A stretch of DNA of 64,000 nt from assembly GCF_900637185.1 (NCBI RefSeq), contig NZ_LR134352.1, positions 1,302,001-1,366,000 on the forward strand, written 5' to 3'. The number at the start of each line of letters is the position of its first letter. Position 1 is the stretch's first letter. The stretch is from Nocardia asteroides (lineage in GTDB: Bacteria > Actinomycetota > Actinomycetes > Mycobacteriales > Mycobacteriaceae). This document shows, piece by piece, positions 1 through 64,000 of this stretch. The notes below the pieces were generated by a model that made no database searches, was not told where the DNA came from, and saw only the letters and a program-made list of their open reading frames with translations. The translations under genes were made by a program, and so were the position numbers.

Positions 1-238
1 CGTACACACCGGCGTCGAGGTCGGGTTTGCGCACGGCCAGCGTCTGGAAGACGAAGGCCAGCATCAGCATTCCGGTGCCCGCGATCGCCCACGCGATCAG
101 CGCGCCGAAACCGCCGGTGGCCTGCCCGAAGTTGCGCGGCAGCGAGAAGACGCCCGCGCCGACCATGGAGCCGACCACCATCGCCGACAAGGTCAGCAAC
201 GGCATCGTCTTCGTCGCGGTCTGTTCCGAGGTGGCCAT
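1..238 (-). CDS. APC-family amino acid antiporter (N-terminal part)
   Basis: This is the first 79 codons of a gene that continues beyond the left edge. The protein begins MATSEQTATKTMPLLTLSAMV, followed by a glycine-rich GSMVGAGVFSLP stretch and a second hydrophobic helix (ALIAWAIAGTGMLMLAFVF). That is the usual start of basic amino acid/polyamine antiporters of the APC superfamily, especially the ArcD type (arginine/ornithine exchange). It would be an inner-membrane protein. The start has a strong GGAGGAGTAG ribosome binding site just upstream. Substrate cannot be fixed from the N-terminus alone. It shows no link to the sterol genes to its right. Confidence 0.75.
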   Translation of the reverse strand, partial: MATSEQTATKTMPLLTLSAMVVGSMVGAGVFSLPRNFGQATGGFGALIAWAIAGTGMLMLAFVFQTLAVRKPDLDAGVY

Positions 239-499
239 CGCGCTACTCCTCCGGATCGATCCTGCGAGCTGACTGGCCGCGGTCGGCAATCATCGTGCAC
301 ACGGGCGGCGTCGAGGCCCGGACCTGCCGTAGCGCCTCGATCCGCACGTGACCTCCCACGGGGATGGCGATTTCCGGCAAATTCTAAGCGACCATGGGCG
401 GTGGGCGTCGGCTCCGCGCGCCGATCGAGACCGAGGTGTTTCCTGCCGAACCGCTGCGCGGCCCGCCCACCGGGCACCTCCTGGAGCGCGACACCGGGC

Positions 500-723
500 T
501 CACACGAGAGCGGGTGCTCGGTGACCGCCACCGTGGAATGGCGCAACCGCGACACCGGGGCGAGCGGGTCGACCGCGGTGGTCGTGGCGGGCGGACCCGC
601 CGGGCAGACCGGCCGGGCGGTCGGTGTGGTGCTGCCGACGGGCGCGGGATCGAGGCGTCGGTGCGCACCACGCCGCTGGCGCATCTGCCCGGCACGGTGC
701 AATTCACCGTCGACGTGGTCTGA
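500..723 (+). pseudogene. Remnant of a small secreted protein, frameshifted
   Basis: The only gene-like signal in the 650-bp gap between the transporter and ipdC. From about 500 one frame reads CSVTATVEWRNRDTGASG and continues to VVLPTGAG; the next frame continues smoothly as IEASVRTTPLAHLPGTVQF to a stop at 721-723. Adding one G to the GGG run at 646-648 joins the two into one beta-strand-rich C-terminus typical of short secreted actinobacterial proteins of unknown function. No signal peptide or convincing start is visible upstream, so this is probably a decayed gene. A sequencing error could explain the frameshift but not the missing N-terminus. Family assignment is by general resemblance only. 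Confidence 0.4.
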
Positions 724-729
724 AAAGAA

Positions 730-781
730 GAGCACCGGACCGGGCGCGCACTTCGTGGGTGCGGCGTCCGATCCGGTGCTC
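730..781. terminator. Inverted repeat between remnant gene and ipdC
   Basis: Outer arms gagcaccgga (730-739) and tccggtgctc (772-781) are perfectly complementary, and an inner CGCAC/GTGCG pair makes a longer structure. It lies just past the remnant's stop and 110 bp past the end of ipdC, so it could end transcription from either side. There is no T-run. Confidence 0.5.
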
Positions 782-891
782 GATCGCCCCGGTTCGACTC
801 CGACGGTTGGCTCTGGGCCGTCGGGCAGGGCGAGTCCGGCCGGCGGCCGCGCGAATGGTGAGCGCGGCACGCCGGATTCGGTTCTGGGGGG

Positions 892-1974
892 TCAGCCCGC
901 TTCGGGGGCGGGCACGGCGGTGAGCGAGGAGATCGCCTCGATGCGGGCGAGCGCGTCGGTGACGATCTGGTCGATCAGCTCGGCGACCGTGGGCAGGCTG
1001 TCGATGATGCCGGTGACCTGGCCGGCGGGCAGCACGCCCGCGTCGGTGCGGCCTTCGACGAGACCGGCCTTGGTCAGCATCGCCGAGTTGGCCGCCATCA
1101 CGACCTGGGACCAGCTCAGGTCCTTGGTCTTGCGCATCGCGAGGCCGTCGCGCATCAGCGTCGACCACTTCATGCCGGTCATGGACTTGAACTTGGCTGC
1201 GTTGCCGACCGCGGCGGACAGGCCGCGCCAGCCGCCGGAGTGCTCCAGCTTGTCGACCAGTTCGGTGTTCAGCATCCGGTGCGGCATGCCGTCGACCTTC
1301 ACCGAGACCACCGTGTCCTGCAGCCCGCGCGCCAGGTACTCCTGCTTCACGGCATCGGGCACGGTGCTCTCCTGGGTGAGCAGGAAGCGGGTGCCCATCG
1401 CGACGCCGGCGGCGCCGTAGGACAGCGCCGCGGCCAGCCCGCGCCCGTCGAAGAAACCGCCCGCCGCCACCACCGGGATGTCGACCGCGTCGAGCACCGA
1501 GGGCAGCAGCAGCGTGGTGGCGACCGGGCCGGTGTGCCCACCGCCCTCGCCGCCCTGCACGATCACCGCGTCGGCGCCCCAGGAGGCCACCTTCACCGCG
1601 TGCTTGGCGGCGCCGATCGACGGCACCACCACCACACCGGCGTCCTTGAGCTTGGCGATGAGGTCCTTCTTCGGCGCGAGCGCGAAGGAGGCGACCTTGA
1701 CCTGTTCGCGGATGAGCAGGTCGATGCGGTCGACGGCATCGGTCGCGTCGGCGCGGATGTTCACGCCGAACGGTTTGTCGGTGAGCGACTTGGTCTTGGC
1801 GACCGCCGCCTCGAGCTCCTCGAAGGTCATCGTGGCCGAGGCCAGGATGCCGAGCCCGCCCGCGTTGGCGGTGGCGGCGACCAGGCGCGGGCCGGCGACC
1901 CAGCCCATGCCGGTCTGCACGACCGGATGCTCGATCCCGACCAGCTCGGTGAGCGGAGTCCGCAGCCGGCTCAC
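892..1974 (-). CDS. ipdC: IpdC, flavin-dependent enzyme of steroid ring C/D degradation
   Basis: A 360-aa protein of the nitronate monooxygenase/2-nitropropane dioxygenase fold. Visible family features are the N-terminal GIEHPVVQTGMGWV, the GGLGILAS turn, the central VQGGEGGGHTG and the phosphate-binding AAGGFFDGRGLAAAL near residue 190. In mycobacteria the orthologue (Rv3553) introduces a double bond into the bicyclic steroid remnant (5-OH-HIC-CoA) before ring opening. The assignment is strengthened by its place as last gene of echA20-ipdA-ipdB-ipdC. The GTG start at 1974 is chosen because AGAGGAGACAGC precedes it and the protein then begins SRLRTPLTELVGI; the open frame upstream does not look coding. 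It should be under KstR2 control from the promoter at about 4540. Confidence 0.9.
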   Translation of the reverse strand: MSRLRTPLTELVGIEHPVVQTGMGWVAGPRLVAATANAGGLGILASATMTFEELEAAVAKTKSLTDKPFGVNIRADATDAVDRIDLLIREQVKVASFALAPKKDLIAKLKDAGVVVVPSIGAAKHAVKVASWGADAVIVQGGEGGGHTGPVATTLLLPSVLDAVDIPVVAAGGFFDGRGLAAALSYGAAGVAMGTRFLLTQESTVPDAVKQEYLARGLQDTVVSVKVDGMPHRMLNTELVDKLEHSGGWRGLSAAVGNAAKFKSMTGMKWSTLMRDGLAMRKTKDLSWSQVVMAANSAMLTKAGLVEGRTDAGVLPAGQVTGIIDSLPTVAELIDQIVTDALARIEAISSLTAVPAPEAG

Positions 1975-2045
1975 GCTGTCTCCTCTCGGCGTGCTCGGGC
2001 GGCCTACGTGGTTACGCTCCGCTGCCGCCTCCGGCCGCTGACCGC

Positions 2046-2846
2046 TCACGCCGCCACTTCCTTCTCACGGAAACCCTTGGGGTCGAGCACGGTCCGGATG
2101 ATCCGCAGCTCTTCCTCGGTGGGCAGACGGGTCTCGCCCGCCTCGGCCAGCCCGGCGATCTCGAAGGAGGTGTTCTCCGCGACCTCGTCGGCGCGCACGC
2201 CCGGATGCAGCGACAGCGCCCGCATGGTGTGCCCGGGTCCGCCGAAGTCGAACACGCCCAGGTTCGACACCACCCGGTGCAGGTGGTGGAAGCGGAAGGC
2301 TGGGTTCTCCGGGTCGACCTTGTCGTAGCCGACGCCGGAGACGATGTCGACCTTGTCGCAGAACACCCTGGCGTTGTGCTTGGGGACGAAGTAGCTGGTG
2401 GCGTGGTTGATCGTGTTGCCGGGCGCGCCGCGCACACCGAACATCTGCCGGGTCGGCTGCTGCAGCGGGCCGAAGGCGGACAGGTTCTGGTTGCCGTAGC
2501 GGTCGAGCTGGTTGGCGCCCATCACCACGTGCCTGCGGCCGGAGGCGACCACGTCGAACACCTTGGAGAACGGGATCCAGCCCTCGACGGGAGCCTTGGC
2601 GCCGATCGCGGGGACCTCGGCGAAGAACAGCGCCTCGCCGTCGGACAGCAGCAGGTCGGGCTCGAAGGTGAGCCGGGCCAGCCGGGCGCCGATGGTGGTG
2701 ACCGTCGACATCGGGCTCGCCATGATCTCACCGGCTCCGCGGAAGATCTCCGCGGCGGCCACGACGCAGACCTCGGCACGGGTGATGTGCCCGCCCGTCT
2801 CCTGGCCGCCACCCCTCACGGAATCGCCTAGCGATGCTGTACTCAT
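2046..2846 (-). CDS. ipdB: IpdB, beta subunit of COCHEA-CoA hydrolase
   Basis: 266 aa, related to the beta subunit of class I CoA transferases. With IpdA it forms the IpdAB enzyme that hydrolyses the last steroid ring (ring C of COCHEA-CoA), giving a linear acyl-CoA for beta-oxidation; in spite of the fold it is a hydrolase. The N-terminal part (ITRAEVCVVAAAEIFRGAGE), the LLLSDGEALFF strand and the C-terminal GGPGHTMRALSLHPG segment are family-typical. The ATG at 2846 overlaps the ipdA stop by ATGA, so the two subunits are translationally coupled. It is followed by ipdC after a 71-bp gap. Confidence 0.92.
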   Translation of the reverse strand: MSTASLGDSVRGGGQETGGHITRAEVCVVAAAEIFRGAGEIMASPMSTVTTIGARLARLTFEPDLLLSDGEALFFAEVPAIGAKAPVEGWIPFSKVFDVVASGRRHVVMGANQLDRYGNQNLSAFGPLQQPTRQMFGVRGAPGNTINHATSYFVPKHNARVFCDKVDIVSGVGYDKVDPENPAFRFHHLHRVVSNLGVFDFGGPGHTMRALSLHPGVRADEVAENTSFEIAGLAEAGETRLPTEEELRIIRTVLDPKGFREKEVAA

Positions 2847-3721
2847 TTCTGCTCCTCGGCGAAAGCGTGGACGGCGGCTTGGTATTCGGCTTCGGAGACA
2901 TCCAGGTAGCGGGCCTTGAACTCGGCCCACGACTCGGGCGTCTTCGCGGCTTCCACGTAGTGCTTCTGGAACTTCTCGTCGCGGCCGTAGCTGCCGGAGA
3001 AGGTGAAGTGCGCGCCGCCCGGTGCCTCGACGACACCGTCGACGAGCATGCGGTTGAGGATGATCGCCTGCTGGGGAACGGCTTTCACCAGCTCCTCGGT
3101 CTCCACGACGCGATCCACCGACACGTAGCGCTTCTCGGCGGCCAGGCAGTACAGGTCGTCGAAGTACGGGTCGACGCCGGTGTAGGCGGCGTTGCCGTGC
3201 TTGTCGGCCAGGTCCAGGTGGACGAAGGCGGCGTCCAGGTTCAGCGCGGGCATCGCCACCAGGGTCTCGGTCCGGCCGTCGGCAGCCGGGTACGGCGAGC
3301 GCACGGTCGACAGCTCGCCCTCCCAGAAGTCGACCACCGCGGAACCGAGGCCCGCCCGGATCGGCAGGAACGGCAGCCGGGCGGCGGCGGCCTGCAGGCC
3401 GCACTTGACCATGCCCTCGTCCATCTCGCGCACGGTGATCTCGCCGCCGGTGCGCGCCTTGGCGAACCACGGATCGTAGAACGGCGCCGAGTCCAGGGAG
3501 ACGAAGCCGTAGTACGCCTTGCGCACCTTGCCCGCCGAGCACAGCAGACCCAGGTCGGGGCCGCCGTAGGTCACCACGGTGAGATCGGTGACGTCGGACC
3601 GCAGCAGGGCGCGCACCAGTGCCATCGGCTTGCGCCGCGAGCCCCAGCCGCCGAGGCCGATGGTCATTCCGCTGCGCAGCTCGCCGACCACCTCGTCGAG
3701 CGTCATTCGCTTGTCGCGCAT
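2843..3721 (-). CDS. ipdA: IpdA, alpha subunit of COCHEA-CoA hydrolase
   Basis: 292 aa, CoA-transferase alpha-subunit fold, with the glycine-rich loop GLGGWGSRRKPMALVRALL near residue 22 that distinguishes IpdA from ordinary CoA transferases. The EITVREMDEGM segment places Glu102 where the catalytic glutamate of characterised IpdAB enzymes is expected. The function is steroid ring C opening together with IpdB. The gene is second in the echA20 operon, 6 bp after echA20, and overlaps ipdB by 4 bp. The ATG at 3721 begins MRDKRMTLDEVVGEL. The same four-gene order exists in M. tuberculosis (Rv3550-Rv3553). Confidence 0.93.
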   Translation of the reverse strand: MRDKRMTLDEVVGELRSGMTIGLGGWGSRRKPMALVRALLRSDVTDLTVVTYGGPDLGLLCSAGKVRKAYYGFVSLDSAPFYDPWFAKARTGGEITVREMDEGMVKCGLQAAAARLPFLPIRAGLGSAVVDFWEGELSTVRSPYPAADGRTETLVAMPALNLDAAFVHLDLADKHGNAAYTGVDPYFDDLYCLAAEKRYVSVDRVVETEELVKAVPQQAIILNRMLVDGVVEAPGGAHFTFSGSYGRDEKFQKHYVEAAKTPESWAEFKARYLDVSEAEYQAAVHAFAEEQK

Positions 3722-3727
3722 AGCGTC

Positions 3728-4492
3728 TCAGTTCTCCTTCTTCTGCGCGGCGAGGTCGTCGTCGAAGCGGGCCCTGATCTCGTCGGCCACGCCCGCGAGG
3801 TTGAGCTCCATCGTGAAGCCCTGCTCGTAGCGGTAGGAGCGGTGCACGTCCTGCACGTCGATGCCGTTGAGCGCGCGCTTGGCGGCCCGGATCACGCGAC
3901 CGTCCTTGTTCGCGATGTTCTTCGCGACCTCCATGGCGGCGGCGTCGAGTTCGGCGCGCGGCACCACCTTGTAGACCGAGCCGTAGTGGTGCAGCTGCTG
4001 GGCGGTGAGCTTGCCGGCGGTGTAGAACATGGTCCGCATCAGGTGCTGGGGGACCAGCCGGGCCAGGTGGGTGGCCGCGCCCAGCGCGCCACGGTCCACC
4101 TCGGGCAGGCCGAAGGTGGCGTCGTCGGAGGCCACGATCACGTCGGAGTTGCCGACCAGGCCGATGCCGCCGCCCAGGCAGAACCCGTTGACGGCGGTGA
4201 CGACCGGAACCTGGCAGTCGTAGACGGCCGCGAAGGCGTCGAAGCAGCCGTGGTTGGCGCGGATCAGCGCGGTGTGGCCGGTGTCGGCGTTCATCTCCTT
4301 GATGTCGACGCCGGCGTTGAAGCCACGGCCCTCGGCCCGCAGGACGACCACCCGGGTCTCCGGATTACGGCCTGCCTCCCGGACCGCGTCGGCCAGGGCG
4401 AACCAACCGTCGGACGGCAGTGCGTTGACCGGCGGGTAGTCGACTGTGACGACTTCGACGCCCTCGGTTTCGGTGTGACGGTTTATCCCCAT
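3728..4492 (-). CDS. echA20: EchA20, ring-opening enoyl-CoA hydratase-family hydrolase
   Basis: Crotonase-fold protein of 254 aa. The two oxyanion-hole regions are visible as GRGFNAGVDIKEM and GFCLGGGIGLVGNSD, followed by FGLPEVDRGALGAATHL. In the cholesterol pathway EchA20 hydrolyses ring D of HIEC-CoA. It is the first gene of the leftward operon and faces an SDR gene across a 71-bp gap with a KstR2-like operator. I chose the ATG at 4492 (MGINRHTE); another in-frame ATG lies at 4504, with little to separate them. The coding frame runs further upstream but enters the operator region. Confidence 0.9.
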   Translation of the reverse strand: MGINRHTETEGVEVVTVDYPPVNALPSDGWFALADAVREAGRNPETRVVVLRAEGRGFNAGVDIKEMNADTGHTALIRANHGCFDAFAAVYDCQVPVVTAVNGFCLGGGIGLVGNSDVIVASDDATFGLPEVDRGALGAATHLARLVPQHLMRTMFYTAGKLTAQQLHHYGSVYKVVPRAELDAAAMEVAKNIANKDGRVIRAAKRALNGIDVQDVHRSYRYEQGFTMELNLAGVADEIRARFDDDLAAQKKEN

Positions 4493-4534
4493 CGCATGTC
4501 CCATCGTGCGCGACTCGGGCCAACCCCGAGACAA

Positions 4535-4552
4535 AGCAAGCAATTGCTTGGT
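4535..4552. promoter_or_regulatory. KstR2-like operator, echA20/SDR divergent promoter
   Basis: AGCAAGCAATTGCTTGGT contains the perfect 14-bp palindrome CAAGCAATTGCTTG at 4537-4550. The outer A-n-CAAG ... CTTG-n-T matches the published KstR2 consensus AnCAAGnnCTTGnT, except that the centre is six bases instead of two. The position, between two transcription units that KstR2 controls in mycobacteria, supports it. A TANNNT -10 (TAGGTT, 4552-4557) overlaps its right edge and precedes the GTG at 4564 by 6 nt. Confidence 0.7.
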
Positions 4553-4563
4553 AGGTTAGCACG

Positions 4564-5340
4564 GTGGCTGTAGAAATCGACCTTTCCGAGCAGATCGTTC
4601 TGGTGACGGGTGGTGTGCGTGGCGTCGGCGCCGGAATCAGCCGGGCCTTCCTCGCCGCGGGCGCGACCGTGCTGACCTGCGCGCGCAGGCCCGCCGACGA
4701 ACCGATCACGGTGGGGGATCGCGGCACCGAACACTTCACCTGCGATGTGCGCGATCCCGACGCCGTCGCCGCGATGTTCGCCGAGATCGTCGCCAGGCAC
4801 GGCCGGATCGACCACGTGGTGAACAACGCGGGCGGCGCCCCGTTCGCCCTGGCCGACGCCGCGAGCCCGAAGTTCCACGCCAAGATCGTGGAGCTGAATC
4901 TGCTCGCGCCGCTGCTCATCTCGCAGCAGGCCAACGCGGTGATGCAGAAGCAGGACGCGGGCGGCTCGATCGTGATGATCACCAGCGTCAGCGGGCACCG
5001 GCCCTCGCCGGGCACCGCGGCCTACGGCGCGGCCAAGGCGGGCCTGGACAACCTGGCCACGTCCCTCGCCGTCGAATGGGCGCCACGCGTGCGGCTCAAC
5101 TCCGTGGTCGTCGGCCCGGTGGAGACCGAACTCAGCCACCTGCACTACGGCGACGCCGACGGGGTGGCCGCGGTCGCCCAGACGGTGCCGATGGGCAGGC
5201 TGGCCAGCCCGGCCGACGTCGGCAACGCCGCGCTGTTCCTCGCCTCGCCGCTGGCCGCGCACGTCAGCGGCGCGACGCTGCTCGTCCACGGCGGCGGGGA
5301 ACGCCCCGCCTTCCTCGACGCCGCCAACGCCAACCACTAG
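4564..5340 (+). CDS. Short-chain dehydrogenase/reductase of the KstR2 regulon (Rv3549c-like)
   Basis: Classical SDR of 258 aa: cofactor loop TGGVRGVGAGIS near residue 16, NNAGG near 90, catalytic Ser in MITSVSGH and YGAAKAG with the Tyr and Lys. It presumably oxidises or reduces a hydroxyl/keto group on a ring C/D degradation intermediate; the exact substrate is not known from the sequence. It is divergent from echA20, in the position of Rv3549c. There is no Shine-Dalgarno sequence. The GTG follows a -10 hexamer (TAGGTT) by 6 nt, which fits a leaderless mRNA repressed by the adjoining operator. Confidence 0.87.
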   Translation: MAVEIDLSEQIVLVTGGVRGVGAGISRAFLAAGATVLTCARRPADEPITVGDRGTEHFTCDVRDPDAVAAMFAEIVARHGRIDHVVNNAGGAPFALADAASPKFHAKIVELNLLAPLLISQQANAVMQKQDAGGSIVMITSVSGHRPSPGTAAYGAAKAGLDNLATSLAVEWAPRVRLNSVVVGPVETELSHLHYGDADGVAAVAQTVPMGRLASPADVGNAALFLASPLAAHVSGATLLVHGGGERPAFLDAANANH

Positions 5341-5358
5341 ACCCAACCCAACCACCAC

Positions 5359-5449
5359 GGTTTCCGGCCGCCTCGCGTCCGAGGGGCGAGACGGAACGCC
5401 GCAGGCGCAGTATCGCCCCTCGGACGCGAGGTCACGAGGCCGGAAACCC
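5359..5449. repeat. Long inverted repeat between the two SDR genes
   Basis: A large hairpin fills most of the 143-bp gap. A perfect 18-bp inner pair lies at 5372-5389 and 5413-5430, and an outer 11-bp pair (ggtttccggcc at 5359-5369, ggccggaaacc at 5438-5448) continues it after a small bulge. The loop is 23 nt. It is far larger than the other terminators in the window and has no U-run. It may be a mobile palindromic repeat (REP-like) or an mRNA-processing/attenuation structure that separates expression of the two SDRs. Confidence 0.75.
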
Positions 5450-5483
5450 GCGGCACCAGCCGCCAGAGATACAGGAGCTTCAC

Positions 5484-6395
5484 ATGGACGACCAGCAGAT
5501 CTGCGCCGGCCGCACCGTCATCGTCACCGGCGCGGGCCGCGGGATCGGCCGCGCGCACGCGCTGGCCTTCGCCGCGGCGGGCGCGCGCGTGGTGGTCAAC
5601 GACGTCGGCACCGCGCTGGACGGCGCCGCCACCACCGAGACCCCCGCGCAGCAGGTCGTCGACGAGATCGTCGCCGCCGGGGGCGAGGCCGTGGCCAACT
5701 ACGACGACGTCGCCGACTGGGAGGGCGCCCGCCGCCTGATCCGCCAAGCCGTCGACACCTTCGGTGGGCTGGACGTGCTGGTCAACAACGCGGGCTTCGT
5801 GCGCGACCGGATGCTGGTCAACCTGGGCGAAGACGAGTGGGACGCGGTGGTGCGCGTGCACCTCAAGGGCCACTTCGCCACCATGCGGCACGCGGCCGAG
5901 TACTGGCGCGGTGAGTCGAAGGCCGGTCGTCCGGTCGACGCCCGCGTCATCAACACCAGCTCCGGCGCCGGCCTGCAGGGCAGCGTCGGCCAGGGCAACT
6001 ACGGCGCGGCCAAGGCGGGCATCGCCGGTCTCACCCTGACCGCGGCGGCCGAGTTCGGCCGTTACGGCGTCACCGTGAACGCGATCGCCCCCGCGGCCCG
6101 CACCCGGATGACCGAGACCGTCTTCGCCGACACCATGGCCGCGCCCGACGCGGGCTTCGACGCCATGGCCCCGGAGAACGTCTCCCCGCTGGTGGTGTGG
6201 CTCGGCAGCACCGAGTCGGCCGGGGTGACCGGCCGGATGTTCGAGGTCGAAGGCGGAAAGGTCGGCCTGGCGCAGGGCTGGCGCCACGGTGCCCCGGTCG
6301 ACCGCGGCGCCCGCTGGAACCCCGCCGAGCTGGGCCCGGTCGTCGCCGAACTGATCGAGAAGGGCGTGCCGCCGGAGCCGGTGTACGGCGCATAG
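5484..6395 (+). CDS. Short-chain dehydrogenase/reductase of the KstR2 regulon (Rv3548c-like)
   Basis: SDR of 303 aa with TGAGRGIGRAHAL, NNAGF, the serine in INTSSGAGL and YGAAKAGIAGL. A C-terminal extension of about 40 residues (MFEVEGGKVGLAQGW onward) is found in the larger, MFE-like SDRs such as Hsd4A. It follows the first SDR and matches the M. tuberculosis order Rv3549c-Rv3548c. An AGGAG precedes the ATG by 7 nt. The role is probably a hydroxyacyl-type dehydrogenation in ring C/D catabolism; the substrate is inferred only from context. Transcription ends in the hairpin at 6407-6440. Confidence 0.87.
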   Translation: MDDQQICAGRTVIVTGAGRGIGRAHALAFAAAGARVVVNDVGTALDGAATTETPAQQVVDEIVAAGGEAVANYDDVADWEGARRLIRQAVDTFGGLDVLVNNAGFVRDRMLVNLGEDEWDAVVRVHLKGHFATMRHAAEYWRGESKAGRPVDARVINTSSGAGLQGSVGQGNYGAAKAGIAGLTLTAAAEFGRYGVTVNAIAPAARTRMTETVFADTMAAPDAGFDAMAPENVSPLVVWLGSTESAGVTGRMFEVEGGKVGLAQGWRHGAPVDRGARWNPAELGPVVAELIEKGVPPEPVYGA

Positions 6396-6406
6396 CAAAC
6401 CTCCTG

Positions 6407-6440
6407 AGCCCAGGTCGGAGATATGTCTCCGGCCTGGGCT
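6407..6440 (+). terminator. Terminator after the SDR pair
   Basis: Arms agcccaggtcggag (6407-6420) and ctccggcctgggct (6427-6440) pair with one G-U and a 6-nt loop (atatgt), 11 bp after the stop codon. Only a short U-stretch follows. Confidence 0.7.
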
Positions 6441-6596
6441 TATGGCATGTCACACGCGTTCAGGGGGCTGGACGACTCTTGCGCTCTTCTGCGTGGAATC
6501 AACGGTGGGTTTACTATGGGCTACTGTTCGTCGATCCCGGAATGTGTCGCGACCGGGGGTATTGCTGCGCTGAAAAACTAAGGGGATGACAAGCGC

Positions 6597-7853
6597 ATGG
6601 CCGTTGGTCGCATCTTGCGCGTGCTTGCCGCTGCGAGCGTGTTGGCCGGTTCCGCGCTACTCGGGCCCGCCGTCGCGTTCGCCGCGCCGGAGAAGCCACC
6701 CACTCCCGCCGCTCAGGCGCCCGGGAGCGGTAGCAGTGGCAACGGCAGCAACGGTCAGGGCGACAGCGGTCCGACCACCGGCAACGGCAAACCCCAGGAG
6801 TTGCGGCTGCCCAGCGGTTCGGCAGGCGGTGACCAAGGCACCCAGGGCGGTGACGACAGTCAGGGCGTCGGCACCGACCCCGTCGATCCACAGCGGCCAG
6901 CGGGCGCGCCGGTCGCGGGCGAGGGTGAGTGGCAGCCGCTGACGATTCCCGGCCAGTCCACCGCCGATGTTCCCAAGAAAGAGGTCGCGGGCACCGGCTC
7001 CGCGGCCGCCGGTTCGGCCGCCGCCGCGGGTTCGGCGGGCGCTGCCGCGGTCCTCGGCACCGGTTCGGCGGGCATCGGCCTGCTGATCGGCACCGGTTCG
7101 GCCGGTGTCGGCGCCATCCTCGGCACCGGCTCGGCCGGTGTGGCCGCCGTCCTCGGTACCGGTTCCGCCGGCGCCGCCGCGGTCCTCGGTACCGGTTCCG
7201 CCGGTGCCGCCGCAGTGCTCGGTACCGGTTCGGCGGGCGCCGCCGCCGTGCTCGGGACCGGCTCGGCAGCAGTCGGCTCCGCCGCCGTCGGCACCGGCTC
7301 GGCCGCGCTCGGCCTCGGTGCCGCGCTGCTCGGAACCGGTTCCGCCGCAGTGGGTTCCGCCGGTATCGGTTCGGCAGCCGTCGGCTCCGCCGGCGCGGGC
7401 TCGGCGGCGGTCGGCTCCGCGGCCGTCGGTTCGGCCGCGGTCGGTTCGGCCTCGCCGCTGCTGTTGCTGCTGATCCCCCTCCCGTCGGTCCCGGCCGCGC
7501 CCGCGTTGCCGCCGATCGCCATTCCGCCCGCGCCCACCGCACCGTCGGTGCCCTCGGTGCCGAATATCGTTGTGGCCGCACCGGTTCCGCCGGAAGCGCC
7601 AGCAGCGCCCGCACCCGCCGCGGCACCTGCCGCCGCCCCGGCGCCGGCTCCGGCCGCCGCGCCGAACCACGCTTTCAAGCCGACCAGTGACAACAGCGGG
7701 CTGCCCGAGCCCAAACTGCTGTCGGTGATCGGTGGGCTGATCGCCCTGACACTGGCCGGAACCGGTTCGGGCGCAGTGAGTTTCCAAGGTGCCGCGGCTG
7801 CCCAGGCTCGGGTCAACGCGGCGCGTGCCGAATTCTTCGGACCCAGGTCGTGA
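6597..7853 (+). CDS. Secreted protein with 11-residue GTGSAG repeats
   Basis: 418 aa, not recognised as a named family. Layout: an N-terminal signal peptide (MAVGRILRVLAAASVLAGSA, cleavage near AFA-APEK), a Gly/Ser/Asn-rich linker, six exact-length 11-residue repeats GTGSAGxxxVL (residues 154-219) and looser GSAAV copies to about 285. Next come a short LLLLL segment, a Pro/Ala-rich stretch and a C-terminal hydrophobic helix (LLSVIGGLIALTLAGTG) with a short tail. The repeats alternate small and hydrophobic residues as in glycine-zipper or self-assembling proteins. A good AGGGGA site precedes the ATG. It is the first gene of a tight operon with a metallopeptidase and a membrane protein. The function is unknown; a surface or membrane-assembled structural protein is an inference. 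Confidence 0.8.
   Translation: MAVGRILRVLAAASVLAGSALLGPAVAFAAPEKPPTPAAQAPGSGSSGNGSNGQGDSGPTTGNGKPQELRLPSGSAGGDQGTQGGDDSQGVGTDPVDPQRPAGAPVAGEGEWQPLTIPGQSTADVPKKEVAGTGSAAAGSAAAAGSAGAAAVLGTGSAGIGLLIGTGSAGVGAILGTGSAGVAAVLGTGSAGAAAVLGTGSAGAAAVLGTGSAGAAAVLGTGSAAVGSAAVGTGSAALGLGAALLGTGSAAVGSAGIGSAAVGSAGAGSAAVGSAAVGSAAVGSASPLLLLLIPLPSVPAAPALPPIAIPPAPTAPSVPSVPNIVVAAPVPPEAPAAPAPAAAPAAAPAPAPAAAPNHAFKPTSDNSGLPEPKLLSVIGGLIALTLAGTGSGAVSFQGAAAAQARVNAARAEFFGPRS
7056..7253 (+). repeat. Six tandem 33-bp coding repeats
   Basis: Six consecutive 33-bp units (7056, 7089, 7122, 7155, 7188, 7221), each encoding GTGSAG plus five small or hydrophobic residues. The last three units encode identical GTGSAGAAAVL peptides with different synonymous codons. 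The repeat is therefore kept at protein level, but the array could still change copy number by slippage. Confidence 0.85.
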
Positions 7854-7864
7854 GGGGATCTTCG

Positions 7865-8380
7865 ATGAGCAAGAGCAAGACCCAGAGCACGTCGAGGTCC
7901 TACCGCCGCGTCGCCGCCGCCGTCGACGCGGTGTGCGCGGTCGCCGCCGACTCCGACGCGACGACCCTCGATGAGGTGGTCGCCGCGATCTCCCTGGAGC
8001 GGCAGCGCGAAATCGAGATCACCAGTGCGCAATTGGGCCCCGGCGTGTGCGGCCAGCGGCGCTTCTATCCCGAGCGCGACATCATCGTGCTCGCCGACGC
8101 GCTGCCCAGCCGCGACCACACCCTGGCCCACGAGCTGGGCCATATCGTCTTCGACCACGAGGGCGCCCCCGCGGTGGAGACGACGCTCGAGGTCAGCGAC
8201 GACCTGATCGCCTACATGCTCAGCCAGCGCGCGCACGCCCAGATCGTCGACGACGGCGCCGACGACCTCGCCGAATGGGAGGCCGAGACCTTCGCGGCGA
8301 TGCTGATGACCCGGCTGCGCGTGTTCAACAACCGGGGCGCAGGCGTCTCGGTCCTTCGATTCGATGAGGCGCTCGGATGA
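7865..8380 (+). CDS. ImmA/IrrE-type zinc metallopeptidase
   Basis: 171 aa. The zinc motif is HTLAHELGHIVFDH (His89, Glu90, His93), and EWEAETFAAMLM downstream supplies the conserved glutamate of the ImmA/IrrE family (DUF955). Members cut or displace HTH-type repressors, as ImmA does with ImmR. An XRE-like regulator gene (EspR-like) lies 1.2 kb downstream on the other strand and is the natural candidate target. The ATG at 7865 is preferred over the GTG at 7850 because GAGGGG lies just upstream. It starts 11 bp after the repeat-protein stop and overlaps the next gene by ATGA, so the three are one operon. Confidence 0.85.
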   Translation: MSKSKTQSTSRSYRRVAAAVDAVCAVAADSDATTLDEVVAAISLERQREIEITSAQLGPGVCGQRRFYPERDIIVLADALPSRDHTLAHELGHIVFDHEGAPAVETTLEVSDDLIAYMLSQRAHAQIVDDGADDLAEWEAETFAAMLMTRLRVFNNRGAGVSVLRFDEALG

Positions 8381-9411
8381 CTCTGTGGTTGACAGCCCTG
8401 CTGGTCTGGGTCGCCGCGGGCGCGCGCGTGGGTCGGGTGCTGGTGAAGCCGGCGACGACCGCCCGCGTGGCCATCGTCGTCGCGGTGTCGGCCGTCGCGC
8501 TCGCGGCGACCGTCGCGATTCCCGATATCGCGGTGGCCGTCGACAATCTGCTGCCCGGCGGTGTGCGCGGCGGCTGGCTGTCCACCGGTGTCGTGGCCTC
8601 GGCCTGGATCCTGTTCACCACCGCCACCTCGGTGGTCGCCTCGGCGGCGTGGCCGGTGGTGTCGCGGCGCAATCTGCGCCAGATCGCCCTGGTGATCTAC
8701 GGCCTCGGCGCGCTCGCCATCGCCATCACCCTGGCCTGGTCGTTCACCTTCGGCTGGATCGTGGTGGCCCTGGGCGCGGTGTTCATCGTGACCACCGGTC
8801 TGCGCAATCTGGACTGGACCACGCTCGGTCGCGGCATCGCGATCTACACGGCGGGAACGGCTTTGGTCGCGGTGCTCGCGGTCGCCAACGCGGGCCGGGG
8901 TTTCCAGGACGCCGAGCCCACGCCGCCCGGCCAGCCCACCTGGGGCTGGCAGGCGTGGGAGATCGCCGGCCTGCTGATCGCGTTCGGCGCGGTGTCGATC
9001 GTGGTGGAGCTGTGGTGGCGGGCGCGGATTCTGTTGCGCCGGATCCGGCCGCTGCACAAGCTGATGGTCGGCCGCTTCCCCGATGTGGTGGCCCCCGAAC
9101 AGAACGCGACCTCCACCCAGCTCAAGGCCTCCGACCATGTCGCCCAGGTGATGGACGCGCTGTATCTGCTCTCCGGCAGCGGCATCGTCATCCCCGCCGC
9201 GGGCGAGCCGCCCACCTCGGTGCCCGAGCGGGCCGCGGTGGTGGCGGAGTGGGCGCGAGATCCATTGGGGGACTTGTTCGTCGACGCGCGCTGGATCGCG
9301 CCGCCGCCCGGGGTGAGCCCCCGCGGCTGGGTGCTGGCGATCGCGAGCGAGTACGACGCGGCGGTGGCCGCCGCGAAATCCACGCCCAAGAGCGCGGCCG
9401 CGCCGAGCTGA
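8377..9411 (+). CDS. Polytopic membrane protein (MAB_1171c-like)
   Basis: 344 aa. About seven hydrophobic helices fill the first 215 residues (WLTALLVWVAA, VAIVVAVSAVALAATVAI, a helix around ASAWILFTTATSVVA, and others), followed by a soluble C-terminal part (WRARILLRRIRPLHKLMVG onward) ending in an Ala-rich tail. The arrangement, several helices then a cytoplasmic domain with an LWW/LRRIRPL entry and a partner metallopeptidase, resembles actinobacterial MAB_1171c-type putative transporters that travel with XRE regulators and ImmA peptidases. The start overlaps the peptidase stop (ATGA). It could be a sensor or exporter of the module; nothing in the sequence decides. Confidence 0.7.
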   Translation: MTLWLTALLVWVAAGARVGRVLVKPATTARVAIVVAVSAVALAATVAIPDIAVAVDNLLPGGVRGGWLSTGVVASAWILFTTATSVVASAAWPVVSRRNLRQIALVIYGLGALAIAITLAWSFTFGWIVVALGAVFIVTTGLRNLDWTTLGRGIAIYTAGTALVAVLAVANAGRGFQDAEPTPPGQPTWGWQAWEIAGLLIAFGAVSIVVELWWRARILLRRIRPLHKLMVGRFPDVVAPEQNATSTQLKASDHVAQVMDALYLLSGSGIVIPAAGEPPTSVPERAAVVAEWARDPLGDLFVDARWIAPPPGVSPRGWVLAIASEYDAAVAAAKSTPKSAAAPS

Positions 9412-9433
9412 TTCGACGTCATACGCCGACAGA

Positions 9434-9476
9434 GAACGGGCCTGAGGTGGTGGATCACACCGTCTCAGGCCCGTTC
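9434..9476. terminator. Bidirectional terminator
   Basis: Perfect 13-bp arms gaacgggcctgag (9434-9446) and ctcaggcccgttc (9464-9476), 17-nt loop, between the convergent membrane-protein and espR-like genes. Confidence 0.8.
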
Positions 9477-9554
9477 ACTGGGTACGTATCCGTCTTGCCC
9501 GGCCGGACCCGGTACACCACCTACGGGTGCTTCGAGCCGACCGCTGTGTGTATC

Positions 9555-9971
9555 CTATTCCGTTCCGTCCGGAGGAATTTCGGGCAAGCCTTCGCTGGCC
9601 CGCAACTTCTCCGCCATGGAGGTGAGCAAATTCTGTGATTCTTCCGAGAGGTCGAATGCCCTGCTGGACAGTCGACGCAGCCCGTAGCCCTGCAACTGCG
9701 CGAGCAGTTCCAGGTCGTGATCGATCTTGGCCGCGTAGATGTCGTTGAAGAAGTAGTCAGGCTTGACCTTGAAGAACTTCGCCAGGGCGGCCACCGTCTC
9801 GTCGGACGGGTTGGTTCGTTGTCCCGACCGCAACTGCGAGAGATACGGCTTCGAGATCGGATGCCCGGAGGCAGTCAGCGCAGCCGCAACCTCTGCGTTG
9901 GTGTGCGGCTTGCGCCCCGGGGGATGCACGGTTTCGAACAGCTTGTTCAGCCGCGCCGCGAAATCAGCCAT
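9555..9971 (-). CDS. espR: EspR-like nucleoid-associated regulator
   Basis: 138 aa and close to mycobacterial EspR along its length: FAARLNKLFETVHPPGR, then HTNAEVAAAL, the recognition region ISKPYLSQLRSGQRTNPS (residues 39-56), a second helix pair around AALAKFFKVKPDYF, and the C-terminal dimerisation part (LRRLSSRAFDLSEE). EspR binds many sites, bridges DNA and controls ESX-1 and cell-wall genes in M. tuberculosis. Here its neighbours are a metallopeptidase and a membrane protein instead. I use the ATG at 9971 because the protein then begins at the same point as EspR; a GTG at 9995 is also in frame. Whether this is the sole genomic EspR or a module-specific paralogue cannot be told from the window. 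Confidence 0.82.
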   Translation of the reverse strand: MADFAARLNKLFETVHPPGRKPHTNAEVAAALTASGHPISKPYLSQLRSGQRTNPSDETVAALAKFFKVKPDYFFNDIYAAKIDHDLELLAQLQGYGLRRLSSRAFDLSEESQNLLTSMAEKLRASEGLPEIPPDGTE

Positions 9972-9993
9972 TGTGAGCCGCCCAATTCCCTTC

Positions 9994-10007
9994 ACTGTAC
10001 TAACAGT
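9994..10007. promoter_or_regulatory. Palindrome upstream of the espR-like gene
   Basis: ACTGT-ACTA-ACAGT, perfect 5-bp arms, 23-36 bp before the ATG. It is a possible autoregulatory site, supported only by symmetry and place. Confidence 0.4.
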
Positions 10008-10280
10008 CGTTATCTCGGATACGTATCATTGATATTAGCGGCTCAGTAACTGAAAACCTACGCCTGATTCGGGATTTCTCTGCGGTTTCCGACGCTCACC
10101 TGCGTGCAGGGGCCGCGACGGTCGCGTTTGCGGGTCACGCCAACGACTCTTGTGGAGCGTAGGGGTGCCCGAGTTCGTGCCCGTCGCGGGGTTCTTCAAC
10201 CTCGGGTCGATGGTAGCCCAATGTTAGCTGATGTCTCATGATCCCCCTCGCCCCCTGGATTGTGTGGCGTACGACACGTT
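10008..10280. other. Intergenic stretch without a recognised gene
   Basis: This 270-bp stretch between the espR-like gene and the fadA5 terminator has no ORF with coding character. Its left end is AT-rich for this genome (ATACGTAT and ATTGATATTAG near 10020-10040) and likely holds the espR-like promoter. The rest is GC-rich with no convincing RNA gene. Confidence 0.6.
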
Positions 10281-10319
10281 CCGGGCGCCCTGGGATGAAT
10301 GTTCAACCTGGGCGCCCGG
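10281..10319 (-). terminator. fadA5 terminator
   Basis: Perfect 10-bp arms ccgggcgccc (10281-10290) and gggcgcccgg (10310-10319), 18 bp past the fadA5 stop. Confidence 0.75.
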
Positions 10320-10336
10320 TTTCGGTGTGGGTCAGT

Positions 10337-11611
<1,275 letters not shown>

Positions 11612-11632
11612 GTTTGTCGAAGGAGACATCTG

Positions 11633-12928
11633 GTGGTAGATCCGCGCACCGAACACGCCGGCCCCGGTCAAGCCACGGGTCGGCCGAACCTGCCGGACGG
11701 GTTCGACGTCACCGACCCTGCTATCTACGCCCAGCGTGTCCCGACGGAGGAATTCGCGGAGCTGCGGCGCGCCGCGCCGATCTGGTGGAACCCGAAGTCG
11801 CCCGACGTGGGCGGCTTCCACGACGACGGCTTCTGGGTCGTGAGCAAGCACGCCGACGTGAAGGAGGTGTCGCGGCGCAGCGACGTGTTCTCCACGTACG
11901 AGAACACCGCGATCCCGCGCTTCAACGACGACATCACCCGCGAGCAGATCGAACTGCAGCGGTTCGTCATCCTCAACAAGGACGCGCCGGAGCACACCAA
12001 GCTTCGCAAGCTGATCGCCAAGGGCTTCACCCCGCGCGCGGTCAACGGCCTGCGCGCCGAGCTGTCGGCCCGCGCGGAGAAGATCGTCAAGGCCGCGGCC
12101 GAGTCCGGCAGCGGCGACTTCGTCACCCAGGTCGCCTGCGAGTTGCCGCTGCAGGCGATCGCCGAGCTCATCGGCGTGCCGCAGGAAGACCGGATGAAGG
12201 TCTTCGAGTGGTCCAACGACATGACCGGCTACGACGATCCCGACAATGTCGACGTCGACCCGGTCACCGCGTCCATGGAACTGCTCGGTTACTCGTACCA
12301 GATGGCCGAGGCGCGCAAGGCCTGCCCGGCCGACGACCTGGTCACCACGCTGATCGAGGCCGACGTCGACGGTGAGGCGCTCACCCCGGAGGAGTTCGGC
12401 TTCTTCGTCATCGTGCTGGCCGTCGCCGGTAACGAGACCACCCGCAACGCCATCAGCCACGGCATGATCGCCTTCATGGACAACCCCGACCAGTGGGAGC
12501 TGTTCAAGAAGGAGCGCCCGTCCACCGCGGTCGACGAGATCATCCGCTGGGCCACCCCGGTGACCTCCTTCCAGCGCACCGCGCTCGAGGACACCGAACT
12601 CAACGGCGTGCAGATCAAGAAGGGGCAGCGTCTGGTGATGCTGTACCGCTCGGCGAACTTCGACGAGGACGTCTTCGAGGATCCCGAGAAGTTCGACATC
12701 ATGCGCAAGGACAACCAGCACCTGTCCTTCGGCGGAACCGGCGCCCACTTCTGTGTCGGCGCGAACCTGGCCCGCCTGGAGATCGACCTGATCTTCAACG
12801 CGATCGCCGATCACCTGCCCGACATCACCAAGGTGGGCGACCCGCGGCGACTGCACTCGGGCTGGCTCAACGGCATCAAGGAACTGCCGGTCGACTACAA
12901 GACCTCCGGGTGCCCGGTAGCGCACTGA
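11633..12928 (+). CDS. cyp125: CYP125, steroid C26/C27 monooxygenase
   Basis: Cytochrome P450 of 431 aa. The I-helix oxygen-binding AGNETTRN, the ExxR of EIIRWATPV and the heme loop FGGTGAHFCVGANLAR (Cys374) are all intact. CYP125 hydroxylates and oxidises the terminal methyl of the cholesterol/cholestenone side chain, which starts its degradation. The GTG at 11633 is selected because AAGGAGA lies 8 nt upstream. It needs a ferredoxin; fdxD at 29440 is a candidate in the same regulon. In M. tuberculosis cyp125 leads a longer operon (fadE28, fadE29, chsH1, chsH2, ltp2); here a strong terminator follows directly. Confidence 0.95.
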   Translation: MVDPRTEHAGPGQATGRPNLPDGFDVTDPAIYAQRVPTEEFAELRRAAPIWWNPKSPDVGGFHDDGFWVVSKHADVKEVSRRSDVFSTYENTAIPRFNDDITREQIELQRFVILNKDAPEHTKLRKLIAKGFTPRAVNGLRAELSARAEKIVKAAAESGSGDFVTQVACELPLQAIAELIGVPQEDRMKVFEWSNDMTGYDDPDNVDVDPVTASMELLGYSYQMAEARKACPADDLVTTLIEADVDGEALTPEEFGFFVIVLAVAGNETTRNAISHGMIAFMDNPDQWELFKKERPSTAVDEIIRWATPVTSFQRTALEDTELNGVQIKKGQRLVMLYRSANFDEDVFEDPEKFDIMRKDNQHLSFGGTGAHFCVGANLARLEIDLIFNAIADHLPDITKVGDPRRLHSGWLNGIKELPVDYKTSGCPVAH

Positions 12929-12941
12929 ATCCCGGAAACGA

Positions 12942-12973
12942 AACAGCCCCGGACCGAAAGGTCCGGGGCTGTT
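12942..12973. terminator. Terminator between cyp125 and the SnoaL gene
   Basis: Perfect 14-bp stem (aacagccccggacc / ggtccggggctgtt) closed by a GAAA tetraloop. It serves the convergent cyp125 and ltp operons. Confidence 0.9.
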
Positions 12974-12987
12974 CTCGTCGGTGCGGG

Positions 12988-13410
12988 TCAGGAGACCTTG
13001 CGGGTGGTCGCCATCGCGCGGTCGACCTCCCAGAAGGCGCGCAGCGCCGCGATCTTGCCCTCGGCGTCGACCTTGTAGGTGAACACGCCCTCGGCGTCGA
13101 TCACGTGGCCCGCCATGGTGGTGCGGATCATCCCGGTGAAGGCGATCTCGTTGCCGCAGGCGAAGGAGTCCTCGAAGAGGAACTCGATCGACTCGGTCAG
13201 CGCGATCGCCTTGTCCCAGAACGCGCCGATCGCCTCGTGGCCGCGATGGCCGACGCCCTCGGGGTCGAAACCCGAAGGGCCGACCGGATCTTCGACGATC
13301 CCGTCGGCGGCGAACAGGGCGACCCAGGCCGCCCGGTCCTTGGCCCGCACGGCGGCCTGGGAGGCCAGGCCCGCCGCGCGCGCCGAACGATCCACTGCCG
13401 TCTCGGTCAT
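12988..13410 (-). CDS. SnoaL/ketosteroid-isomerase-like protein
   Basis: 140-aa NTF2-like fold protein: an N-terminal helix pair (ASQAAVRAKDRAAWVALFAADG), VEDPVGPSGFDPEG, and a C-terminal beta-sheet with DAEGVFTYKVDAEGKI and LRAFWEVDRA. The family includes steroid delta-isomerases and many enzymes of unknown role. As the last gene of the ltp operon (start overlaps the upstream oxidoreductase by ATGA) it probably acts on a steroid intermediate. A specific isomerase activity is not shown by the sequence. Confidence 0.8.
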   Translation of the reverse strand: MTETAVDRSARAAGLASQAAVRAKDRAAWVALFAADGIVEDPVGPSGFDPEGVGHRGHEAIGAFWDKAIALTESIEFLFEDSFACGNEIAFTGMIRTTMAGHVIDAEGVFTYKVDAEGKIAALRAFWEVDRAMATTRKVS

Positions 13411-14297
13411 GCCGGCTCCTTCGCGACGATCGGATCCGCGATGTACTTCTCGGCGAACTTGCGCAGCGAATCCTGCTTGGCGGCGAGCTCGCCGTCGAAG
13501 CCGATGCCGTCGGCCAGCCACGGCACCACGATGGTGTCGGTGACCCCGGCGTCGGCCAGATCCTGATAGCCGTCGCGGCCGAACTTGTCGATGCACACGG
13601 CCTGGATCTCGAACGGCACCTCGGACCGGCCGTACTCGGCGCGCAGGTCGCCCAGGGTGGCGATGGTGGTGACCAGGTCGTCGAACTTCATCATCGCCGA
13701 GGTCCAGCCGTCACCGATCCTGGCTGCCCGGCGCAGCGCCGGGCCGGTGTGTCCGCCCACGTAGAACGGCACCCGCTCGGTTGGTGCCGGGCTGATCTGG
13801 AGCTCGTCGAAGTCGAAGAACTCACCGTGGTACTCGACCATGCCGCCGTCGAGGACCAGCCGGATGATCTCGATCATCTCGTCGACCCGGGCGCCGCGCC
13901 GCTCGTAGGGCACCCCGCACCACTCGAATTCCTCGGGCGCCCAGCCGATGCCGAGGCCGAAGCCGAAGCGGTTGCCCGACATGTTGGCGATCGAGCCGAC
14001 CTGCCGGGCCAGCAACAGCGGATTGCGCGAGCCGAGCTTGAGCACATTGGTGTAGAAGCGCAGCTTCGTGGTCACCGCGGCCATCGACGCCGCGGCGATC
14101 AGCGGGTCGACCCACGGCGTCTCGGGACCCCAGAAGCGGCTGCCGTCCGGGGTGTAGGGGTAGTCCGCGGCCTGCGACTTCATGTAGAACAGCGAGTCGG
14201 GCAGGCCGATCGAGGTGAAACCGCATTCCTCGGCCGTCTTGGCCAGCTCGGTGAGCTGGTCGAGCGGGCTCAGCGCGACGCCGACGGTGAACTTCAT
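13407..14297 (-). CDS. LLM-class flavin/F420-dependent oxidoreductase
   Basis: 296 aa, bacterial luciferase-like fold: N-terminal VALSPLDQLTELAKTAEECG, LRFYTNVLKLGSRNPLLLARQV, RFGFGLGIGWAPEEFEWCG and the C-terminal GDGWTSAMM. The GIGWAPEE segment is typical of the F420-using TIGR03619-like group. It overlaps ltp3 upstream (ATGA) and the SnoaL gene downstream, so it is part of the KstR-regulated ltp operon. It likely reduces or oxidises a steroid-CoA intermediate. It is distinct from the divergent LLM protein at 17519 (different length and N-terminus). Confidence 0.83.
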   Translation of the reverse strand: MKFTVGVALSPLDQLTELAKTAEECGFTSIGLPDSLFYMKSQAADYPYTPDGSRFWGPETPWVDPLIAAASMAAVTTKLRFYTNVLKLGSRNPLLLARQVGSIANMSGNRFGFGLGIGWAPEEFEWCGVPYERRGARVDEMIEIIRLVLDGGMVEYHGEFFDFDELQISPAPTERVPFYVGGHTGPALRRAARIGDGWTSAMMKFDDLVTTIATLGDLRAEYGRSEVPFEIQAVCIDKFGRDGYQDLADAGVTDTIVVPWLADGIGFDGELAAKQDSLRKFAEKYIADPIVAKEPA

Positions 14298-15463
14298 TCC
14301 GGACGCTCGCTTCCCACGACCCACATCGAGAAGTACTGCGAGCCACCGCCGTACGCGTGGCCCATGGCCTTGCGGGCGTTCGCGACCTGGTAGTCGCCGG
14401 CCCGGCCCATGACCTGCTTGGCCGCCTCGGCGAAGCGGATCAGGCCGGAGGCGCCGATCGGGTTGGAGGAGAGCACGCCGCCGGACGGGTTCACCGGGAT
14501 CCGGCCGCCGATCTCGGTCTCGCCCTTGTCGGTGAGCTTCCAGCCGTCGCCCTCGGCGGCGAAGCCCAGGTTCTCCAGCCACATCGGCTCGAACCAGGAG
14601 AACGGCACGTAGATCTCGGCGACGTCGATCTCCTCGAGCGGGTCGGTGATCCCGGCCGACTTCCACAGCGCGGCGGCCGCGTCGCGACCCGCCTGCGGAT
14701 TGACCTGGTCACGCCCGGAGAAGGTGGTCGGCTCGGTGCGCATCGCGGTGCCGTGCACCCAGGCGACCTTCTTGCCCTCGGCCTCGACGGCCGCGGCGGC
14801 CTCGGCATTGCCGATCACCAGCGCGCAGGCGCCGTCGGAGGAGGGGCAGGTCTCGTCGAAGCGGATCGGATCCCACAGCATCTGGGAGGCGAGCACCGAT
14901 TCGATGGTGATGTCGGGCTGGTGCAGGTGGGCCAGCGGGTTCTTCGCGCCGTTGCGCCGGTCCTTCACCGCGACCATGGCGCCGATGTGCATCGGGGCAT
15001 TGGAGCGGCGGATGTAGGAGCGCACGTGCGGGGCGAAGTAGCCGCCGGCGCCCGCGCCGACCGGCATGGTGAACGGCACCGGAATCGACAACGCCCACAT
15101 GGCATTCGACTCCGACTGCTTCTCCCAGGCGATCGCGAGCACCTTGCCGTGCACGCCCGCCTGCACCAGATTGGCGGCCACGACGCCGGTCGAGCCGCCC
15201 ACCGAACCGGCGGTGTGCACGCGCAACAGCGGCTTGCCGATGGCGCCGAGGGCCTCGGCGAGGTAGAGCTCGGGCATCATGACGCCCTCGAAGAAGTCGG
15301 GGGCCTTGCCGACGACGACGGCATCGATGTCGTCGATGGTCAGGCCCGCGTCATCGAGCGCCCGATCGATCGCCTCGCGGCACATACCCGCCATGGATAC
15401 GTCCGCGCGCTTCGTCACGTGATGAGTTTGGCCGGTGCCGAGCACCGCCGCGGGGAAGCTCAT
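14294..15463 (-). CDS. ltp3: Ltp3, thiolase-fold lipid-transfer/aldolase protein
   Basis: 389-aa SCP2-thiolase-like protein. The usual thiolase nucleophile cysteine is missing: the segment reads HTAGSVGGSTGVVAANL. That fits the Ltp group, which act as retro-aldolases on steroid side chains (shown for Ltp2) and not as thiolases. EIYVPFSWFEPMWLENLG and GGVLSSNPIGASGLIR are conserved parts. In Rhodococcus, Ltp3 and Ltp4 are linked to degradation of C24-branched sterol side chains. The gene overlaps ltp4 (ATGA), giving the order Rv3521-Rv3522-Rv3523 of M. tuberculosis. Confidence 0.88.
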   Translation of the reverse strand: MSFPAAVLGTGQTHHVTKRADVSMAGMCREAIDRALDDAGLTIDDIDAVVVGKAPDFFEGVMMPELYLAEALGAIGKPLLRVHTAGSVGGSTGVVAANLVQAGVHGKVLAIAWEKQSESNAMWALSIPVPFTMPVGAGAGGYFAPHVRSYIRRSNAPMHIGAMVAVKDRRNGAKNPLAHLHQPDITIESVLASQMLWDPIRFDETCPSSDGACALVIGNAEAAAAVEAEGKKVAWVHGTAMRTEPTTFSGRDQVNPQAGRDAAAALWKSAGITDPLEEIDVAEIYVPFSWFEPMWLENLGFAAEGDGWKLTDKGETEIGGRIPVNPSGGVLSSNPIGASGLIRFAEAAKQVMGRAGDYQVANARKAMGHAYGGGSQYFSMWVVGSERPE

Positions 15464-16479
15464 CGTGCCTCCGATTCCAGAACGGCGACCAGGTTCTGCT
15501 GCAGCGCGGGGCCGCTGGTCGCATGAGCGAGGGTCCGGTCGGCGGTGCCGGAGATGATCGCCGTGGCGGCGTTGCCGATGCGTTCCAGGCCCGCCGCGAA
15601 CATCGGGTTCGCCGTCAGCGCGCCGCCGGACGGGTTGACCTTGGTCTCGGGGGACAGGCCGATCGCCTCGGCCAGGATCAGTTGCTGATGGCTGAACGGC
15701 GCGTGCAGTTCGGCCAGGTCGAAGCTGGTGTTGCCACCGGTCGCGGCCGCGGCCGCCCTGGTGGTGGAGGGCGAGCGGGTCAGGTCGCGGCCACCGAGCG
15801 CCTGGGCGTCGATATTGTGCGCGATGCCGGTGATCCACGCGGGTCGCTCGCACAGCTCCCTGGCGCGATCGCCGACCGCGAGCACGATCGCGGCGGCGCC
15901 GTCGGTGATCGGGGCGATGTCGTGCGCGCGCAGCGGATCGGCGACATACGGTGCGGCGAGCAGGGAGTCGATGTCACCGCCTGCGACGGCGGCCATCTCG
16001 CGCTCGGTCCAGCGGCCCGCGTCCAGGCCCGCGCGGGCCTGCAAGCCCGCGACCGACACGGCGTCGGGCCACAGCGGACCGACCAGGTACGGGTCGAGCT
16101 GACGCGACAGCACCTGTCGCAGGGTGCCCGCCGACGACTTGCCGAAGCCGTACACGAGCGCGGTCTGCGCCTGACCGGAGAGCAGCTTCACCCAGGCCTC
16201 GTAGAGGGCCCACGCGGCGTCCATCTCCACGTGCGACTCGTTGATCGGCGGCACGGCGCCGATCGCGTCGACCGCGGAGATGAACGAGAACGCCCGTCCC
16301 GCCAGGTAATCCGAGGACCCCGAGCACCAGAAGTCGATGTCGGTCTTGGTGATGCCGAGGTCGGCGTAGAGCTGCTGGAAGCACGGCACGAGCATCTCGA
16401 CGCCGTTGGTGGTGCCGAAGGTCTCCGGCACGTGCGGTGCGTGGGCGAACCCGACCACCGCGATTTCTGGTGTACTCAA
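15460..16479 (-). CDS. ltp4: Ltp4, thiolase-fold lipid-transfer/aldolase protein
   Basis: 339 aa, thiolase fold, partner of Ltp3. FWCSGSSDYLAGRAFSFISA and ESHVEMDAAWALYEAW show that the normal active-site cysteine position is occupied by other residues, as in the Ltp aldolases; VNPSGGALTANPMFAAG marks the C-terminal half. The start is a TTG at 16479 with GAGAGGCGACG just before it, 9 bp after the DUF35 gene stop; no ATG or GTG lies at the family start. Ltp3, Ltp4 and the tandem DUF35 protein probably form one complex for side-chain cleavage, by analogy with Ltp2-ChsH2. Confidence 0.87.
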   Translation of the reverse strand: MSTPEIAVVGFAHAPHVPETFGTTNGVEMLVPCFQQLYADLGITKTDIDFWCSGSSDYLAGRAFSFISAVDAIGAVPPINESHVEMDAAWALYEAWVKLLSGQAQTALVYGFGKSSAGTLRQVLSRQLDPYLVGPLWPDAVSVAGLQARAGLDAGRWTEREMAAVAGGDIDSLLAAPYVADPLRAHDIAPITDGAAAIVLAVGDRARELCERPAWITGIAHNIDAQALGGRDLTRSPSTTRAAAAATGGNTSFDLAELHAPFSHQQLILAEAIGLSPETKVNPSGGALTANPMFAAGLERIGNAATAIISGTADRTLAHATSGPALQQNLVAVLESEAR

Positions 16480-16488
16480 CGTCGCCTC

Positions 16489-17457
16489 TCAGAGGTGGTG
16501 CTGGTAGGACTCGTACGGGGCATCGGGCTCGCCGCTCGGCCGGAAGTGGTCGATGTTGGCCAGCGCGTGGCCCCATTCCTCGCGCGGCTTCCACACGGCC
16601 TCGACCCGCATGCCCATGCGGACCTCGGATGCCTCGCAGCCGAGAACCAGGTGCAGGAACGGGATGTCGGCGCCGTCGAGGAGCACGTAGGCGGCCACGT
16701 ACGGCGGCTTGATCCGCTGGCCGAGGAACGGCACGTTCACGATGCAGAAGGTGGTCACGGTGCCCTTGTCGGGCAGCTCGACCAGGTCGTCGGTGGGGGT
16801 GCCGTCGGTCGGGTTCGCGCCGCGCGGCGGGAAGTAGACCCGCCCGCCGGCTTCGGACCGGCCGCCGATCAGCTTGCCCTCGGCGAGGCCGCGCAGGTAG
16901 ACGCTCTCCTGCGGTGAGGCGGTGTGCTTGTAGTGCATGTCGACCGGTGTGGTCAGCATGGTCACCGGCTCGGCGGTGTCCTCGGACGGTGCCTCGGCGG
17001 CCTGTTCGCCCGGCTCGAAGCAGGCGATGTCGTGAATCGTGCCGGTCCGTTCCTCGGCCCAGCGCACCCGCACGCGCAGGCCCTGGCTCACCTGGCTCGG
17101 GTCGGTCACATCCAGCGCGTGCAACATCGCCGTGTCGGCGCCGTCCAGCTGGACCAGCGCCCACGCGAACGGGCGGTCGAACGGCTGGCCGGGCAGCGGC
17201 TCGGCTACCCATGTCCACGACTGCACCGTGCCCGTCGATTCGACCTGGACCAGCTCGGCCAGCGGGGCCGAGGTGATCGGGTCGTATTCCTGTGCCGGCA
17301 CCAATACCCGGCCGTCACTGCCGCGCACGCCGAGTATCCGGCGGTCGCGCAGTCCGGTCAGAAAGGCGCCGATGATGGGTCCGACGGACCTGGTGTAGTC
17401 GAACTGCACCCGAAGGGGTGCACTCAATACTTCCACTGCGGTATTCCCCTGGGTCAC
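16489..17457 (-). CDS. Tandem DUF35/OB-fold protein (Rv3521-like)
   Basis: 322 aa with two similar halves, each carrying a DUF35 OB-fold: residues about 15-150 (GVRGSDGRVLVP ... PFAWALVQLDGADTAMLH) and about 170-310 (GGRSEAGGRVYFPP ... PPYVAAYVLLDGADIPFLH). Ordinary DUF35 proteins start with a Cys4 zinc ribbon; neither half here has the cysteines. DUF35 partners stabilise thiolase-fold aldolases, so this one likely serves Ltp3/Ltp4 encoded just downstream. The GTG at 17457 has no Shine-Dalgarno and lies 9 nt from a KstR-type box, so it may be leaderless. A second in-frame GTG at 17436 has AGGGGA upstream and is a real alternative. Confidence 0.82.
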   Translation of the reverse strand: MTQGNTAVEVLSAPLRVQFDYTRSVGPIIGAFLTGLRDRRILGVRGSDGRVLVPAQEYDPITSAPLAELVQVESTGTVQSWTWVAEPLPGQPFDRPFAWALVQLDGADTAMLHALDVTDPSQVSQGLRVRVRWAEERTGTIHDIACFEPGEQAAEAPSEDTAEPVTMLTTPVDMHYKHTASPQESVYLRGLAEGKLIGGRSEAGGRVYFPPRGANPTDGTPTDDLVELPDKGTVTTFCIVNVPFLGQRIKPPYVAAYVLLDGADIPFLHLVLGCEASEVRMGMRVEAVWKPREEWGHALANIDHFRPSGEPDAPYESYQHHL

Positions 17458-17466
17458 GATATCGAG

Positions 17467-17480
17467 TAGAACAGGTTCTT
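17467..17480. promoter_or_regulatory. KstR-type box, ltp operon / LLM divergent promoter
   Basis: TAGAACAGGTTCTT matches seven of eight fixed positions of TnnAACnnGTTnnA. It lies between the divergent DUF35-ltp4-ltp3 operon and the LLM gene at 17519. Confidence 0.7.
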
Positions 17481-17518
17481 ATTCTGCTGGCAAGGATTCG
17501 CCGGAAAGGACGTCGGCC

Positions 17519-18556
17519 ATGAAATTCGGACTGCAACTCGGTTACTGGGGTGCGCAGCCGCCAGCCAACGCGGGCGAGCTGGTGATCGCGGCCGAGGAAA
17601 CCGGCTTCGACGCCGTGTTCGCGGCCGAGTCCTGGGGGTCGGACGCGTTCACTCCGCTGGCCTGGTGGGGCTCGTCCACCTCGCGGGTGCGCCTGGGCAC
17701 CTCGGTCGCGCAGCTGTCGGCGCGCACGCCCGCCGCCGCCGCGATGCACGCGCTCACCCTCGACCACCTCAGCGGCGGGCGGGCCATCCTCGGCCTCGGC
17801 GTCTCCGGTCCGCAGGTGGTGGAGGGCTGGTACGGCCAGCCGTTCGCGCAGCCGCTGCGGCGCACCCGCGAGTACGTCGACATCGTGCGCAAGGTGCTGG
17901 CCCGGGAGGCGCCGGTGACCTCCGACGGCAAGAGCTACGGGTTGCCCTACACCGGACCGGACGCGACCGGACTCGGCAAACCGCTCAAGCCGATCGTGCA
18001 TCCGCTGCGCGCCGACCTGCCGATCTGGCTGGGCGCGGAGGGTCCGAAGAACGTGGCGCAGACCGCCGAGATCGCCGACGGCTGGCTGGCCATCTACTAC
18101 GCGCCCCGGCTGGCCGGGATGTACAACGAGTGGCTCGACGAGGGCTTCGCCCGGCCGGGCGCGCGGCGCAGCCGAGCCGATTTCGAGATCGCCGCGAGCG
18201 CGCAGGTGGTGCTCACCGACGACCCCGCGGCCGAGATCGAGCGGATGCGCTGGGTCACCTCGCTCTACATCGGCGGCATGGGCGCGCCCGAGCTGAACTT
18301 CCACGCCCAGGTCTACAAGCGGATGGGCTACGTCGCCGAGGTCGACGAGATCTCGGCGCTGTTCCAGGCGGGCCGCAAGGCCGAGGCCGCCGCCGCGGTG
18401 CCCGATGAGCTGATCACCGACACCGCGATCTTCGGCGACGAGGCGCACGTGCGCTCGCGGCTGAAGGAATGGGAGGACGCCGGCGTGACGATGATGCTGA
18501 TCTCGGTTTCCGATGTCGATCAGATGCGTCGACTTCAAACCCTTGTATCCACCTAG
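17519..18556 (+). CDS. LLM-class F420-dependent oxidoreductase (Rv3520c-like)
   Basis: 345-aa luciferase-fold protein: MKFGLQLGYWGAQPP, SRVRLGTSVAQLSARTPAA, GRAILGLGVSGPQVVEGWYG and ADLPIWLGAEGPKNV. This set is typical of the F420-dependent LLM proteins related to methylene-H4MPT reductase. The gene is divergent from the ltp operon, as Rv3520c is from Rv3521-3523. It has GGAAAGGACG before the ATG. The likely role is hydride transfer on a sterol side-chain intermediate; the substrate is unknown. Its TAG stop is the first three bases of the next KstR box. Confidence 0.85.
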   Translation: MKFGLQLGYWGAQPPANAGELVIAAEETGFDAVFAAESWGSDAFTPLAWWGSSTSRVRLGTSVAQLSARTPAAAAMHALTLDHLSGGRAILGLGVSGPQVVEGWYGQPFAQPLRRTREYVDIVRKVLAREAPVTSDGKSYGLPYTGPDATGLGKPLKPIVHPLRADLPIWLGAEGPKNVAQTAEIADGWLAIYYAPRLAGMYNEWLDEGFARPGARRSRADFEIAASAQVVLTDDPAAEIERMRWVTSLYIGGMGAPELNFHAQVYKRMGYVAEVDEISALFQAGRKAEAAAAVPDELITDTAIFGDEAHVRSRLKEWEDAGVTMMLISVSDVDQMRRLQTLVST

Positions 18557-18567
18557 AACACGTTCTA
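18554..18567. promoter_or_regulatory. KstR box in front of the acyl-CoA ligase at 18579
   Basis: TAGAACACGTTCTA, a perfect palindrome and full KstR match. It contains the stop codon of the upstream gene. Its last bases TA begin a -10 hexamer TAAATT (18566-18571), and the GTG start is 11 nt beyond the box. Confidence 0.88.
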
Positions 18568-18578
18568 AATTCGATGGG

Positions 18579-20114
18579 GTGAGCAGCCAGCAGACAACGG
18601 AAGTCCTCGGACTGTGGAATATCGCCGCGGCCGATCCCGAGCGGATCGCCGTCGTCGACCCGGACGGCAGGGAGATCAGCTATCGAGAATTGGCCACCCT
18701 CGCCAACCGCTACGCCAACGGGCTGCGCGGCATCGGATTGCGCACCGGCGACGTGGTCGTCAGCATGCTGCACAACGGTGTGGAGGCGATCGCCGCGTAC
18801 TTCGCCGCCTACCAGGCGGGCCTCTACATCGTCGCGGTGAACTGGCACCTCACCGCGCCCGAGATCGCCTACATCCTCGGCGACAGCGAAGCCTCGGCGT
18901 TCCTGGCCAGTGAGCGGTTCGCCGCCACCGCGGCCGAGGCCGCCGACCTGGCGAATCTGCCCGCCGACGCCCGCTTCTCGGCGGGCACCATCGAGGGGTT
19001 CCGGCCGGTGTCGTGGCTCGGCGCCGCCGACACCGGACGCCCCGACGAGCGTTCGGTCGGCGCGCCGATGCTCTACACCTCCGGCACCACCGGTCGCCCC
19101 AAGGGCGTTCGCCGCCCGCTGACCGGCGCCGATCCCGACCAGGTCCCCGCGCCGAACAAGGCCTTCTTCGCCCTGTTCGAGCTCGCCCCCTACGACGAGC
19201 ACGTGCACATCTGCGGTTCGCCGCTGTATCACACGGCCGTGTTGAACTTCTCGACGATCTCCATCCAGATGGGGCACAAGCTGGTGCTCATGGACAAGTG
19301 GGATCCCGAGGACATGCTGGCGCTGATCGAGCGCCACAAGGTGACGCACAGCCACATGGTGCCCACCCAGTTCCATCGCCTGCTCGCCCTCCCCGAGGAC
19401 GTGCGCGGCCGCTACGACGTGTCCTCGCTGCGCAGCATGGTGCACGGCGCGGCGCCGTGCCCGCAGGCGACCAAGCGCCAGATGCTCGACTGGTGGGGTC
19501 CGGTCGTCACCGAGTACTACGCGGCCACCGAGGGCGGCGGCACGGTGATCAACGGGACCGAGTGGCTGAACAAGCCGGGCTCGGTCGGCAAGGCCTGGCC
19601 GTGGTCGGTCATCAAGATCCTCGACGAGACCGACGGTTCCGAACTGCCCGCGGGCAAAGAGGGCATGGTCTACATGAAGATGGGCGCCTCCAGCTTCGAG
19701 TACCACCATGCCAAGGAGAAGACCGAGGAGTCGCGCGTCGGTGACCTGTTCACCGTCGGCGACATCGGCTACCTCGACGAGGACGGCTACCTGTTCCTCT
19801 GCGACCGCCGCTCCGACCTGATCCTGTCCGGTGGCGTGAACATCTACCCGGCCGAGATCGAGGGCGTGCTGATGAGCCACCCGAAGGTGGCCGACGTGGC
19901 GGTTCTCGGTGTGCCCGACCCGGATTGGGGCCAGCAGGTCAAGGCGTTCGTGCAGCCGGTGGACGGCGCGAACGGCGACGACGAACTCACCGCGGAGATC
20001 CTGGAGTTCGCCGCCGGTCAGCTCGCCAAGTACAAGCTGCCCCGCACGGTGGAATTCCGTGCGGAGCTGCCGCGCGACCCCAACGGCAAGCTGTACAAGC
20101 GTCGCCTGCTCTGA
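18579..20114 (+). CDS. Acyl-CoA synthetase of the KstR regulon
   Basis: 511-aa ANL-superfamily ligase. The P-loop is YTSGTTGRPKGV (about residue 170), followed by YYAATEGGG, GDIGYLDEDGYLFLCDR and the C-terminal PNGKLYKRRLL with the catalytic lysine. It activates a carboxylic acid via an acyl-adenylate. The KstR box at its promoter puts it in sterol catabolism, probably on a side-chain or propionyl-like intermediate, but it is clearly different from FadD19 (22563) and I do not assign a named orthologue. The GTG at 18579 has no Shine-Dalgarno and is read as a leaderless start. It ends 13 bp from the convergent sigma factor gene. Confidence 0.85.
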   Translation: MSSQQTTEVLGLWNIAAADPERIAVVDPDGREISYRELATLANRYANGLRGIGLRTGDVVVSMLHNGVEAIAAYFAAYQAGLYIVAVNWHLTAPEIAYILGDSEASAFLASERFAATAAEAADLANLPADARFSAGTIEGFRPVSWLGAADTGRPDERSVGAPMLYTSGTTGRPKGVRRPLTGADPDQVPAPNKAFFALFELAPYDEHVHICGSPLYHTAVLNFSTISIQMGHKLVLMDKWDPEDMLALIERHKVTHSHMVPTQFHRLLALPEDVRGRYDVSSLRSMVHGAAPCPQATKRQMLDWWGPVVTEYYAATEGGGTVINGTEWLNKPGSVGKAWPWSVIKILDETDGSELPAGKEGMVYMKMGASSFEYHHAKEKTEESRVGDLFTVGDIGYLDEDGYLFLCDRRSDLILSGGVNIYPAEIEGVLMSHPKVADVAVLGVPDPDWGQQVKAFVQPVDGANGDDELTAEILEFAAGQLAKYKLPRTVEFRAELPRDPNGKLYKRRLL

Positions 20115-20127
20115 GAACCGGTGCCGC

Positions 20128-21126
20128 TCAGACGGCCTCGCGCCACTCCGGCGCGAGGCCGAACAGCGGGAAGAGCTTCTCGGTGTCGAGGAAGAAGTTG
20201 AGGCCGGCGATGGTCTCGCCCTCGAGTTCCAGCACCGTGATCGACCACGGCACCCAGACACCGGGCTCCTCGCTCGGCTTGTAGTGACCGAAGGCGGGCA
20301 GTCCGTTCGCGCCCGCCAGCGGCACCATGCGGGAATTGCGGCAGGCGCTGCCGGTGCTGAGCATGAACGCGGCCACGTTCTCCGGCCCGGAGATCCACAG
20401 GTCGAAGGGCGGCATCGACAGTGCCACATCGGCTTTGAGCAGCGTGGTGAGCGCGTCCATGTCGTAGGCCTCGAAGGCCTGCACGAAATCGTCGACGAGC
20501 TTGCGCTGTCCCGGATCGGATTCGTCGAAACCGTCGGTGACGGTGGGCTGCACCTTGGACATGGTGGCCCTGGCCCGCTGCAACGCGCTGTTCACCGACG
20601 CGGGCGACATCATCAGCGCCTCGGCGGTCTCGCTCGCCGAGAAGCGCAGCACCTCGCGCATGATCAGGATGGCGCGCTGGGTGGCGGGCAGATGCTGACA
20701 GGCGGCCACGAACGCCAGCCGCAGGGTGTCCTTGGTGGACGCGTGCTCGGCCGGGTCGGCGCCGAAGGCCAGCGCGTTCGGGATGGGTTCGATCCACACG
20801 TAGTCGGGCTGCGGGGCGGGCAGCGGCGAATCCGGCCTGCCGGGCCCGTTCAGATCCATCGGTCTGGCGCGGCTCTGTGGCCGGTCGAGCATGTCCAGAC
20901 AGATATTGGTGGCGATCTTGTACAGCCACGAGCGCAGACTCGCGCGGCCCTCGAACGAATCGTAGGAGCGCCAGGCGCGGGTGAAGGTCTCCTGCACCGC
21001 GTCCTCGGCCTCGAACGAGGAACCGAGCATGCGGTAGGCGTACGCGCACAATTCGCGCCGGTGGGTCTCGAATTCGGCCAGGACCTCGGGGTCGGGACCG
21101 GTGGTGGTGACTGTGGCGTCGCTCAT
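20128..21126 (-). CDS. ECF sigma factor with C-terminal SnoaL-like domain (SigG/SigJ type)
   Basis: 332 aa. Region 2 spans AYAYRMLGSSFEAEDAVQET to SLRSWLYKIATNICLD; region 4 spans LPATQRAILIMREVLRFSAS to MSPASVNSALQRARATM. A C-terminal SnoaL-like domain of about 130 residues follows (VDDFVQAFEAYDMDALTTLL ... VLELEGETIAGLNFFLD). Such ECFs have no separate anti-sigma gene and are thought to be controlled by the fused domain. It is divergent from a VOC-family gene, which may be its target. GTGGGAAACT precedes the ATG. No KstR box is nearby, so it looks like a passenger within the sterol block. Confidence 0.87.
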   Translation of the reverse strand: MSDATVTTTGPDPEVLAEFETHRRELCAYAYRMLGSSFEAEDAVQETFTRAWRSYDSFEGRASLRSWLYKIATNICLDMLDRPQSRARPMDLNGPGRPDSPLPAPQPDYVWIEPIPNALAFGADPAEHASTKDTLRLAFVAACQHLPATQRAILIMREVLRFSASETAEALMMSPASVNSALQRARATMSKVQPTVTDGFDESDPGQRKLVDDFVQAFEAYDMDALTTLLKADVALSMPPFDLWISGPENVAAFMLSTGSACRNSRMVPLAGANGLPAFGHYKPSEEPGVWVPWSITVLELEGETIAGLNFFLDTEKLFPLFGLAPEWREAV

Positions 21127-21249
21127 AGTTTCCCACGATGCCACAGGGGTCCGACACTCGACAGAGGTGAAAACGGACCGATGAATCGGCGGGCCTCGCC
21201 GCGTCTACATGAACGAGACCGCAACGACGCTCCCGAAAGGCTGACACCC

Positions 21250-21666
21250 ATGAGCAGCAAGATGATCTTCATCAACCTCCCCGTCGCCGACCTCGACCGC
21301 TCCAAGAGCTTCTACGAGGCGCTGGGCTGGAAGGTCAACGAGGATTTCACCGATCAGAACGCGTCGTGCATCGTCATCGACGACAACATCTGCCTGATGC
21401 TGCTGACCAAGCCGTTCTTCTCCACCTTCAGCCCCCGCCCGATCGCCGACACGATCAACACCGCCGCCGCGGGCTACGCGCTCTCGCTGGCCAGCGCGGA
21501 GGAAGTCGACGCGCTCACCGACGCGGCCGTCGCGGCTGGCGCGACCGAGCAGGTCAACGAGGACAAGCGCGCCCAGGAGGCCCAGGTGGGCATGCACGGC
21601 CGCACCTTCCTCGACCCCGACGGCCACCAGTGGGAGCCGTTCTACATGAACTACCCGGGCGCGTAG
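21250..21666 (+). CDS. VOC (glyoxalase/bleomycin resistance-like) family protein
   Basis: 138 aa, vicinal-oxygen-chelate fold: IFINLPVADLDRSKSFYEAL at the start, a middle VIDDNICLMLLTK strand, and the C-terminal GRTFLDPDGHQWEPFYM. The set (INLPV ... SKxFYeaLG) is that of small VOC proteins often found beside SigG-like ECFs, and the gene is divergent from such a sigma factor here. Enzymatic role not known; dioxygenase, lyase or binding protein are all possible. AAAGG lies before the ATG. A hairpin at 21675-21712 follows. Confidence 0.82.
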   Translation: MSSKMIFINLPVADLDRSKSFYEALGWKVNEDFTDQNASCIVIDDNICLMLLTKPFFSTFSPRPIADTINTAAAGYALSLASAEEVDALTDAAVAAGATEQVNEDKRAQEAQVGMHGRTFLDPDGHQWEPFYMNYPGA

Positions 21667-21674
21667 CGTCCGGC

Positions 21675-21712
21675 CGGACAGGGCGCGTGGCCGACGGCCG
21701 GCGCCCTGTCCG
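21675..21712. terminator. Bidirectional terminator between VOC gene and echA19
   Basis: Perfect 12-bp arms cggacagggcgc (21675-21686) and gcgccctgtccg (21701-21712), 14-nt loop, between two convergent genes. Confidence 0.8.
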
Positions 21713-21718
21713 CGGTGA

Positions 21719-22501
21719 CTACTGCCCGGTGAAGTTCGGCTTGCGCTTCTCGGCGAAGGCGCGCGGACCTTCCTTGGCGTCGGCCGACCGGAACACCTCG
21801 ATGCCGATCTTCGCCTCGATGGGGAACGCCTCGTTCTCCGGCATCGCCTCGGTCTCGCGCAGCGTGCGCAGCATCGCCTGGACGGCGAGCGGGCCGTTGT
21901 CGGCGATCTGGCCGGCCAGTGCCAGGGCCTTGTCGAGGGCGGTGCCGTCGGGGACCACGTGGCCGATCAGGCCGATCTCCTTGGCCTCGGCGGCGGTGAT
22001 GTGCCGGCCGGTCAGCAGCAGATCGGCGGCCACGGTGTAGGGGATCTGGCGGGCCAGCCGCACCGCGGAACCGCCGAGCGGGAACAGGCCCCAGCGGGCC
22101 TCGGAGACGCCGAACTTGGCGCTTTCCCCGGCCACGCGCAGGTCGGTGCCCTGCAGGATCTCGGTGCCGCCCGCGATGGCCGGGCCCTCGACCGCCGCGA
22201 TCAGCGGCTTGGCCAGGCGCCGGCCCTTCAGCAGGGCGGGCAGGTAGGCCGGATCCCAGCTGCCCGCGGAGGCGGTGTCGCCGGGATGCTGCGCGCTCAT
22301 CGCCTTCAGATCCATCCCTGCGCAGAAGGCCCCACCCGCACCGGTGAGGATCGCGACGCGGATATCCGGATCGCTGTCCACCTGGTCCCAGGCGTCGCGC
22401 ATGATCGCCATCATCTCGCCCGACAGGGCGTTGCGCGCCTCCGGCCGATTCATCGTGACGATGAGGACGTGGTCTCGCTTCTCGACCAGACAGTGGGCCA
22501 T
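21719..22501 (-). CDS. echA19: EchA19, enoyl-CoA hydratase of sterol side-chain beta-oxidation
   Basis: 260-aa crotonase. [15 protein letters not shown] and [18 protein letters not shown] form the oxyanion hole, [20 protein letters not shown] follows, and the C-terminal [13 protein letters not shown] is characteristic of this subgroup. In M. tuberculosis EchA19 (Rv3516) hydrates steroid enoyl-CoA in the side chain. It is divergent from fadD19 with a shared KstR-type box. AGGAG is seen 11-15 nt before the ATG. Confidence 0.88.
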
Positions 22502-22537
22502 TTTGGATATCTCCTGACGTTCGACCTTGTCAGAAAC

Positions 22538-22551
22538 AGTAACACGTTCTA
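22538..22551. promoter_or_regulatory. KstR-type box, echA19/fadD19 divergent promoter
   Basis: AGTAACACGTTCTA fits seven of eight fixed positions (first T is A). On the fadD19 side the terminal TA starts the -10 hexamer TATTTT (22550-22555) and the GTG lies 11 nt after the box. Confidence 0.82.
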
Positions 22552-22562
22552 TTTTTGTTCCT

Positions 22563-24206
22563 GTGAGCTACAACATAGCCGATCTCGTCGAACACGCCGT
22601 CGACCTGATGCCCGACCGGATCGTGCTGGTCGGCGAACATCGCGAGTCGACCTACGCCGAACTGGAGGAGCGGGCCAACAAACTGGCCCACTACCTGCTG
22701 GAACAGGGTGTGAAACCCGGCGACAAAGTCGGAATCTACTCCCGGAACACCGTCGAGGCCGTCGAAGCGATGGTCGCGATCTTCAAGGCGCGGGCGGTGA
22801 TGATCAACGTCAACTACCGCTACGTCGAGAACGAGTTACTGCACATCTTCGACAACTCGGACATGGTGGCGCTGATCCATGAGCGCCGCTACACCGACAA
22901 GGTCGCGGCGGTGCTGCCCAAGGTGCCCGCGCTGCAGACCGTGCTCGTCGTCGAGGACGGCACCGACGGCCCGACCGCGCCCGGCACGGTCGAGTACGAG
23001 GCGGCGCTGGCGGCGTCCTCCGGGGAGCGTGACTTCGGCGAGCGCTCGCCCGACGACATCTACATGCTCTACACCGGTGGCACCACGGGCCTGCCCAAGG
23101 GCGTCATGTGGCGGCACGAGGATGTCTGGCGCGTACTCGGCGCCGGCATCAACTTCATCACCGGCGAGTACACCAAGGACGAGTGGGAGCTGGCCAAGGT
23201 CGGCGCGGCCAACCCGCAGATGGTCCGGTACCCGATCCCGCCGATGATCCACGGCGGCGCGCAGTGGGCCACCTTCCACAGCCTGTTCGGCGGCGGCAAG
23301 GCCGTGATGATCCCCGAGTTCAGCGGCCACGGCGTCTGGCAGGCCGTCGACAAGCACAAGATCAACCTGATCTTCATCACCGGCGACGCGATGGCCCGCC
23401 CGATGCTCGACGCGCTGGAGGAGGGCAACCCGGAAACCGGTGAGCCCTACGACCTTTCGTCGCTGTATGTGCTGGCCAGCAGCGCGGCGCTGTTCTCGCC
23501 GCCGCTCAAGGACAAGTTCCTGGAGCTGCTGCCCAACCGCCTGCTCACCGACTCGATCGGCTCCTCGGAGACCGGCTTCGGCGGCCTGGCGACGATCGCC
23601 AAGGGCCAGACCCACACCGGCGGCCCGCGGGTGAAGATCGACGCGGCCACCCAGGTGCTCGACGAGGAAGGCAATCCGGTCGAGCCGGGTTCCGGCGTCG
23701 TCGGCCTGCTGGCGCGCAGCGGCCACATCCCGCTCGGCTACTACAAGGACGAGGTCAAGTCGGCCGCGACGTTCAAGGAGTTCAACGGGAAGCGCTACGC
23801 GATCCCCGGCGACTTCGCCCGCGTCGAGGAGGACGGCACCGTCACCATGCTCGGCCGTGGTTCGGTGAGCATCAACAGCGGTGGCGAGAAGATCTACCCC
23901 GAAGAGGTCGAGGGCGCGCTCAAGGCGCATCCGGAGATCTTCGACGCGCTGGTCGTCGGGGTCGAGGACGAGCGCTGGGGCCAGCGGGTCGTCGCGGTGG
24001 TGCAGTGTCGCGGCGAATCCCGGCCGACGCTGGCCGAGCTGAAGCCGGTTCTCACCCAGGAGATCGCGTCGTACAAGCTGCCGCGCAGCCTGTGGTTCGT
24101 CGACGAGATCAAGCGTTCGCCCGCGGGCAAGCCGGACTACCGGTGGGCCAAGGCGCAGACCGACGAGCGGCCTGCCGACGAGCACGCCGAGGCGGGATCC
24201 GCTTAG
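22563..24206 (+). CDS. fadD19: FadD19, steroid-CoA ligase
   Basis: 547 aa and very like mycobacterial FadD19: [16 protein letters not shown] at the start, [20 protein letters not shown], the P-loop [49 protein letters not shown] and the C-terminal [12 protein letters not shown]. It loads CoA onto the oxidised sterol side chain and in Rhodococcus is needed for C24-branched sterols. The GTG start lies 7 nt after a -10 hexamer and there is no Shine-Dalgarno, so a leaderless transcript is likely. The open frame extends upstream into the KstR box and should not be counted as coding. Confidence 0.93.
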
Positions 24207-24220
24207 ATATCCACAGCAGC

Positions 24221-24256
24221 AGGGGCCCTTCCGGCAATGTCGCCGGAAGGGCCCCT
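24221..24256. terminator. Bidirectional terminator after fadD19
   Basis: Perfect 15-bp stem (aggggcccttccggc / gccggaagggcccct) with a 6-nt loop, between convergent fadD19 and the monooxygenase gene. Confidence 0.88.
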
Positions 24257-24265
24257 GTCCGTGTG

Positions 24266-25444
24266 TCAGCGGTTGGCGAGCTCGGCGAGTTGGTAGGCCA
24301 GCTTGCCGCGGACCGCGGGGATGCCGGTGAGCAGGCGCATCGCGGTGTTGCGCGCGACCCGGGCGGGCGCCGACTGGAGGGTGGCCATCCTGGTCATCCG
24401 GTCGGTGAAGGCGACGACCTCGAGCGCCACCGGCCTGCGGACCGTCTCGTACTCGTCGAGCAGCGAATCCGGCGCGCCCGCCACCACTTTCGCCAGCAGT
24501 CCGGCCAGCATGGCGGCGTCCTGGATGCCGGTGTTCATGCCCTGTCCGCCCGCCGGGCTGTGCACGTGCGCGGCGTCGCCCGCGAGCAGCGCCCGGCCCG
24601 CGCGGTAGTGGTCGGCGACGCGGTGGTGCACGCGGAACCGTGAGCTCCACAGCACCTCGTCGACCTGGACGTTTCCTGCCGGGCCGCGGGCGTCGAGAAT
24701 GGCCTGGATATCGGCGCGGGTGGGGTGTTCCCTCGCGTCGTCCACAGTGGCGACCACGCGATAGCGCTCCTGCGCCGCGTCCGGCAGCGGCGCGACCACG
24801 GTGACGCCCTCCGGCGAAAGATGCAGCGACACTTCGGTGCGCGGGGTCGGCCAGCTCATCCGGACATCGGCGAGAACGAACGACGCGGGGTAGGTGTCGC
24901 CGGTGAAGCCGATGCCTGCCTGCTCGCGCACCACGCTGTGCATGCCGTCGGCGCCGATCACGTAGTCGGCGGCGATGGTGCCGGGCTGATCGTCGCTATC
25001 GGTGTATTCGACCGTGACACCGCCGTTTTCGTCGGCGACACGGGTCACCGTGAGCGGCCGGTGCACGCTGCCGCCCGCGCGGTGCAGCCGGTCGAGCAGC
25101 ACCTGCTCGGTGACGTCCTGCGGAATCATCAGCGTGTACGGGAATTTCGTGGGCAGCTCGCCGAATTCGATGGTGGCCAACGTCTTCGCGCCGTCGTGCA
25201 CCTTGAAGGTCGGCACCTCGATGCCGCGGGCGACCAGCTCGTCGGCGATCCCGAGCTCGGCCAGCACCTCGAGAGTCCTGGCGTGCACCACCGCGGCCCG
25301 CGAGGTATTGGCGCCTTCGCCGAGCCGGTCGATGAGGACGTGGTCGACGCCGGCTTCGGCGAGCACGATCGCGGCGGTGAGCCCGGCGGGGCCCGCGCCG
25401 ACGATGACGACGGAGGTGGTGGCGGGGAGCTGGGTGGCGGACAT
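24266..25444 (-). CDS. FAD-dependent aromatic-ring hydroxylase family protein
   Basis: 392 aa, group A flavoprotein monooxygenase. The Rossmann FAD motif VVIVGAGPAGLTAAIVLAEAG opens the protein at about residue 12, the ADYVIGADGMHSVVRE segment is the DG motif, and ALLAGDAAHVHSPAGGQGMN is the second FAD motif. Substrates of the family are phenols, polyketides or drugs such as rifampicin. It is shorter than phenol hydroxylases and lacks their C-terminal thioredoxin-like domain. It is divergent from a TetR gene with paired operators between them, so it is most likely induced by its substrate or product. It is not visibly part of the KstR regulon. A CAGGAG site precedes the ATG. Confidence 0.85.
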   Translation of the reverse strand: MSATQLPATTSVVIVGAGPAGLTAAIVLAEAGVDHVLIDRLGEGANTSRAAVVHARTLEVLAELGIADELVARGIEVPTFKVHDGAKTLATIEFGELPTKFPYTLMIPQDVTEQVLLDRLHRAGGSVHRPLTVTRVADENGGVTVEYTDSDDQPGTIAADYVIGADGMHSVVREQAGIGFTGDTYPASFVLADVRMSWPTPRTEVSLHLSPEGVTVVAPLPDAAQERYRVVATVDDAREHPTRADIQAILDARGPAGNVQVDEVLWSSRFRVHHRVADHYRAGRALLAGDAAHVHSPAGGQGMNTGIQDAAMLAGLLAKVVAGAPDSLLDEYETVRRPVALEVVAFTDRMTRMATLQSAPARVARNTAMRLLTGIPAVRGKLAYQLAELANR

Positions 25445-25456
25445 CTGCGACTCCTG

Positions 25457-25486
25457 GTCAACGCTTGTTTGCCAACGCTTGTAGGC
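25457..25486. promoter_or_regulatory. Pair of overlapping 16-bp operator-like repeats, monooxygenase side
   Basis: gtcaacgcttgtttgc (25457-25472) and gccaacgcttgtaggc (25471-25486) overlap by two bases. Both fit the imperfect palindrome GYCWACnnTTGTnGGC, or nearly so. The first copy begins 13 nt before the monooxygenase start codon. Confidence 0.7.
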
Positions 25487-25514
25487 ATAACGGTAAACCC
25501 GGCCGTGGATGAAT

Positions 25515-25544
25515 GTCAACAGTTGTTGGCCTACACTTGTTGGC
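25515..25544. promoter_or_regulatory. Pair of overlapping 16-bp operator-like repeats, TetR side
   Basis: gtcaacagttgttggc (25515-25530) and gcctacacttgttggc (25529-25544), with the same 14-bp offset as the other pair. The second copy abuts the ATG of the TetR gene, so binding would block initiation of a leaderless or very short-leader transcript. Confidence 0.7.
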
Positions 25545-26129
25545 ATGACTTCCGCCGATCAGCACACCCCGGCTCGCCGCTCGGATGCCACCAAGGCCGT
25601 CATCCTCGACGCCGCGCGGGCGCGCTTCGCCGTCGACGGCTACGCCAAGGCGACCATCCGCGCCATCGCCGCCGACGCGGAAATCGACCCGTCCATGGTC
25701 ATGCGGTATTTCGGCAGCAAGGACGGGCTCTTCGCGGCGGCCGTCCAGATCGACCTGGACCTGCCCGATCTCGCGGCCGCACCGCCCGAAGCCATGGGTG
25801 AGCTGCTGGTCCGGCGGTTCCTGGCGATCTGGGAGGGCCGCGAGAACACGGTCCTGCTGATCCTGCTGCGGTCCTCGATCACCGACGACAAGGTCGCCGA
25901 TCGCTTCCGCGCGATCTTCGCCGAACAGGTCCTGCCCGCGGTCCTGCGCTTCGGCGACCCCGCCGACGCCCCCCGCCGCGGCGGCCTCGTGGTCACCCAA
26001 CTCCTCGGCATCGCCCTGTGCCGCTACATCCTGCGCCTACCCCCGGTCGTCGAAATGCGCCCCGACCAACTCATCGCCGACGTCTCCCCGGTCATCCAGG
26101 GCTACCTGACCTCGGTGCCGGATCGCTAG
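25545..26129 (+). CDS. TetR-family repressor
   Basis: 194 aa. An N-terminal TetR HTH (TKAVILDAARARFAVDGYAK then TIRAIAADAEIDPSMVMRYF, residues 15-60) is followed by a helical ligand domain of the TetR_C_7/PsrA-like actinobacterial type (LLVRRFLAIWEGRENTVLLI). It is divergent from a flavin monooxygenase gene, with two doubled operators in the 100-bp gap. It probably represses both genes and is released by the monooxygenase substrate. The ligand is not predictable. The ATG directly follows an operator copy; no Shine-Dalgarno is visible. Confidence 0.88.
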   Translation: MTSADQHTPARRSDATKAVILDAARARFAVDGYAKATIRAIAADAEIDPSMVMRYFGSKDGLFAAAVQIDLDLPDLAAAPPEAMGELLVRRFLAIWEGRENTVLLILLRSSITDDKVADRFRAIFAEQVLPAVLRFGDPADAPRRGGLVVTQLLGIALCRYILRLPPVVEMRPDQLIADVSPVIQGYLTSVPDR

Positions 26130-26152
26130 TTGGCGGCGCGTAACGTGGGCAC

Positions 26153-26374
26153 ATGGACGGACCCAGCGAACCTGCCGGTTGCGAGCGCCGGTTCAGCGAA
26201 GTCGCGCGCGAGGTGCTTCGTGTGAGTGCCGAGCTGAATCGTCGGCTGGCGGAAGGCTCCTGCGTGAATAAGCCCGTGTCGGCTGGGGCTGACGATGGGC
26301 AGGCGGAAGTGCCGGCGATGTCGGCGGACTTCGCCGTGCGCCATCGACATCTGTCGAACCGGCTCGCCGAGTAG
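26153..26374 (+). CDS. Small hypothetical protein
   Basis: 73 aa, not recognised. The sequence is charged and helical (CERRFSEVAREVLRVSAELN, then SADFAVRHRHLSNRLAE) with no signal peptide or membrane segment. It sits 23 bp after the TetR gene, with only a weak GTGGGC ribosome site. The amino-acid composition is more natural than that of the antisense frames, but it could still be a spurious frame. Confidence 0.45.
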   Translation: MDGPSEPAGCERRFSEVAREVLRVSAELNRRLAEGSCVNKPVSAGADDGQAEVPAMSADFAVRHRHLSNRLAE

Positions 26375-26394
26375 ACAGTGCGGCGAGCAGCCCG

Positions 26395-26667
26395 TCAGGA
26401 GGCGAGGAGTGGGCCGTACTTCTGGCGAGCGGCCTCGCCGGACGTGCCGACTTCGGCGCCGATGGTCGACCACGGCACGCCCCGCTCTCGTGCGGCGGCG
26501 ACACCGTCGATGACCTGTCGTTCCGCTTCGGCCCTTGCGACCACGGCCGCTCGCAAAGCGGCGAGCGCGGCGGGGTCACGCTGATCGTCCACCCGCGGCT
26601 CGTAGTTCTCGAATCGCTTCGCCAGCTCGTCGGCATGGGCGAGGATGTCTTTGGTCGTACGTGGCAT
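26395..26667 (-). CDS. Predicted antitoxin-like HTH protein
   Basis: 90 aa: a helical N-terminus (TTKDILAHADELAKRFENYE), an Ala/Arg-rich middle and a C-terminal helix-turn-helix that reads VAAARERGVPWSTIGAEVGT then SGEAARQKYG. The SWxxIGxxLGtSgEAARqrYG ending is common in small actinobacterial proteins encoded after a 75-aa toxin-like protein. Here the upstream gene is such a protein and its stop lies at 26673, so the pair is translationally coupled. The ATG at 26667 is chosen because GAGGTGAT lies just upstream. Confidence 0.7.
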   Translation of the reverse strand: MPRTTKDILAHADELAKRFENYEPRVDDQRDPAALAALRAAVVARAEAERQVIDGVAAARERGVPWSTIGAEVGTSGEAARQKYGPLLAS

Positions 26668-26672
26668 GTTCA

Positions 26673-26903
26673 TCACCTCAGAAACTTCGGCCGGGCTTCC
26701 ATCGCGTGGATGATGACGTGGGAGTCGGTGCTGGTCACATAGCCGATTTCCAACATCGTCGCGTCCATTGCCGGTCCGATGAGCATGATGAAACCGTCAT
26801 CGAGATCGAACGCGGCGAGCGCATTATTGAAAGCGTGCACCATGTCGCCGGAGTCGATGCCGTGCTTGTAGGCACTTGACGCGATCACCGGTTCCGGCTG
26901 CAT
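26673..26903 (-). CDS. Predicted toxin-like small protein
   Basis: 76 aa: YKHGIDSGDMVHAFNNALAA, then DDGFIMLIGPAMDATMLEIG and HVIIHAMEARPKFLR. The pattern (KHGi..dDi.hA, liGpd.....LEvg, viHAM.aR.kfl) is a recurrent actinobacterial family resembling BrnT/HigB-sized toxins and usually paired with the HTH protein found next to it. The toxin role is inferred from size and pairing only. The start codon at 26903 lies inside the left arm of an 11-bp inverted repeat (26896-26933), which may restrict its translation when read through from fadE27. Confidence 0.65.
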   Translation of the reverse strand: MQPEPVIASSAYKHGIDSGDMVHAFNNALAAFDLDDGFIMLIGPAMDATMLEIGYVTSTDSHVIIHAMEARPKFLR

Positions 26904-26933
26904 GACGCCAAGTTACCTTGCTGTCATGCAGCC
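26896..26933 (-). terminator. Inverted repeat after fadE27, covering the toxin start
   Basis: Perfect 11-bp arms ggctgcatgac (26896-26906) and gtcatgcagcc (26923-26933), 16-nt spacer. It lies immediately past the fadE27 stop codon and is the likely end of the fadE26-fadE27 transcript. One arm contains the toxin ATG. Confidence 0.65.
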
Positions 26934-26941
26934 CGCAAGGT

Positions 26942-28036
26942 CTACGCCAGTTCCGTGCCGAGGGCGAGGAGGTGGGGGGTGGCGGCGCCGAGGGCGAATT
27001 CGTGGTGCTTGGCGGCGGTGAAGTAGTTGTGGACGATGTGGTCGCGGTCGATACCGATGCCGCCGTGGACGTGGACGACGGTGTGGGCGACGCGGTGGCC
27101 CGCGTCGGCCGCCCAGAACTTGGCGATGTGGATGGCCTCGGTGGCGGGCAGGCCCTCGGCGACGCGCCAGGCGGCCTGGGTGACGGTCAGGCGCAGGCCC
27201 TGGACGTCGATGTAGGCGTCGGCCAGGCGCTGGGCGACGGACTGGAACGAGCCGATGGCCTTGCCGAATTGTTCGCGGGTGCGGGTGTATTCGGCGGTCA
27301 GTTCGAGTGCGCGCTCCAGGGTGCCCAGCTGCAGGGCGGCGAGCCCGAGCCATGCCTGTTCCCGCAGCCAGGTGAGGATCTCGGCACCCGCGGCCACCGA
27401 GCCGACCAATTCGCCCGGGGTGGCCGCGAATTCGACCAGGAACTCGGGGGAGAGGTCGACGACCTGCTGCGCGGAGCGGGTCACCGAGGCGTGATCGGGA
27501 TCGATCGCGAAGACCGCGACGCCCTCGGCGGTGCGCGCGGGCACCAGGATTCGTTCGGCCCGATCGGCATAGGGAACGGTCGTCGCGGTGCCGGTCAGCG
27601 TCCACGCGTCGCCGGCCGCCGTGGCGGTGATGCCCGGCGTGCCGGTGGTGGCGAGGTTCTCCTCGGCGAGCGCGGCGGTGAGCACGACCTCGCCTGCCCC
27701 GGCGCGCGCCGCGAGTTCCTGCTGCGCGGTGTCGCCGAAGCGGGCCAGCGCGCCCGCGCCGAGGACGATCGACCACAGGTAGGGCACCGCGGCCACGGAA
27801 CGGCCGAGCTCGCGCAGGATCGCGGTCTGCTCGAGCATCCCGAAACCGCCGCCGCCCTGGGCGTCCGGCAGGGCCGCGGTGAGCACGCCGGTCTCGGCGA
27901 GCGACTTCCACAGCTGCTCGTCGAAGCGGCCGTTGACGTCCAGTTCGCGCACCCGGTCGGCGGTGACCAGCTTGGCGCAGATCTCGGCGGTCAGCCGGGC
28001 GAGATCGGTCTGGGCTTCGGTGGGAGTGAAATCCAT
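26942..28036 (-). CDS. fadE27: FadE27 (ChsE5), acyl-CoA dehydrogenase subunit
   Basis: 364 aa, one half of the alpha2beta2 steroid acyl-CoA dehydrogenase ChsE4-ChsE5. MDFTPTEAQTDLARLTAEIC opens the N-terminal helical domain, and the C-terminal domain has REQFGKAIGSFQSVAQRLAD and VHVHGGIGIDRDHIVHNYF. Members of the pair each lack part of a normal active site, so both are needed. It dehydrogenates C27-type and shorter sterol side-chain CoA esters. It lies 21 bp after fadE26 in one operon under the box at 29339. The Shine-Dalgarno at the ATG is weak. Confidence 0.9.
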   Translation of the reverse strand: MDFTPTEAQTDLARLTAEICAKLVTADRVRELDVNGRFDEQLWKSLAETGVLTAALPDAQGGGGFGMLEQTAILRELGRSVAAVPYLWSIVLGAGALARFGDTAQQELAARAGAGEVVLTAALAEENLATTGTPGITATAAGDAWTLTGTATTVPYADRAERILVPARTAEGVAVFAIDPDHASVTRSAQQVVDLSPEFLVEFAATPGELVGSVAAGAEILTWLREQAWLGLAALQLGTLERALELTAEYTRTREQFGKAIGSFQSVAQRLADAYIDVQGLRLTVTQAAWRVAEGLPATEAIHIAKFWAADAGHRVAHTVVHVHGGIGIDRDHIVHNYFTAAKHHEFALGAATPHLLALGTELA

Positions 28037-28057
28037 GATGGGTACCGGCTTTCGGGA

Positions 28058-29251
28058 TCAGCGGGCCGCGGCGGGCTGGCGCAGGGCGGTCATGGCGATG
28101 ATGTCGCGCTGCACCTCGTTGGTGCCGCCGCCGAAGGTGAGGATCAGCGCGGCCCGGTGCATCCGCTCGAGCCTGCCGAGCAGCACCGCGCCGGGGGAGT
28201 CCTGGCGCAGGTAGGCGTGCGAGCCGACGACCTCCATCAGCAGGCGGTAGGCCTCGGTGGCCAGCTCGGTGCCGTAGACCTTGCACGCCGAGGCGTCCCA
28301 CGGCCGCGGCGCCGCCTCGCCGCCCAGGTCGGCACGGCTGGCGATCTCCCAGTTCAGCAGCTTGAGGTATTCGACCTTGGCGTGCACGCGCGCCAGGTTG
28401 AGCTTGGCCCATTCCTGATCGATGACGCGTGAGCCGTCGGGCAGGGTGGTGTTGCGCGCCCATTCCACGGTCTGGCCGACGGCCAGGCTCAGCGGCCCGG
28501 CGGAGGTCAGCGCGACGCGCTCGTGGTTGAGCTGGTTGGTGATCAGCGACCAGCCGCCGTTCTCCGGGCCCACGATGGACGAGGCGGGCACCCGCACGTC
28601 CTGGTAGTAGGTGGCGCTGGTGTCGGGCCCGGCCATCGTGTGTACCGGCGTCCAGGAGAAGCCCTCGACATCGGTGGGCACGATGAACATCGTGATGCCC
28701 TTGTGCTTCTTCGCGGTCGGGTCGGTGCGCACCGCCAGCCAGATGTAGTCGGCGTAGGCGATCAGGCTGGTCCACATCTTCTGGCCGTTGATGACGAAGT
28801 CGTCGCCGTCGCGCACGGCCGAGGTGCGCAGCGAGGCCAGGTCGGTGCCGGCGCCGGGCTCGGAGTAGCCGATGGAGAAGTGCAGTTCGCCCGAGGCGAT
28901 CTTGGGCAGGAAGAACTTCTTCTGCTCCTCGGTGCCGTACTGCATGATCGTCGGCGCGACCGAATTCAGGGTGAGGAAGGGGACGGGCGCACCGGCGATG
29001 GCGGCCTCCTCGACGAAGATCAGCTGATCCATCGTCGTGCGGTCCTGGCCGCCGTACTCCTTGGGCCAGCTCAGCGTGAGCCAGCCGTCCTTGCCCATCT
29101 GGCGCACGACCTCGCGGTAGACGTTGCCCTCGCCGTACTCGCCGGTCTGCAGGCTCAGCGCCGCGCGCCGTTCCGGCGTCATCAGCCGGGCGAAATACTC
29201 GCGCAGCTCGGCGCGCAATTCTTCCTGCTGCGGCGTATACGCGACGCGCAT
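28058..29251 (-). CDS. fadE26: FadE26 (ChsE4), acyl-CoA dehydrogenase subunit
   Basis: 397 aa: MRVAYTPQQEELRAELREYF, the FAD/substrate strand HFSIGYSEPGAGTDLASLRT, INGQKMWTSLIAYADYIWLA and the C-terminal LTFGGGTNEVQRDIIAMTAL. It is the partner of FadE27 in sterol side-chain dehydrogenation (Rv3504-Rv3505 in M. tuberculosis). GAGGTAGGAACC precedes the ATG. It is divergent from fdxD across a 188-bp gap with a perfect KstR palindrome. Confidence 0.92.
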   Translation of the reverse strand: MRVAYTPQQEELRAELREYFARLMTPERRAALSLQTGEYGEGNVYREVVRQMGKDGWLTLSWPKEYGGQDRTTMDQLIFVEEAAIAGAPVPFLTLNSVAPTIMQYGTEEQKKFFLPKIASGELHFSIGYSEPGAGTDLASLRTSAVRDGDDFVINGQKMWTSLIAYADYIWLAVRTDPTAKKHKGITMFIVPTDVEGFSWTPVHTMAGPDTSATYYQDVRVPASSIVGPENGGWSLITNQLNHERVALTSAGPLSLAVGQTVEWARNTTLPDGSRVIDQEWAKLNLARVHAKVEYLKLLNWEIASRADLGGEAAPRPWDASACKVYGTELATEAYRLLMEVVGSHAYLRQDSPGAVLLGRLERMHRAALILTFGGGTNEVQRDIIAMTALRQPAAAR

Positions 29252-29338
29252 GGTTCCTACCTCGGTCTCAGCTGCGGAAACGGACGTCGGCGGGGCGCAG
29301 GGGATGGGCCCCGCCGAAACCGATCATTGCATACGAAC

Positions 29339-29352
29339 TGGAACATGTTCCA
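29339..29352. promoter_or_regulatory. KstR box, fadE26/fdxD divergent promoter
   Basis: TGGAACATGTTCCA, a full match to TnnAACnnGTTnnA. The symmetry extends to a perfect 18-bp palindrome at 29337-29354, the longest of the eight boxes. Confidence 0.9.
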
Positions 29353-29439
29353 GTATTGACAGTGAATCGGCAGCTGTTCCGCCGCGCGGGCCATGCTGTC
29401 TGGGTTAGTGTCGCGGAGACCGCGTGGAAGGAAGTTCTC

Positions 29440-29628
29440 ATGAAGATCATCGTCGATTTCGACCGGTGCGAAGCGAACGGCGTGTGCGTAGGAATCGCCC
29501 CTGACATGTTTGAACTCGATGACGACGACAACCTGCACGTGCTCGAGGGCGATGTGGCCGACGATCGCGTCGCCGATGTCGAGGAAGCGGTGGCGCAGTG
29601 TCCCAAGGCCGCGCTGAGGTTGGCGTGA
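29440..29628 (+). CDS. fdxD: FdxD, small 3Fe-4S-type ferredoxin
   Basis: 62 aa. Cysteines Cys10, Cys16 (CEANGVC) and Cys54 (QCPKAAL) give the CX2-N-X2C...CP pattern of mycobacterial P450 ferredoxins, in which the usual fourth cysteine is replaced, here by Asn. It probably passes electrons to a sterol-pathway P450 such as CYP125. In M. tuberculosis fdxD (Rv3503c) likewise sits between hsd4A and fadE26. GGAAGGAAG precedes the ATG. Low potential and narrow partner range are family knowledge, not visible here. Confidence 0.88.
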   Translation: MKIIVDFDRCEANGVCVGIAPDMFELDDDDNLHVLEGDVADDRVADVEEAVAQCPKAALRLA

Positions 29629-29646
29629 TCCGGTCTTGCCGGAGAG

Positions 29647-29660
29647 TGAAACACGTTCTA
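29647..29660. promoter_or_regulatory. KstR box in front of hsd4A
   Basis: TGAAACACGTTCTA, a full match. The end TA starts the -10 hexamer TAAAGT (29659-29664), and the ATG at 29672 is 11 nt beyond the box. This gives hsd4A its own promoter only 18 bp after fdxD. Confidence 0.88.
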
Positions 29661-29671
29661 AAGTCGGCCCG

Positions 29672-30574
29672 ATGAGTGTGATGCAGACTTCACTGGACGG
29701 CCGGGTCGCGATCGTGACCGGCGCGGGCGCGGGTCTCGGCCGGGCCGAGGCACTCGCGCTGGCCGCGGCGGGCGCGGCCGTGGTCGTCAACGACCTCACC
29801 GAGGACGCCGCCGCCGAGACCATCGCCGCGATCCGCGAGCTGGGCGGCAAGGCGGAGTTCGTCGGTGGCAGCATCGCCGAGCGCTCCACCGCCGACGCGC
29901 TGATCGCGACCGCCCAGGAATCCCTCGGCGGCCTCGACATCGTCGTCAACAACGCGGGCATCACCCGCGACCGCATGCTGTTCAACATGTCCGACGAGGA
30001 CTTCGACGCGGTGATCGCGGTGCATCTGCGCGGTCACTTCCTGCTCTCGCGCAACGCGGGCGCCTACTGGCGCTCGGCCTCCAAGGCCGCGGGCGAGCCG
30101 GTGTACGGCCGGCTGGTCAACACCTCCTCGGAGGCGGGGCTGCTCGGGCCGGAGGGCCAGGCGAACTACGGTGCGGCGAAGGCGGGTATCACCGCGCTGA
30201 CGCTGTCGGCCGCGCGTGGCCTGTCGCGCTTCGGCGTGCGCTCGAACGCGATCTGCCCGCGGGCGCGCACCGCGATGACCGAGGCCGTCTTCTCTGACGC
30301 GCCCGAGGGCACCGTCGACCCGCTGGCGCCCGAACACGTGGCCAAGCTCGTCGCCTACCTGGCCTCGCCCGCCGCCGACGCGGTGAACGGTCAGGTCTTC
30401 GTCGTCTACGGGCCGATGGTCGCGCTGATGGCGGCTCCGGAGGTCGAGGCGCGCTTCGACGCCGCGGGCGCGGAGTGGTCCGAGGGCGACCTCGCGGCGA
30501 CGCTGTCCGGCTACTTCTCCGAGCGTCCCGCCGACCACACGTTCTCGGCTCGCGCGCTGCGCGATCTGGGCTGA
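29672..30574 (+). CDS. hsd4A: Hsd4A, 17-beta-hydroxysteroid / 3-hydroxyacyl-CoA dehydrogenase
   Basis: 300-aa SDR with TGAGAGLGRAEALAL, NNAGITRDRML, the serine in VNTSSEAGL and YGAAKAGITALTL. It has the larger C-terminal region (VFVVYGPMVALMAAPEVEAR) seen in MFE-2-type dehydrogenases. It oxidises hydroxyacyl-CoA in sterol side-chain beta-oxidation and can act on 17-hydroxysteroids. There is no Shine-Dalgarno; the ATG is 7 nt after a -10 hexamer overlapping a KstR box. Another ATG at 29681 is possible. It is followed, after 323 bp, by the mce4 operon. Confidence 0.9.
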   Translation: MSVMQTSLDGRVAIVTGAGAGLGRAEALALAAAGAAVVVNDLTEDAAAETIAAIRELGGKAEFVGGSIAERSTADALIATAQESLGGLDIVVNNAGITRDRMLFNMSDEDFDAVIAVHLRGHFLLSRNAGAYWRSASKAAGEPVYGRLVNTSSEAGLLGPEGQANYGAAKAGITALTLSAARGLSRFGVRSNAICPRARTAMTEAVFSDAPEGTVDPLAPEHVAKLVAYLASPAADAVNGQVFVVYGPMVALMAAPEVEARFDAAGAEWSEGDLAATLSGYFSERPADHTFSARALRDLG

Positions 30575-30897
30575 TTCCGGCGGCGCGGTTTGCCAGATGG
30601 TGGCCCGCGCCGAACTCCGGCGCTCGTGTTTGTCGTGTTGTGTTGAACACCGGTCCAGCTGTTGGTAGACATGAGCGTCGGGGTGTGTGACGCCTCACAG
30701 GAGGTGTCGGGCGTTTCGGTAAGGTTTCGTTTCAGTTCGGCGGCACATTTTTCGAAAAAGTGCCGGTAAAAGTCCCTCCAAACGCCAGACATCAATAGGA
30801 ACATGTTCTAGTCTTTGGGCAGTCTTCAGAACGGGGTGGCGGTGAAGTACGGGTACGCGGGTCGATCGATCCGCCCGTCGAAGAAGGAGGAATTCGC
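30575..30897. other. mce4 promoter region
   Basis: No gene is seen in this 323-bp stretch. It holds a near-palindrome at 30742-30764 (GGCAC, then TTTTTCGAAAAA, then GTGCC), a KstR-type box at 30797-30810, a -10-like TAGTCT starting inside that box, and a strong AAGGAGG before yrbE4A. The inferred mRNA leader is about 75 nt. Confidence 0.7.
30797..30810. promoter_or_regulatory. KstR-type box of the mce4 operon
   Basis: AGGAACATGTTCTA fits seven of eight fixed positions (first T is A). TAGTCT at 30809-30814 could be the -10. Confidence 0.78.
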
Positions 30898-31662
30898 GTG
30901 AACGACCTCCTTGCTGTCCCGTTACGGGCGGTCGGCGGATTCTTCGAACTCGGCGCGGACGTGGCCAAGGCCGCGGTCCGGCGCCCGTTCCAGTGGCGTG
31001 AGTTCATCGACCAGTCGTGGTTCGTCGCTCGCGTCTCGATCGTGCCGACGCTGTTGGTGGCGATCCCGTTCACGGTGCTGGTGGTCTTCACCCTCAACAT
31101 CCTGTTGCGCGAGATCGGCGCCGCCGACCTCAGCGGGGCGGCGGCCGCGTTCGGCGCCGTCACGCAGGTCGGTCCCATCGTCACGGTGCTGATCGTGGCG
31201 GGCGCGGGCGCCACCGCGATCTGCGCCGACCTGGGCGCGCGCACCATCCGCGAAGAGATCGACGCGATGAAGGTACTCGGCATCGACCCGGTCAGCCGGC
31301 TGGTGGTGCCCCGCGTGCTGGCCTCGATGTTCGTGGCGCTGATGCTCAACAGCCTGGTGTGCACCGTCGGCATCGTGGGTGGCTTCGCCTTCTCGGTCTT
31401 CCTGCAGGGGGTGAACCCCGGCGCGTTCGTCAACGGCATTCCGCTGCTGACGAATCTGCCCGAGCTGATCATCTCCGAGATCAAGGCCGGCCTGTTCGGG
31501 CTGATCGCCGGAATGGTCGCCTGTTATCTCGGATTGCAGGTGAAAGGCGGCCCCAAGAGTGTCGGCGACGCGGTGAACCAAACAGTGGTATTCGCCTTCA
31601 TGGCCCTGTTCGTGGTGAATGTCGTCGTCACCGCGATCGGCCTGAAATTCACGGTGCGGTGA
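30898..31662 (+). CDS. yrbE4A: YrbE4A, MlaE-type permease of the Mce4 importer
   Basis: 254-aa integral membrane protein with about five hydrophobic segments and the MlaE-family core ATAICADLGARTIREEIDAM-KVLGIDP, followed by RLVVPRVLASMFVALMLN. The EEIDAMKVLG motif is the expected contact to the MceG ATPase, which is not encoded in this window. With YrbE4B it forms the permease that takes sterols delivered by Mce4A-F. The GTG start has a near-perfect AAGGAGG 8 nt upstream. First gene of the operon under the KstR box at 30797. Confidence 0.93.
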   Translation: MNDLLAVPLRAVGGFFELGADVAKAAVRRPFQWREFIDQSWFVARVSIVPTLLVAIPFTVLVVFTLNILLREIGAADLSGAAAAFGAVTQVGPIVTVLIVAGAGATAICADLGARTIREEIDAMKVLGIDPVSRLVVPRVLASMFVALMLNSLVCTVGIVGGFAFSVFLQGVNPGAFVNGIPLLTNLPELIISEIKAGLFGLIAGMVACYLGLQVKGGPKSVGDAVNQTVVFAFMALFVVNVVVTAIGLKFTVR

Positions 31663-31668
31663 GGCGAA

Positions 31669-32520
31669 ATGGCATTCATTGTTCGCAGTAAGTTCCCCCG
31701 CACGGTCCGCCGTTTCGAACGCGCGTCGAAATCCGTGGACTCCCTGGGCGACAAGGCGATCTTTTTCGTCAAGGCGCTCGGTTCGGTGCCGCGCGCGCTG
31801 GTGCACTACCGCACCGAGACCATCCGGCTCATCGCCGAGATCAGCATGGGCAGTGGCGCGTTGGCGGTGATCGGCGGCACCGTCGTGATCGTCGGCTTCC
31901 TGACCCTGATGGCGGGTGGCACCATCGCGGTGCAGGGTTACAGCTCGCTCGGCAATATCGGCGTCGAGGCACTGACCGGCTTCTTCGCCGCCTTCATCAA
32001 CGTCCGCATCGCCGCCCCGGTGATCTCCGGCATCGGCCTGGCCGCCACCATCGGCGCGGGCGCGACCGCCCAGCTCGGCGCCATGCGCGTGGCCGAGGAG
32101 ATCGACGCGCTGGAATCGATGGCGATCCGGCCCGTTCCGTTCCTCGTCGGTACCCGGGTGCTGGCCGGCTTGATCGCCATCGTGCCGCTCTACGCGCTCG
32201 CGGTGATCGCCTCCTTCCTCGCCAGCCGCTTCGCGACCGTGGTGATCTACGGGCAGTCGGCCGGCGTCTACGACCACTACTTCTCGACGTTCCTCATCCC
32301 GAGCGACATCCTCTGGTCGTTCGCGCAGGCGATCGTCATGGCGTTGGCCGTCATGCTGATCCACACCTACTTCGGTTTCACCGCCGCGGGCGGACCGGTG
32401 GGTGTCGGTGTCGCGGTCGGCAACGCGGTGCGGGCTTCGCTGGTCGCGGTCGTCACTGTGACGCTGCTGATCTCGCTGGCCATCTACGGCACCTCCGGCA
32501 ACTTCCACCTCTCGGGATAG
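31669..32520 (+). CDS. yrbE4B: YrbE4B, MlaE-type permease of the Mce4 importer
   Basis: 283-aa membrane protein. After a basic N-terminus it carries the same core as YrbE4A: GATAQLGAMRVAEEIDALES-MAIRPV with RVLAGLIAIVPLYALAV. It has several membrane helices and a C-terminal hydrophobic end. It follows yrbE4A by 6 bp with GAGGCGAA before the ATG, and mce4A by 4 bp. Confidence 0.93.
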   Translation: MAFIVRSKFPRTVRRFERASKSVDSLGDKAIFFVKALGSVPRALVHYRTETIRLIAEISMGSGALAVIGGTVVIVGFLTLMAGGTIAVQGYSSLGNIGVEALTGFFAAFINVRIAAPVISGIGLAATIGAGATAQLGAMRVAEEIDALESMAIRPVPFLVGTRVLAGLIAIVPLYALAVIASFLASRFATVVIYGQSAGVYDHYFSTFLIPSDILWSFAQAIVMALAVMLIHTYFGFTAAGGPVGVGVAVGNAVRASLVAVVTVTLLISLAIYGTSGNFHLSG

Positions 32521-32524
32521 CGCG

Positions 32525-33724
32525 ATGGATACCAATCGGTTCGTTGCCGCACTGCAGGGCGGGCTCGGGCGCAAGCTCGCCGCGCTCGCGCTGGTCGGCC
32601 TGCTCGTCGCGGGCGCCTCGCTCGCGCTCGCGCTGTTCCAAGGCGCGTTCACCAATACCGCTGTGGTGCTGGTCGACACGCCACGCACCGGCCTGGTCCT
32701 GGACCCCGATGCCAAGGTGAAGGTGCGCGGCGTCGAGATCGGCCGGGTCGCCGACATCGCCCTGCACGACGACGGCGCCCAGCTGCGCCTGGAAGTCGAC
32801 CCCGACCAGCTGAAGCTGGTGCCGTCCAACGCCGGCGTCGACATCCGCTCGACCACGGTGTTCGGCGCCAAGTACGTGAACTTCGTCGTCCCCGAGCAGC
32901 CGTCCGCGACGGCGCTGGCCCCGGGCAGCACCGTGGCCGCGAGCTCGGTGACCGTCGAGTTCAACACGCTGTTCCAGCACCTGTCCGACGTGCTCGCCCA
33001 GGTGGAGCCGGAGAAGCTCAACGCGACGCTGACCGCGCTCGGTACGGCGCTGGAAGGTCGCGGCGACAAGCTCGGCGACCTGCTGGTGCGTTCGGATCGC
33101 TATCTGCGCGAACTCAATCCGTACCTGCCCACCCTGCAGTCCGACCTGGACAAGACCGCCGCGGTGACCGGCCTCTACGCCGAGGTCACCGACCCGCTGC
33201 TGCGCACCGTCGACAACGCGACGGTCACCTCGCAGACCATCTCCGAGATGCAGGCTCAGCTCGACAACGTGCTGGTCAACGTGACCGGCCTGTCCGACAC
33301 GGTGGGTTCGGTCCTGCGCGAGAACGAACATGACCTCGTGACCGCGCTCGACCTGCTGCGGCCGACGACCGCCCTGCTGTTCGAGTACGCGCCCGCGCTG
33401 GGCTGCGTCATCGACGGCCTCGGCCCGCTGATGCCGATCGCCGAGGACATGATGGGCGGGCTGCTGCCGGGTGTCGGCATGAACGCCAGCTTCATGCTCG
33501 GCGCCCAGCCCTACACCTATCCGAACGACCTGCCCAAGGTGAACGCCACCGGCGGCCCGCGCTGCGAGGGCGTGGTGGACCGGGTCCCGGAGAGCCACTC
33601 GGACTACCTGGTGACCGACACCAGCCAGGGCGCGGTGTACACGCCGAACACCCAGCACGAATTCCACGGTGTACCAAAGGTATTCCAGTTGCTGCTGGAC
33701 GGACTGCCGGGAGTGACGCGGTGA
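32525..33724 (+). CDS. mce4A: Mce4A, sterol-import MCE protein
   Basis: 399 aa: an N-terminal signal-anchor (LAALALVGLLVAGASLALAL), one MCE/MlaD domain (TGLVLDPDAKVKVRGVEIGR ... TTVFGAKYVNFVVP, residues about 45-135) and a long helical region with the conserved tail FMLGAQPYTYPNDLPKV. It forms part of the periplasmic Mce4 hexameric tube or tunnel for cholesterol and related sterols. Its stop overlaps mce4B by ATGA-type coupling (GTGA). Confidence 0.93.
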   Translation: MDTNRFVAALQGGLGRKLAALALVGLLVAGASLALALFQGAFTNTAVVLVDTPRTGLVLDPDAKVKVRGVEIGRVADIALHDDGAQLRLEVDPDQLKLVPSNAGVDIRSTTVFGAKYVNFVVPEQPSATALAPGSTVAASSVTVEFNTLFQHLSDVLAQVEPEKLNATLTALGTALEGRGDKLGDLLVRSDRYLRELNPYLPTLQSDLDKTAAVTGLYAEVTDPLLRTVDNATVTSQTISEMQAQLDNVLVNVTGLSDTVGSVLRENEHDLVTALDLLRPTTALLFEYAPALGCVIDGLGPLMPIAEDMMGGLLPGVGMNASFMLGAQPYTYPNDLPKVNATGGPRCEGVVDRVPESHSDYLVTDTSQGAVYTPNTQHEFHGVPKVFQLLLDGLPGVTR

Positions 33725-34749
33725 GGAACACGGGAACGACGATCAAACTGGCGATCTTCACCGTGGTGATGACGCTGGTGTTCGCCGGCCTGGCGATCGT
33801 CCTGAGTCAGGCGCGGTTCTCCAGCGAGAACGGCTATCGCGCGGTGTTCACCAGTTCCTCGGGCATGCTGCCCGGCGCCAAGGTGCGCATCGCCGGCGTG
33901 CCGGTGGGCTCGGTGACCTCGGTGAAGGTCGGCGACGACAACTTCGCGCACGTCGAATTCGACGTCGACAGCAAGTACGCGGTGCTGGCCAGCACCCGTG
34001 CGGCGATCAAGTACGAGAACCTCGTCGGCGACCGCTACATGGAACTGCTCGAAGGTCCCGGCTCGGCGCGGCGGCTCTCCGACGGCGACACCATCAGCCG
34101 CGAGCAGACTTCGCCCGCACTGGATCTGGACCTGCTGCTCGGCGGCTTCAAGCCGCTGCTGCGCGGGCTCGATCCGGCCCAGGTGAACGACCTCACCGCG
34201 GCGCTGTTGCAGATCTTCCAGGGCCAGGGCGGCACCCTGGTGTCGCTGCTGAACAGCGGCGGCGGCTTCGCCAAGACCCTGGCCGACCGGGACGCGCTGA
34301 TCGGCAGCGTGATCGACAACCTCAACATCGTGCTCGGCACCATCGCCGACCGCGGCGACCAGTTCGCCACCACCATCGACGAGCTGCAGCGCCTGGTCAG
34401 CGACCTGTCCGCGCAGCGCGACCCGATCGGCAACGCGCTGCCGCGGATCGCGGGCGCCACCCAGGAACTCAACGACCTGCTGGTGCAGGCCCGTCCCGAT
34501 CTGCGCAACACCATCGAACAGACCGGCAGGCTCGCCACCAACCTCGACGAGGGTTCCGATCACATCGAGTGGGTGCTCGGAAAACTGCCGGACACCTACA
34601 AGAAGCTCATCCGGATCGGTGCCTACGGCTCCTTCCTGCAGCTGTACATCTGCGGTACCAACTTCCTGGTCAGCGGTCCCAACGGCCAGCCGATGGAAAT
34701 TCACGCGCCGGGTCTGCAGGCGACCGGAAGGTGCACGCCCAATGAATGA
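33721..34749 (+). CDS. mce4B: Mce4B, sterol-import MCE protein
   Basis: 342 aa, GTG start overlapping the mce4A stop. N-terminal membrane anchor (TIKLAIFTVVMTLVFAGLAI), MCE domain (SGMLPGAKVRIAGVPVGSVT ... YENLVGDRYMELLEG), helical domain, and the C-terminal cysteine-containing segment LQLYICGTNFLVSGPNGQP typical of MceB proteins. Coupled to mce4C by an 8-bp overlap. Confidence 0.92.
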   Translation: MRNTGTTIKLAIFTVVMTLVFAGLAIVLSQARFSSENGYRAVFTSSSGMLPGAKVRIAGVPVGSVTSVKVGDDNFAHVEFDVDSKYAVLASTRAAIKYENLVGDRYMELLEGPGSARRLSDGDTISREQTSPALDLDLLLGGFKPLLRGLDPAQVNDLTAALLQIFQGQGGTLVSLLNSGGGFAKTLADRDALIGSVIDNLNIVLGTIADRGDQFATTIDELQRLVSDLSAQRDPIGNALPRIAGATQELNDLLVQARPDLRNTIEQTGRLATNLDEGSDHIEWVLGKLPDTYKKLIRIGAYGSFLQLYICGTNFLVSGPNGQPMEIHAPGLQATGRCTPNE

Positions 34750-35809
34750 GAACAAATCGTCGGCGGCGACGATCGGCATCGTCGGTGTGGTGCTGGCGGT
34801 GACGATCTCGCTCGCGACGCTGCAATTCACCGAGCTGCCCTTCATCCGCTCGGGCGCGACGTTCACCGCGAACTTCCTCGACGCGGGCGGCCTGGTCCCG
34901 GGCGACCCGGTGCACGTGGCCGGGGTGCGTTCCGGTGAGGTGCGCCAGGTCAGCCTCGACGGTGACAAGGTGCTGGTGAAGTTCGACCTCGACGAGTCGA
35001 TCGTGCTGGGCGAGAAGACCACCGCCGCGATCAAGACGAACACGGTGCTCGGCCGCAAGTCCCTCGACGTGGTGCCCACCGGCCCCGGCGCGATCGACGC
35101 CGACGACACCATTCCGCTCGAGCGCACCACCTCGCCCTATTCGCTCAACGAAGCGCTGAGCGACCTCGGCGGCACCGTGCGCGATCTCGACCTGGATCAG
35201 GTGGACCAGACCCTGGACACGCTGTCGGCGGCCTTCGCCGACACACCGGGTCCGCTGCGCAACGCGCTCGACGGCGTCACCGCGCTCTCGCGCAGCATCA
35301 ACGTGCGTGATCAGGCGCTGACCGATCTGCTGGCCCGGGCCCAGAACGTCACCAAGATCCTGGCCGACCGCAGCACCCAGCTCAACACGCTGCTCATCGA
35401 CGGCAACGAACTGCTCGGCGAACTCGACCGGCGGCGCGCCGCGATCAACCAGCTCGTCGTCTACATCGACGACGTGGCCAAGCAGCTCTCTGGTCTGGTC
35501 GCCGACAACGAGCCGCAGATGCGTCCCACGCTGGACCGCCTGAACTCGGTGCTCGCGCTGCTGCAGCGCAACGAGCAGAACCTCAACGAGGCGCTCGACG
35601 GTCTCGGCCCCTACGCCGCCGCGCTCGGTGAACAGGTCGGCAACGGCCCCTGGTTCAACGCCTACGTGGTGAACGCGACCAGTACCGAGCTGCGTCCCCT
35701 CGTCGACGCCCTGGTCTGGCCGGAACAGGTGCCGCAGGACCTGATCGACATCTTCACCAACCCGAGGACGCCCTACATCGCTCCTGCCGAGGAGGATCCC
35801 CCGCGATGA
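34742..35809 (+). CDS. mce4C: Mce4C, sterol-import MCE protein
   Basis: 355 aa. The N-terminal anchor AATIGIVGVVLAVTISLATL, the MCE domain (LDAGGLVPGDPVHVAGVRSG ... TNTVLGRKSLDVVP) and the long coiled helical domain (residues about 130-310) are clear. The ATG at 34742 is preferred over the earlier frame opening because MNENKSSAAT leads directly into the anchor. It overlaps mce4B by 8 bp and mce4D by 4 bp. Confidence 0.92.
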   Translation: MNENKSSAATIGIVGVVLAVTISLATLQFTELPFIRSGATFTANFLDAGGLVPGDPVHVAGVRSGEVRQVSLDGDKVLVKFDLDESIVLGEKTTAAIKTNTVLGRKSLDVVPTGPGAIDADDTIPLERTTSPYSLNEALSDLGGTVRDLDLDQVDQTLDTLSAAFADTPGPLRNALDGVTALSRSINVRDQALTDLLARAQNVTKILADRSTQLNTLLIDGNELLGELDRRRAAINQLVVYIDDVAKQLSGLVADNEPQMRPTLDRLNSVLALLQRNEQNLNEALDGLGPYAAALGEQVGNGPWFNAYVVNATSTELRPLVDALVWPEQVPQDLIDIFTNPRTPYIAPAEEDPPR

Positions 35810-37068
35810 GCATGAGCCAGCAGGTGCGCGGGTTGCCGCGCTGGACGATCGCGGTGGCGGTGGTGGTGATCGTGGCCTTGGTCGCGGTGGCCGTCTACCT
35901 CGTCACGGGCGCCGGGAAGAACAAGGTGACCGCGTCGTTCACTTCCACGACCGGTCTGTACGCCGGCGACGAGGTGCGGGTCCTCGGCGTCACCGTCGGC
36001 AGCATCGACTCGATCGAACCGGGCAAGGGTCAGGTGCGGGTGCGGATGAGCATCGACAGCGATGTCGACCTGCCCGCCGACGCGCGGGCCGTGATCATCG
36101 CGCCGTCGCTGGTGTCGGCGCGTTTCGTGCAGATCGCGCCCGGCTACAGCGGTGGCCCGAAACTGGCCGACGGCGCCCAGATTCCGCTCGAGCGCACCGC
36201 GGTTCCGGTGGAGTGGGACGAGATCAAGGCCGAGCTGACCAAACTGTCGACGGCGCTGGGTCCGGTCGGTGACGACAAACAGGGCTCCTTCGGCCGCTTC
36301 GTCGACACCGCGGCCGAGAACCTGGACGGGAACGGGCAGAAGTTCCGCGACACCCTGCGCGAACTGTCCGCGACCATGACCACTCTGTCCGACGGCCGGA
36401 CCGACCTGTTCGGCACCATCCGCAACCTGCAGAAGTTCGTCGAGGTGCTCTCGGCGAGCAACGAGCAGATCGTGCAGTTCAGCGGCAGGCTCGCTTCGGT
36501 GTCCTCGGTCCTGGCCGGCGCGTCGGCGGAACTCGGCGCTGGCCTGGACAGCCTCGATGTGGCGCTCGCCGATGTGAAGCGATTCCTCGACGGCACCGGT
36601 GGTGAACTGACCGAGGGCGTGGAGAAGCTCGCCGACGTCACCCAGACCCTGGTCGACAAGCGGCCCCAGATCGAGCAGGTGCTGCACTCCGGCCCGACCG
36701 CGATGGTGAACTTCTACCAGCTCTACAAGCCGGCGCAGGGCTCGCTCACCGGCGCTGTCGCCCTGAACAACTCCGCCAGCCCGCTCAGCTTCCTGTGCGG
36801 TTCGGTCCGGGCGCTGGAGAACAACAACTCCGACAAGTCCGCGGATCTGTGCGCGGAGTTCCTGGCGCCGGTGATCAGCTCGCTGGCGATGAACTACGTG
36901 CCGATCATGACCAACCCGGCCAGCGGCGTCACCGCCTTCCCGGATCAGCTGGTGTACAGCGACCCGAGCCTGGAGGGCGCGGGCCAGCCGAACTCGGCGC
37001 CGGCCGCCGCCCCGATCACCGTGCCCGAAGGTCTTGCCGGGCTTGCCGTTCCAGGAGGACATCGATGA
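35806..37068 (+). CDS. mce4D: Mce4D, sterol-import MCE protein
   Basis: 420 aa: anchor WTIAVAVVVIVALVAVAVYL, MCE domain (TTGLYAGDEVRVLGVTVGSI ... APSLVSARFVQIAPGY), helical domain and a C-terminal tail with conserved cysteines (PLSFLCGSVRALE, SADLCAEFLAPVISS). GAGGAGG lies 10 nt before the ATG. Overlaps mce4C and mce4E by ATGA. Confidence 0.92.
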   Translation: MSMSQQVRGLPRWTIAVAVVVIVALVAVAVYLVTGAGKNKVTASFTSTTGLYAGDEVRVLGVTVGSIDSIEPGKGQVRVRMSIDSDVDLPADARAVIIAPSLVSARFVQIAPGYSGGPKLADGAQIPLERTAVPVEWDEIKAELTKLSTALGPVGDDKQGSFGRFVDTAAENLDGNGQKFRDTLRELSATMTTLSDGRTDLFGTIRNLQKFVEVLSASNEQIVQFSGRLASVSSVLAGASAELGAGLDSLDVALADVKRFLDGTGGELTEGVEKLADVTQTLVDKRPQIEQVLHSGPTAMVNFYQLYKPAQGSLTGAVALNNSASPLSFLCGSVRALENNNSDKSADLCAEFLAPVISSLAMNYVPIMTNPASGVTAFPDQLVYSDPSLEGAGQPNSAPAAAPITVPEGLAGLAVPGGHR

Positions 37069-38285
37069 GGCGGCAACGCGCCCTCGCCGGGCTGGCCGTC
37101 GGCGTCGCCGTCGCGCTCGGCACCACCGGCTGTCAGTTCGACGGGCTCAACTCCCTGCCCATGCCCGGTTCCGAGGGCCGCATGGCCGGCTCCTACACCG
37201 TGCGGATCCAGATGCCCAATGTCACCACCCTGACCCGGAATTCGCCGGTGCGGGTGGACGACGTCGAGGTCGGCAATGTCACCGGGATCGAGGTCGAGGG
37301 CTGGCACGCGCTGGTGACGGTCTCGCTCAACCCCGATGTGCGCCTGCCCGCCAACGCGGTCGCCAAGATCGGCCAGACCAGTCTGCTCGGCAGCAACCAC
37401 GTCGAGCTGTCCGAGCCGACGACGGTCGCGCCGACCGGGCAGCTGCGCGACGGCGACGTCATCCCGCTCGACCGGGCCGGCGCCTATCCGACCACCGAGC
37501 AGGTGCTGTCGTCGTTGTCGGTGGTGCTCAACGGCGGCGGTATCGCGCAGCTCGAGACCATCACCACCGAACTGAACGCGATGGTGAACGGCCGCGAGGC
37601 TGAGATCGCCGACCTGCTGCCGCAGCTCAACGAGCTGACCACCGGCCTGGAGCGCCAGACCGGCAGCATCATCGCGGCGATGGAAGGCCTGGACCAGCTC
37701 TCGGTGCGCCTGGCCGGCCAGCGTGACGTGATCGCCGAGGCGATCGAGCAGATCCATCCCGCGCTCACCGCGCTCGCCGACCGGTCGGCGAGCATCACCA
37801 CCGCGATCACCGCGCTGGGCGAGCTCGGCGACGTCAGCGAGCGGCTCATCAAGACGAGCGGCGACGACCTGGTGGCCAACCTGCGCAGCCTCGGCCCCGT
37901 GCTGAAGACGCTGGCCGACACCGGGAACAACCTGATCCAGGCGCTCGGCATCCTGCCGACCTTCCCGTTCCCGATCAAGAACATCGACAACGCGATCATG
38001 GGCGACTACATGAACTTGTTCATCACGTTCGACCTGACCGCGAGTCGTCTCGACAGCAACTGGCTCACCGGCACCCCGCTGGGCGGTCGCTTCGGCGGCG
38101 TCGAGGGCGTCGTCGGCTCGTTCGCGCCGTCGACCGCCACCGATACCGCCGACCCGGCCACCGCGCCGTTCGCGACCCCGGCGGCGCCCGCGCCGCTCAT
38201 CCCGGGGCTGCCCGCGATTCCCGGTCTGCCCGCGATTCCCGGTATCACCGCGCCGCTGCCCGGCCAGGAAGGGGCGGGTCGATGA
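37065..38285 (+). CDS. mce4E: Mce4E, MCE lipoprotein (LprN-like)
   Basis: 406 aa. The signal peptide ends in a lipobox (GTTGC), so the mature protein is lipid-anchored, as is normal for the E member of Mce operons. The MCE domain (NSPVRVDDVEVGNVTGIEVE ... KIGQTSLLGSNHVELSEP) and helical domain follow. The C-terminal 60 residues are Ala/Pro-rich and contain repeated GLPAIP units; this tail is variable in the family. CAGGAGG precedes the ATG by 7 nt. Confidence 0.92.
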   Translation: MRRQRALAGLAVGVAVALGTTGCQFDGLNSLPMPGSEGRMAGSYTVRIQMPNVTTLTRNSPVRVDDVEVGNVTGIEVEGWHALVTVSLNPDVRLPANAVAKIGQTSLLGSNHVELSEPTTVAPTGQLRDGDVIPLDRAGAYPTTEQVLSSLSVVLNGGGIAQLETITTELNAMVNGREAEIADLLPQLNELTTGLERQTGSIIAAMEGLDQLSVRLAGQRDVIAEAIEQIHPALTALADRSASITTAITALGELGDVSERLIKTSGDDLVANLRSLGPVLKTLADTGNNLIQALGILPTFPFPIKNIDNAIMGDYMNLFITFDLTASRLDSNWLTGTPLGGRFGGVEGVVGSFAPSTATDTADPATAPFATPAAPAPLIPGLPAIPGLPAIPGITAPLPGQEGAGR

Positions 38286-39707
38286 AACTCACCCGGTTCG
38301 TGCGAGTCCAGCTCGCGATCTTCGCGGTGCTCACGGTGATCGGTCTCGCCGTGATGAGTGCCACCTACCTGCAGTTGCCCGCGATGCTCGGCATCGGCCG
38401 GTACGCGGTGACCGTGCAGCTGGCCGCCACCGGGGGCCTGTATCCCACCGCGAACGTCTCCTACCGCGGGCAGAACATCGGCAAGGTCGAGGCGGTCCGC
38501 CTGACCACGGCCGGCGTCGAAGCCGATCTGTCGATCGACAGCGACTACAAGGTGCCCGCCGATTCCAGCGCCTGGGTGCGCAGTGTGTCGGCCATCGGCG
38601 AGCAGTACGTCGACCTGGTGCCGTCCGAGCAGCCCGCCGACGGGAACCTGCGTGACGGCTCGGTGATCCCCGAGCAGCGCACCCACCTGCCCCAGGATGT
38701 CGGCGCGATGCTGGACCAGGCCGACAAGCTGCTCGAGACGGTCGCCGACACCCGCCTGCGCCAGGTGATCGACGAGGCGTTCCTCGCGTTCAACGGCGCC
38801 GGTCCGGATCTGCAGCGGTTCATCGACTCGGCCGCACTGCTGGTGCAGCAGGCCGAGACCGATATCGAGCCCACCAAGAAGCTGCTCGACCAGATCGGTC
38901 CGCTGCTGGACACCCAGACCCGGTCCGCGGACGACATCCGTTCCTGGACAGCCGATCTGGCCACGGTCACCGATCAGCTGCGTGAGCACGACCCGGCCCT
39001 GCGAAACCTGTTGAACAACAGCCCTTCCGCGATGGAAACGGTGAACCAGCAGTTCCAGGACCTGCGTCCGACCCTGCCGCTGCTGGCCAGCAATCTGGTG
39101 AGCCTCGGGCAGGTCGGCGTGACGTACCACGCGAGCCTGGAACAGCTCATGGTCGTGTTCCCGCCGCTGATCGCGGCGCTGCGCACCGCCATTCGCGGCG
39201 CTGCGCACCGCCATTCGCGGCCCGGCGAAGTACGGCGTGATGGTCGACTTCATGACCGTCCTCAACGACCCGCCCGCCTGCACCACCGGCTTCCTGCCCG
39301 CGGACCAATGGCGTTCGCCCAGCGAACTGACCCCGATGGACACGCCGCCCGGGCTCTACTGCAAGGTGCCGCAGGACTCGAACATCGCGGTCCGCGGCAT
39401 CCGCAACACGCCGTGCATGGAATTCCCCGGCGTACGGGCACCCACGCCCGAACTGTGCCGGACGGGCTTCGTGCCGGAAGGCAACAACCCGCCGTTCGGA
39501 CCGGTCACCCCGGTCGCTCCGGCATCGGCACCGGCAGGCGCATCGACGGGCGGTGTGACCCCCGCCGCAGCGCGCCCCTATGATCCGTCCACGGGCAGCT
39601 ATCTGGGCACGGACGGACGCACGTACCGCCAAGGTGACATCGCCGCGGACGGCTCGGGCACCGTGCCGGCCAGCTGGCAGGCGATGTTGGAGGAGCAGCA
39701 ACGATGA
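38282..39707 (+). pseudogene. mce4F: mce4F, frameshifted by a 22-bp tandem duplication
   Basis: The first part is a normal MCE protein: anchor VQLAIFAVLTVIGLAVMSA, MCE domain (TGGLYPTANVSYRGQNIGKV ... SVSAIGEQYVDLVPSEQP) and helical domain to about residue 300 (FPPLIAALRTAIRG). There the 22-bp unit at 39171-39192 is repeated at 39193-39214. The frame then shifts and continues as arginine-rich nonsense to a stop at 39583. The true C-terminus (KYGVMVDFMTVLNDPPACTT ... PASWQAMLEEQQR) is intact in the next frame to 39707. Removing one copy restores a 467-aa protein. The downstream genes remain intact. A real mutation, a reversible slippage state or an assembly error are all possible. Confidence 0.88.
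39171..39214 (+). repeat. 22-bp tandem duplication inside mce4F
   Basis: Two exact copies of a 22-bp unit beginning tcgcggcgctgcgcaccgcc (39171-39192 and 39193-39214), followed by the first seven bases of a third. As 22 is not a multiple of three, the extra copy shifts the frame by one base. Confidence 0.97.
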
Positions 39708-40522
39708 ACGACAACGACAACCGCCGCCCGCGCAGGCGGGCCGCGCGCTCGGCCGGACCTCCGGTCGAGGAGGCGACGGCCGCGACGGTCAGCGTGAGCA
39801 AGAGCGAAACCGCATCACCGTCGGCGGACGCCACCGTGAAGATCGCCGGAACCTCGGTCACCGACGCGACAGCGAAGTCGGCCGACTCCGGGGACGCCAC
39901 GGTGAAGCTCTCCGACGCCACGGTGAAGGCTGCCGACCCGACGGTGAAATGGGCCGACGCCGCGGCGGAGTCGGAGGACGTCACCGTGAAGCTCGCGGCG
40001 AGCGAGCCGGCCGAACCCGCCGACCAGACGGCGCCGCGCGCCCGCGGCCGCGTCTTCGCGCTGGCCGCGGCGATCGTGCTCGTGCTCGCCCTGGTCGCCG
40101 GCGCGGGCTACACCGCCTTCACCGCCTACTCGGTGAACCGCGAGGAGGACCTGCGCGCGCAGTACACCGAGACCGCCCGCCAGGCGGTGCTGAACCTCAC
40201 CACCATCCGTGCCCAGACGGCCAAGGAGGACATCGACCGGATCCTGTCGGTGGCCTCCGGTGACTTCAAGACCGAGTTCGACGGTCGCGTCGACCCGTTC
40301 ATGGACGTCGTCAAGCAGGCGAATGTGGTCTCCAACGGTGAGGTCGTCGAGTCGGGCATCGTCACCGCCGACGCCGACTCCGCGCAGGTTCTCGTCGCCG
40401 CGAAGCAGACGGTGAGCAACAACGGCTCGCCCGAACCGCAGTCGCGGCAGTACCGGTTCCGGGTCACCGTGTCGAACGGCGATACCGGAATGACCGTGTC
40501 GAAGGTGGAGTTCGTCGGATGA
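39704..40522 (+). CDS. Mce-associated membrane protein with ATVK-repeat N-terminus
   Basis: 272 aa, like Rv3493c. The N-terminal 110 residues are cytoplasmic and low-complexity, with at least five degenerate copies of DATVK (SADATVKIAG, GDATVKLSDATVKAADPTVK, EDVTVKLAAS). One membrane helix (VFALAAAIVLVLALVAGAGY) is followed by a periplasmic SnoaL/VirB8-like domain (NREEDLRAQYTETARQAVLN ... VSKVEFVG). Such proteins stabilise Mce complexes in mycobacteria. The start overlaps the end of the restored mce4F frame by ATGA, which confirms where mce4F should end. Confidence 0.88.
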   Translation: MNDNDNRRPRRRAARSAGPPVEEATAATVSVSKSETASPSADATVKIAGTSVTDATAKSADSGDATVKLSDATVKAADPTVKWADAAAESEDVTVKLAASEPAEPADQTAPRARGRVFALAAAIVLVLALVAGAGYTAFTAYSVNREEDLRAQYTETARQAVLNLTTIRAQTAKEDIDRILSVASGDFKTEFDGRVDPFMDVVKQANVVSNGEVVESGIVTADADSAQVLVAAKQTVSNNGSPEPQSRQYRFRVTVSNGDTGMTVSKVEFVG

Positions 40523-41004
40523 GCCAGCGTATGAAGATCGTCTTCGGCGGCCTCGCCGTCCTCGGCCTGATCGCCGCGGTCGTCCTCGGCGTGAGCGGCT
40601 ATCAGCTCTGGCAGCACGACCGCACCGTGCAGGCTCGCGACGACGCGATGAGCACGGCGGGCCGCACGGTCAGCGCCATGTTCACCTACGAGCCCGCCAC
40701 CGTCGACACCGAGCTGCCCAAGGCGGCCGACGGGCTGACCGAGTCGTTCCGCGAGGACTACCTGAAGCTGATCAAGGAAGCCATCGCGCCGGGCGCCAAG
40801 GAGAAGCAGCTCACGGTCAAGGCCACCACCCAGGCCGAGGGCGTCGTCTCCGCCGAGCCCGAGCACGCCGTGGTGCTGCTCTACCTGAACCAGCTGACCA
40901 CCAGCAAGGACACCCCGAACGGCAACACCTCCGGCAGCCGGGTGCGGGTGTCGCTGGACAAGTCCGGTGACCGCTGGCTGGTCTCGCAGGTCACGCCGGT
41001 CTGA
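40519..41004 (+). CDS. Mce-associated membrane protein (Rv3492c-like)
   Basis: 161 aa: a short basic start, one membrane helix (IVFGGLAVLGLIAAVVLGVS) and a periplasmic domain (TVSAMFTYEPATVDTELPKA ... SGSRVRVSLDKSGDRWLVSQ) of the same VirB8-like type as the preceding protein. It overlaps that gene by ATGA and is the last gene of the mce4 operon. The bidirectional hairpin at 41034-41060 ends the transcript. Confidence 0.87.
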   Translation: MSQRMKIVFGGLAVLGLIAAVVLGVSGYQLWQHDRTVQARDDAMSTAGRTVSAMFTYEPATVDTELPKAADGLTESFREDYLKLIKEAIAPGAKEKQLTVKATTQAEGVVSAEPEHAVVLLYLNQLTTSKDTPNGNTSGSRVRVSLDKSGDRWLVSQVTPV

Positions 41005-41033
41005 CCCGGCCCGAAGTATCTCCTCCGTAGCCT

Positions 41034-41060
41034 CGGCCCGGCCTGACTCAGGCCGGGCCG
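41034..41060. terminator. Bidirectional terminator, mce4 operon / phoR
   Basis: Perfect 13-bp arms cggcccggcctga (41034-41046) and tcaggccgggccg (41048-41060) with a single-base centre. The right arm contains the phoR stop codon (41048-41050). Confidence 0.78.
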
Positions 41061-42499
41061 CGGTCGTCTCGGGGCAGCCGGACCACGAAGGTCGCGCCGC
41101 CGCCGGGAGTCGGTGTCACCTCGACGGTGCCCGCGTGCGCGGCCACCAGCGCCGCCACGATGGACAGACCGAGCCCGGTGCCGCCGCTGCTGCGGGTGCG
41201 TGAGGTGTCGGTGCGGTAGAAGCGTTCGAAGATCCGTGCCGATTCCTCCGGCGACAGGCCGGGCCCGGTGTCGGCGACCTCCAGCCGGACCTCGTCCGCC
41301 GCCGGGGTCAGCCGCACGGTGATGGCGGTGCCGTCCGGTGTGTGCGTGCGCGCGTTGTTCAGCAGGTTGGTGAGGATCTGGCGCAGGCGGTGGTCGTCGC
41401 CGAGGATCTCCAGGGTGCCGGTGCCCTCGGCGATCTCCAGGCTGATCGGCCGGTGCTCGCCCGCGGCGGCCTCGACCGCGCGGGCGCTGTGCACGGCGTC
41501 GCCGGCGAGGGCGAGCAGGTCGACCGGTTTCAGGTCCACCGGGCGTTGCGCGTCGAGCCGGGCCAGCATCAGCAGGTCCTCCACCAGCAGGCCCATCCGC
41601 TGCGCCTCGTGCTCGATGCGATGCATGAACATCGCCGGATCGCCGGTCGCGCCCTGCCGGTACAGCTCGGCGAAACCGCGGATGGTGGTGAGCGGAGTAC
41701 GCAGTTCGTGACTGGCGTCGGCGACGAAACGCCGCATCCTGGCCTCGGATTCGCGGGCGGCCGACTCCGAGGCCTCGGTCGCGGCGAAGGCCTGCTGGAT
41801 CTGGGTGAGCATGCTGTTGAGCGAGCGGGACAGCCGGTCCACCTCGGTGTCGGTGCCGCGCACCGGAACCCGCCGGTGCAGCTGTCCCTCGGCGATGGCG
41901 GCCGCGGTCGCCTCGACCCGCCGCAGCGGGGCCAGGCTGCCCCGGACCACGAAATAGGCCGCGACGGCCAGCGCCACCAGCACGATCGCGCCGACCACCA
42001 GTTGCAGCACCACGAGATTGCGGACCGTCTCGATGTTCTCGGTGAGCGGCCACGCCACGGTCGCCGAGGCGCGATGCCCGGTCACCGTGAGCACCCGCCA
42101 CTGCTCGGTGGAATCGCCCAGCGAACCGACCGTGACCGGTTGCAGCGCGGGCGGATCCGGCAGATCGGGCGTGGCGTCGGTGCCGAAGACGTTGTCCAGG
42201 GTGACCGTGCGGGCGCCGTCGGCGCTCTCGGCCTTCAGGTAGTAGCGGCCGGGCGGCTGCCGATCCGGCGCGGGCAGGGGCAGCGTGGGCGCGGGCAGTC
42301 CGACGCGGCGCTCCCAGTCGACCGCGGCATCGGTGAGCTGCTGGTCGGTGCGGTTCTGCAGTGAGTTCTCCATCGCCTTGGTGACCACGAAACCCGAAGC
42401 GACCAAACCGAATCCGGCCATCGCCACGAGCATCAGCACCAGCGTCACCCGCAGCGGGATCGCCGCGAGCCTGCGGGCGATCCGGGCGCGCGCACTCAT
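41048..42499 (-). CDS. phoR: PhoR, sensor histidine kinase
   Basis: 483 aa. Membrane helices at about 15-40 and 163-187 flank an extracytoplasmic domain with PPGRYYLKAESADGARTV. A HAMP segment follows, then the H-box RRFVADASHELRTPLTTIRG (phosphoacceptor His264), N-box LTNLLNNARTHTPDG and G-box SSGGTGLGLSIV. The H-box region and the GFAELYRQGA continuation closely resemble M. tuberculosis PhoR. The gene overlaps phoP by ATGA. PhoPR in relatives governs acid/magnesium-linked and cell-envelope genes; the signal here is not known. Transcribed convergently with mce4. Confidence 0.88.
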   Translation of the reverse strand: MSARARIARRLAAIPLRVTLVLMLVAMAGFGLVASGFVVTKAMENSLQNRTDQQLTDAAVDWERRVGLPAPTLPLPAPDRQPPGRYYLKAESADGARTVTLDNVFGTDATPDLPDPPALQPVTVGSLGDSTEQWRVLTVTGHRASATVAWPLTENIETVRNLVVLQLVVGAIVLVALAVAAYFVVRGSLAPLRRVEATAAAIAEGQLHRRVPVRGTDTEVDRLSRSLNSMLTQIQQAFAATEASESAARESEARMRRFVADASHELRTPLTTIRGFAELYRQGATGDPAMFMHRIEHEAQRMGLLVEDLLMLARLDAQRPVDLKPVDLLALAGDAVHSARAVEAAAGEHRPISLEIAEGTGTLEILGDDHRLRQILTNLLNNARTHTPDGTAITVRLTPAADEVRLEVADTGPGLSPEESARIFERFYRTDTSRTRSSGGTGLGLSIVAALVAAHAGTVEVTPTPGGGATFVVRLPRDDRGPA

Positions 42500-43221
42500 C
42501 GCGCGGCCGGCTCCCGCATCACGTACCCGACGCCGCGCAGGGTATGGATCAATCGCTGCTCGCCGGTGTCGACCTTCTTGCGCAGGTACGACACATAGGT
42601 CTCCACCACGCCCACTTCACCGCCGAAGTCGTAGCGCCACACGTGATCCAGGATCCGGGGTTTGCTGAGCACGCTGCCCGCGTTCACCATGAAGTAGCGC
42701 AGCAGCGTGAACTCGGTGGGGGACAGGGCGACCGGCTCGCCCGCCTTCCACACCTCGTGGGTGTCGTCGTCGAGTTCGATGTCGGCGAACCGCAGCCGGG
42801 TGCTCGCCCGCTCTGGCGCGGTCTGCCCGGCCCGGCGCAGGATCACCCGCAGCCGGGCCACCACCTCCTCCAGGCTGAACGGCTTGGTGACGTAGTCGTC
42901 GGCGCCCAGGGTCAGCCCGGTGATCTTGTCGTCGACCTCGTCACGGGCGGTCAGGAACAGCACCGGGGCGTCGATGCCGTCGGCCCGCAACCGGCGCAGC
43001 AGGCCGAAGCCGTCCATGCCGGGCATCATCACGTCGACGATCAGCGCCTGCGGCCGGAACGAGCGCGCCTTGTCCAGACCCTCGGCGCCGTCGGCGGCGG
43101 TGGCCACCTCGAAGCCCTGGTAGCGCAGGCTCACCGCCAGCAGCTCGACGATCATCGGTTCGTCGTCGACGACGAGCACCCTGGCTTCGGGGGTCTGGGG
43201 CACACCGGTCATGGGTCTCAT
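42496..43221 (-). CDS. phoP: PhoP, OmpR-family response regulator
   Basis: 241 aa. Receiver domain: acidic pocket VVDDEP, phospho-acceptor Asp63 (LIVDVMMPGMDGFG), Lys113 (YVTKPFSLEEVVARLRVILR). C-terminal winged helix: LTFxADIEL-type opening (LRFADIELDDDTHEVWKAGE), LSPTEFTLLRYFMVNAG, and RKKVDTGEQRLIHTLRGVGY. It is nearly the same as mycobacterial PhoP through the receiver-linker and wing. The ATG at 43221 is chosen for the GAGGTGG upstream; ATG 43212 is the alternative. It lies 57 bp after otsA on the same strand, so it may be partly cotranscribed with it. Confidence 0.92.
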   Translation of the reverse strand: MRPMTGVPQTPEARVLVVDDEPMIVELLAVSLRYQGFEVATAADGAEGLDKARSFRPQALIVDVMMPGMDGFGLLRRLRADGIDAPVLFLTARDEVDDKITGLTLGADDYVTKPFSLEEVVARLRVILRRAGQTAPERASTRLRFADIELDDDTHEVWKAGEPVALSPTEFTLLRYFMVNAGSVLSKPRILDHVWRYDFGGEVGVVETYVSYLRKKVDTGEQRLIHTLRGVGYVMREPAAR

Positions 43222-43278
43222 GGTCCACCACCTCGCTGGGAAGTGGCTGGACCCATGCTGTGAGGTCGCTGTGTGCGC

Positions 43279-44823
<1,545 letters not shown>

Positions 44824-44882
44824 TCACGCATCCTTTGCGCGTCGCAGGGTCCCGCTTTGAGGTTGTGGTAGTCGGGGAGGGG

Positions 44883-45041
44883 TCAGCTGGGGCCGATGCC
44901 GAGCATCGACAGCAGCATCCGGCACTCGTCGGCGTCTTCGGCGTACGCCGCGACGACCCGCTGTGCCTGGCGAGCGGTCTCGTCGGCCAGTGGCTCGAGC
45001 TCGTCGTCGGCGATGTCGTTGGCGCTGCTCTTGGCGGCCAT
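44883..45041 (-). CDS. 52-codon conserved protein upstream of otsA
   Basis: 52 aa, from the ATG at 45041 to the TGA at 44883: MAAKSSANDIADDELEPLAD, then QRVVAAYAEDADECRMLLSM and LGIGPS. A strong GGGAGGACGAACCACT precedes the start. It is 59 bp upstream of otsA on the same strand. M. tuberculosis has a small gene (Rv3489) in this position, and the DECRMLLSMLGI ending looks family-specific. Acidic, one cysteine, no signal peptide. Function unknown; possibly a modulator of OtsA. Confidence 0.8.
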   Translation of the reverse strand: MAAKSSANDIADDELEPLADETARQAQRVVAAYAEDADECRMLLSMLGIGPS

Positions 45042-45212
45042 AGTGGTTCGTCCTCCCGGTTTCCAAACGCTCTACGTGCGAGTGGTCAATACTATCGGTC
45101 GCTCGTGCACGGCCGATGAACTCCCGACCCGATCACCCCACCCCGGTGCAGGGCCGTGGCGGTCCCGTTACCGTGATGGTCGGACAGCTCCACCCCGCAG
45201 AGAGGTTTTTCC

Positions 45213-46046
45213 ATGCCAGTGGCCACGGTGAACGGCATCGCACTGAACTATCAGGTCAAGGGCGACCGTACCAAGGGCACCGACGTCAAGGGCGGCGGTC
45301 CGCTGGTGGTGTTGATCATGGGCACCGGATCGCCCGGTCGGGTGTGGGAACTCCATCAGGTGCCCGCGCTGGTCGCGGCGGGCTACCGGGTGTGCACCTT
45401 CGACAACCGGGGTATCGCGCCCTCGTTCGAGGCGGCCTCCGGCATGCGGATCGAGGAGCTGGTGGCCGACACCGCCGCGCTGATCGAGCTCATCGACGAG
45501 GGCCCGGCGCTGGTCGCGGGCACCTCGATGGGCGCGCGCGTCGCCCAGGAGCTGGCGCTGGCCCGTCCCGACCTGGTCCGCAAGGCCGTGTTCATGGCCG
45601 GTCACGCCCGATTGGACCAGTTCCAGAAGACGCTGTCGGCCGGCGAGCAGGACCTCGACGCCGCGGGCGTGCAGCTGCCCGCCAAATTCGAGGCGGCGCT
45701 GACCGCCGTGATGAACCTGTCACCCGCGACCATGGCCGACACCAACGCGGCCCGCGACTGGCTGGACCTGTTCGAGTTCACCGGCGGTGCCGCCACCCCG
45801 GGTGTCCGGGCCCAGCGGGCCATGGACCACGAGTTCGACCGGGTGGCGGCCTATCGCGCAATCACGGTGCCCTGCCTGGCAATTGGCTTCGCCGATGATA
45901 GGATGATTCCGCCTTATCTGTCGCGGGAGGTCGCCGACGCCATCCCCGGCGCCAGGTACCAGGAGATCCCGGACACCGGCCACTACGGCTACCTGGAACG
46001 CCCCGAGGCGGTCAACAAGATCCTCCTCGATTTCTTCGCGGCTTGA
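45213..46046 (+). CDS. Alpha/beta-hydrolase fold protein
   Basis: 277 aa. Nucleophile elbow GTSMGARV (Ser105), oxyanion loop near LIMGTGSPGRVWE, acid in IGFADDRMIPP and histidine in IPDTGHYGYLERP. It resembles the haloperoxidase/BpoC-like hydrolases of actinobacteria. Lone gene with GAGAGG before the ATG, divergent from the otsA unit, and followed by an MbtH-like gene after 117 bp. Substrate unknown. Confidence 0.85.
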   Translation: MPVATVNGIALNYQVKGDRTKGTDVKGGGPLVVLIMGTGSPGRVWELHQVPALVAAGYRVCTFDNRGIAPSFEAASGMRIEELVADTAALIELIDEGPALVAGTSMGARVAQELALARPDLVRKAVFMAGHARLDQFQKTLSAGEQDLDAAGVQLPAKFEAALTAVMNLSPATMADTNAARDWLDLFEFTGGAATPGVRAQRAMDHEFDRVAAYRAITVPCLAIGFADDRMIPPYLSREVADAIPGARYQEIPDTGHYGYLERPEAVNKILLDFFAA

Positions 46047-46163
46047 CCGTCGAGGCTGAGGTAACCGCCTACACGTAACGTCAGCCTTGCTAGGGTCGAC
46101 ACAACGCCCGGGTTCGCGCCCGGCGCGATCCCGTACACAGCGCCAGTATCCAGTGAGGTGAAA

Positions 46164-46400
46164 TTGAGCACCAACCCCTTCGACGACGAGGACGGCCGCT
46201 TCTTCGTTCTGGTCAACGACGAAGAGCAGCACTCCCTGTGGCCCGCTTTCGCGGAGGTCCCGGCGGGTTGGCGTGTCGTGTTCGGCGAAGAGAGCCGGGC
46301 CGCGTGCGTCGAGTACGTCGAGAAGAACTGGACCGACATGCGTCCCAAGAGCCTGCGCGACGCGATGGCCGCCGACGATGCGGCCCGCGCCCAGTCCTGA
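46164..46400 (+). CDS. MbtH-like protein
   Basis: 78 aa with the complete MbtH signature: [40 protein letters not shown] and [18 protein letters not shown], including the three conserved tryptophans. MbtH proteins bind and activate adenylation domains of non-ribosomal peptide synthetases. The start is taken as TTG 46164 (protein STNPFDDE as in the family) because GAGGTG lies 3-8 nt upstream; a GTG at 46158 adds two residues. No NRPS gene is in the window, so it acts in trans or on a distant cluster. Confidence 0.88.
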
Positions 46401-46518
46401 GCAGTAACACAGATACTGCGCCGGGACCTCGCTGAGCGCGACGGCCGCGTGGCACCTCTACCGATGCCACGCGGCCGCCGCGCCCCGCTATGATGCCTTC
46501 GGGATCACGTACCAACCC

Positions 46519-46590
46519 GCCTCCTTAGCTCAGTGGTAGAGCACCGCTCTTGTAAAGCGAAGGTCGTCAGTTCAATCCTGACAGGGGGCT
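46519..46590 (+). tRNA. tRNA-Thr (anticodon TGT)
   Basis: A 72-nt cloverleaf: acceptor gcctcct / agggggc, D-arm gctc...gagc, anticodon loop CTTGTAA with TGT at positions 34-36, T-arm gtcag-ttcaatc-ctgac, discriminator T. No CCA is encoded. One C-A mismatch tops the anticodon stem. A Rho-independent terminator follows at 46597. Confidence 0.95.
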
Positions 46591-46596
46591 CAGCCC

Positions 46597-46632
46597 GAAC
46601 CTGGCCTGCGACGACAGGCCAGGTTCTTTTTT
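46597..46632 (+). terminator. Rho-independent terminator of tRNA-Thr
   Basis: Perfect 12-bp stem gaacctggcctg / caggccaggttc, 6-nt loop, then six T. The most canonical terminator in the window. Confidence 0.93.
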
Positions 46633-46672
46633 CGCCCTGATCGCCGGTCCCGAGCGGACTATTCTGCGCTCG

Positions 46673-47599
46673 ATGGATATCTCTGGTTCGGCGCGCCGTT
46701 CGATCGGCGTGCTGGCGGCTGCCGTGACCGCCGCCCTGTTGCCCGCCGCCGGTCCGGCCGGTGCCGCGCCCGAATCGTGTCCGCAGTGGACGAAACAGAC
46801 TGTCGCCGCCGGGTACGGCGTGCTCGAGAATCTCGCCTTCGACGGGCGCGGCAATGCGCTGCTGTCGGAGCAGTCCCTGACCGGGGGCGCCGGGGCCGTG
46901 CAGCGCTTGGCCGCCGATGGCGCGAGATCTGTCGCGGTGCGCGATGTCGACGGGCCCGGCGGTGTCCTCGTCGACGGCGACACGGCCTACTTCACCACCG
47001 GGAACACCGCCACGGCCGCGCTCGCGGGCCGCACGGACGGCACCATCGGCGCGCTCGACCTCGACACCGGCGCGGTCACCACGGTCGCGGCCGGGCTCAC
47101 GATGCCGAACGGTCTGGCGCGGCTGCCCGACGGCGACTTCGTGGTGAGCCGGGATGTGGGCGCGGGTTCCATGACCCGGGTCGGCCTCGACGGCAGCGCG
47201 AGCCCCTACGCGCCCGCCCTCACCTCCACCAACGGCCTCGCCTTCGACGGGGCGCGGAATCGGCTCGTCGTCTCGACCACGTTCGACCCGGCGACCGTGG
47301 TCACCTACGTCGACTACGCCGACCCCACCCGACCCACCCCGCAGACCGTGCTCCCCGGTTTCGGCCCGCTCAACTCGGCGGACGACCTCACCGTCGGCCC
47401 CGACGGCATCGCCTACGTCGCCCTCAACGTCGCGGGCCGCATCCAGCGGGTCGACCTGGACACCAACCAGACCTGCACCATCGCCGACGGCCTCCCCCTG
47501 TCCTCGTCGGTCCGCCTCGGTGCGGGCCCAGGCTGGTCCGACCACGCCCTCTACGTGACAAGCTTCCTCGGCACCCTCACCCGCCTGACCCCACCCTGA
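46673..47599 (+). CDS. Secreted SMP-30/beta-propeller-like protein
   Basis: 308 aa. Signal peptide (RRSIGVLAAAVTAALLPAAG, cleavage near GAA-APES), then repeated beta-propeller blades: NLAFDGRGNALLSEQ, GPGGVLVDGDTAYFTTGNTA, MPNGLARLPDGDFVVSRDVG, STNGLAFDGARNRLVVSTTF and SADDLTVGPDGIAYVALNVA. The PNGLA/DGIAYVA rhythm is that of SMP-30/gluconolactonase-like and ScyX-type propellers. No catalytic site can be assigned. The ATG has no clear Shine-Dalgarno. One cysteine near the N-terminus and one in the last blade (NQTCTIADG) might pair. Confidence 0.75.
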   Translation: MDISGSARRSIGVLAAAVTAALLPAAGPAGAAPESCPQWTKQTVAAGYGVLENLAFDGRGNALLSEQSLTGGAGAVQRLAADGARSVAVRDVDGPGGVLVDGDTAYFTTGNTATAALAGRTDGTIGALDLDTGAVTTVAAGLTMPNGLARLPDGDFVVSRDVGAGSMTRVGLDGSASPYAPALTSTNGLAFDGARNRLVVSTTFDPATVVTYVDYADPTRPTPQTVLPGFGPLNSADDLTVGPDGIAYVALNVAGRIQRVDLDTNQTCTIADGLPLSSSVRLGAGPGWSDHALYVTSFLGTLTRLTPP

Positions 47600-47819
47600 C
47601 GGCGCTGCGCTCGGAGTCAGGCGCAGTTCTTTCGAGGACGACCAGGCTTGCGCTGCCATTCCTCGGCGAACTTCCGGATCGGAACGGCATCCGGACGCGC
47701 GGCAGTCCGCCGCGTCTTTGGCGTGACCCCAAGACTTTTGGGGCGACCTCGCGACCACGCGGTGAGGTATCTTCCATGCGATCGCCGCAAGGGTCGGCGC
47801 GCAGAGGAAGACGCTCCAC

Positions 47820-48230
47820 ATGTTCACCAAGTCCTTTGCGGCCGCCGTGCTCTCGGTGAGCGCCGCTGCCGTCCTCGCGGCACCGTCCGCCACCGCCGAG
47901 CCGGTCAACTGGGGCGCCGTGTCCCTCAGCGCGTGGGGCAACGTCTACGCGTTCTCGGTCAACCATCCGACGGAAGCCGACGCTGTTCGGGCCGCGGACC
48001 GGGCGTGCAAGGGGCAGGGCATCATCGACTGCCGCACGATTGTGACGTTCGCGGACGGCTGCGGTGCGGTCGTGACGAGTCCGCTCTCGATCGTCGCCGG
48101 GGTCCCGATCATGGGCTTCGGTAAAGGGACGAACCCGGGGGAGGCGATCGCGGACGCCACCCGCAACCTCCCCACCGGCACCGGAAGCGCCGGCTCGTTC
48201 GATCGCGACCACGCCTGCACGGTGCTCTGA
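47820..48230 (+). CDS. Secreted DUF4189 protein
   Basis: 136 aa with a signal peptide (KSFAAAVLSVSAAAVLAAPS, cleavage near ATA-EPVN) and a DUF4189 domain: WGAVSLSAWGNVYAFSVNHP, EADAVRAADRACKGQGIIDC, TIVTFADGCGAVV and EAIADATRNL. Four cysteines can form two disulphides. Family members are small secreted proteins of unknown function. The 220 bp upstream contain no gene, only a short CCCCAA/TTGGGG hairpin at 47727-47743. Confidence 0.82.
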   Translation: MFTKSFAAAVLSVSAAAVLAAPSATAEPVNWGAVSLSAWGNVYAFSVNHPTEADAVRAADRACKGQGIIDCRTIVTFADGCGAVVTSPLSIVAGVPIMGFGKGTNPGEAIADATRNLPTGTGSAGSFDRDHACTVL

Positions 48231-48344
48231 TCCGATTCCCCTGCCCATGAAAGCAGGGGCGATCGATCCACTCCGAAACGGTGGTGTTTCTCACTAGGCT
48301 CGCTCGCACGCCGACCCCGGCGTATCTGTTCGAGAGGGATCCTC

Positions 48345-48569
48345 GTGAAACGCTTCGCCATCCTCGCCGCCGCGGTCACCGCGATCGGCGCAGCCTCCGC
48401 CGGACTCGCCACCGCGACCCCGGCCCAGCCCGCCCTCAGCCAACCGCCGACAGCCCAGCCGGTCGTCCTGCAAACCGGCTCGGCCGTCATCGACCTGCTC
48501 GCCTACTTCGCCGCAGGCTGCTTCGGCAGTTGGAGCCCCGCCCCACCCCCACACTGCGTCACCCAGTGA
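48345..48569 (+). CDS. Small secreted protein
   Basis: 74 aa: signal peptide (MKRFAILAAAVTAIGAASAG, cleavage near ATA-TPAQ) and a mature part of about 48 residues ending VIDLLAYFAAGCFGSWSPAP and PPHCVTQ, with two cysteines. GTG start with GAGAGGGAT upstream. This type is common in Nocardia and Mycobacterium but has no assigned role. It follows another secreted protein gene after 115 bp. Confidence 0.7.
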   Translation: MKRFAILAAAVTAIGAASAGLATATPAQPALSQPPTAQPVVLQTGSAVIDLLAYFAAGCFGSWSPAPPPHCVTQ

Positions 48570-48590
48570 CCACGCGAGCCTGACTGGCCA

Positions 48591-48622
48591 GGCCCCCGAC
48601 CCGCATCGACGCGGCGGGGGCC
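48591..48622. terminator. Terminator between convergent small secreted protein and HIT genes
   Basis: ggcccccg (48591-48598) pairs with cgggggcc (48615-48622), with an inner ccgc/gcgg continuation. Confidence 0.65.
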
Positions 48623-48639
48623 GCACCGCGAAAACCGCC

Positions 48640-49065
48640 TCAGGCCGGGACGTTGGCCTCGTGGCCCAGTGTGCGGAGGGCGGCCTTGATCTTGGATTGG
48701 GCCTCGTCGAGGGATTCGGGGGTGGGGGAGGGGTCGGCGCTGGAGATGTCGAAGTCGCCCATGGTGTAGGCGGGGAAGACGTGGGTGTGCAGGTGGGGGA
48801 CCTCGAGGCCGGCGATGAGCAGGCCGGCGCGGGGGGCATCGAAGGCGATGCGGACGGCCTGGCCGATCTTCTGGGCTACGCCGGTGAGGCGGGCCATGAC
48901 CTCGGGGGCGACGTCCTGCCACTGGTCGATCTCGGCGCGCGGCACGATGAGGGTGTGACCCTGGGTGACGGGGGCGATGGTGAGGAAGGCGACGAACTCG
49001 TCGTCCTCCCAGACGAAGCGGCCGGGAAGCTGGCCGGCGATGATCGCGCTGAAGACGGATGCCAT
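48640..49065 (-). CDS. HIT-family hydrolase
   Basis: 141 aa: [33 protein letters not shown] and the histidine triad [10 protein letters not shown], which together define the HIT fold (nucleotide/phosphoramidate hydrolases acting on dinucleoside polyphosphates or AMP derivatives). A second HIT gene lies at 55622. No Shine-Dalgarno is clear at the ATG. It is next to a PH-domain gene 14 bp upstream on the same strand. Confidence 0.87.
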
Positions 49066-49079
49066 AGCGGCGAGCCTAA

Positions 49080-49457
49080 CTAGATCCCCACGAAATGCGA
49101 CAGGATGCCCTGCACCTCGTAGATGTCGACCTGACGGTTGAACCGCTGCTTGACCGGCTCGTTCCCGCTGCCGATCCAGATGTACAGCTCGGCGTCGAGG
49201 TCGAAGGTGCCCGCGGTCTCCACGGCGAAGTGGCTGATCGAGCGGTACGGGATGCTGTGATAGCTGACCTTGCGGCCGGTGACGCCCTGCTTGTCGACCA
49301 GGATCAGCCGCCGGTTGGTGAACAGCATCGCGTCGCGGACCAGGATGAACGCCGAATACACCTGCTCGCCCTGGCCGAACAGTTTCGCGTATTCCTGCTG
49401 GGCGGCGGCCGGGTCGATCCGGCCCGCGTTGCCCATCATTCCGTCGAGCAGACCCAT
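49080..49457 (-). CDS. Bacterial PH-domain protein
   Basis: 125 aa: an N-terminal helix ([20 protein letters not shown]) and a bacterial pleckstrin-homology domain ([53 protein letters not shown]). The [12 protein letters not shown].tGrkv.y.siPyrsI signature is typical of the bPH_1/YvbH-like family. Role unknown. GAGGGGAGAAC precedes the ATG. Likely cotranscribed with the HIT gene. Confidence 0.85.
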
Positions 49458-49642
49458 GACGTTCTCCCCTCGTCCGTTCGCGGCGCGCGGTCCTCGCACC
49501 AGGATCATTGTCCCCCAACCGAACCCGTCGTGGGTGGCATGCGCGGGTGAATTCGCGGTGGCCGTCGCCGTCGCCGACCGGTGCGGGCGCCCGGAACGGG
49601 CCGTGCGCGCGGCCTGCGCGCAGCGCGACTAATCTCTCTGGC

Positions 49643-50917
49643 GTGCGCGTACTCGTCATCGGTTCCGGAGCCCGTGAACATGCCCTCGTCCTGGCCCTGC
49701 GCCGAGATCCCTCGGTCGCCGCGGTCATCGCCGCGCCCGGTAACCCGGGCATCGGTCAGCATGCCGAGCTCCGCCAGGTCGACCCCTGCTCGGGCGAGGC
49801 CGTGGTCGCGCTGGCGACCGAGGTCGCGGCCGACCTGGTGGTGATCGGGCCCGAGGTGCCGCTGGTGCTCGGCATCGCCGACGCCGTGCGCGCGGCCGGG
49901 TTCCCGGTGTTCGGCCCGTCCAAGGACGCGGCCCGCATCGAAGGGTCCAAGGCCTTCGCCAAGGACGTGATGGCCGCGGCCGGGGTGCGGACCGCGCACA
50001 GCGAGATCGTGGACAACCCGGGCGACCTGGACGCCGCGCTGGACCGTTTCGGCCCCACCTGGGTGGTCAAGGACGACGGGCTCGCCGCGGGCAAGGGCGT
50101 TGTGGTGACCACCGACCGGCGCGCGGCCCGCGATCACGGCGCCGAGCTGCTCGAACAGGGACACCCGGTGCTGCTCGAGTCGTTCCTGGACGGCCCGGAG
50201 GTGTCGCTGTTCTGCCTGGTCGACGGTGAGACCGTGGTCCCGCTGCTGCCCGCGCAGGATCACAAGCGCGTCGGCGACGGCGACTCCGGTCCCAACACCG
50301 GCGGCATGGGCGCCTACACCCCGCTGCCGTGGCTGCCCGCGGAGACACTGACCGAGATCGTCGAGGACGTGGTGAAGCCCGTCGCGGCCGAGCTGGTCCG
50401 CCGGGGCAGTGCGTTCTCCGGCCTGCTGTACGCGGGTCTGGCCGTGGGGACCAACGGTCCGGCCGTGGTCGAATTCAACTGTCGTTTCGGTGATCCCGAG
50501 ACCCAGGCGGTGCTGGCCCTGCTGGACAGCCCGTTCGCCGAGCTGCTGTTCGCCACCGCCACCGGCACCCTGGCCGACGTGGCGGCGCCGCGCTGGAAGG
50601 ACGGCTCGGCGATCACCGTGGTGCTGGCCGCCGAGAACTACCCGGCCCGCCCGCGCACCGGTGACGTGATCACCGGTGCCGAGGACGGCGCGCTGGAGGG
50701 TGAGACGCTGGTGCTGCACGCGGGCACCGGGCAGCGCGAGGACAAGGCGCTGGTCTCGGCCGGTGGCCGGGTGCTGAACGTGGTCGGCGTCGGCGCCGAT
50801 CTGGCCGAGGCCAGGGAGCGGGCCTACGCCCGGCTGGCCCAGATCAAGCTGCCGGGCAGCCACTTCCGCACCGATATCGGCGCCACCGAGGTCGTCGTGC
50901 CGGAGCGCGCGAAGTAG
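49643..50917 (+). CDS. purD: PurD, phosphoribosylamine-glycine ligase
   Basis: 424-aa ATP-grasp enzyme: [75 protein letters not shown] and [15 protein letters not shown]. It catalyses step 2 of purine synthesis. The GTG at 49643 is chosen because RVLVIGSGA is the normal PurD start; the frame upstream is not conserved. purB lies at 54103, so purine genes are spread here as in M. tuberculosis. It ends one base from the convergent M23 gene. Confidence 0.95.
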
Positions 50918-50918
50918 C

Positions 50919-51995
50919 TCACGTCAGCCGCAGGCCGTGCATGGCCAGCCAGGCCTGCGGGTCGACGTGCTGGCCGTTCTGCACGATCTCGAAGTGCAGG
51001 TGCGGACCGGTGGAGTCGCCGCGATTGCCGATGCGGGCGATCTGCATGCCCGCCGGGACTCGCTCGCCCTGCGAGACGAAGAAGTCGTACATGTGGCCGT
51101 AGATGCTGATGGTGCCGTCGTCGTGGCGGATGCGGACCCACAGGCCGAAGCCCTGCGCCGGACCCGCCTCCACCACGGTGCCGTCGGCGACGGCGTAGAT
51201 GGGGCTGCCGATCGGGGCGGCGATGTCGATGCCGCGGTGCATGGTGCCCCAGCGTGACCCGAAGCCCGAGGTGAACGCGCCCTTGGCCGGGAGGCTGAAA
51301 CCGCCGAGGGACGGGGTCGAGCCGGGCGTCAGCACGCCGGGCACGACCGGCGCCCGCTGACCCATCCAGTCCTGCCACTCGCCCGACGCGGCGGCGGCCG
51401 CCTCCGCCTTCGCCCGTTCCAGGGTGGCGCGGGCGGCCGCGGCGACCACGGCGGCCTCGCGGCGCTTCTCACCACTGGCGATGGCCGCCAGCAGCCGGCT
51501 CGACGACTGCGGGTTCGGCGCCAGCTCCGGGGGATAGGCGATCGACACCCGCTGCGCCTCGCCGAGCTCCAGCGGGCGGTCGCTCGGTACGTCACCGAAC
51601 TGCGCGTCGGCGGCGACGAACACCGCGACCACGGCCACACCGGCGATCAGCACCCGCCGCTCGAGCAGGACCTGCCGTACCCGCTCCCGGCTGGGGCGCC
51701 GCGCCCACAGTGCTTCGGCCCGCGTCTTGGGGCGCTGCCAGAACACTGTGCGCAGGTCGCCTCGGCGCAGGTCGTCCGCGATCTCCCCGATGCCGGGATG
51801 GTCTCCGAGCCAGGTCGTCAGACGCTCTCGGACACCGGCTCGCGAGGGCAGCTGCTCGCGCCAATTCGCTTGCAGAACAAGGCCGTTGATACTGACAACC
51901 CGCCTGCGGGGGTCCGGTGAGCGGCCGGTGGCCGAGTCGTCCACCGTTTCCGTCTGCGCCCGCCGCACTCTCCCCGCCGTCCTCACCCACTCCAT
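50919..51995 (-). CDS. Membrane-anchored M23 peptidase (LytM-type)
   Basis: 358 aa: a basic cytoplasmic N-terminus of about 115 residues, one membrane helix (VLIAGVAVVAVFVAADA), an Ala/Glu-rich helical stretch (AAVVAAAARATLERAKAEAA) and a C-terminal M23 domain. The zinc ligands are seen in GTMHRGIDIAAP and PHLHFEIV, with IYGHMYDF in between, so the metal site looks complete. It likely cuts peptidoglycan peptide cross-links or activates another hydrolase. The ATG at 51995 has GGGGGCACG upstream; the frame opens further but enters the promoter of the divergent aminotransferase gene. Confidence 0.87.
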   Translation of the reverse strand: MEWVRTAGRVRRAQTETVDDSATGRSPDPRRRVVSINGLVLQANWREQLPSRAGVRERLTTWLGDHPGIGEIADDLRRGDLRTVFWQRPKTRAEALWARRPSRERVRQVLLERRVLIAGVAVVAVFVAADAQFGDVPSDRPLELGEAQRVSIAYPPELAPNPQSSSRLLAAIASGEKRREAAVVAAAARATLERAKAEAAAAASGEWQDWMGQRAPVVPGVLTPGSTPSLGGFSLPAKGAFTSGFGSRWGTMHRGIDIAAPIGSPIYAVADGTVVEAGPAQGFGLWVRIRHDDGTISIYGHMYDFFVSQGERVPAGMQIARIGNRGDSTGPHLHFEIVQNGQHVDPQAWLAMHGLRLT

Positions 51996-52122
51996 CGTGC
52001 CCCCGCGGCCCGGCCCCGACGCGGGTGGGACCGCTGCGCCGGTGGCTGCGTCTGTGCTGTCGGAGCCATTGTGCCGACCATATCCGCCAACGCCCGCAAT
52101 CGGGTGCTCTACCGTCTTCCGG

Positions 52123-53286
52123 GTGTCCAGAGAATCGCGCCGGTCGACCATTCCCCCCTTCTACGTGATGGATGTGTGGAAGGCGGCCGCCGAACGTGCC
52201 AGGTCGCACGGTGACGTGCTGGTGCTCGCGGCGGGTCAACCGTCGACGCAGGCGCCGGCGCCGGTGCTGCGCGCGACCAAGGCCGCGATCGACGCCGAGC
52301 TGCTCGGCTACACCGAGACCTTCGGCATCCTGCCGCTGCGCGAGGCCATCGCCACCCATCACAGTGAGACCTACGGCTACGACGTGCACCCGGACGAGGT
52401 CGTGGTGACCACGGGGTCCTCCGGCGCGTTCACGCTGATCTTCCTGGCCGCCTTCGACGCGGGCGACACCGTGGTGGTGGCCCGGCCCGGCTACCCGGCC
52501 TACCGCAACACCCTGACCGCGCTCGGCTGCCGGGTCGTCGAACTCGACTGCGGCCCGCAGACCCGCTTCCAGCCGACCGTGGCGATGCTCGAGGCCCTGC
52601 CCGAGCCGCCCGCGGGCCTGGTGGTGGCGAGCCCGGCCAACCCCACCGGCACCATGATCGACCCGGCCGAGCTGGCGGCCCTGGCGCGCTGGTGTGAGCG
52701 GCACGGCACGCTGCTCATCTCCGACGAGATCTACCACGGCATCACCTACGCGGGCGCGAGTACGCCGACCTCCTCGGCCTGGGAGTTCTCCCGCGACGCG
52801 GTGGTGATCGGCTCGGTCTCGAAGTACTTCTCGATGACCGGCTGGCGCCTGGGCTGGATGCTGGCCCCCGCCGACCTGCGTCCGGCGCTGCAACGGCTGG
52901 CCTCGAACATGACGGTGTGCCCGCCCGCCATCTCCCAGTACGCGGCGGTGCACGCGTTCGGCGCGGAAGCCAAGGATGAGCTGGACGGGCACGTGCGCCG
53001 CTACGCGCGCAACCGCGCCCTGCTGCTGGAGGGTCTGCCGAGCATCGGCATCACCGAGCTCGCGCCCGCCGACGGCGCCTTCTACGCCTACGCCGATATC
53101 GGTCATCTGACCGACGACTCGCGGGCCTGGTGTGCGCGCGTGCTGGCCGAGACCGGGGTCGCGCTCGCGCCGGGCCTGGACTTCGACACCGTGCACGGCG
53201 ACCGCACGGTTCGCTTCTCCTTCGCAGGTGCCACAGACGACATCGCCGCAGCACTCGACCGGTTGGGACGGTTCCTGAAGGGCTGA
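52123..53286 (+). CDS. Class I/II aminotransferase (AspB-like)
   Basis: 387-aa PLP enzyme: PPFYVMDVWKAAAERARSHG, VVTTGSSGAFTLIFLAAFDA, VASPANPTGT, ISDEIYHGITY and the PLP lysine in SVSKYFSMTGWRLGW. It closely resembles M. tuberculosis Rv3565 (aspB), which lies near the sterol genes there. The amino acid substrate is uncertain. The GTG at 52123 gives SRESRRSTIPPF at the start. It is divergent from the M23 gene. Confidence 0.88.
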   Translation: MSRESRRSTIPPFYVMDVWKAAAERARSHGDVLVLAAGQPSTQAPAPVLRATKAAIDAELLGYTETFGILPLREAIATHHSETYGYDVHPDEVVVTTGSSGAFTLIFLAAFDAGDTVVVARPGYPAYRNTLTALGCRVVELDCGPQTRFQPTVAMLEALPEPPAGLVVASPANPTGTMIDPAELAALARWCERHGTLLISDEIYHGITYAGASTPTSSAWEFSRDAVVIGSVSKYFSMTGWRLGWMLAPADLRPALQRLASNMTVCPPAISQYAAVHAFGAEAKDELDGHVRRYARNRALLLEGLPSIGITELAPADGAFYAYADIGHLTDDSRAWCARVLAETGVALAPGLDFDTVHGDRTVRFSFAGATDDIAAALDRLGRFLKG

Positions 53287-53442
53287 TCGGTTCGCTGTCA
53301 ACAGTGATGTGCGACAACAACTTTGCCTAGTACGAACACTTCGCCGCCAGGATGCGGTAAAACTCAGTTATCCCTATTTCCCAGCGTTTCCCCGATGACG
53401 ATTGCGCACGGTTGAACTGATGATGACTGGCACGATGGCACG

Positions 53443-54096
53443 GTGACCACCGCAACGACCCCGAAAGGCGAACGACGTCGCCAGGCACTGGTGGCGGCGG
53501 CGGCTGAACTGTTGCTCGAAGGCGGCTTCGACGCCGTGCGACATCGCTCGGTGGCGTCGCGGGCCGATCTTCCCCTCGCCTCGACCACCTACTACTTCGA
53601 GTCCCTGGAAGATCTCATCGCCCGTGCCGTCGAGTTCAGCGGCGCGATCGAACTCGACGCCATGCGCCGCCGGGTGGGCGAGGTCAGCCACCGTCGCCGC
53701 GGCAGCGAGGCGACCGTGGATCTCGTGCTCGACGTGCTGGTCGGCCCCGACGACGGCGATCTCGACGCCCGCGGTCAGCTGATCGCCCGCTACGAGCGTT
53801 CGGTCGCCTCGGCCCGGCATCCCGAACTGCGCGAGGTCCAGCTCCGACTACGCACCCAGCTCGAAGAGCTGCTCGCCGACGTGCTGCGCCGCTCCGACCG
53901 AGTGGTGCGCCCCGAGCAGTTGCGCAGGCTGGTCGCCGTGGTCGACGGTGCGGTGGTGGCGGCGCTGATCGAGGGACATCCGGAGCCGAGGCGCCCCGCA
54001 CGGGCGGGTCTGCTGGACATGATCGACATCGTCGCCCCACCCGTGGTCCCCAACATGATGCCCCAGCAGCTGGAACGGGCGCGCCAACTAGACTGA
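53443..54096 (+). CDS. TetR-family regulator upstream of purB
   Basis: 217 aa. N-terminal HTH (RRRQALVAAAAELLLEGGFD, then VRHRSVASRADLPLASTTYYF, residues 10-52) and an effector domain of the TetR_C_18-like type (DLVLDVLVGPDDGDLDARGQ, LRTQLEELLADVL). The start is a GTG at 53443. M. tuberculosis has a TetR-type gene (Rv0775) near purB as well. It ends 6 bp before the purB start, so the two are probably cotranscribed; whether it controls purB is not known. Confidence 0.86.
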   Translation: MTTATTPKGERRRQALVAAAAELLLEGGFDAVRHRSVASRADLPLASTTYYFESLEDLIARAVEFSGAIELDAMRRRVGEVSHRRRGSEATVDLVLDVLVGPDDGDLDARGQLIARYERSVASARHPELREVQLRLRTQLEELLADVLRRSDRVVRPEQLRRLVAVVDGAVVAALIEGHPEPRRPARAGLLDMIDIVAPPVVPNMMPQQLERARQLD

Positions 54097-54102
54097 GTGT
54101 TC

Positions 54103-55524
54103 GTGAGCCTTGTCCCGAACGTCCTCGCCACCCGATACGCCAGCCCGGAGCTCGTCGCGCTCTGGTCGCCCGAGAACAAGATCGTGCTCGAGCGCAAGCT
54201 GTGGCTCGAGGTGCTGCGGGCGCAGGCCGCGCTCGGGATCGACGTGCCCGCCGGGGTGATCGACGATTACGAGCGCGTGCTCGCCCACGTCGATCTGGCC
54301 TCGATCGCCGAGCGCGAGCGGGTCACCCGCCACGATGTGAAGGCGCGCATCGAGGAGTTCAACGCGCTGGCCGGGCACGAGCACGTGCACAAGGGCATGA
54401 CCAGCCGTGACCTCACCGAGAACGTGGAGCAGCTGCAGGTGCGGCTCTCGCTCGAGCACATCTACGACCACGGCGTCGCGGTGGCGGCGCGGCTGGCCGA
54501 GCGGGCCGCCGAGTACCAGACGCTGGTGATGGCGGGTCGCTCGCACAATGTCGCGGCGCAGGCCACCACGCTGGGCAAGCGCTTCGCCTCGGCCGCCGAC
54601 GAGGTGCTCGTCGCGCTGACCCGGGTGCGCGAGCTGATCGACCGCTACCCGCTGCGCGGCATCAAGGGCCCGATGGGCACCGCCCAGGACATGCTCGACC
54701 TGCTCGACGGTGACGCGGGCAAGCTGGCCGCGCTCGAGCAGCAGGTGGCCACCCACCTCGGCTTCGCCACCGTGTTCACCAGCGTCGGCCAGGTGTACCC
54801 GCGTTCGCTCGACCACGACGTGCTGTCGGCGCTGGTCCAGCTGGGCGCCGGGCCGTCCTCGTTCGCGCACACCATCCGGCTGATGGCGGGCCACGAGCTG
54901 GTCACCGAGGGCTTCCAGCCCGGCCAGGTGGGTTCCTCGGCGATGCCGCACAAGATGAACACCCGCTCCTGCGAGCGCGTCAACGGCCTGCAGGTGGTGT
55001 TGCGCGGCTACGGCTCGATGGCCGCCGAGCTGGCGGGCGCGCAGTGGAACGAGGGCGACGTGTTCTGCTCGGTGGTGCGCCGCGTCGCGCTGCCGGACGC
55101 GTTCTTCGCCATCGACGGCCAGATGGAGACCTTCCTGACCGTGCTCGCCGAGTTCGGCGCGTACCCGGCGGTGGTCGGCCGCGAGCTCGACCGGTACCTG
55201 CCGTTCCTGGCCACCACCCGCATCCTGATGGCGGCGGTGCGCGCGGGCGTCGGGCGCGAGACCGCGCACGAGGTCATCAAGGAGCACGCGGTGGCGGTGG
55301 CGCTGGCCATGCGCGAGCAGGGCCGCGAACCCGACCTGCTGGACCGCCTGGCCGCCGACGACCGGATGCCGCTGGACCGCGCCGCGCTCGACGCCGCGCT
55401 GGCCGACAAGTCGGCGTTCATCGGCGCCGCGTCGGACCAGGTGTCGGAGGTGGTCGCGCAGGTGCAGAAGCTGGTCGAGGCCAATCCCGAGGCCGCGCGC
55501 TACACGCCGTCGCCGATTCTCTGA
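54103..55524 (+). CDS. purB: PurB, adenylosuccinate lyase
   Basis: 473-aa member of the fumarase/aspartase superfamily: PNVLATRYASPELVALWSPE, HEHVHKGMTSRDLTENVEQL, MAGRSHNVAAQATTLGKRFA and the signature GQVGSSAMPHKMNTRSCERV with the catalytic serine loop. It acts twice in purine synthesis (SAICAR to AICAR and adenylosuccinate to AMP). The GTG at 54103 is preferred to the GTG at 54097 because the family begins just before PNVLATRYAS. Confidence 0.94.
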   Translation: MSLVPNVLATRYASPELVALWSPENKIVLERKLWLEVLRAQAALGIDVPAGVIDDYERVLAHVDLASIAERERVTRHDVKARIEEFNALAGHEHVHKGMTSRDLTENVEQLQVRLSLEHIYDHGVAVAARLAERAAEYQTLVMAGRSHNVAAQATTLGKRFASAADEVLVALTRVRELIDRYPLRGIKGPMGTAQDMLDLLDGDAGKLAALEQQVATHLGFATVFTSVGQVYPRSLDHDVLSALVQLGAGPSSFAHTIRLMAGHELVTEGFQPGQVGSSAMPHKMNTRSCERVNGLQVVLRGYGSMAAELAGAQWNEGDVFCSVVRRVALPDAFFAIDGQMETFLTVLAEFGAYPAVVGRELDRYLPFLATTRILMAAVRAGVGRETAHEVIKEHAVAVALAMREQGREPDLLDRLAADDRMPLDRAALDAALADKSAFIGAASDQVSEVVAQVQKLVEANPEAARYTPSPIL

Positions 55525-55621
55525 GCCGGGAGTGCGTGTCAGCCCGCCGCTGTCGCTGTGGCGGCACCGGCGGCGGGCGCTCGCGCGACGGATCCGGGCG
55601 CGGGTTGGCTACCGTACCCGG

Positions 55622-56044
55622 GTGAATCCGTACACGATCTTCACCGATATCGTCGCGGGCCGGGCGCCCGCCTCCCGGGTCTACGAGGACGACGACGTGC
55701 TGGCCTTCATGGACATCCGTCCGGTGACGCCGGGCCACGTGCTGGTGGTGCCGAAGGTGGCCGCGCCGAGTCTGGCCGATCTCGATCCGGCCCTCGGCGG
55801 CAAGCTGTTCCAGGTGGGGCAGCGGATCGCGGCGGCGCTGCGATCCAGTGAGGTGGCCGCCGACGGCGTGAATTTCTTTCTCGCCGACGGGGTTACGGCC
55901 GGGCAGGAAGTCTTCCACGTGCATCTGCACGTGATCCCGCGGACGCCGGGCGACGGCTTCGGGCTGCGCGCCCGGCCGACCTCGCCCGCCCGTGCCGACC
56001 TCGATTATCTGGCCGGGTCCATTCGCGGCGCTTTGTCCCGCTGA
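55622..56044 (+). CDS. HIT-family hydrolase
   Basis: 140 aa: NPYTIFTDIVAGRAPASRVY, DDVLAFMDIRPVTPGHVLVV and the triad EVFHVHLHVIPR. Compared with the HIT protein at 48640 it is the Hint/protein-kinase-C-interactor-like branch. It presumably hydrolyses AMP- or GMP-linked phosphoramidates. GTG start, 97 bp after purB. Confidence 0.88.
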   Translation: MNPYTIFTDIVAGRAPASRVYEDDDVLAFMDIRPVTPGHVLVVPKVAAPSLADLDPALGGKLFQVGQRIAAALRSSEVAADGVNFFLADGVTAGQEVFHVHLHVIPRTPGDGFGLRARPTSPARADLDYLAGSIRGALSR

Positions 56045-56181
56045 CCTGCGTTTTCGGGCGAACCGGGCATTGCGTACCGGAGAGTTTGCTGAAGAAACGC
56101 CCAAATCGCCGAATGCTGTCCGATCGTTCACCTGTGGGTTACTTTGGACTGTCATTGGCATGCGGTTATGGAGGGTGGATC

Positions 56182-57141
56182 GTGCGTCGTACAGGTGTTG
56201 CTGCTTCAGTGCTGGCTTTCGCCATCGCCTTGATCGGACCCGCGGCGGTGAACCCCGCCCCCGCCGCTGCCGCGCAGATCATCGGGGTGAACGACCTCAG
56301 CCCCACCCGCACGGCGATCACCGTCGCCTCGCCCGCGATGGGCCGCAATATCGACCTGCAGGTGCTGCACCCGGCCGGCGGCGGCTCGCGCGCCACGTAC
56401 TACCTGCTCGACGGCCTCGATCCCGGCATCGGCCAGAGCACCTGGACCAACGCGACCGACGCCGAGGCCTTCTTCCGCGGCAAGAACGTCAACGTGGTCA
56501 TGCCGACCGGCGGCCAGGCCAGCTACTACTCCGACTGGATCGCCGACGACCCGCGCTTCGGCCGGTACAAGTGGGAGACCTTCCTGACCCAGGAACTGCC
56601 CGGCCTGATCGACGCGCAGTTCGACGGCAACGGGGTCAACGGCATCGGCGGCCTGTCCATGGGCGGCAACGCGGCCTACATCCTGGCCGCCCGCCACCCC
56701 GGCATGTACCGGGCCGTCGCCGGGTACAGCGCGTGCCCGGACAGTGCCATGGCGGCGGGCGCGATCATGTTCTCCATCGCCAACCGCGGCGGCAATCCGC
56801 TCAACATGTGGGGCGCGCCGGGCAGCCCGGACTGGGCGTCGCACGATCCGGCCCTGATGATCGAGGCGCTGCGCGGCAAGGCGCTGTACATGTCCACGGG
56901 CACCGGTATCCCCGGCCCGCACGAGGCCGAGCTCAAGCCGCAGCTGGCGGAGAACATCTTCCTCGGCGGCCCGATCGAGCTGGGCGTCAACACCTGCATG
57001 GTGGCCTTCGAGCAGCGGCTGCGGGCCGCGGGCATCGGCGCCAAGATCGACTGGCATCCGGTCGGCACGCACTCCTGGTCCTACTGGCAGGACGCGCTGC
57101 ACGCCTCCTGGCCGACCATCGGTCCCGCGCTCGGGGCCTGA
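56182..57141 (+). CDS. Secreted Ag85/mycolyltransferase-like esterase
   Basis: 319 aa: signal peptide (GVAASVLAFAIALIGPAAVN, cleavage near AAA-AQII), then an esterase-D/antigen-85 fold. LHPAGGGSRATYYLLDGLDP, VMPTGGQASYYSDWI, GIGGLSMGGNAAYILAARHP (nucleophile Ser159) and WHPVGTHSWSYWQDAL (His297) match the corynomycolyl/mycolyltransferase layout. The family transfers mycolic acids between trehalose monomycolate and arabinogalactan or trehalose. Some members are plain esterases, and this one could be either. The GTG at 56182 has GGAGGGTGG just upstream. Confidence 0.85.
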   Translation: MRRTGVAASVLAFAIALIGPAAVNPAPAAAAQIIGVNDLSPTRTAITVASPAMGRNIDLQVLHPAGGGSRATYYLLDGLDPGIGQSTWTNATDAEAFFRGKNVNVVMPTGGQASYYSDWIADDPRFGRYKWETFLTQELPGLIDAQFDGNGVNGIGGLSMGGNAAYILAARHPGMYRAVAGYSACPDSAMAAGAIMFSIANRGGNPLNMWGAPGSPDWASHDPALMIEALRGKALYMSTGTGIPGPHEAELKPQLAENIFLGGPIELGVNTCMVAFEQRLRAAGIGAKIDWHPVGTHSWSYWQDALHASWPTIGPALGA

Positions 57142-57152
57142 GAATTCGCACG

Positions 57153-57189
57153 CGCGGCCCGGTTCTCCCTGGTGGAGGACCGGGCCGCG
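57153..57189. terminator. Bidirectional terminator, esterase / DUF2330 gene
   Basis: Perfect 11-bp arms cgcggcccggt (57153-57163) and accgggccgcg (57179-57189), 15-nt loop, between convergent genes. Confidence 0.78.
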
Positions 57190-57195
57190 GTACGT

Positions 57196-58230
57196 TCACC
57201 GGGTGGATCGGCGGCGCAGGATCACGCTCGCGACGACGCCGATGACCGAGAGGGCGACGACGATCAGGACGTAACCCGCTGGGAAGCCGAGCAATTCGAC
57301 GTACTCGGTGGAGACGACCCGGTCGCGGACGACGTCGTCGGTCGGCGCGGGGCCGAAGGTGAAGTCGGTGGTGATGGCGGCGGGCTGCGTGATCCGCACC
57401 GAGAGTTCGGTGAGGTAGTTCCGGCCCGCGGCAAGCGCTTTCAGGTCCGGATCGGTGAGTTCGGCGACGGGCGAAGCGAATTCGGTGAAGGTGGATTGAC
57501 TCGCGGCGTCGGCGTCGGTGCGGACCACACGGTGGTCGCCGAAGACATAGAGGTGGGCCGACTGCGGGCCGGTGGCGGCGGCGGACATGCGCATCGGGTA
57601 GACGAGGCGGTCGGAGTCGAAGGTGAGCCGCACCGGATCGAGCGCGCCCGACAGCGGTTTCGCGCTGGTGAGCCGCATGGCGACGAACGACCAGCCCTCC
57701 CGCAGATACGGGTCGAGGGTGGCGCTCACCTCGGGTCGCAGCTGATAGCCGTTGGTGGCCAGCCATTCCCGCACCCCGGTGAGGTCGCCGCCGCGCAGCG
57801 TGGTCGCCTCCAGCGGGCCGAGCTGGACCTTGCCGAGCACCTCGGGGCCGGAACCGGGGCCCGCGCCGGCGGTGGCGCCGTCGCCGTCGCTGCCGAACCA
57901 GCGGTATTCGGTGACGACCTCCGGCGCGGTGAGCCACGACAGCTCCGCGAAGGCGGCCGCGTTCCCGGCCGACACTGTCGCCGGGGTGGGTGTGGGCACG
58001 ATCAAAGCCGCGTCTGCGCCGTCGAACCGCATTCCCAGCCGCATCAGCACCGTCTCCCGCGTGCCGTCCCAGCCGATCACCGCCGTCTCGCTGTCCACCC
58101 GCGCCGCGTTCCCGCTGCTCACGACCCCGCCGCAGGCACAGGCCGCGGCCGGCGTGACCGCGGCTGACCCGGCCGCCAGCACCACCCCGAGCGTCACGAC
58201 GAACGATCTGATTGCGTACCGCATCCCCAT
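57196..58230 (-). CDS. DUF2330 exported membrane-anchored protein
   Basis: 344 aa. Signal peptide ending in TPAAACACGGV, so Cys residues stand at the cleavage site, as usual in DUF2330 proteins. Other features are ETAVIGWDGTRETVLMRLGM, ALIVPTPTPA, GWSFVAMRLT and a C-terminal membrane helix (GYVLIVVALSVIGVVASVIL) with basic tail RRRSTR. So it is an extracellular domain held by a C-terminal anchor. Function unknown in the family. ATG 58230 or 58224 may be used. Confidence 0.83.
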   Translation of the reverse strand: MGMRYAIRSFVVTLGVVLAAGSAAVTPAAACACGGVVSSGNAARVDSETAVIGWDGTRETVLMRLGMRFDGADAALIVPTPTPATVSAGNAAAFAELSWLTAPEVVTEYRWFGSDGDGATAGAGPGSGPEVLGKVQLGPLEATTLRGGDLTGVREWLATNGYQLRPEVSATLDPYLREGWSFVAMRLTSAKPLSGALDPVRLTFDSDRLVYPMRMSAAATGPQSAHLYVFGDHRVVRTDADAASQSTFTEFASPVAELTDPDLKALAAGRNYLTELSVRITQPAAITTDFTFGPAPTDDVVRDRVVSTEYVELLGFPAGYVLIVVALSVIGVVASVILRRRSTR

Positions 58231-58352
58231 GCGAGCAGGTTACGCAGTCGCCGCCGCCCCCACATGCGCAGAATTACCTACCCGCGGCCCGCGCGGGCCC
58301 GCCGCGGCCGAGTTGGCGGGCCCGGCCGCAAAGGTCCGGCTACGGTGGACCC

Positions 58353-60503
58353 ATGGCTGGCGAGAATGAGACGGTGTCGGCGCCGATCGCGAAGAAGGTG
58401 CCCGTCGAGCGGGTGCATCACGGTGACACGTTCGTCGACGAGTACGAGTGGCTACGGGACAAGGAAGATCCCGAGGTCATCGCGTACCTGGAGGCCGAGA
58501 ACGCCTTCACCGAGGCGCAGACCGACCAGCTGCAGCCGCTGCGGGACAAGATCTTCGACGAGATCAAGGCCCGCACCCAGGAGACCGACCTGTCCGTGCC
58601 GACCCGGCTCGGCGAGTACTGGTACTACTCGCGCAGCTTCGAGGGCAAACAGTACGGCGTGCACTGCCGCTGTCCCATCGACGCCGAGGCCGACGGCATC
58701 GCGGCCTGGACCCCGCCGCAGCTCGAGGCCGACTCGGTCATCGAGGGCGAGGAGGTGCTGCTGGACAGCAACGTCCTGGCCGAGGGCCTGGACTTCTTCG
58801 CGCTCGGCGCGTTCTCGCTGAGCCACGACGGCACCCGGCTCGCCTACTCGGTCGACAGCACCGGCGACGAGCGCTACACACTGCGGATCAAGGACCTGAG
58901 CACCGGTGATCTGCTGCCCGACGAGGTCGTCGGCGCCGCGCCGGGCGCGACCTGGTCGCTGGACGGCACGCACATCTTCTATCAGACCGTCGACGAGTCC
59001 TGGCGCCCCGACACCGTGTGGCGCCACCGCGTCGGCACCGGTTCCGACGCCGACGTGACGGTGTTCCACGAGCCCGACGAGCGCTACTGGGTCAGCGTCG
59101 GCGCCACCCGCTCCGAGAAGTACCTGATGATCTGGCTCGGCTCCAAGATCACCACCGAGGGCTGGGTGCTGGAGTCCGACAACCCCGAGGGCGAGTTCCG
59201 GGTGCTGCTGCCGCGCCGCGAGGGTGTGGAGTACTCGGCCGAGCACGCGGTGATCGGCGGCGAGGATCGCTTCCTGATCCTGCACAACGACGTGGTCGAC
59301 GGGGTGAAAGCGGAGAACTTCGTGCTCGCCGAAGCGCCGGCCACCGATCCGTCGAACATGACCATCCTGATCGGGCACCGCGAGGACGTGCGGCTCGAGG
59401 ATATCGACGCGTTCGCGAACCACCTGGTGCTCGGCTACCGGCGTGACGCGCTGCCCCGCCTGTCGGTGTGGCCGCTCACCGCCGACGGCTACGGCGAGCT
59501 CACCGAGCTGGAGTTCGGCCTCGAATTGTTCTCCGCCGGTGCGGGTTCGAGCCCCGAATGGGAGCAGCCGACGCTGCGGGTGGGCGTCACCTCGTTCATC
59601 ACCCCGATGCAGGTGTTCGACTACGTGCCGGCCACCGGCGAGCTGCTGCTGCGCAAGGAGCAGCCGGTGCTCGGCGGCTACGACGCGAACGACTATGAGC
59701 AGCACCGTGACTGGGCGGTCGCGCACGACGGTACCCGGGTGCCGATCTCGATCATCAAGCGCCGCGACCTGCCCGCCGACGGACCGAAGCCGATGCTGCT
59801 CTACGGCTACGGCTCCTACGAGGCCAGCATCGACCCGTCGTTCTCGGTGTCGCGACTGTCGCTGCTGGATCGCGGCATGGTGTTCGCGGTGGCGCACGTG
59901 CGCGGCGGCGGCGAGATGGGCCGGCTCTGGTACGAGCACGGTAAGACGCTGGCGAAGATGAACACCTTCACCGACTTCGTCTCCTGCGCACGTCATCTCA
60001 TCGACACCGGCGCCACCGCGGCGGACCGGCTGATCGCCGACGGCGGCAGCGCGGGCGGACTGCTGATGGGCGCGGTCGCGAACCTGGCGCCGGAGCTGTT
60101 CACCGGCATCCTCGCCAACGTGCCGTTCGTCGACCCGCTCACCTCGATCCTGGACCCGTCGCTGCCGCTGACCGTGATCGAGTGGGACGAGTGGGGAAAC
60201 CCGCTGGCGGACAAGGACGTCTACGAGTACATGAAGTCGTACTCGCCGTACGAGAACGTCGAGGCCAAGGACTACCCGGCGATCCTGGCGATCACCAGCC
60301 TCAACGACACCCGCGTGCTCTACGTGGAGCCGGCCAAGTGGGTCGCCAAGCTGCGCGCCACCAAGACCGGCGACAGCCAGCTGCTGCTCAAGACGGAGAT
60401 GAGCGCGGGCCACGGCGGTGTCAGCGGGCGCTACGAGAAGTGGAAGGAAGTCGGCTTCGAGTACGCCTGGGTGCTGGACAAGGTGGGTCTGGCCGACGCG
60501 TAG
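58353..60503 (+). CDS. ptrB: S9A oligopeptidase B (protease II)
   Basis: 716 aa. An N-terminal seven-bladed propeller (VHHGDTFVDEYEWLRDKEDP, GEYWYYSRSFEGKQYGVHCR, AYSVDSTGDERYTLRIKDL) precedes a catalytic alpha/beta-hydrolase domain with Ser566 (IADGGSAGGLLMGAV), Asp652 (SLNDTRVLYVEP) and His687 (MSAGHGGVSGRYE). It cleaves short peptides after basic residues in the cytoplasm. In M. tuberculosis the gene is split in two (ptrBa, ptrBb); here it is whole. ATG at 58353, no strong Shine-Dalgarno. Confidence 0.92.
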   Translation: MAGENETVSAPIAKKVPVERVHHGDTFVDEYEWLRDKEDPEVIAYLEAENAFTEAQTDQLQPLRDKIFDEIKARTQETDLSVPTRLGEYWYYSRSFEGKQYGVHCRCPIDAEADGIAAWTPPQLEADSVIEGEEVLLDSNVLAEGLDFFALGAFSLSHDGTRLAYSVDSTGDERYTLRIKDLSTGDLLPDEVVGAAPGATWSLDGTHIFYQTVDESWRPDTVWRHRVGTGSDADVTVFHEPDERYWVSVGATRSEKYLMIWLGSKITTEGWVLESDNPEGEFRVLLPRREGVEYSAEHAVIGGEDRFLILHNDVVDGVKAENFVLAEAPATDPSNMTILIGHREDVRLEDIDAFANHLVLGYRRDALPRLSVWPLTADGYGELTELEFGLELFSAGAGSSPEWEQPTLRVGVTSFITPMQVFDYVPATGELLLRKEQPVLGGYDANDYEQHRDWAVAHDGTRVPISIIKRRDLPADGPKPMLLYGYGSYEASIDPSFSVSRLSLLDRGMVFAVAHVRGGGEMGRLWYEHGKTLAKMNTFTDFVSCARHLIDTGATAADRLIADGGSAGGLLMGAVANLAPELFTGILANVPFVDPLTSILDPSLPLTVIEWDEWGNPLADKDVYEYMKSYSPYENVEAKDYPAILAITSLNDTRVLYVEPAKWVAKLRATKTGDSQLLLKTEMSAGHGGVSGRYEKWKEVGFEYAWVLDKVGLADA

Positions 60504-60513
60504 CGAAGCGGCG

Positions 60514-60542
60514 GCGGTGTCCCGGTGCACCCGGGACACCGC
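60514..60542. terminator. Bidirectional terminator after ptrB
   Basis: Perfect 12-bp stem gcggtgtcccgg / ccgggacaccgc with a 5-nt loop between convergent genes. Confidence 0.82.
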
Positions 60543-60548
60543 TACCGC

Positions 60549-61124
60549 TCAGCGCACGACCTCGTAGACGAGCTTGGCCACCCCGTTGGCGTAGGCCGCC
60601 GATTCGCGCAGGCGCAGCTGCTGCTTGTCGCGGTCGGCGTGGGTGAACAGGCTCTTGCCCGCGCCGAGCAGCACCGGGAACACCAGCAGGTTGTACCGGT
60701 CGATCAGGTCGGCGTCGGACAGGTTGCGGGCCAGCTCGGCGCTGCCGTGGATGAACACGGCGCCGCCCTCGCTCTGCTTCAGCGCGGCGACGTCGGCGGC
60801 CGAGCGCAGGATGGTGATCGGGCCCCAGCCGTCGATCAGGTCGTCGTCGGTGAGGCTGGTCGACACCACGTACTTGGGCAGGTCCTTGTACGCGGCGTGG
60901 TCCTCGGAATCGCGCCAGATCGGCGCGAACGCCTCGTAGCTGCGGCGGCCGAACATCAGCGCGGTGGTGTCGGCGAGCTCCTCGCCCTTGAGTGCGAAGG
61001 CCTCGGGGACGAATTCGGTCTCCATCACCCAGCCGCCGCTGCGGTGGCCTTCCTCCTTGCCGCCGGGGGAGTCCAGGACGCCGTCGAGCGACATGAAGCC
61101 CGTGTAGACCAGTTCACGTGTCAT
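60549..61124 (-). CDS. RibD C-terminal / dihydrofolate reductase-like protein
   Basis: 191 aa: LVYTGFMSLDGVLDSPGG, ALMFGRRSYEAFAPIW, YVVSTSLTDDD, GAVFIHGSAELARNLSDADL and LLVFPVLLGAGKSLF. This is the small stand-alone RibD_C family (NADPH-dependent reductase fold). Members may reduce pterins or other substrates; no pathway neighbours are present. CAGGAGAAACACA precedes the ATG. It lies 49 bp after the SDR gene on the same strand and may be cotranscribed with it. Confidence 0.86.
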   Translation of the reverse strand: MTRELVYTGFMSLDGVLDSPGGKEEGHRSGGWVMETEFVPEAFALKGEELADTTALMFGRRSYEAFAPIWRDSEDHAAYKDLPKYVVSTSLTDDDLIDGWGPITILRSAADVAALKQSEGGAVFIHGSAELARNLSDADLIDRYNLLVFPVLLGAGKSLFTHADRDKQQLRLRESAAYANGVAKLVYEVVR

Positions 61125-61173
61125 TGTGTTTCTCCTGCGAGTCGAGAGCGGGGGACAGCCGTTACGCGGCAGC

Positions 61174-62046
61174 CTACGAGCCGGCAGCCCCGGGCCAGGT
61201 GAATTCCGGATCGGTCAGGTAGTCCTGACGGCGGGCGTCGAGCGCCATGGCGACCATCTGGTGCGCGCCGGGCCCGATGATCTTGCGCAGCGGCGGGTTC
61301 GGGTCCGCGACCAGCGCCAGCAGTGCCTCGGCGGCGACCTCGGGTGCCGCCTCGGTCCATTCGCCTTCGGCGGCGCTGTCGTCGGTGGGCTGCGGGAAGG
61401 CCGCCGGGTCCGGGTAGTCGCGCATGCCGAGGATGGCCTCGCGGACGTCGGCGTAGGCCGGATCGCCCTGGGCGAACTGCATACTCGACTTGGCCCAGTC
61501 GGTGTCGAAGCCGCCCAGCTGGGCGAGGGTGACCTTGACGCCGAACGGGCGCAACTCGTCGGCGAGCGAGGCGCTGAATCCTTCGAGCGCCCATTTGCTC
61601 GCGTTGTACATGCTGAACAGCGGCAGGGAGCCGACGGCGCCGACCGTCGAGATCTGCACGATGTGGCCCGATCCCTGTGCGCGTAGCGCCGGTGCCGCCG
61701 CCTGCGAAACCCAGAGGGCGCCAAAGAAGTTGGTGTCCATCTGGTCGCGGATCTGCGCCTCGGTGAGTTCCTCGAGCGCGCCGACGAGGCCGTAACCCGC
61801 GTTGTTGACCAGCACGTCGAGGCGGCCGGTGACCTCGAAAGCCTCGGCCACCGCGGCGAATACCTGGTCGCGGTCGCGCACGTCGAGGGGCAGCACGGTG
61901 AGGCGCTCGTGGGCCAGGTCGGCCATGGTGCGGGGATCGCGGGCGGTCGCGACGACGGTGTCGCCCGCCGCGAGAGCGGCCACGGTGAACGCCCGGCCCA
62001 GGCCGCGGTTGGCGCCGGTGATGAACCAGGTGTGTGCGCGGGTCAT
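61174..62046 (-). CDS. Short-chain dehydrogenase/reductase
   Basis: 290-aa SDR: ITGANRGLGRAFTVAALAAG, NNAGYGLVGALEELT, ISTVGAVGSLPLFSMYNASKWALEG (Ser, Tyr and Lys all present; given here only as SLPLFSMYNASKWALEG). LGGFDTDWAKSSM and the long C-terminal segment place it with the classical SDRs acting on ketones or sterol-like compounds, not FabG. GGAGGAG precedes the ATG. Two palindromes AGACGnnnCGTCT in the upstream region suggest control by a TetR-type repressor; no such gene is adjacent. Confidence 0.86.
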   Translation of the reverse strand: MTRAHTWFITGANRGLGRAFTVAALAAGDTVVATARDPRTMADLAHERLTVLPLDVRDRDQVFAAVAEAFEVTGRLDVLVNNAGYGLVGALEELTEAQIRDQMDTNFFGALWVSQAAAPALRAQGSGHIVQISTVGAVGSLPLFSMYNASKWALEGFSASLADELRPFGVKVTLAQLGGFDTDWAKSSMQFAQGDPAYADVREAILGMRDYPDPAAFPQPTDDSAAEGEWTEAAPEVAAEALLALVADPNPPLRKIIGPGAHQMVAMALDARRQDYLTDPEFTWPGAAGS

Positions 62047-62067
62047 GCACGCTCCTCCAGTTTCGGG

Positions 62068-62084
62068 CGAGACGTTGCGTCTCG
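62068..62084. promoter_or_regulatory. Operator-like palindrome 1 upstream of the SDR gene
   Basis: CGAGACGTTGCGTCTCG, perfect 7-bp arms around TTG. 22 bp before the SDR start codon. Confidence 0.7.
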
Positions 62085-62122
62085 TTGATGGTCAAGACTC
62101 TGCACCGGTTCCGGCGTTTTGT

Positions 62123-62144
62123 CAAGACGGAACGTCTCGTCTTG
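62123..62144. promoter_or_regulatory. Operator-like palindrome 2 upstream of the SDR gene
   Basis: Core AGACGGAACGTCT (62125-62137), within a larger CAAGACG ... CGTCTTG symmetry. Same half-site as the palindrome at 62068. Confidence 0.65.
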
Positions 62145-62229
62145 TTTTCGGGTGAACCGTGCGCCGATGTTCGTCGGGGCGTCATCGGTGCAGCACTCGG
62201 GCGTCACCCGGGGCTGACACCGTAGGTCC

Positions 62230-62931
62230 ATGAACGCTGAGCTGATCGTTTCCGTATCGGGGATCCGGGACACGACGCGCGACGCCGCGATCGAGTTCGC
62301 GGCGGAGATGGACCAGCGGAATGTGCGGCTGTCGCTGCTGGTGGCGCCCCGGTTGAAGGGCAAGTACCGGCTGCTCGACGATCCGGCCACCCAGTCGTGG
62401 CTGCGCGGTCGCAGGCACGAGGGCGACGCGATCGTGCTGCACGGCTACGACCAGGCCGCCACCAAACGGCGCAGGGCCGAGTTCGCGAGCCTGCCCCGGC
62501 ACGAGGCCACCCTGCGGCTCAAGGCGGCCGACCGGGTGATGGAACAGGTGCAGTTGCGCACCCGCCTGTTCGCCGCACCGCGCTGGGACGCCTCGGCGGG
62601 CGCGCTGGCCGCGCTGCCCGAGGTCGGGTTCCGGCTGGCGCTCGGGCTCACCAGCATCCTCGATCTGGAACGCGATGTGGCCCAGCGCGCGCGGGTGTAC
62701 GGAATCGGTGAGGGATTCCGTGCCGAGCCGTGGTGGTGCCGGGCGCTGGTAATGGGCGCCGAGCGCACCGCGCGGCGCGGCGGCGTGCTGCGGCTGGCGG
62801 TCTCGGCCGCGCAGTTGCAGCGGTCGGGTCCGCGGCAGGCGATGCTCGACGCCGTCGACCTGGCGCTGTATCACGGTGCGCGCAGCGAGGTCTACCGCTG
62901 GGAGCCCTTCACCGCGGCCAGGGCTGCCTGA
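62230..62931 (+). CDS. DUF2334 (polysaccharide deacetylase-like) protein
   Basis: 233 aa: IVSVSGIRDTTRDAAIEFAA, VRLSLLVAPRLKGKYRL, WLRGRRHEGDAIVLHGYDQ and RLFAAPRWDASAGALAALPE. This is the layout of DUF2334, a distant branch of polysaccharide deacetylases. The usual catalytic Asp-Asp pair is not obvious; H in VLHGYD is the expected metal-side histidine. The true activity is open. It starts 183 bp from the divergent SDR gene, and shares its operator region. Confidence 0.8.
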   Translation: MNAELIVSVSGIRDTTRDAAIEFAAEMDQRNVRLSLLVAPRLKGKYRLLDDPATQSWLRGRRHEGDAIVLHGYDQAATKRRRAEFASLPRHEATLRLKAADRVMEQVQLRTRLFAAPRWDASAGALAALPEVGFRLALGLTSILDLERDVAQRARVYGIGEGFRAEPWWCRALVMGAERTARRGGVLRLAVSAAQLQRSGPRQAMLDAVDLALYHGARSEVYRWEPFTAARAA

Positions 62932-62932
62932 C

Positions 62933-62978
62933 CGGCCACCGTCGCGCGCGTCGGCGATCAGGCGCGCGACGGTGGCCG
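62933..62978. terminator. Bidirectional terminator, DUF2334 / glutamate decarboxylase genes
   Basis: Perfect 17-bp arms (62933-62949 and 62962-62978) with a 12-nt loop, between convergent genes; among the longest simple stems in the window. Confidence 0.88.
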
Positions 62979-62982
62979 CATT

Positions 62983-64000
62983 TCACGGGACTTCCGGGGC
63001 GGCGTCGTGGGTGAAACCGCCCGCCTGCGCCCTCGTCAGCGGCGTGCGCCACGGGTTCTCGGCGAGTTGGTGCAGCCCGCGGCGGATGTCGGCGAGCAGC
63101 AGTTCGGTCATGTCGACGGTGAAGCCGTGCCGGAACACCGCGCGCATGATGGTCTCGTCCTGCCGGTCGGCGGGCAGTGGATAGGCCGCGATCAGCCAGC
63201 CGCGGGCGCGCAGCCGGTCGGACAGGTCGTAGAGGTTGTAGTCGGCGCCTTCGGCCAGCCGCCAGGCCACCGCGGTGATGCCGTGTTCCGGCTCGGCCGC
63301 GTGGATCAGCTCGAACGGGCCGATCTGGGCCAGTCCCTTCGCGAAATGCCGTGCGACGAGGTAGATCGCGGACTGCACGCGGGTGTAGCCGGCCCGGCCG
63401 AGCCGGATGAAGTCGTAGTACTGGGTGATCACCTGCCCGCCCGGCCGGGAGAAGTTCAGGTTGAACGTCGGCATGTTGCCGCCGAGGTAGTCGACGTCGA
63501 AGACCAGCTCGCGCGGCAGGTCGGCGGCCTCGCGCCAGATCGCCCAGCCCACCCCGAGCGGCGCGAGGCCGGTCTTGTGCCCGGAGGCGTTGATCGACTT
63601 CACCCGGGGTAAGCGGAAGTCCCACACCAGGTCCGGGGCGGTGAACGGGGCGAGGAAACCGCCGCTGGCCGCGTCAACGTGGATCGGGATGTCGGGGCCG
63701 CCGCCCGCGTGCAGGTCGTCGAGGGCGGCGCTGATCGCGGCGACGTCCTCGAACAGGCCGGTGAAGGTCTGGCCGAAGGTGGGTACCACGGCGATGGTGT
63801 TCGCGTCGCAGTACTTCGGCAGGTCGTCGGGGTGCAGGGTGTAGCGGCCGTCGCGCAGCGGGACCTGGCGCAGCTCCACGTCGAAGTAGCGGGCGAACTT
63901 CTCCCAGCACACCTGGACCGGACCGCTCACCAGGTTCGGGGTACCGGTGCCGCCGGCGGCCCGCCAGCGGAACTTGGCCGCCAGCCCGCCGAGCATGGCG
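62983..64000 (-). CDS. gadB: Glutamate decarboxylase (C-terminal part)
   Basis: The last 338 codons of a gene that starts beyond the right edge. The visible part begins AMLGGLAAKFRWRAA and includes PVQVCWEKFARYFDVELRQV, IPIHVDAASGGFLAPF, the PLP lysine in SINASGHKTGLAPLGVGW and YLGGNMPTFNLNFSRPGGQV. These are hallmarks of GadA/GadB-type group II decarboxylases, which make GABA from glutamate and consume protons. The usual SGHKYG reads SGHKTG here. The C-terminus is short and ends TRAQAGGFTHDAAPEVP. Confidence 0.9.
   Translation of the reverse strand, partial: AMLGGLAAKFRWRAAGGTGTPNLVSGPVQVCWEKFARYFDVELRQVPLRDGRYTLHPDDLPKYCDANTIAVVPTFGQTFTGLFEDVAAISAALDDLHAGGGPDIPIHVDAASGGFLAPFTAPDLVWDFRLPRVKSINASGHKTGLAPLGVGWAIWREAADLPRELVFDVDYLGGNMPTFNLNFSRPGGQVITQYYDFIRLGRAGYTRVQSAIYLVARHFAKGLAQIGPFELIHAAEPEHGITAVAWRLAEGADYNLYDLSDRLRARGWLIAAYPLPADRQDETIMRAVFRHGFTVDMTELLLADIRRGLHQLAENPWRTPLTRAQAGGFTHDAAPEVP

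What the first reader, a model, noticed from the sequence alone, without database searches (positions are those of the whole stretch)
6597..9971. Four-gene EspR / ImmA / membrane / GTGSAG-repeat module inserted in the sterol cluster
A secreted repeat protein, an HELGH metallopeptidase and a polytopic membrane protein form a tight operon (11-bp gap, then ATGA), with an EspR-like regulator convergent to them. In M. tuberculosis this place, between Rv3548c and fadA5, holds only ddn. ImmA-type peptidases relieve HTH repressors, so the peptidase may act on the EspR-like protein, the membrane protein may sense, and the repeat protein may be the effector at the surface. I know of no described system with this set.
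Basis: partly seen in the sequence, partly recalled or inferred. Interest (0 to 1): 0.78.

Follow-up and report, generated by a model that had tools for sequence, protein, structure and literature searches.

The report
EspR-linked membrane protease signalling module
Beside the gene for a DNA-binding regulator of the EspR family sits a conserved set of genes for a surface stalk protein, a multi-helix membrane protein and a zinc protease, which together look like an outside-to-DNA signalling line.

Summary
The four genes are real and intact at the stated coordinates. They form an old, conserved unit, not a recent insertion. In a draw of 151 family genomes, 36 carry this M78 (ImmA-like) type; in all 36 the membrane gene is the next gene and an EspR-family gene lies within 2 kb, in several different neighbourhoods. 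The 'secreted repeat protein' is better read as a single-pass membrane stalk: its low-complexity outer part varies freely, while its last hydrophobic segment and short tail (consensus ARAEFFG) are conserved. That tail is found in 35 of the 36 genomes and in 0 of the other 115 at E<=1e-5, also where it is unlinked from the locus. The membrane protein is modelled with seven long helices and is a distant relative of the MAB_1171c/DUF6545 family, below both curated cut-offs. In mycobacterial-type genomes the unit flanks the espR gene itself in 5 of 9. Best reading: stalk and membrane protein sense the envelope and control an M78 protease that acts on EspR. The unit is well supported; the protease-EspR step is inferred and untested. 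New variant of the known M78-protease/HTH-regulator switch.

The parts
6597..7853 (+). stalk protein, 418 aa: N-terminal hydrophobic segment, low-complexity A/G/S/P-rich outer part, C-terminal hydrophobic segment, short tail
   Evidence: only a sub-threshold Pfam hit (Pentapeptide_2, E=0.026). Signal peptide and topology judged by hydrophobicity only
7029..7305 (+). tandem repeat array inside the stalk gene, 33-nt unit, 8.3 copies
   Evidence: repeats also
7665..7850 (+). conserved C-terminal hydrophobic segment plus tail of the stalk protein (62 residues, model A3)
   Evidence: E=3.6e-26
7865..8380 (+). M78 (ImmA/IrrE-like) metallopeptidase, 171 aa
   Evidence: PF06114 above cut-off; HELGH and E137/E139/E141 invariant in 30 of 30 aligned rows; model closest to CapP and PprI
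8377..9411 (+). polytopic membrane protein, 344 aa, modelled with seven long helices and a helical C-terminal part
   Evidence: below the cut-offs of DUF6545 and MAB_1171c
9421..9489 (.). strong hairpin between the two converging genes, possible two-way terminator
   Evidence: inverted repeat I1; 143-nt stretch: -68.2 kcal/mol, z -3.97; not called by the terminator scan
9555..9971 (-). EspR-family regulator, 138 aa
   Evidence: 98.6-100% identical in the 13 Nocardia relatives compared
9972..10071 (-). strongly conserved promoter/leader of espR
   Evidence: 96-100 of 100 bases identical to 13 Nocardia relatives

Best explanation
The four genes are a membrane-to-DNA signalling unit. SHOWN by comparison: an old gene set that sits in several different neighbourhoods, in which a stalk protein, an M78 peptidase and a polytopic membrane protein go with an EspR-family DNA-binding regulator. 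INFERRED: the stalk reaches out with a flexible outer part whose sequence matters little; its conserved tail contacts the membrane protein and/or the peptidase under the membrane; a change at the envelope is passed on to the peptidase, which clips or disables EspR, perhaps in its C-terminal dimerisation part; EspR-controlled genes, probably including espR and the stalk operon, are reset.
For: 36 of 36 M78-positive genomes have the membrane gene as neighbour (gap -1 to 362 bp by match ends) and EspR within 1,977 bp, opposite strand in 31, same strand and in front in 5. Stalk directly upstream of the M78 gene in 33 of 36. Stalk tail at E<=1e-5 in 35 of 36 against 0 of 115, and in an order draw 14 of 15 against 0 of 185, including genomes where it lies away from the M78 gene (G031, G147; by coordinates also G340, G363, G374). 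Active-site residues invariant in 30 of 30 rows. PADLOC: M78 protein resembles CapP (6.4e-8), EspR resembles CapH (6.7e-5), a peptidase/HTH pair; model closest to CapP, E=2.8e-4. Of 20 class-level MAB_1171c loci 18 have an M78-like and 15 an EspR/XRE-like ORF nearby by profile. ImmA is required for proteolytic inactivation of ImmR (PMC2701414, passage); EspR without its last ten residues does not dimerise (PMC3315491, passage).
Against: No direct evidence that the peptidase cuts EspR. EspR occurs without the trio in 17 of 48 genomes with a close EspR, so it works without it. Only 12 of the 20 class-level loci show a HExxH-type motif by my pattern. No shared site was found in the espR and stalk promoters, and the published EspR consensus is not enriched in the window (8 found, 10.5 expected). 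The window's membrane protein misses both curated family cut-offs and its genome has no MAB_1171c match at E<=0.001. Presence/absence counts are not corrected for relatedness.
Confidence: 0.45

Rival explanations
1. Surface-protein assembly unit: the C-terminal hydrophobic segment and tail of the stalk are a sorting signal, the membrane protein and M78 peptidase process or anchor it, and EspR only sets expression of the operon.
For: Hydrophobic segment plus basic tail resembles sorting signals in layout; unlinked second stalk with the same tail in the window's genome (G000:C1:4103493); strict co-occurrence is also expected for a signal and its processing enzymes.
Against: Related M78/membrane/HTH sets across the class; no stalk was looked for there. 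No invariant Cys or His in the membrane protein alignment, as a known sorting peptidase would need (recalled). Always with EspR (36 of 36).
Confidence: 0.22
2. Stress or defence switch of the CapH-CapP / XRE-COG2856 kind: M78 and EspR are a repressor pair answering an internal signal such as DNA damage, and the membrane parts are the regulated output.
For: PADLOC resemblance to CapP/CapH; M78-XRE pairs are known as toxin-antitoxin-like modules (PMC2701414, passages); EspR-M78 pairs without the membrane genes exist in the family (L113-L119).
Against: Unit present in 10 of 10 same-genus genomes of the draw, not patchy within the genus; EspR and its leader almost unchanging, unlike mobile modules; no toxin or effector recognised among the four proteins.
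Confidence: 0.13
3. Mere neighbours: EspR has no functional link to the other three genes.
For: EspR is found without the trio in 17 of 48 genomes with a close EspR.
Against: The trio is never without an EspR-family gene (36 of 36), in several neighbourhoods and two orientations.
Confidence: 0.05

Closest known systems
M78 peptidase with XRE-type regulator (ImmA-ImmR of ICEBs1; IrrE/PprI-DdrO; XRE-COG2856 pairs)
   Same: M78 peptidase with intact active-site residues beside an HTH regulator gene
   Different: Two membrane components; regulator of the EspR family; gene order and orientation differ; cleavage not shown. DdrO cleavage is recalled.
CBASS regulators CapH-CapP
   Same: M78 protein hits capP (6.4e-8), EspR hits capH (6.7e-5); model closest to CapP 7t5t
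   Different: No defence effector recognised among the four proteins; membrane components instead
MAB_1171c family (NF042915) / DUF6545 membrane proteins
   Same: Distant similarity: 19 of 32 aligned relatives at E<=0.1, best 3.9e-11; same M78 neighbourhood
   Different: Window protein far below the cut-off (12 of 100 bits; DUF6545 18.2 of 24.4). Function of the family unknown; a MAB_1171c mutant formed about 50% less biofilm (PMC8707978, passages)
EspR (nucleoid-associated regulator of M. tuberculosis)
   Same: 53% identity over 126 residues; in mycobacterial-type genomes the same trio flanks espR
   Different: Different chromosomal place; binding sites and regulon in Nocardia unknown
BlaR1-BlaI; yeast Wsc1/Mid2 wall sensors (both recalled)
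   Same: Layout only: membrane input to a protease and HTH repressor; stalk, one membrane segment, short tail
   Different: No sequence relation was tested

Membership tests
M78 (ImmA/IrrE) peptidase | Pfam PF06114 above the curated cut-off | tested here: met
   27.9 bits, cut-off 22. The PDB profile search found no M78 chain and NCBIfam no family
M78 (ImmA/IrrE) peptidase | HExxH and downstream Glu conserved | tested here: met
   H89, E90, H93, E137, E139, E141 invariant in 30 of 30 rows; which Glu binds zinc was not determined
M78 (ImmA/IrrE) peptidase | Proteolysis of an HTH regulator | not testable with these tools
   needs biochemistry
EspR | Full-length similarity: N-terminal HTH and C-terminal part | tested here: met
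   query residues 3-129 aligned to 5-131 of 3qf3, E=4.3e-38
EspR | Binding to its own promoter at TTTGC[TC][GA] | tested here: inconclusive
   no exact match in 9972-10340; 8 in the window, 10.5 expected; binding itself not testable
MAB_1171c family (NF042915) | Score above the curated cut-off | tested here: not met
   12 of 100 bits; so not filed as a member
DUF6545 (PF20182) | Score above the curated cut-off | tested here: not met
   18.2 of 24.4 bits; so not filed as a member
7TM receptor fold | Significant structural match | tested here: inconclusive
CBASS CapH-CapP | Neighbouring CBASS cyclase and effector genes | not tested
   only the four proteins were scanned with PADLOC

The most novel reading that the evidence does not exclude
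A new class of bacterial transmembrane signalling: interchangeable surface stalks with one shared tail plug into a seven-helix membrane protein that gates a soluble M78 protease, whose target is EspR, a nucleoid-associated global regulator. Mycobacteria that keep the unit would control EspR itself this way; those that lost it would run EspR without this input.
Probability: 0.35. Interest if true: 0.85.

Novelty: new variant of a known kind. Interest (0 to 1): 0.62.

Why it matters
EspR is a global regulator first studied in M. tuberculosis, and no protease or membrane input to it turned up in the paper searches made here (listings and passages, open-licence papers only). The comparison supplies partners, present beside the mycobacterial espR gene in 5 of 9 genomes of that genus in the draw, and makes the question testable in harmless relatives. 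It would also suggest a role for the M78/MAB_1171c/HTH gene sets found in other Actinomycetes.

Tried and rejected
Recent insertion or mobile element: rejected, since 10 of 10 same-genus genomes of the draw carry the M78 type and EspR alone holds the same place in L074, L079 and L124. Secreted effector: disfavoured in favour of a membrane-anchored stalk. Structured RNA: three sub-threshold Rfam matches only, two miRNA families on the hairpin and one L31 leader. Terminator scan: does not call the hairpin. Shared operator of the espR and stalk promoters: not found; the 22-bp core of the espR leader occurs once in the genome. A spaced G[TC]TA repeat upstream of espR (23 of 36 loci, shuffled mean 0.14, largest 2) was chosen after looking, the loci are related, and its second half may be a -10 element, so it is not used as evidence. 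PDB by sequence profile: no M78 chain and nothing for the membrane protein. Foldseek for the membrane protein: nothing at E<=0.001. Paper search was swamped by unrelated words (immature; ESPR societies). An EspR-like partial match at G000:C1:6111830 (38% over 52 residues) was not resolved.
Full report
What is there. The window lies in a 6.98-Mb single-contig genome; all 15 titled records with a relative of the membrane protein are Nocardia, so it is probably a Nocardia (inference). Between an SDR gene (ending 6395) and a thiolase gene (minus strand, from 10337) lie a repeat-protein gene 6597-7853, an M78 peptidase gene 7865-8380, a membrane-protein gene 8377-9411 and, on the other strand, an EspR-family gene 9555-9971. 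A strong hairpin at 9421-9489 separates the converging genes, though the terminator scan does not call it.

The repeat protein is a stalk. Among the 36 genomes defined below, 33 have directly upstream of the M78 gene an ORF with the same plan: N-terminal hydrophobic segment, low-complexity middle, C-terminal hydrophobic segment and a short tail with consensus ARAEFFG; in G133 the contig end cuts it. The exceptions are G031, G147 and G014. For L059, L097, L098 and L101 my script's motif had missed the tail and the tail model found it. The middle is A/G/S/P-rich in Nocardia, N/G-rich in some other loci and T/P-rich in others. The two mycobacterial-type rows of the tail alignment are only 20-21% identical to the window's. 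Topology was judged by hydrophobicity only.

Conservation of the unit. In a draw of 151 family genomes the M78 protein was matched at E<=0.001 in 64, EspR in 108 and the membrane protein in 39. At E<1e-30 the M78 type of this locus is in 36 genomes, all fetched and mapped. The membrane gene is next to it in 36 of 36 (gap -1 to 362 bp by match ends). EspR lies within 1,977 bp in 36 of 36, on the opposite strand in 31 and on the same strand, in front, in 5 (G047, G074, G081, G095, G108). Seventeen lie in the sterol cluster by two or more sterol-gene matches; for G014 no such gene was on the fetched stretch. Five (G029, G052, G099, G112, G147) lie between GDT1/c24 and DUF6474 genes, with sodA seen beside them in L083; their EspR is 80-82% identical to that of M. 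tuberculosis, and over the nine genomes of that genus the range is 80-87%, so the genus is mycobacterial (inference). Four of the nine lack the trio. The rest lie elsewhere. Of 48 genomes with an EspR of 78% identity or more 17 lack this M78 type.

Co-occurrence of the stalk. A model of the 62-residue C-terminus (A3) hits at E<=1e-5 in 35 of the 36 genomes and 0 of the other 115; the miss, G014, is 66% complete. The search scores only the best candidates of a first look (at most 41 a genome), so absence is at that sensitivity; at E<=0.1 there are hits in 80 of 151 genomes, which I take as noise (lowest outside the 36: 0.001, G124). In an order draw of 200 genomes 14 of 15 with the M78 type (E<=1e-20) have the tail and 0 of 185 others; the miss is G386. 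Within genus g29 as listed there it is 11 of 12 against 0 of 9 (Fisher p=3e-5, not corrected for relatedness; the draws overlap). In G031 and G147 the only tail hits at that level lie away from the locus, and the coordinates say the same for G340, G363 and G374. The window's genome has a second stalk, with N/G-rich outer part and the same tail, at G000:C1:4103493.

Wider setting. MAB_1171c-type matches were found in 15 of 79 class genomes. Of the 20 loci returned, 18 have an M78-like ORF by profile (E<1e-3), 12 a HExxH-type motif by my pattern, and 15 an EspR/XRE-like HTH ORF by profile (E<1e-9) within the short flanks; 2 of the 20 are the mycobacterial-type unit itself. The profile may match HTH regulators in general. 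Other EspR-M78 settings in the family are same-strand pairs and sets with a PAP2-like gene (PAP2 26.4 bits, just under its cut-off of 27.2). So HTH/M78/membrane sets are a wider arrangement, and the stalk is an addition seen in this family; it was not searched for beside the class-level loci.

The espR leader. The 100 bp upstream of espR are identical at 96-100 positions between the window and 13 Nocardia relatives, although EspR fourfold sites differ at up to 33 of 72 and the next 60 bases match at only 26-58. ImmA values of that script for L055, L057 and L089, and the thiolase value for L055, come from offset matches and are not used. The 22-bp core occurs once in the genome. This is a strongly constrained promoter or leader, not a shown operator. 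The published EspR consensus is not enriched in the window.

Mechanism. ImmA is required for proteolytic inactivation of the XRE regulator ImmR (PMC2701414, passage); IrrE-DdrO cleavage is recalled. EspR lacking ten C-terminal residues does not dimerise (PMC3315491, passage), so a clip there would switch it off. Stalk and membrane protein would give the membrane input. Signal, order of events and cleavage are inferred.

Literature. MAB_1171c: one paper, mutant with about 50% less biofilm (PMC8707978, passages). DUF6545: none. EspR with IrrE: none. EspR with Nocardia: 7 papers, titles and abstract starts seen. EspR with Rv3849 and nucleoid-associated: 7; EspR with degradation: 64, 12 listed; ImmA/XRE/membrane terms: 5; EspR with Rv3847/Rv3848: 3. 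Of these PMC3315491, PMC2701414 and PMC8707978 were seen in passages, the rest as listings. The library holds open-licence papers only, so absence here is not absence from print.

Verdict. A real, conserved unit for which these searches found no description; a new variant of the M78-protease/HTH switch with membrane input; mechanism plausible but untested.

Noticed in passing
G000:C1:4103493-4103672 (L153, outside the window): A second stalk gene in the same genome, with an N/G-rich outer part and the same tail, and no M78 or EspR match by my profiles within the 10-kb stretch.
   Followed up: partly
window 9972-10071: The 100 bp upstream of espR are more conserved between Nocardia species than the fourfold sites of the gene itself.
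   Followed up: partly
L077, L086, L087, L088, L120, L121, L123, L126: Other EspR-like/M78 loci carry a PAP2-like membrane gene beside the EspR-like gene.
   Followed up: no
L074, L079, L124: EspR-family gene in the sterol cluster without the other three genes, so its place there does not depend on them.
   Followed up: partly
L109 (G065:C2:72362 and 146594): Two equally scoring EspR-like copies (77%) on a 175-kb second contig of a same-genus genome, possibly a plasmid.
   Followed up: no
L082, L127, L128: Another EspR-like family (about 30-36% to M. tuberculosis EspR); in L082 and L127 it lies near sodA, GDT1 and DUF6474 genes.
   Followed up: partly
G000:C1:6111830-6111985 (L003): Partial EspR-like match (38% over 52 residues), perhaps a remnant or a distant relative.
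   Followed up: no
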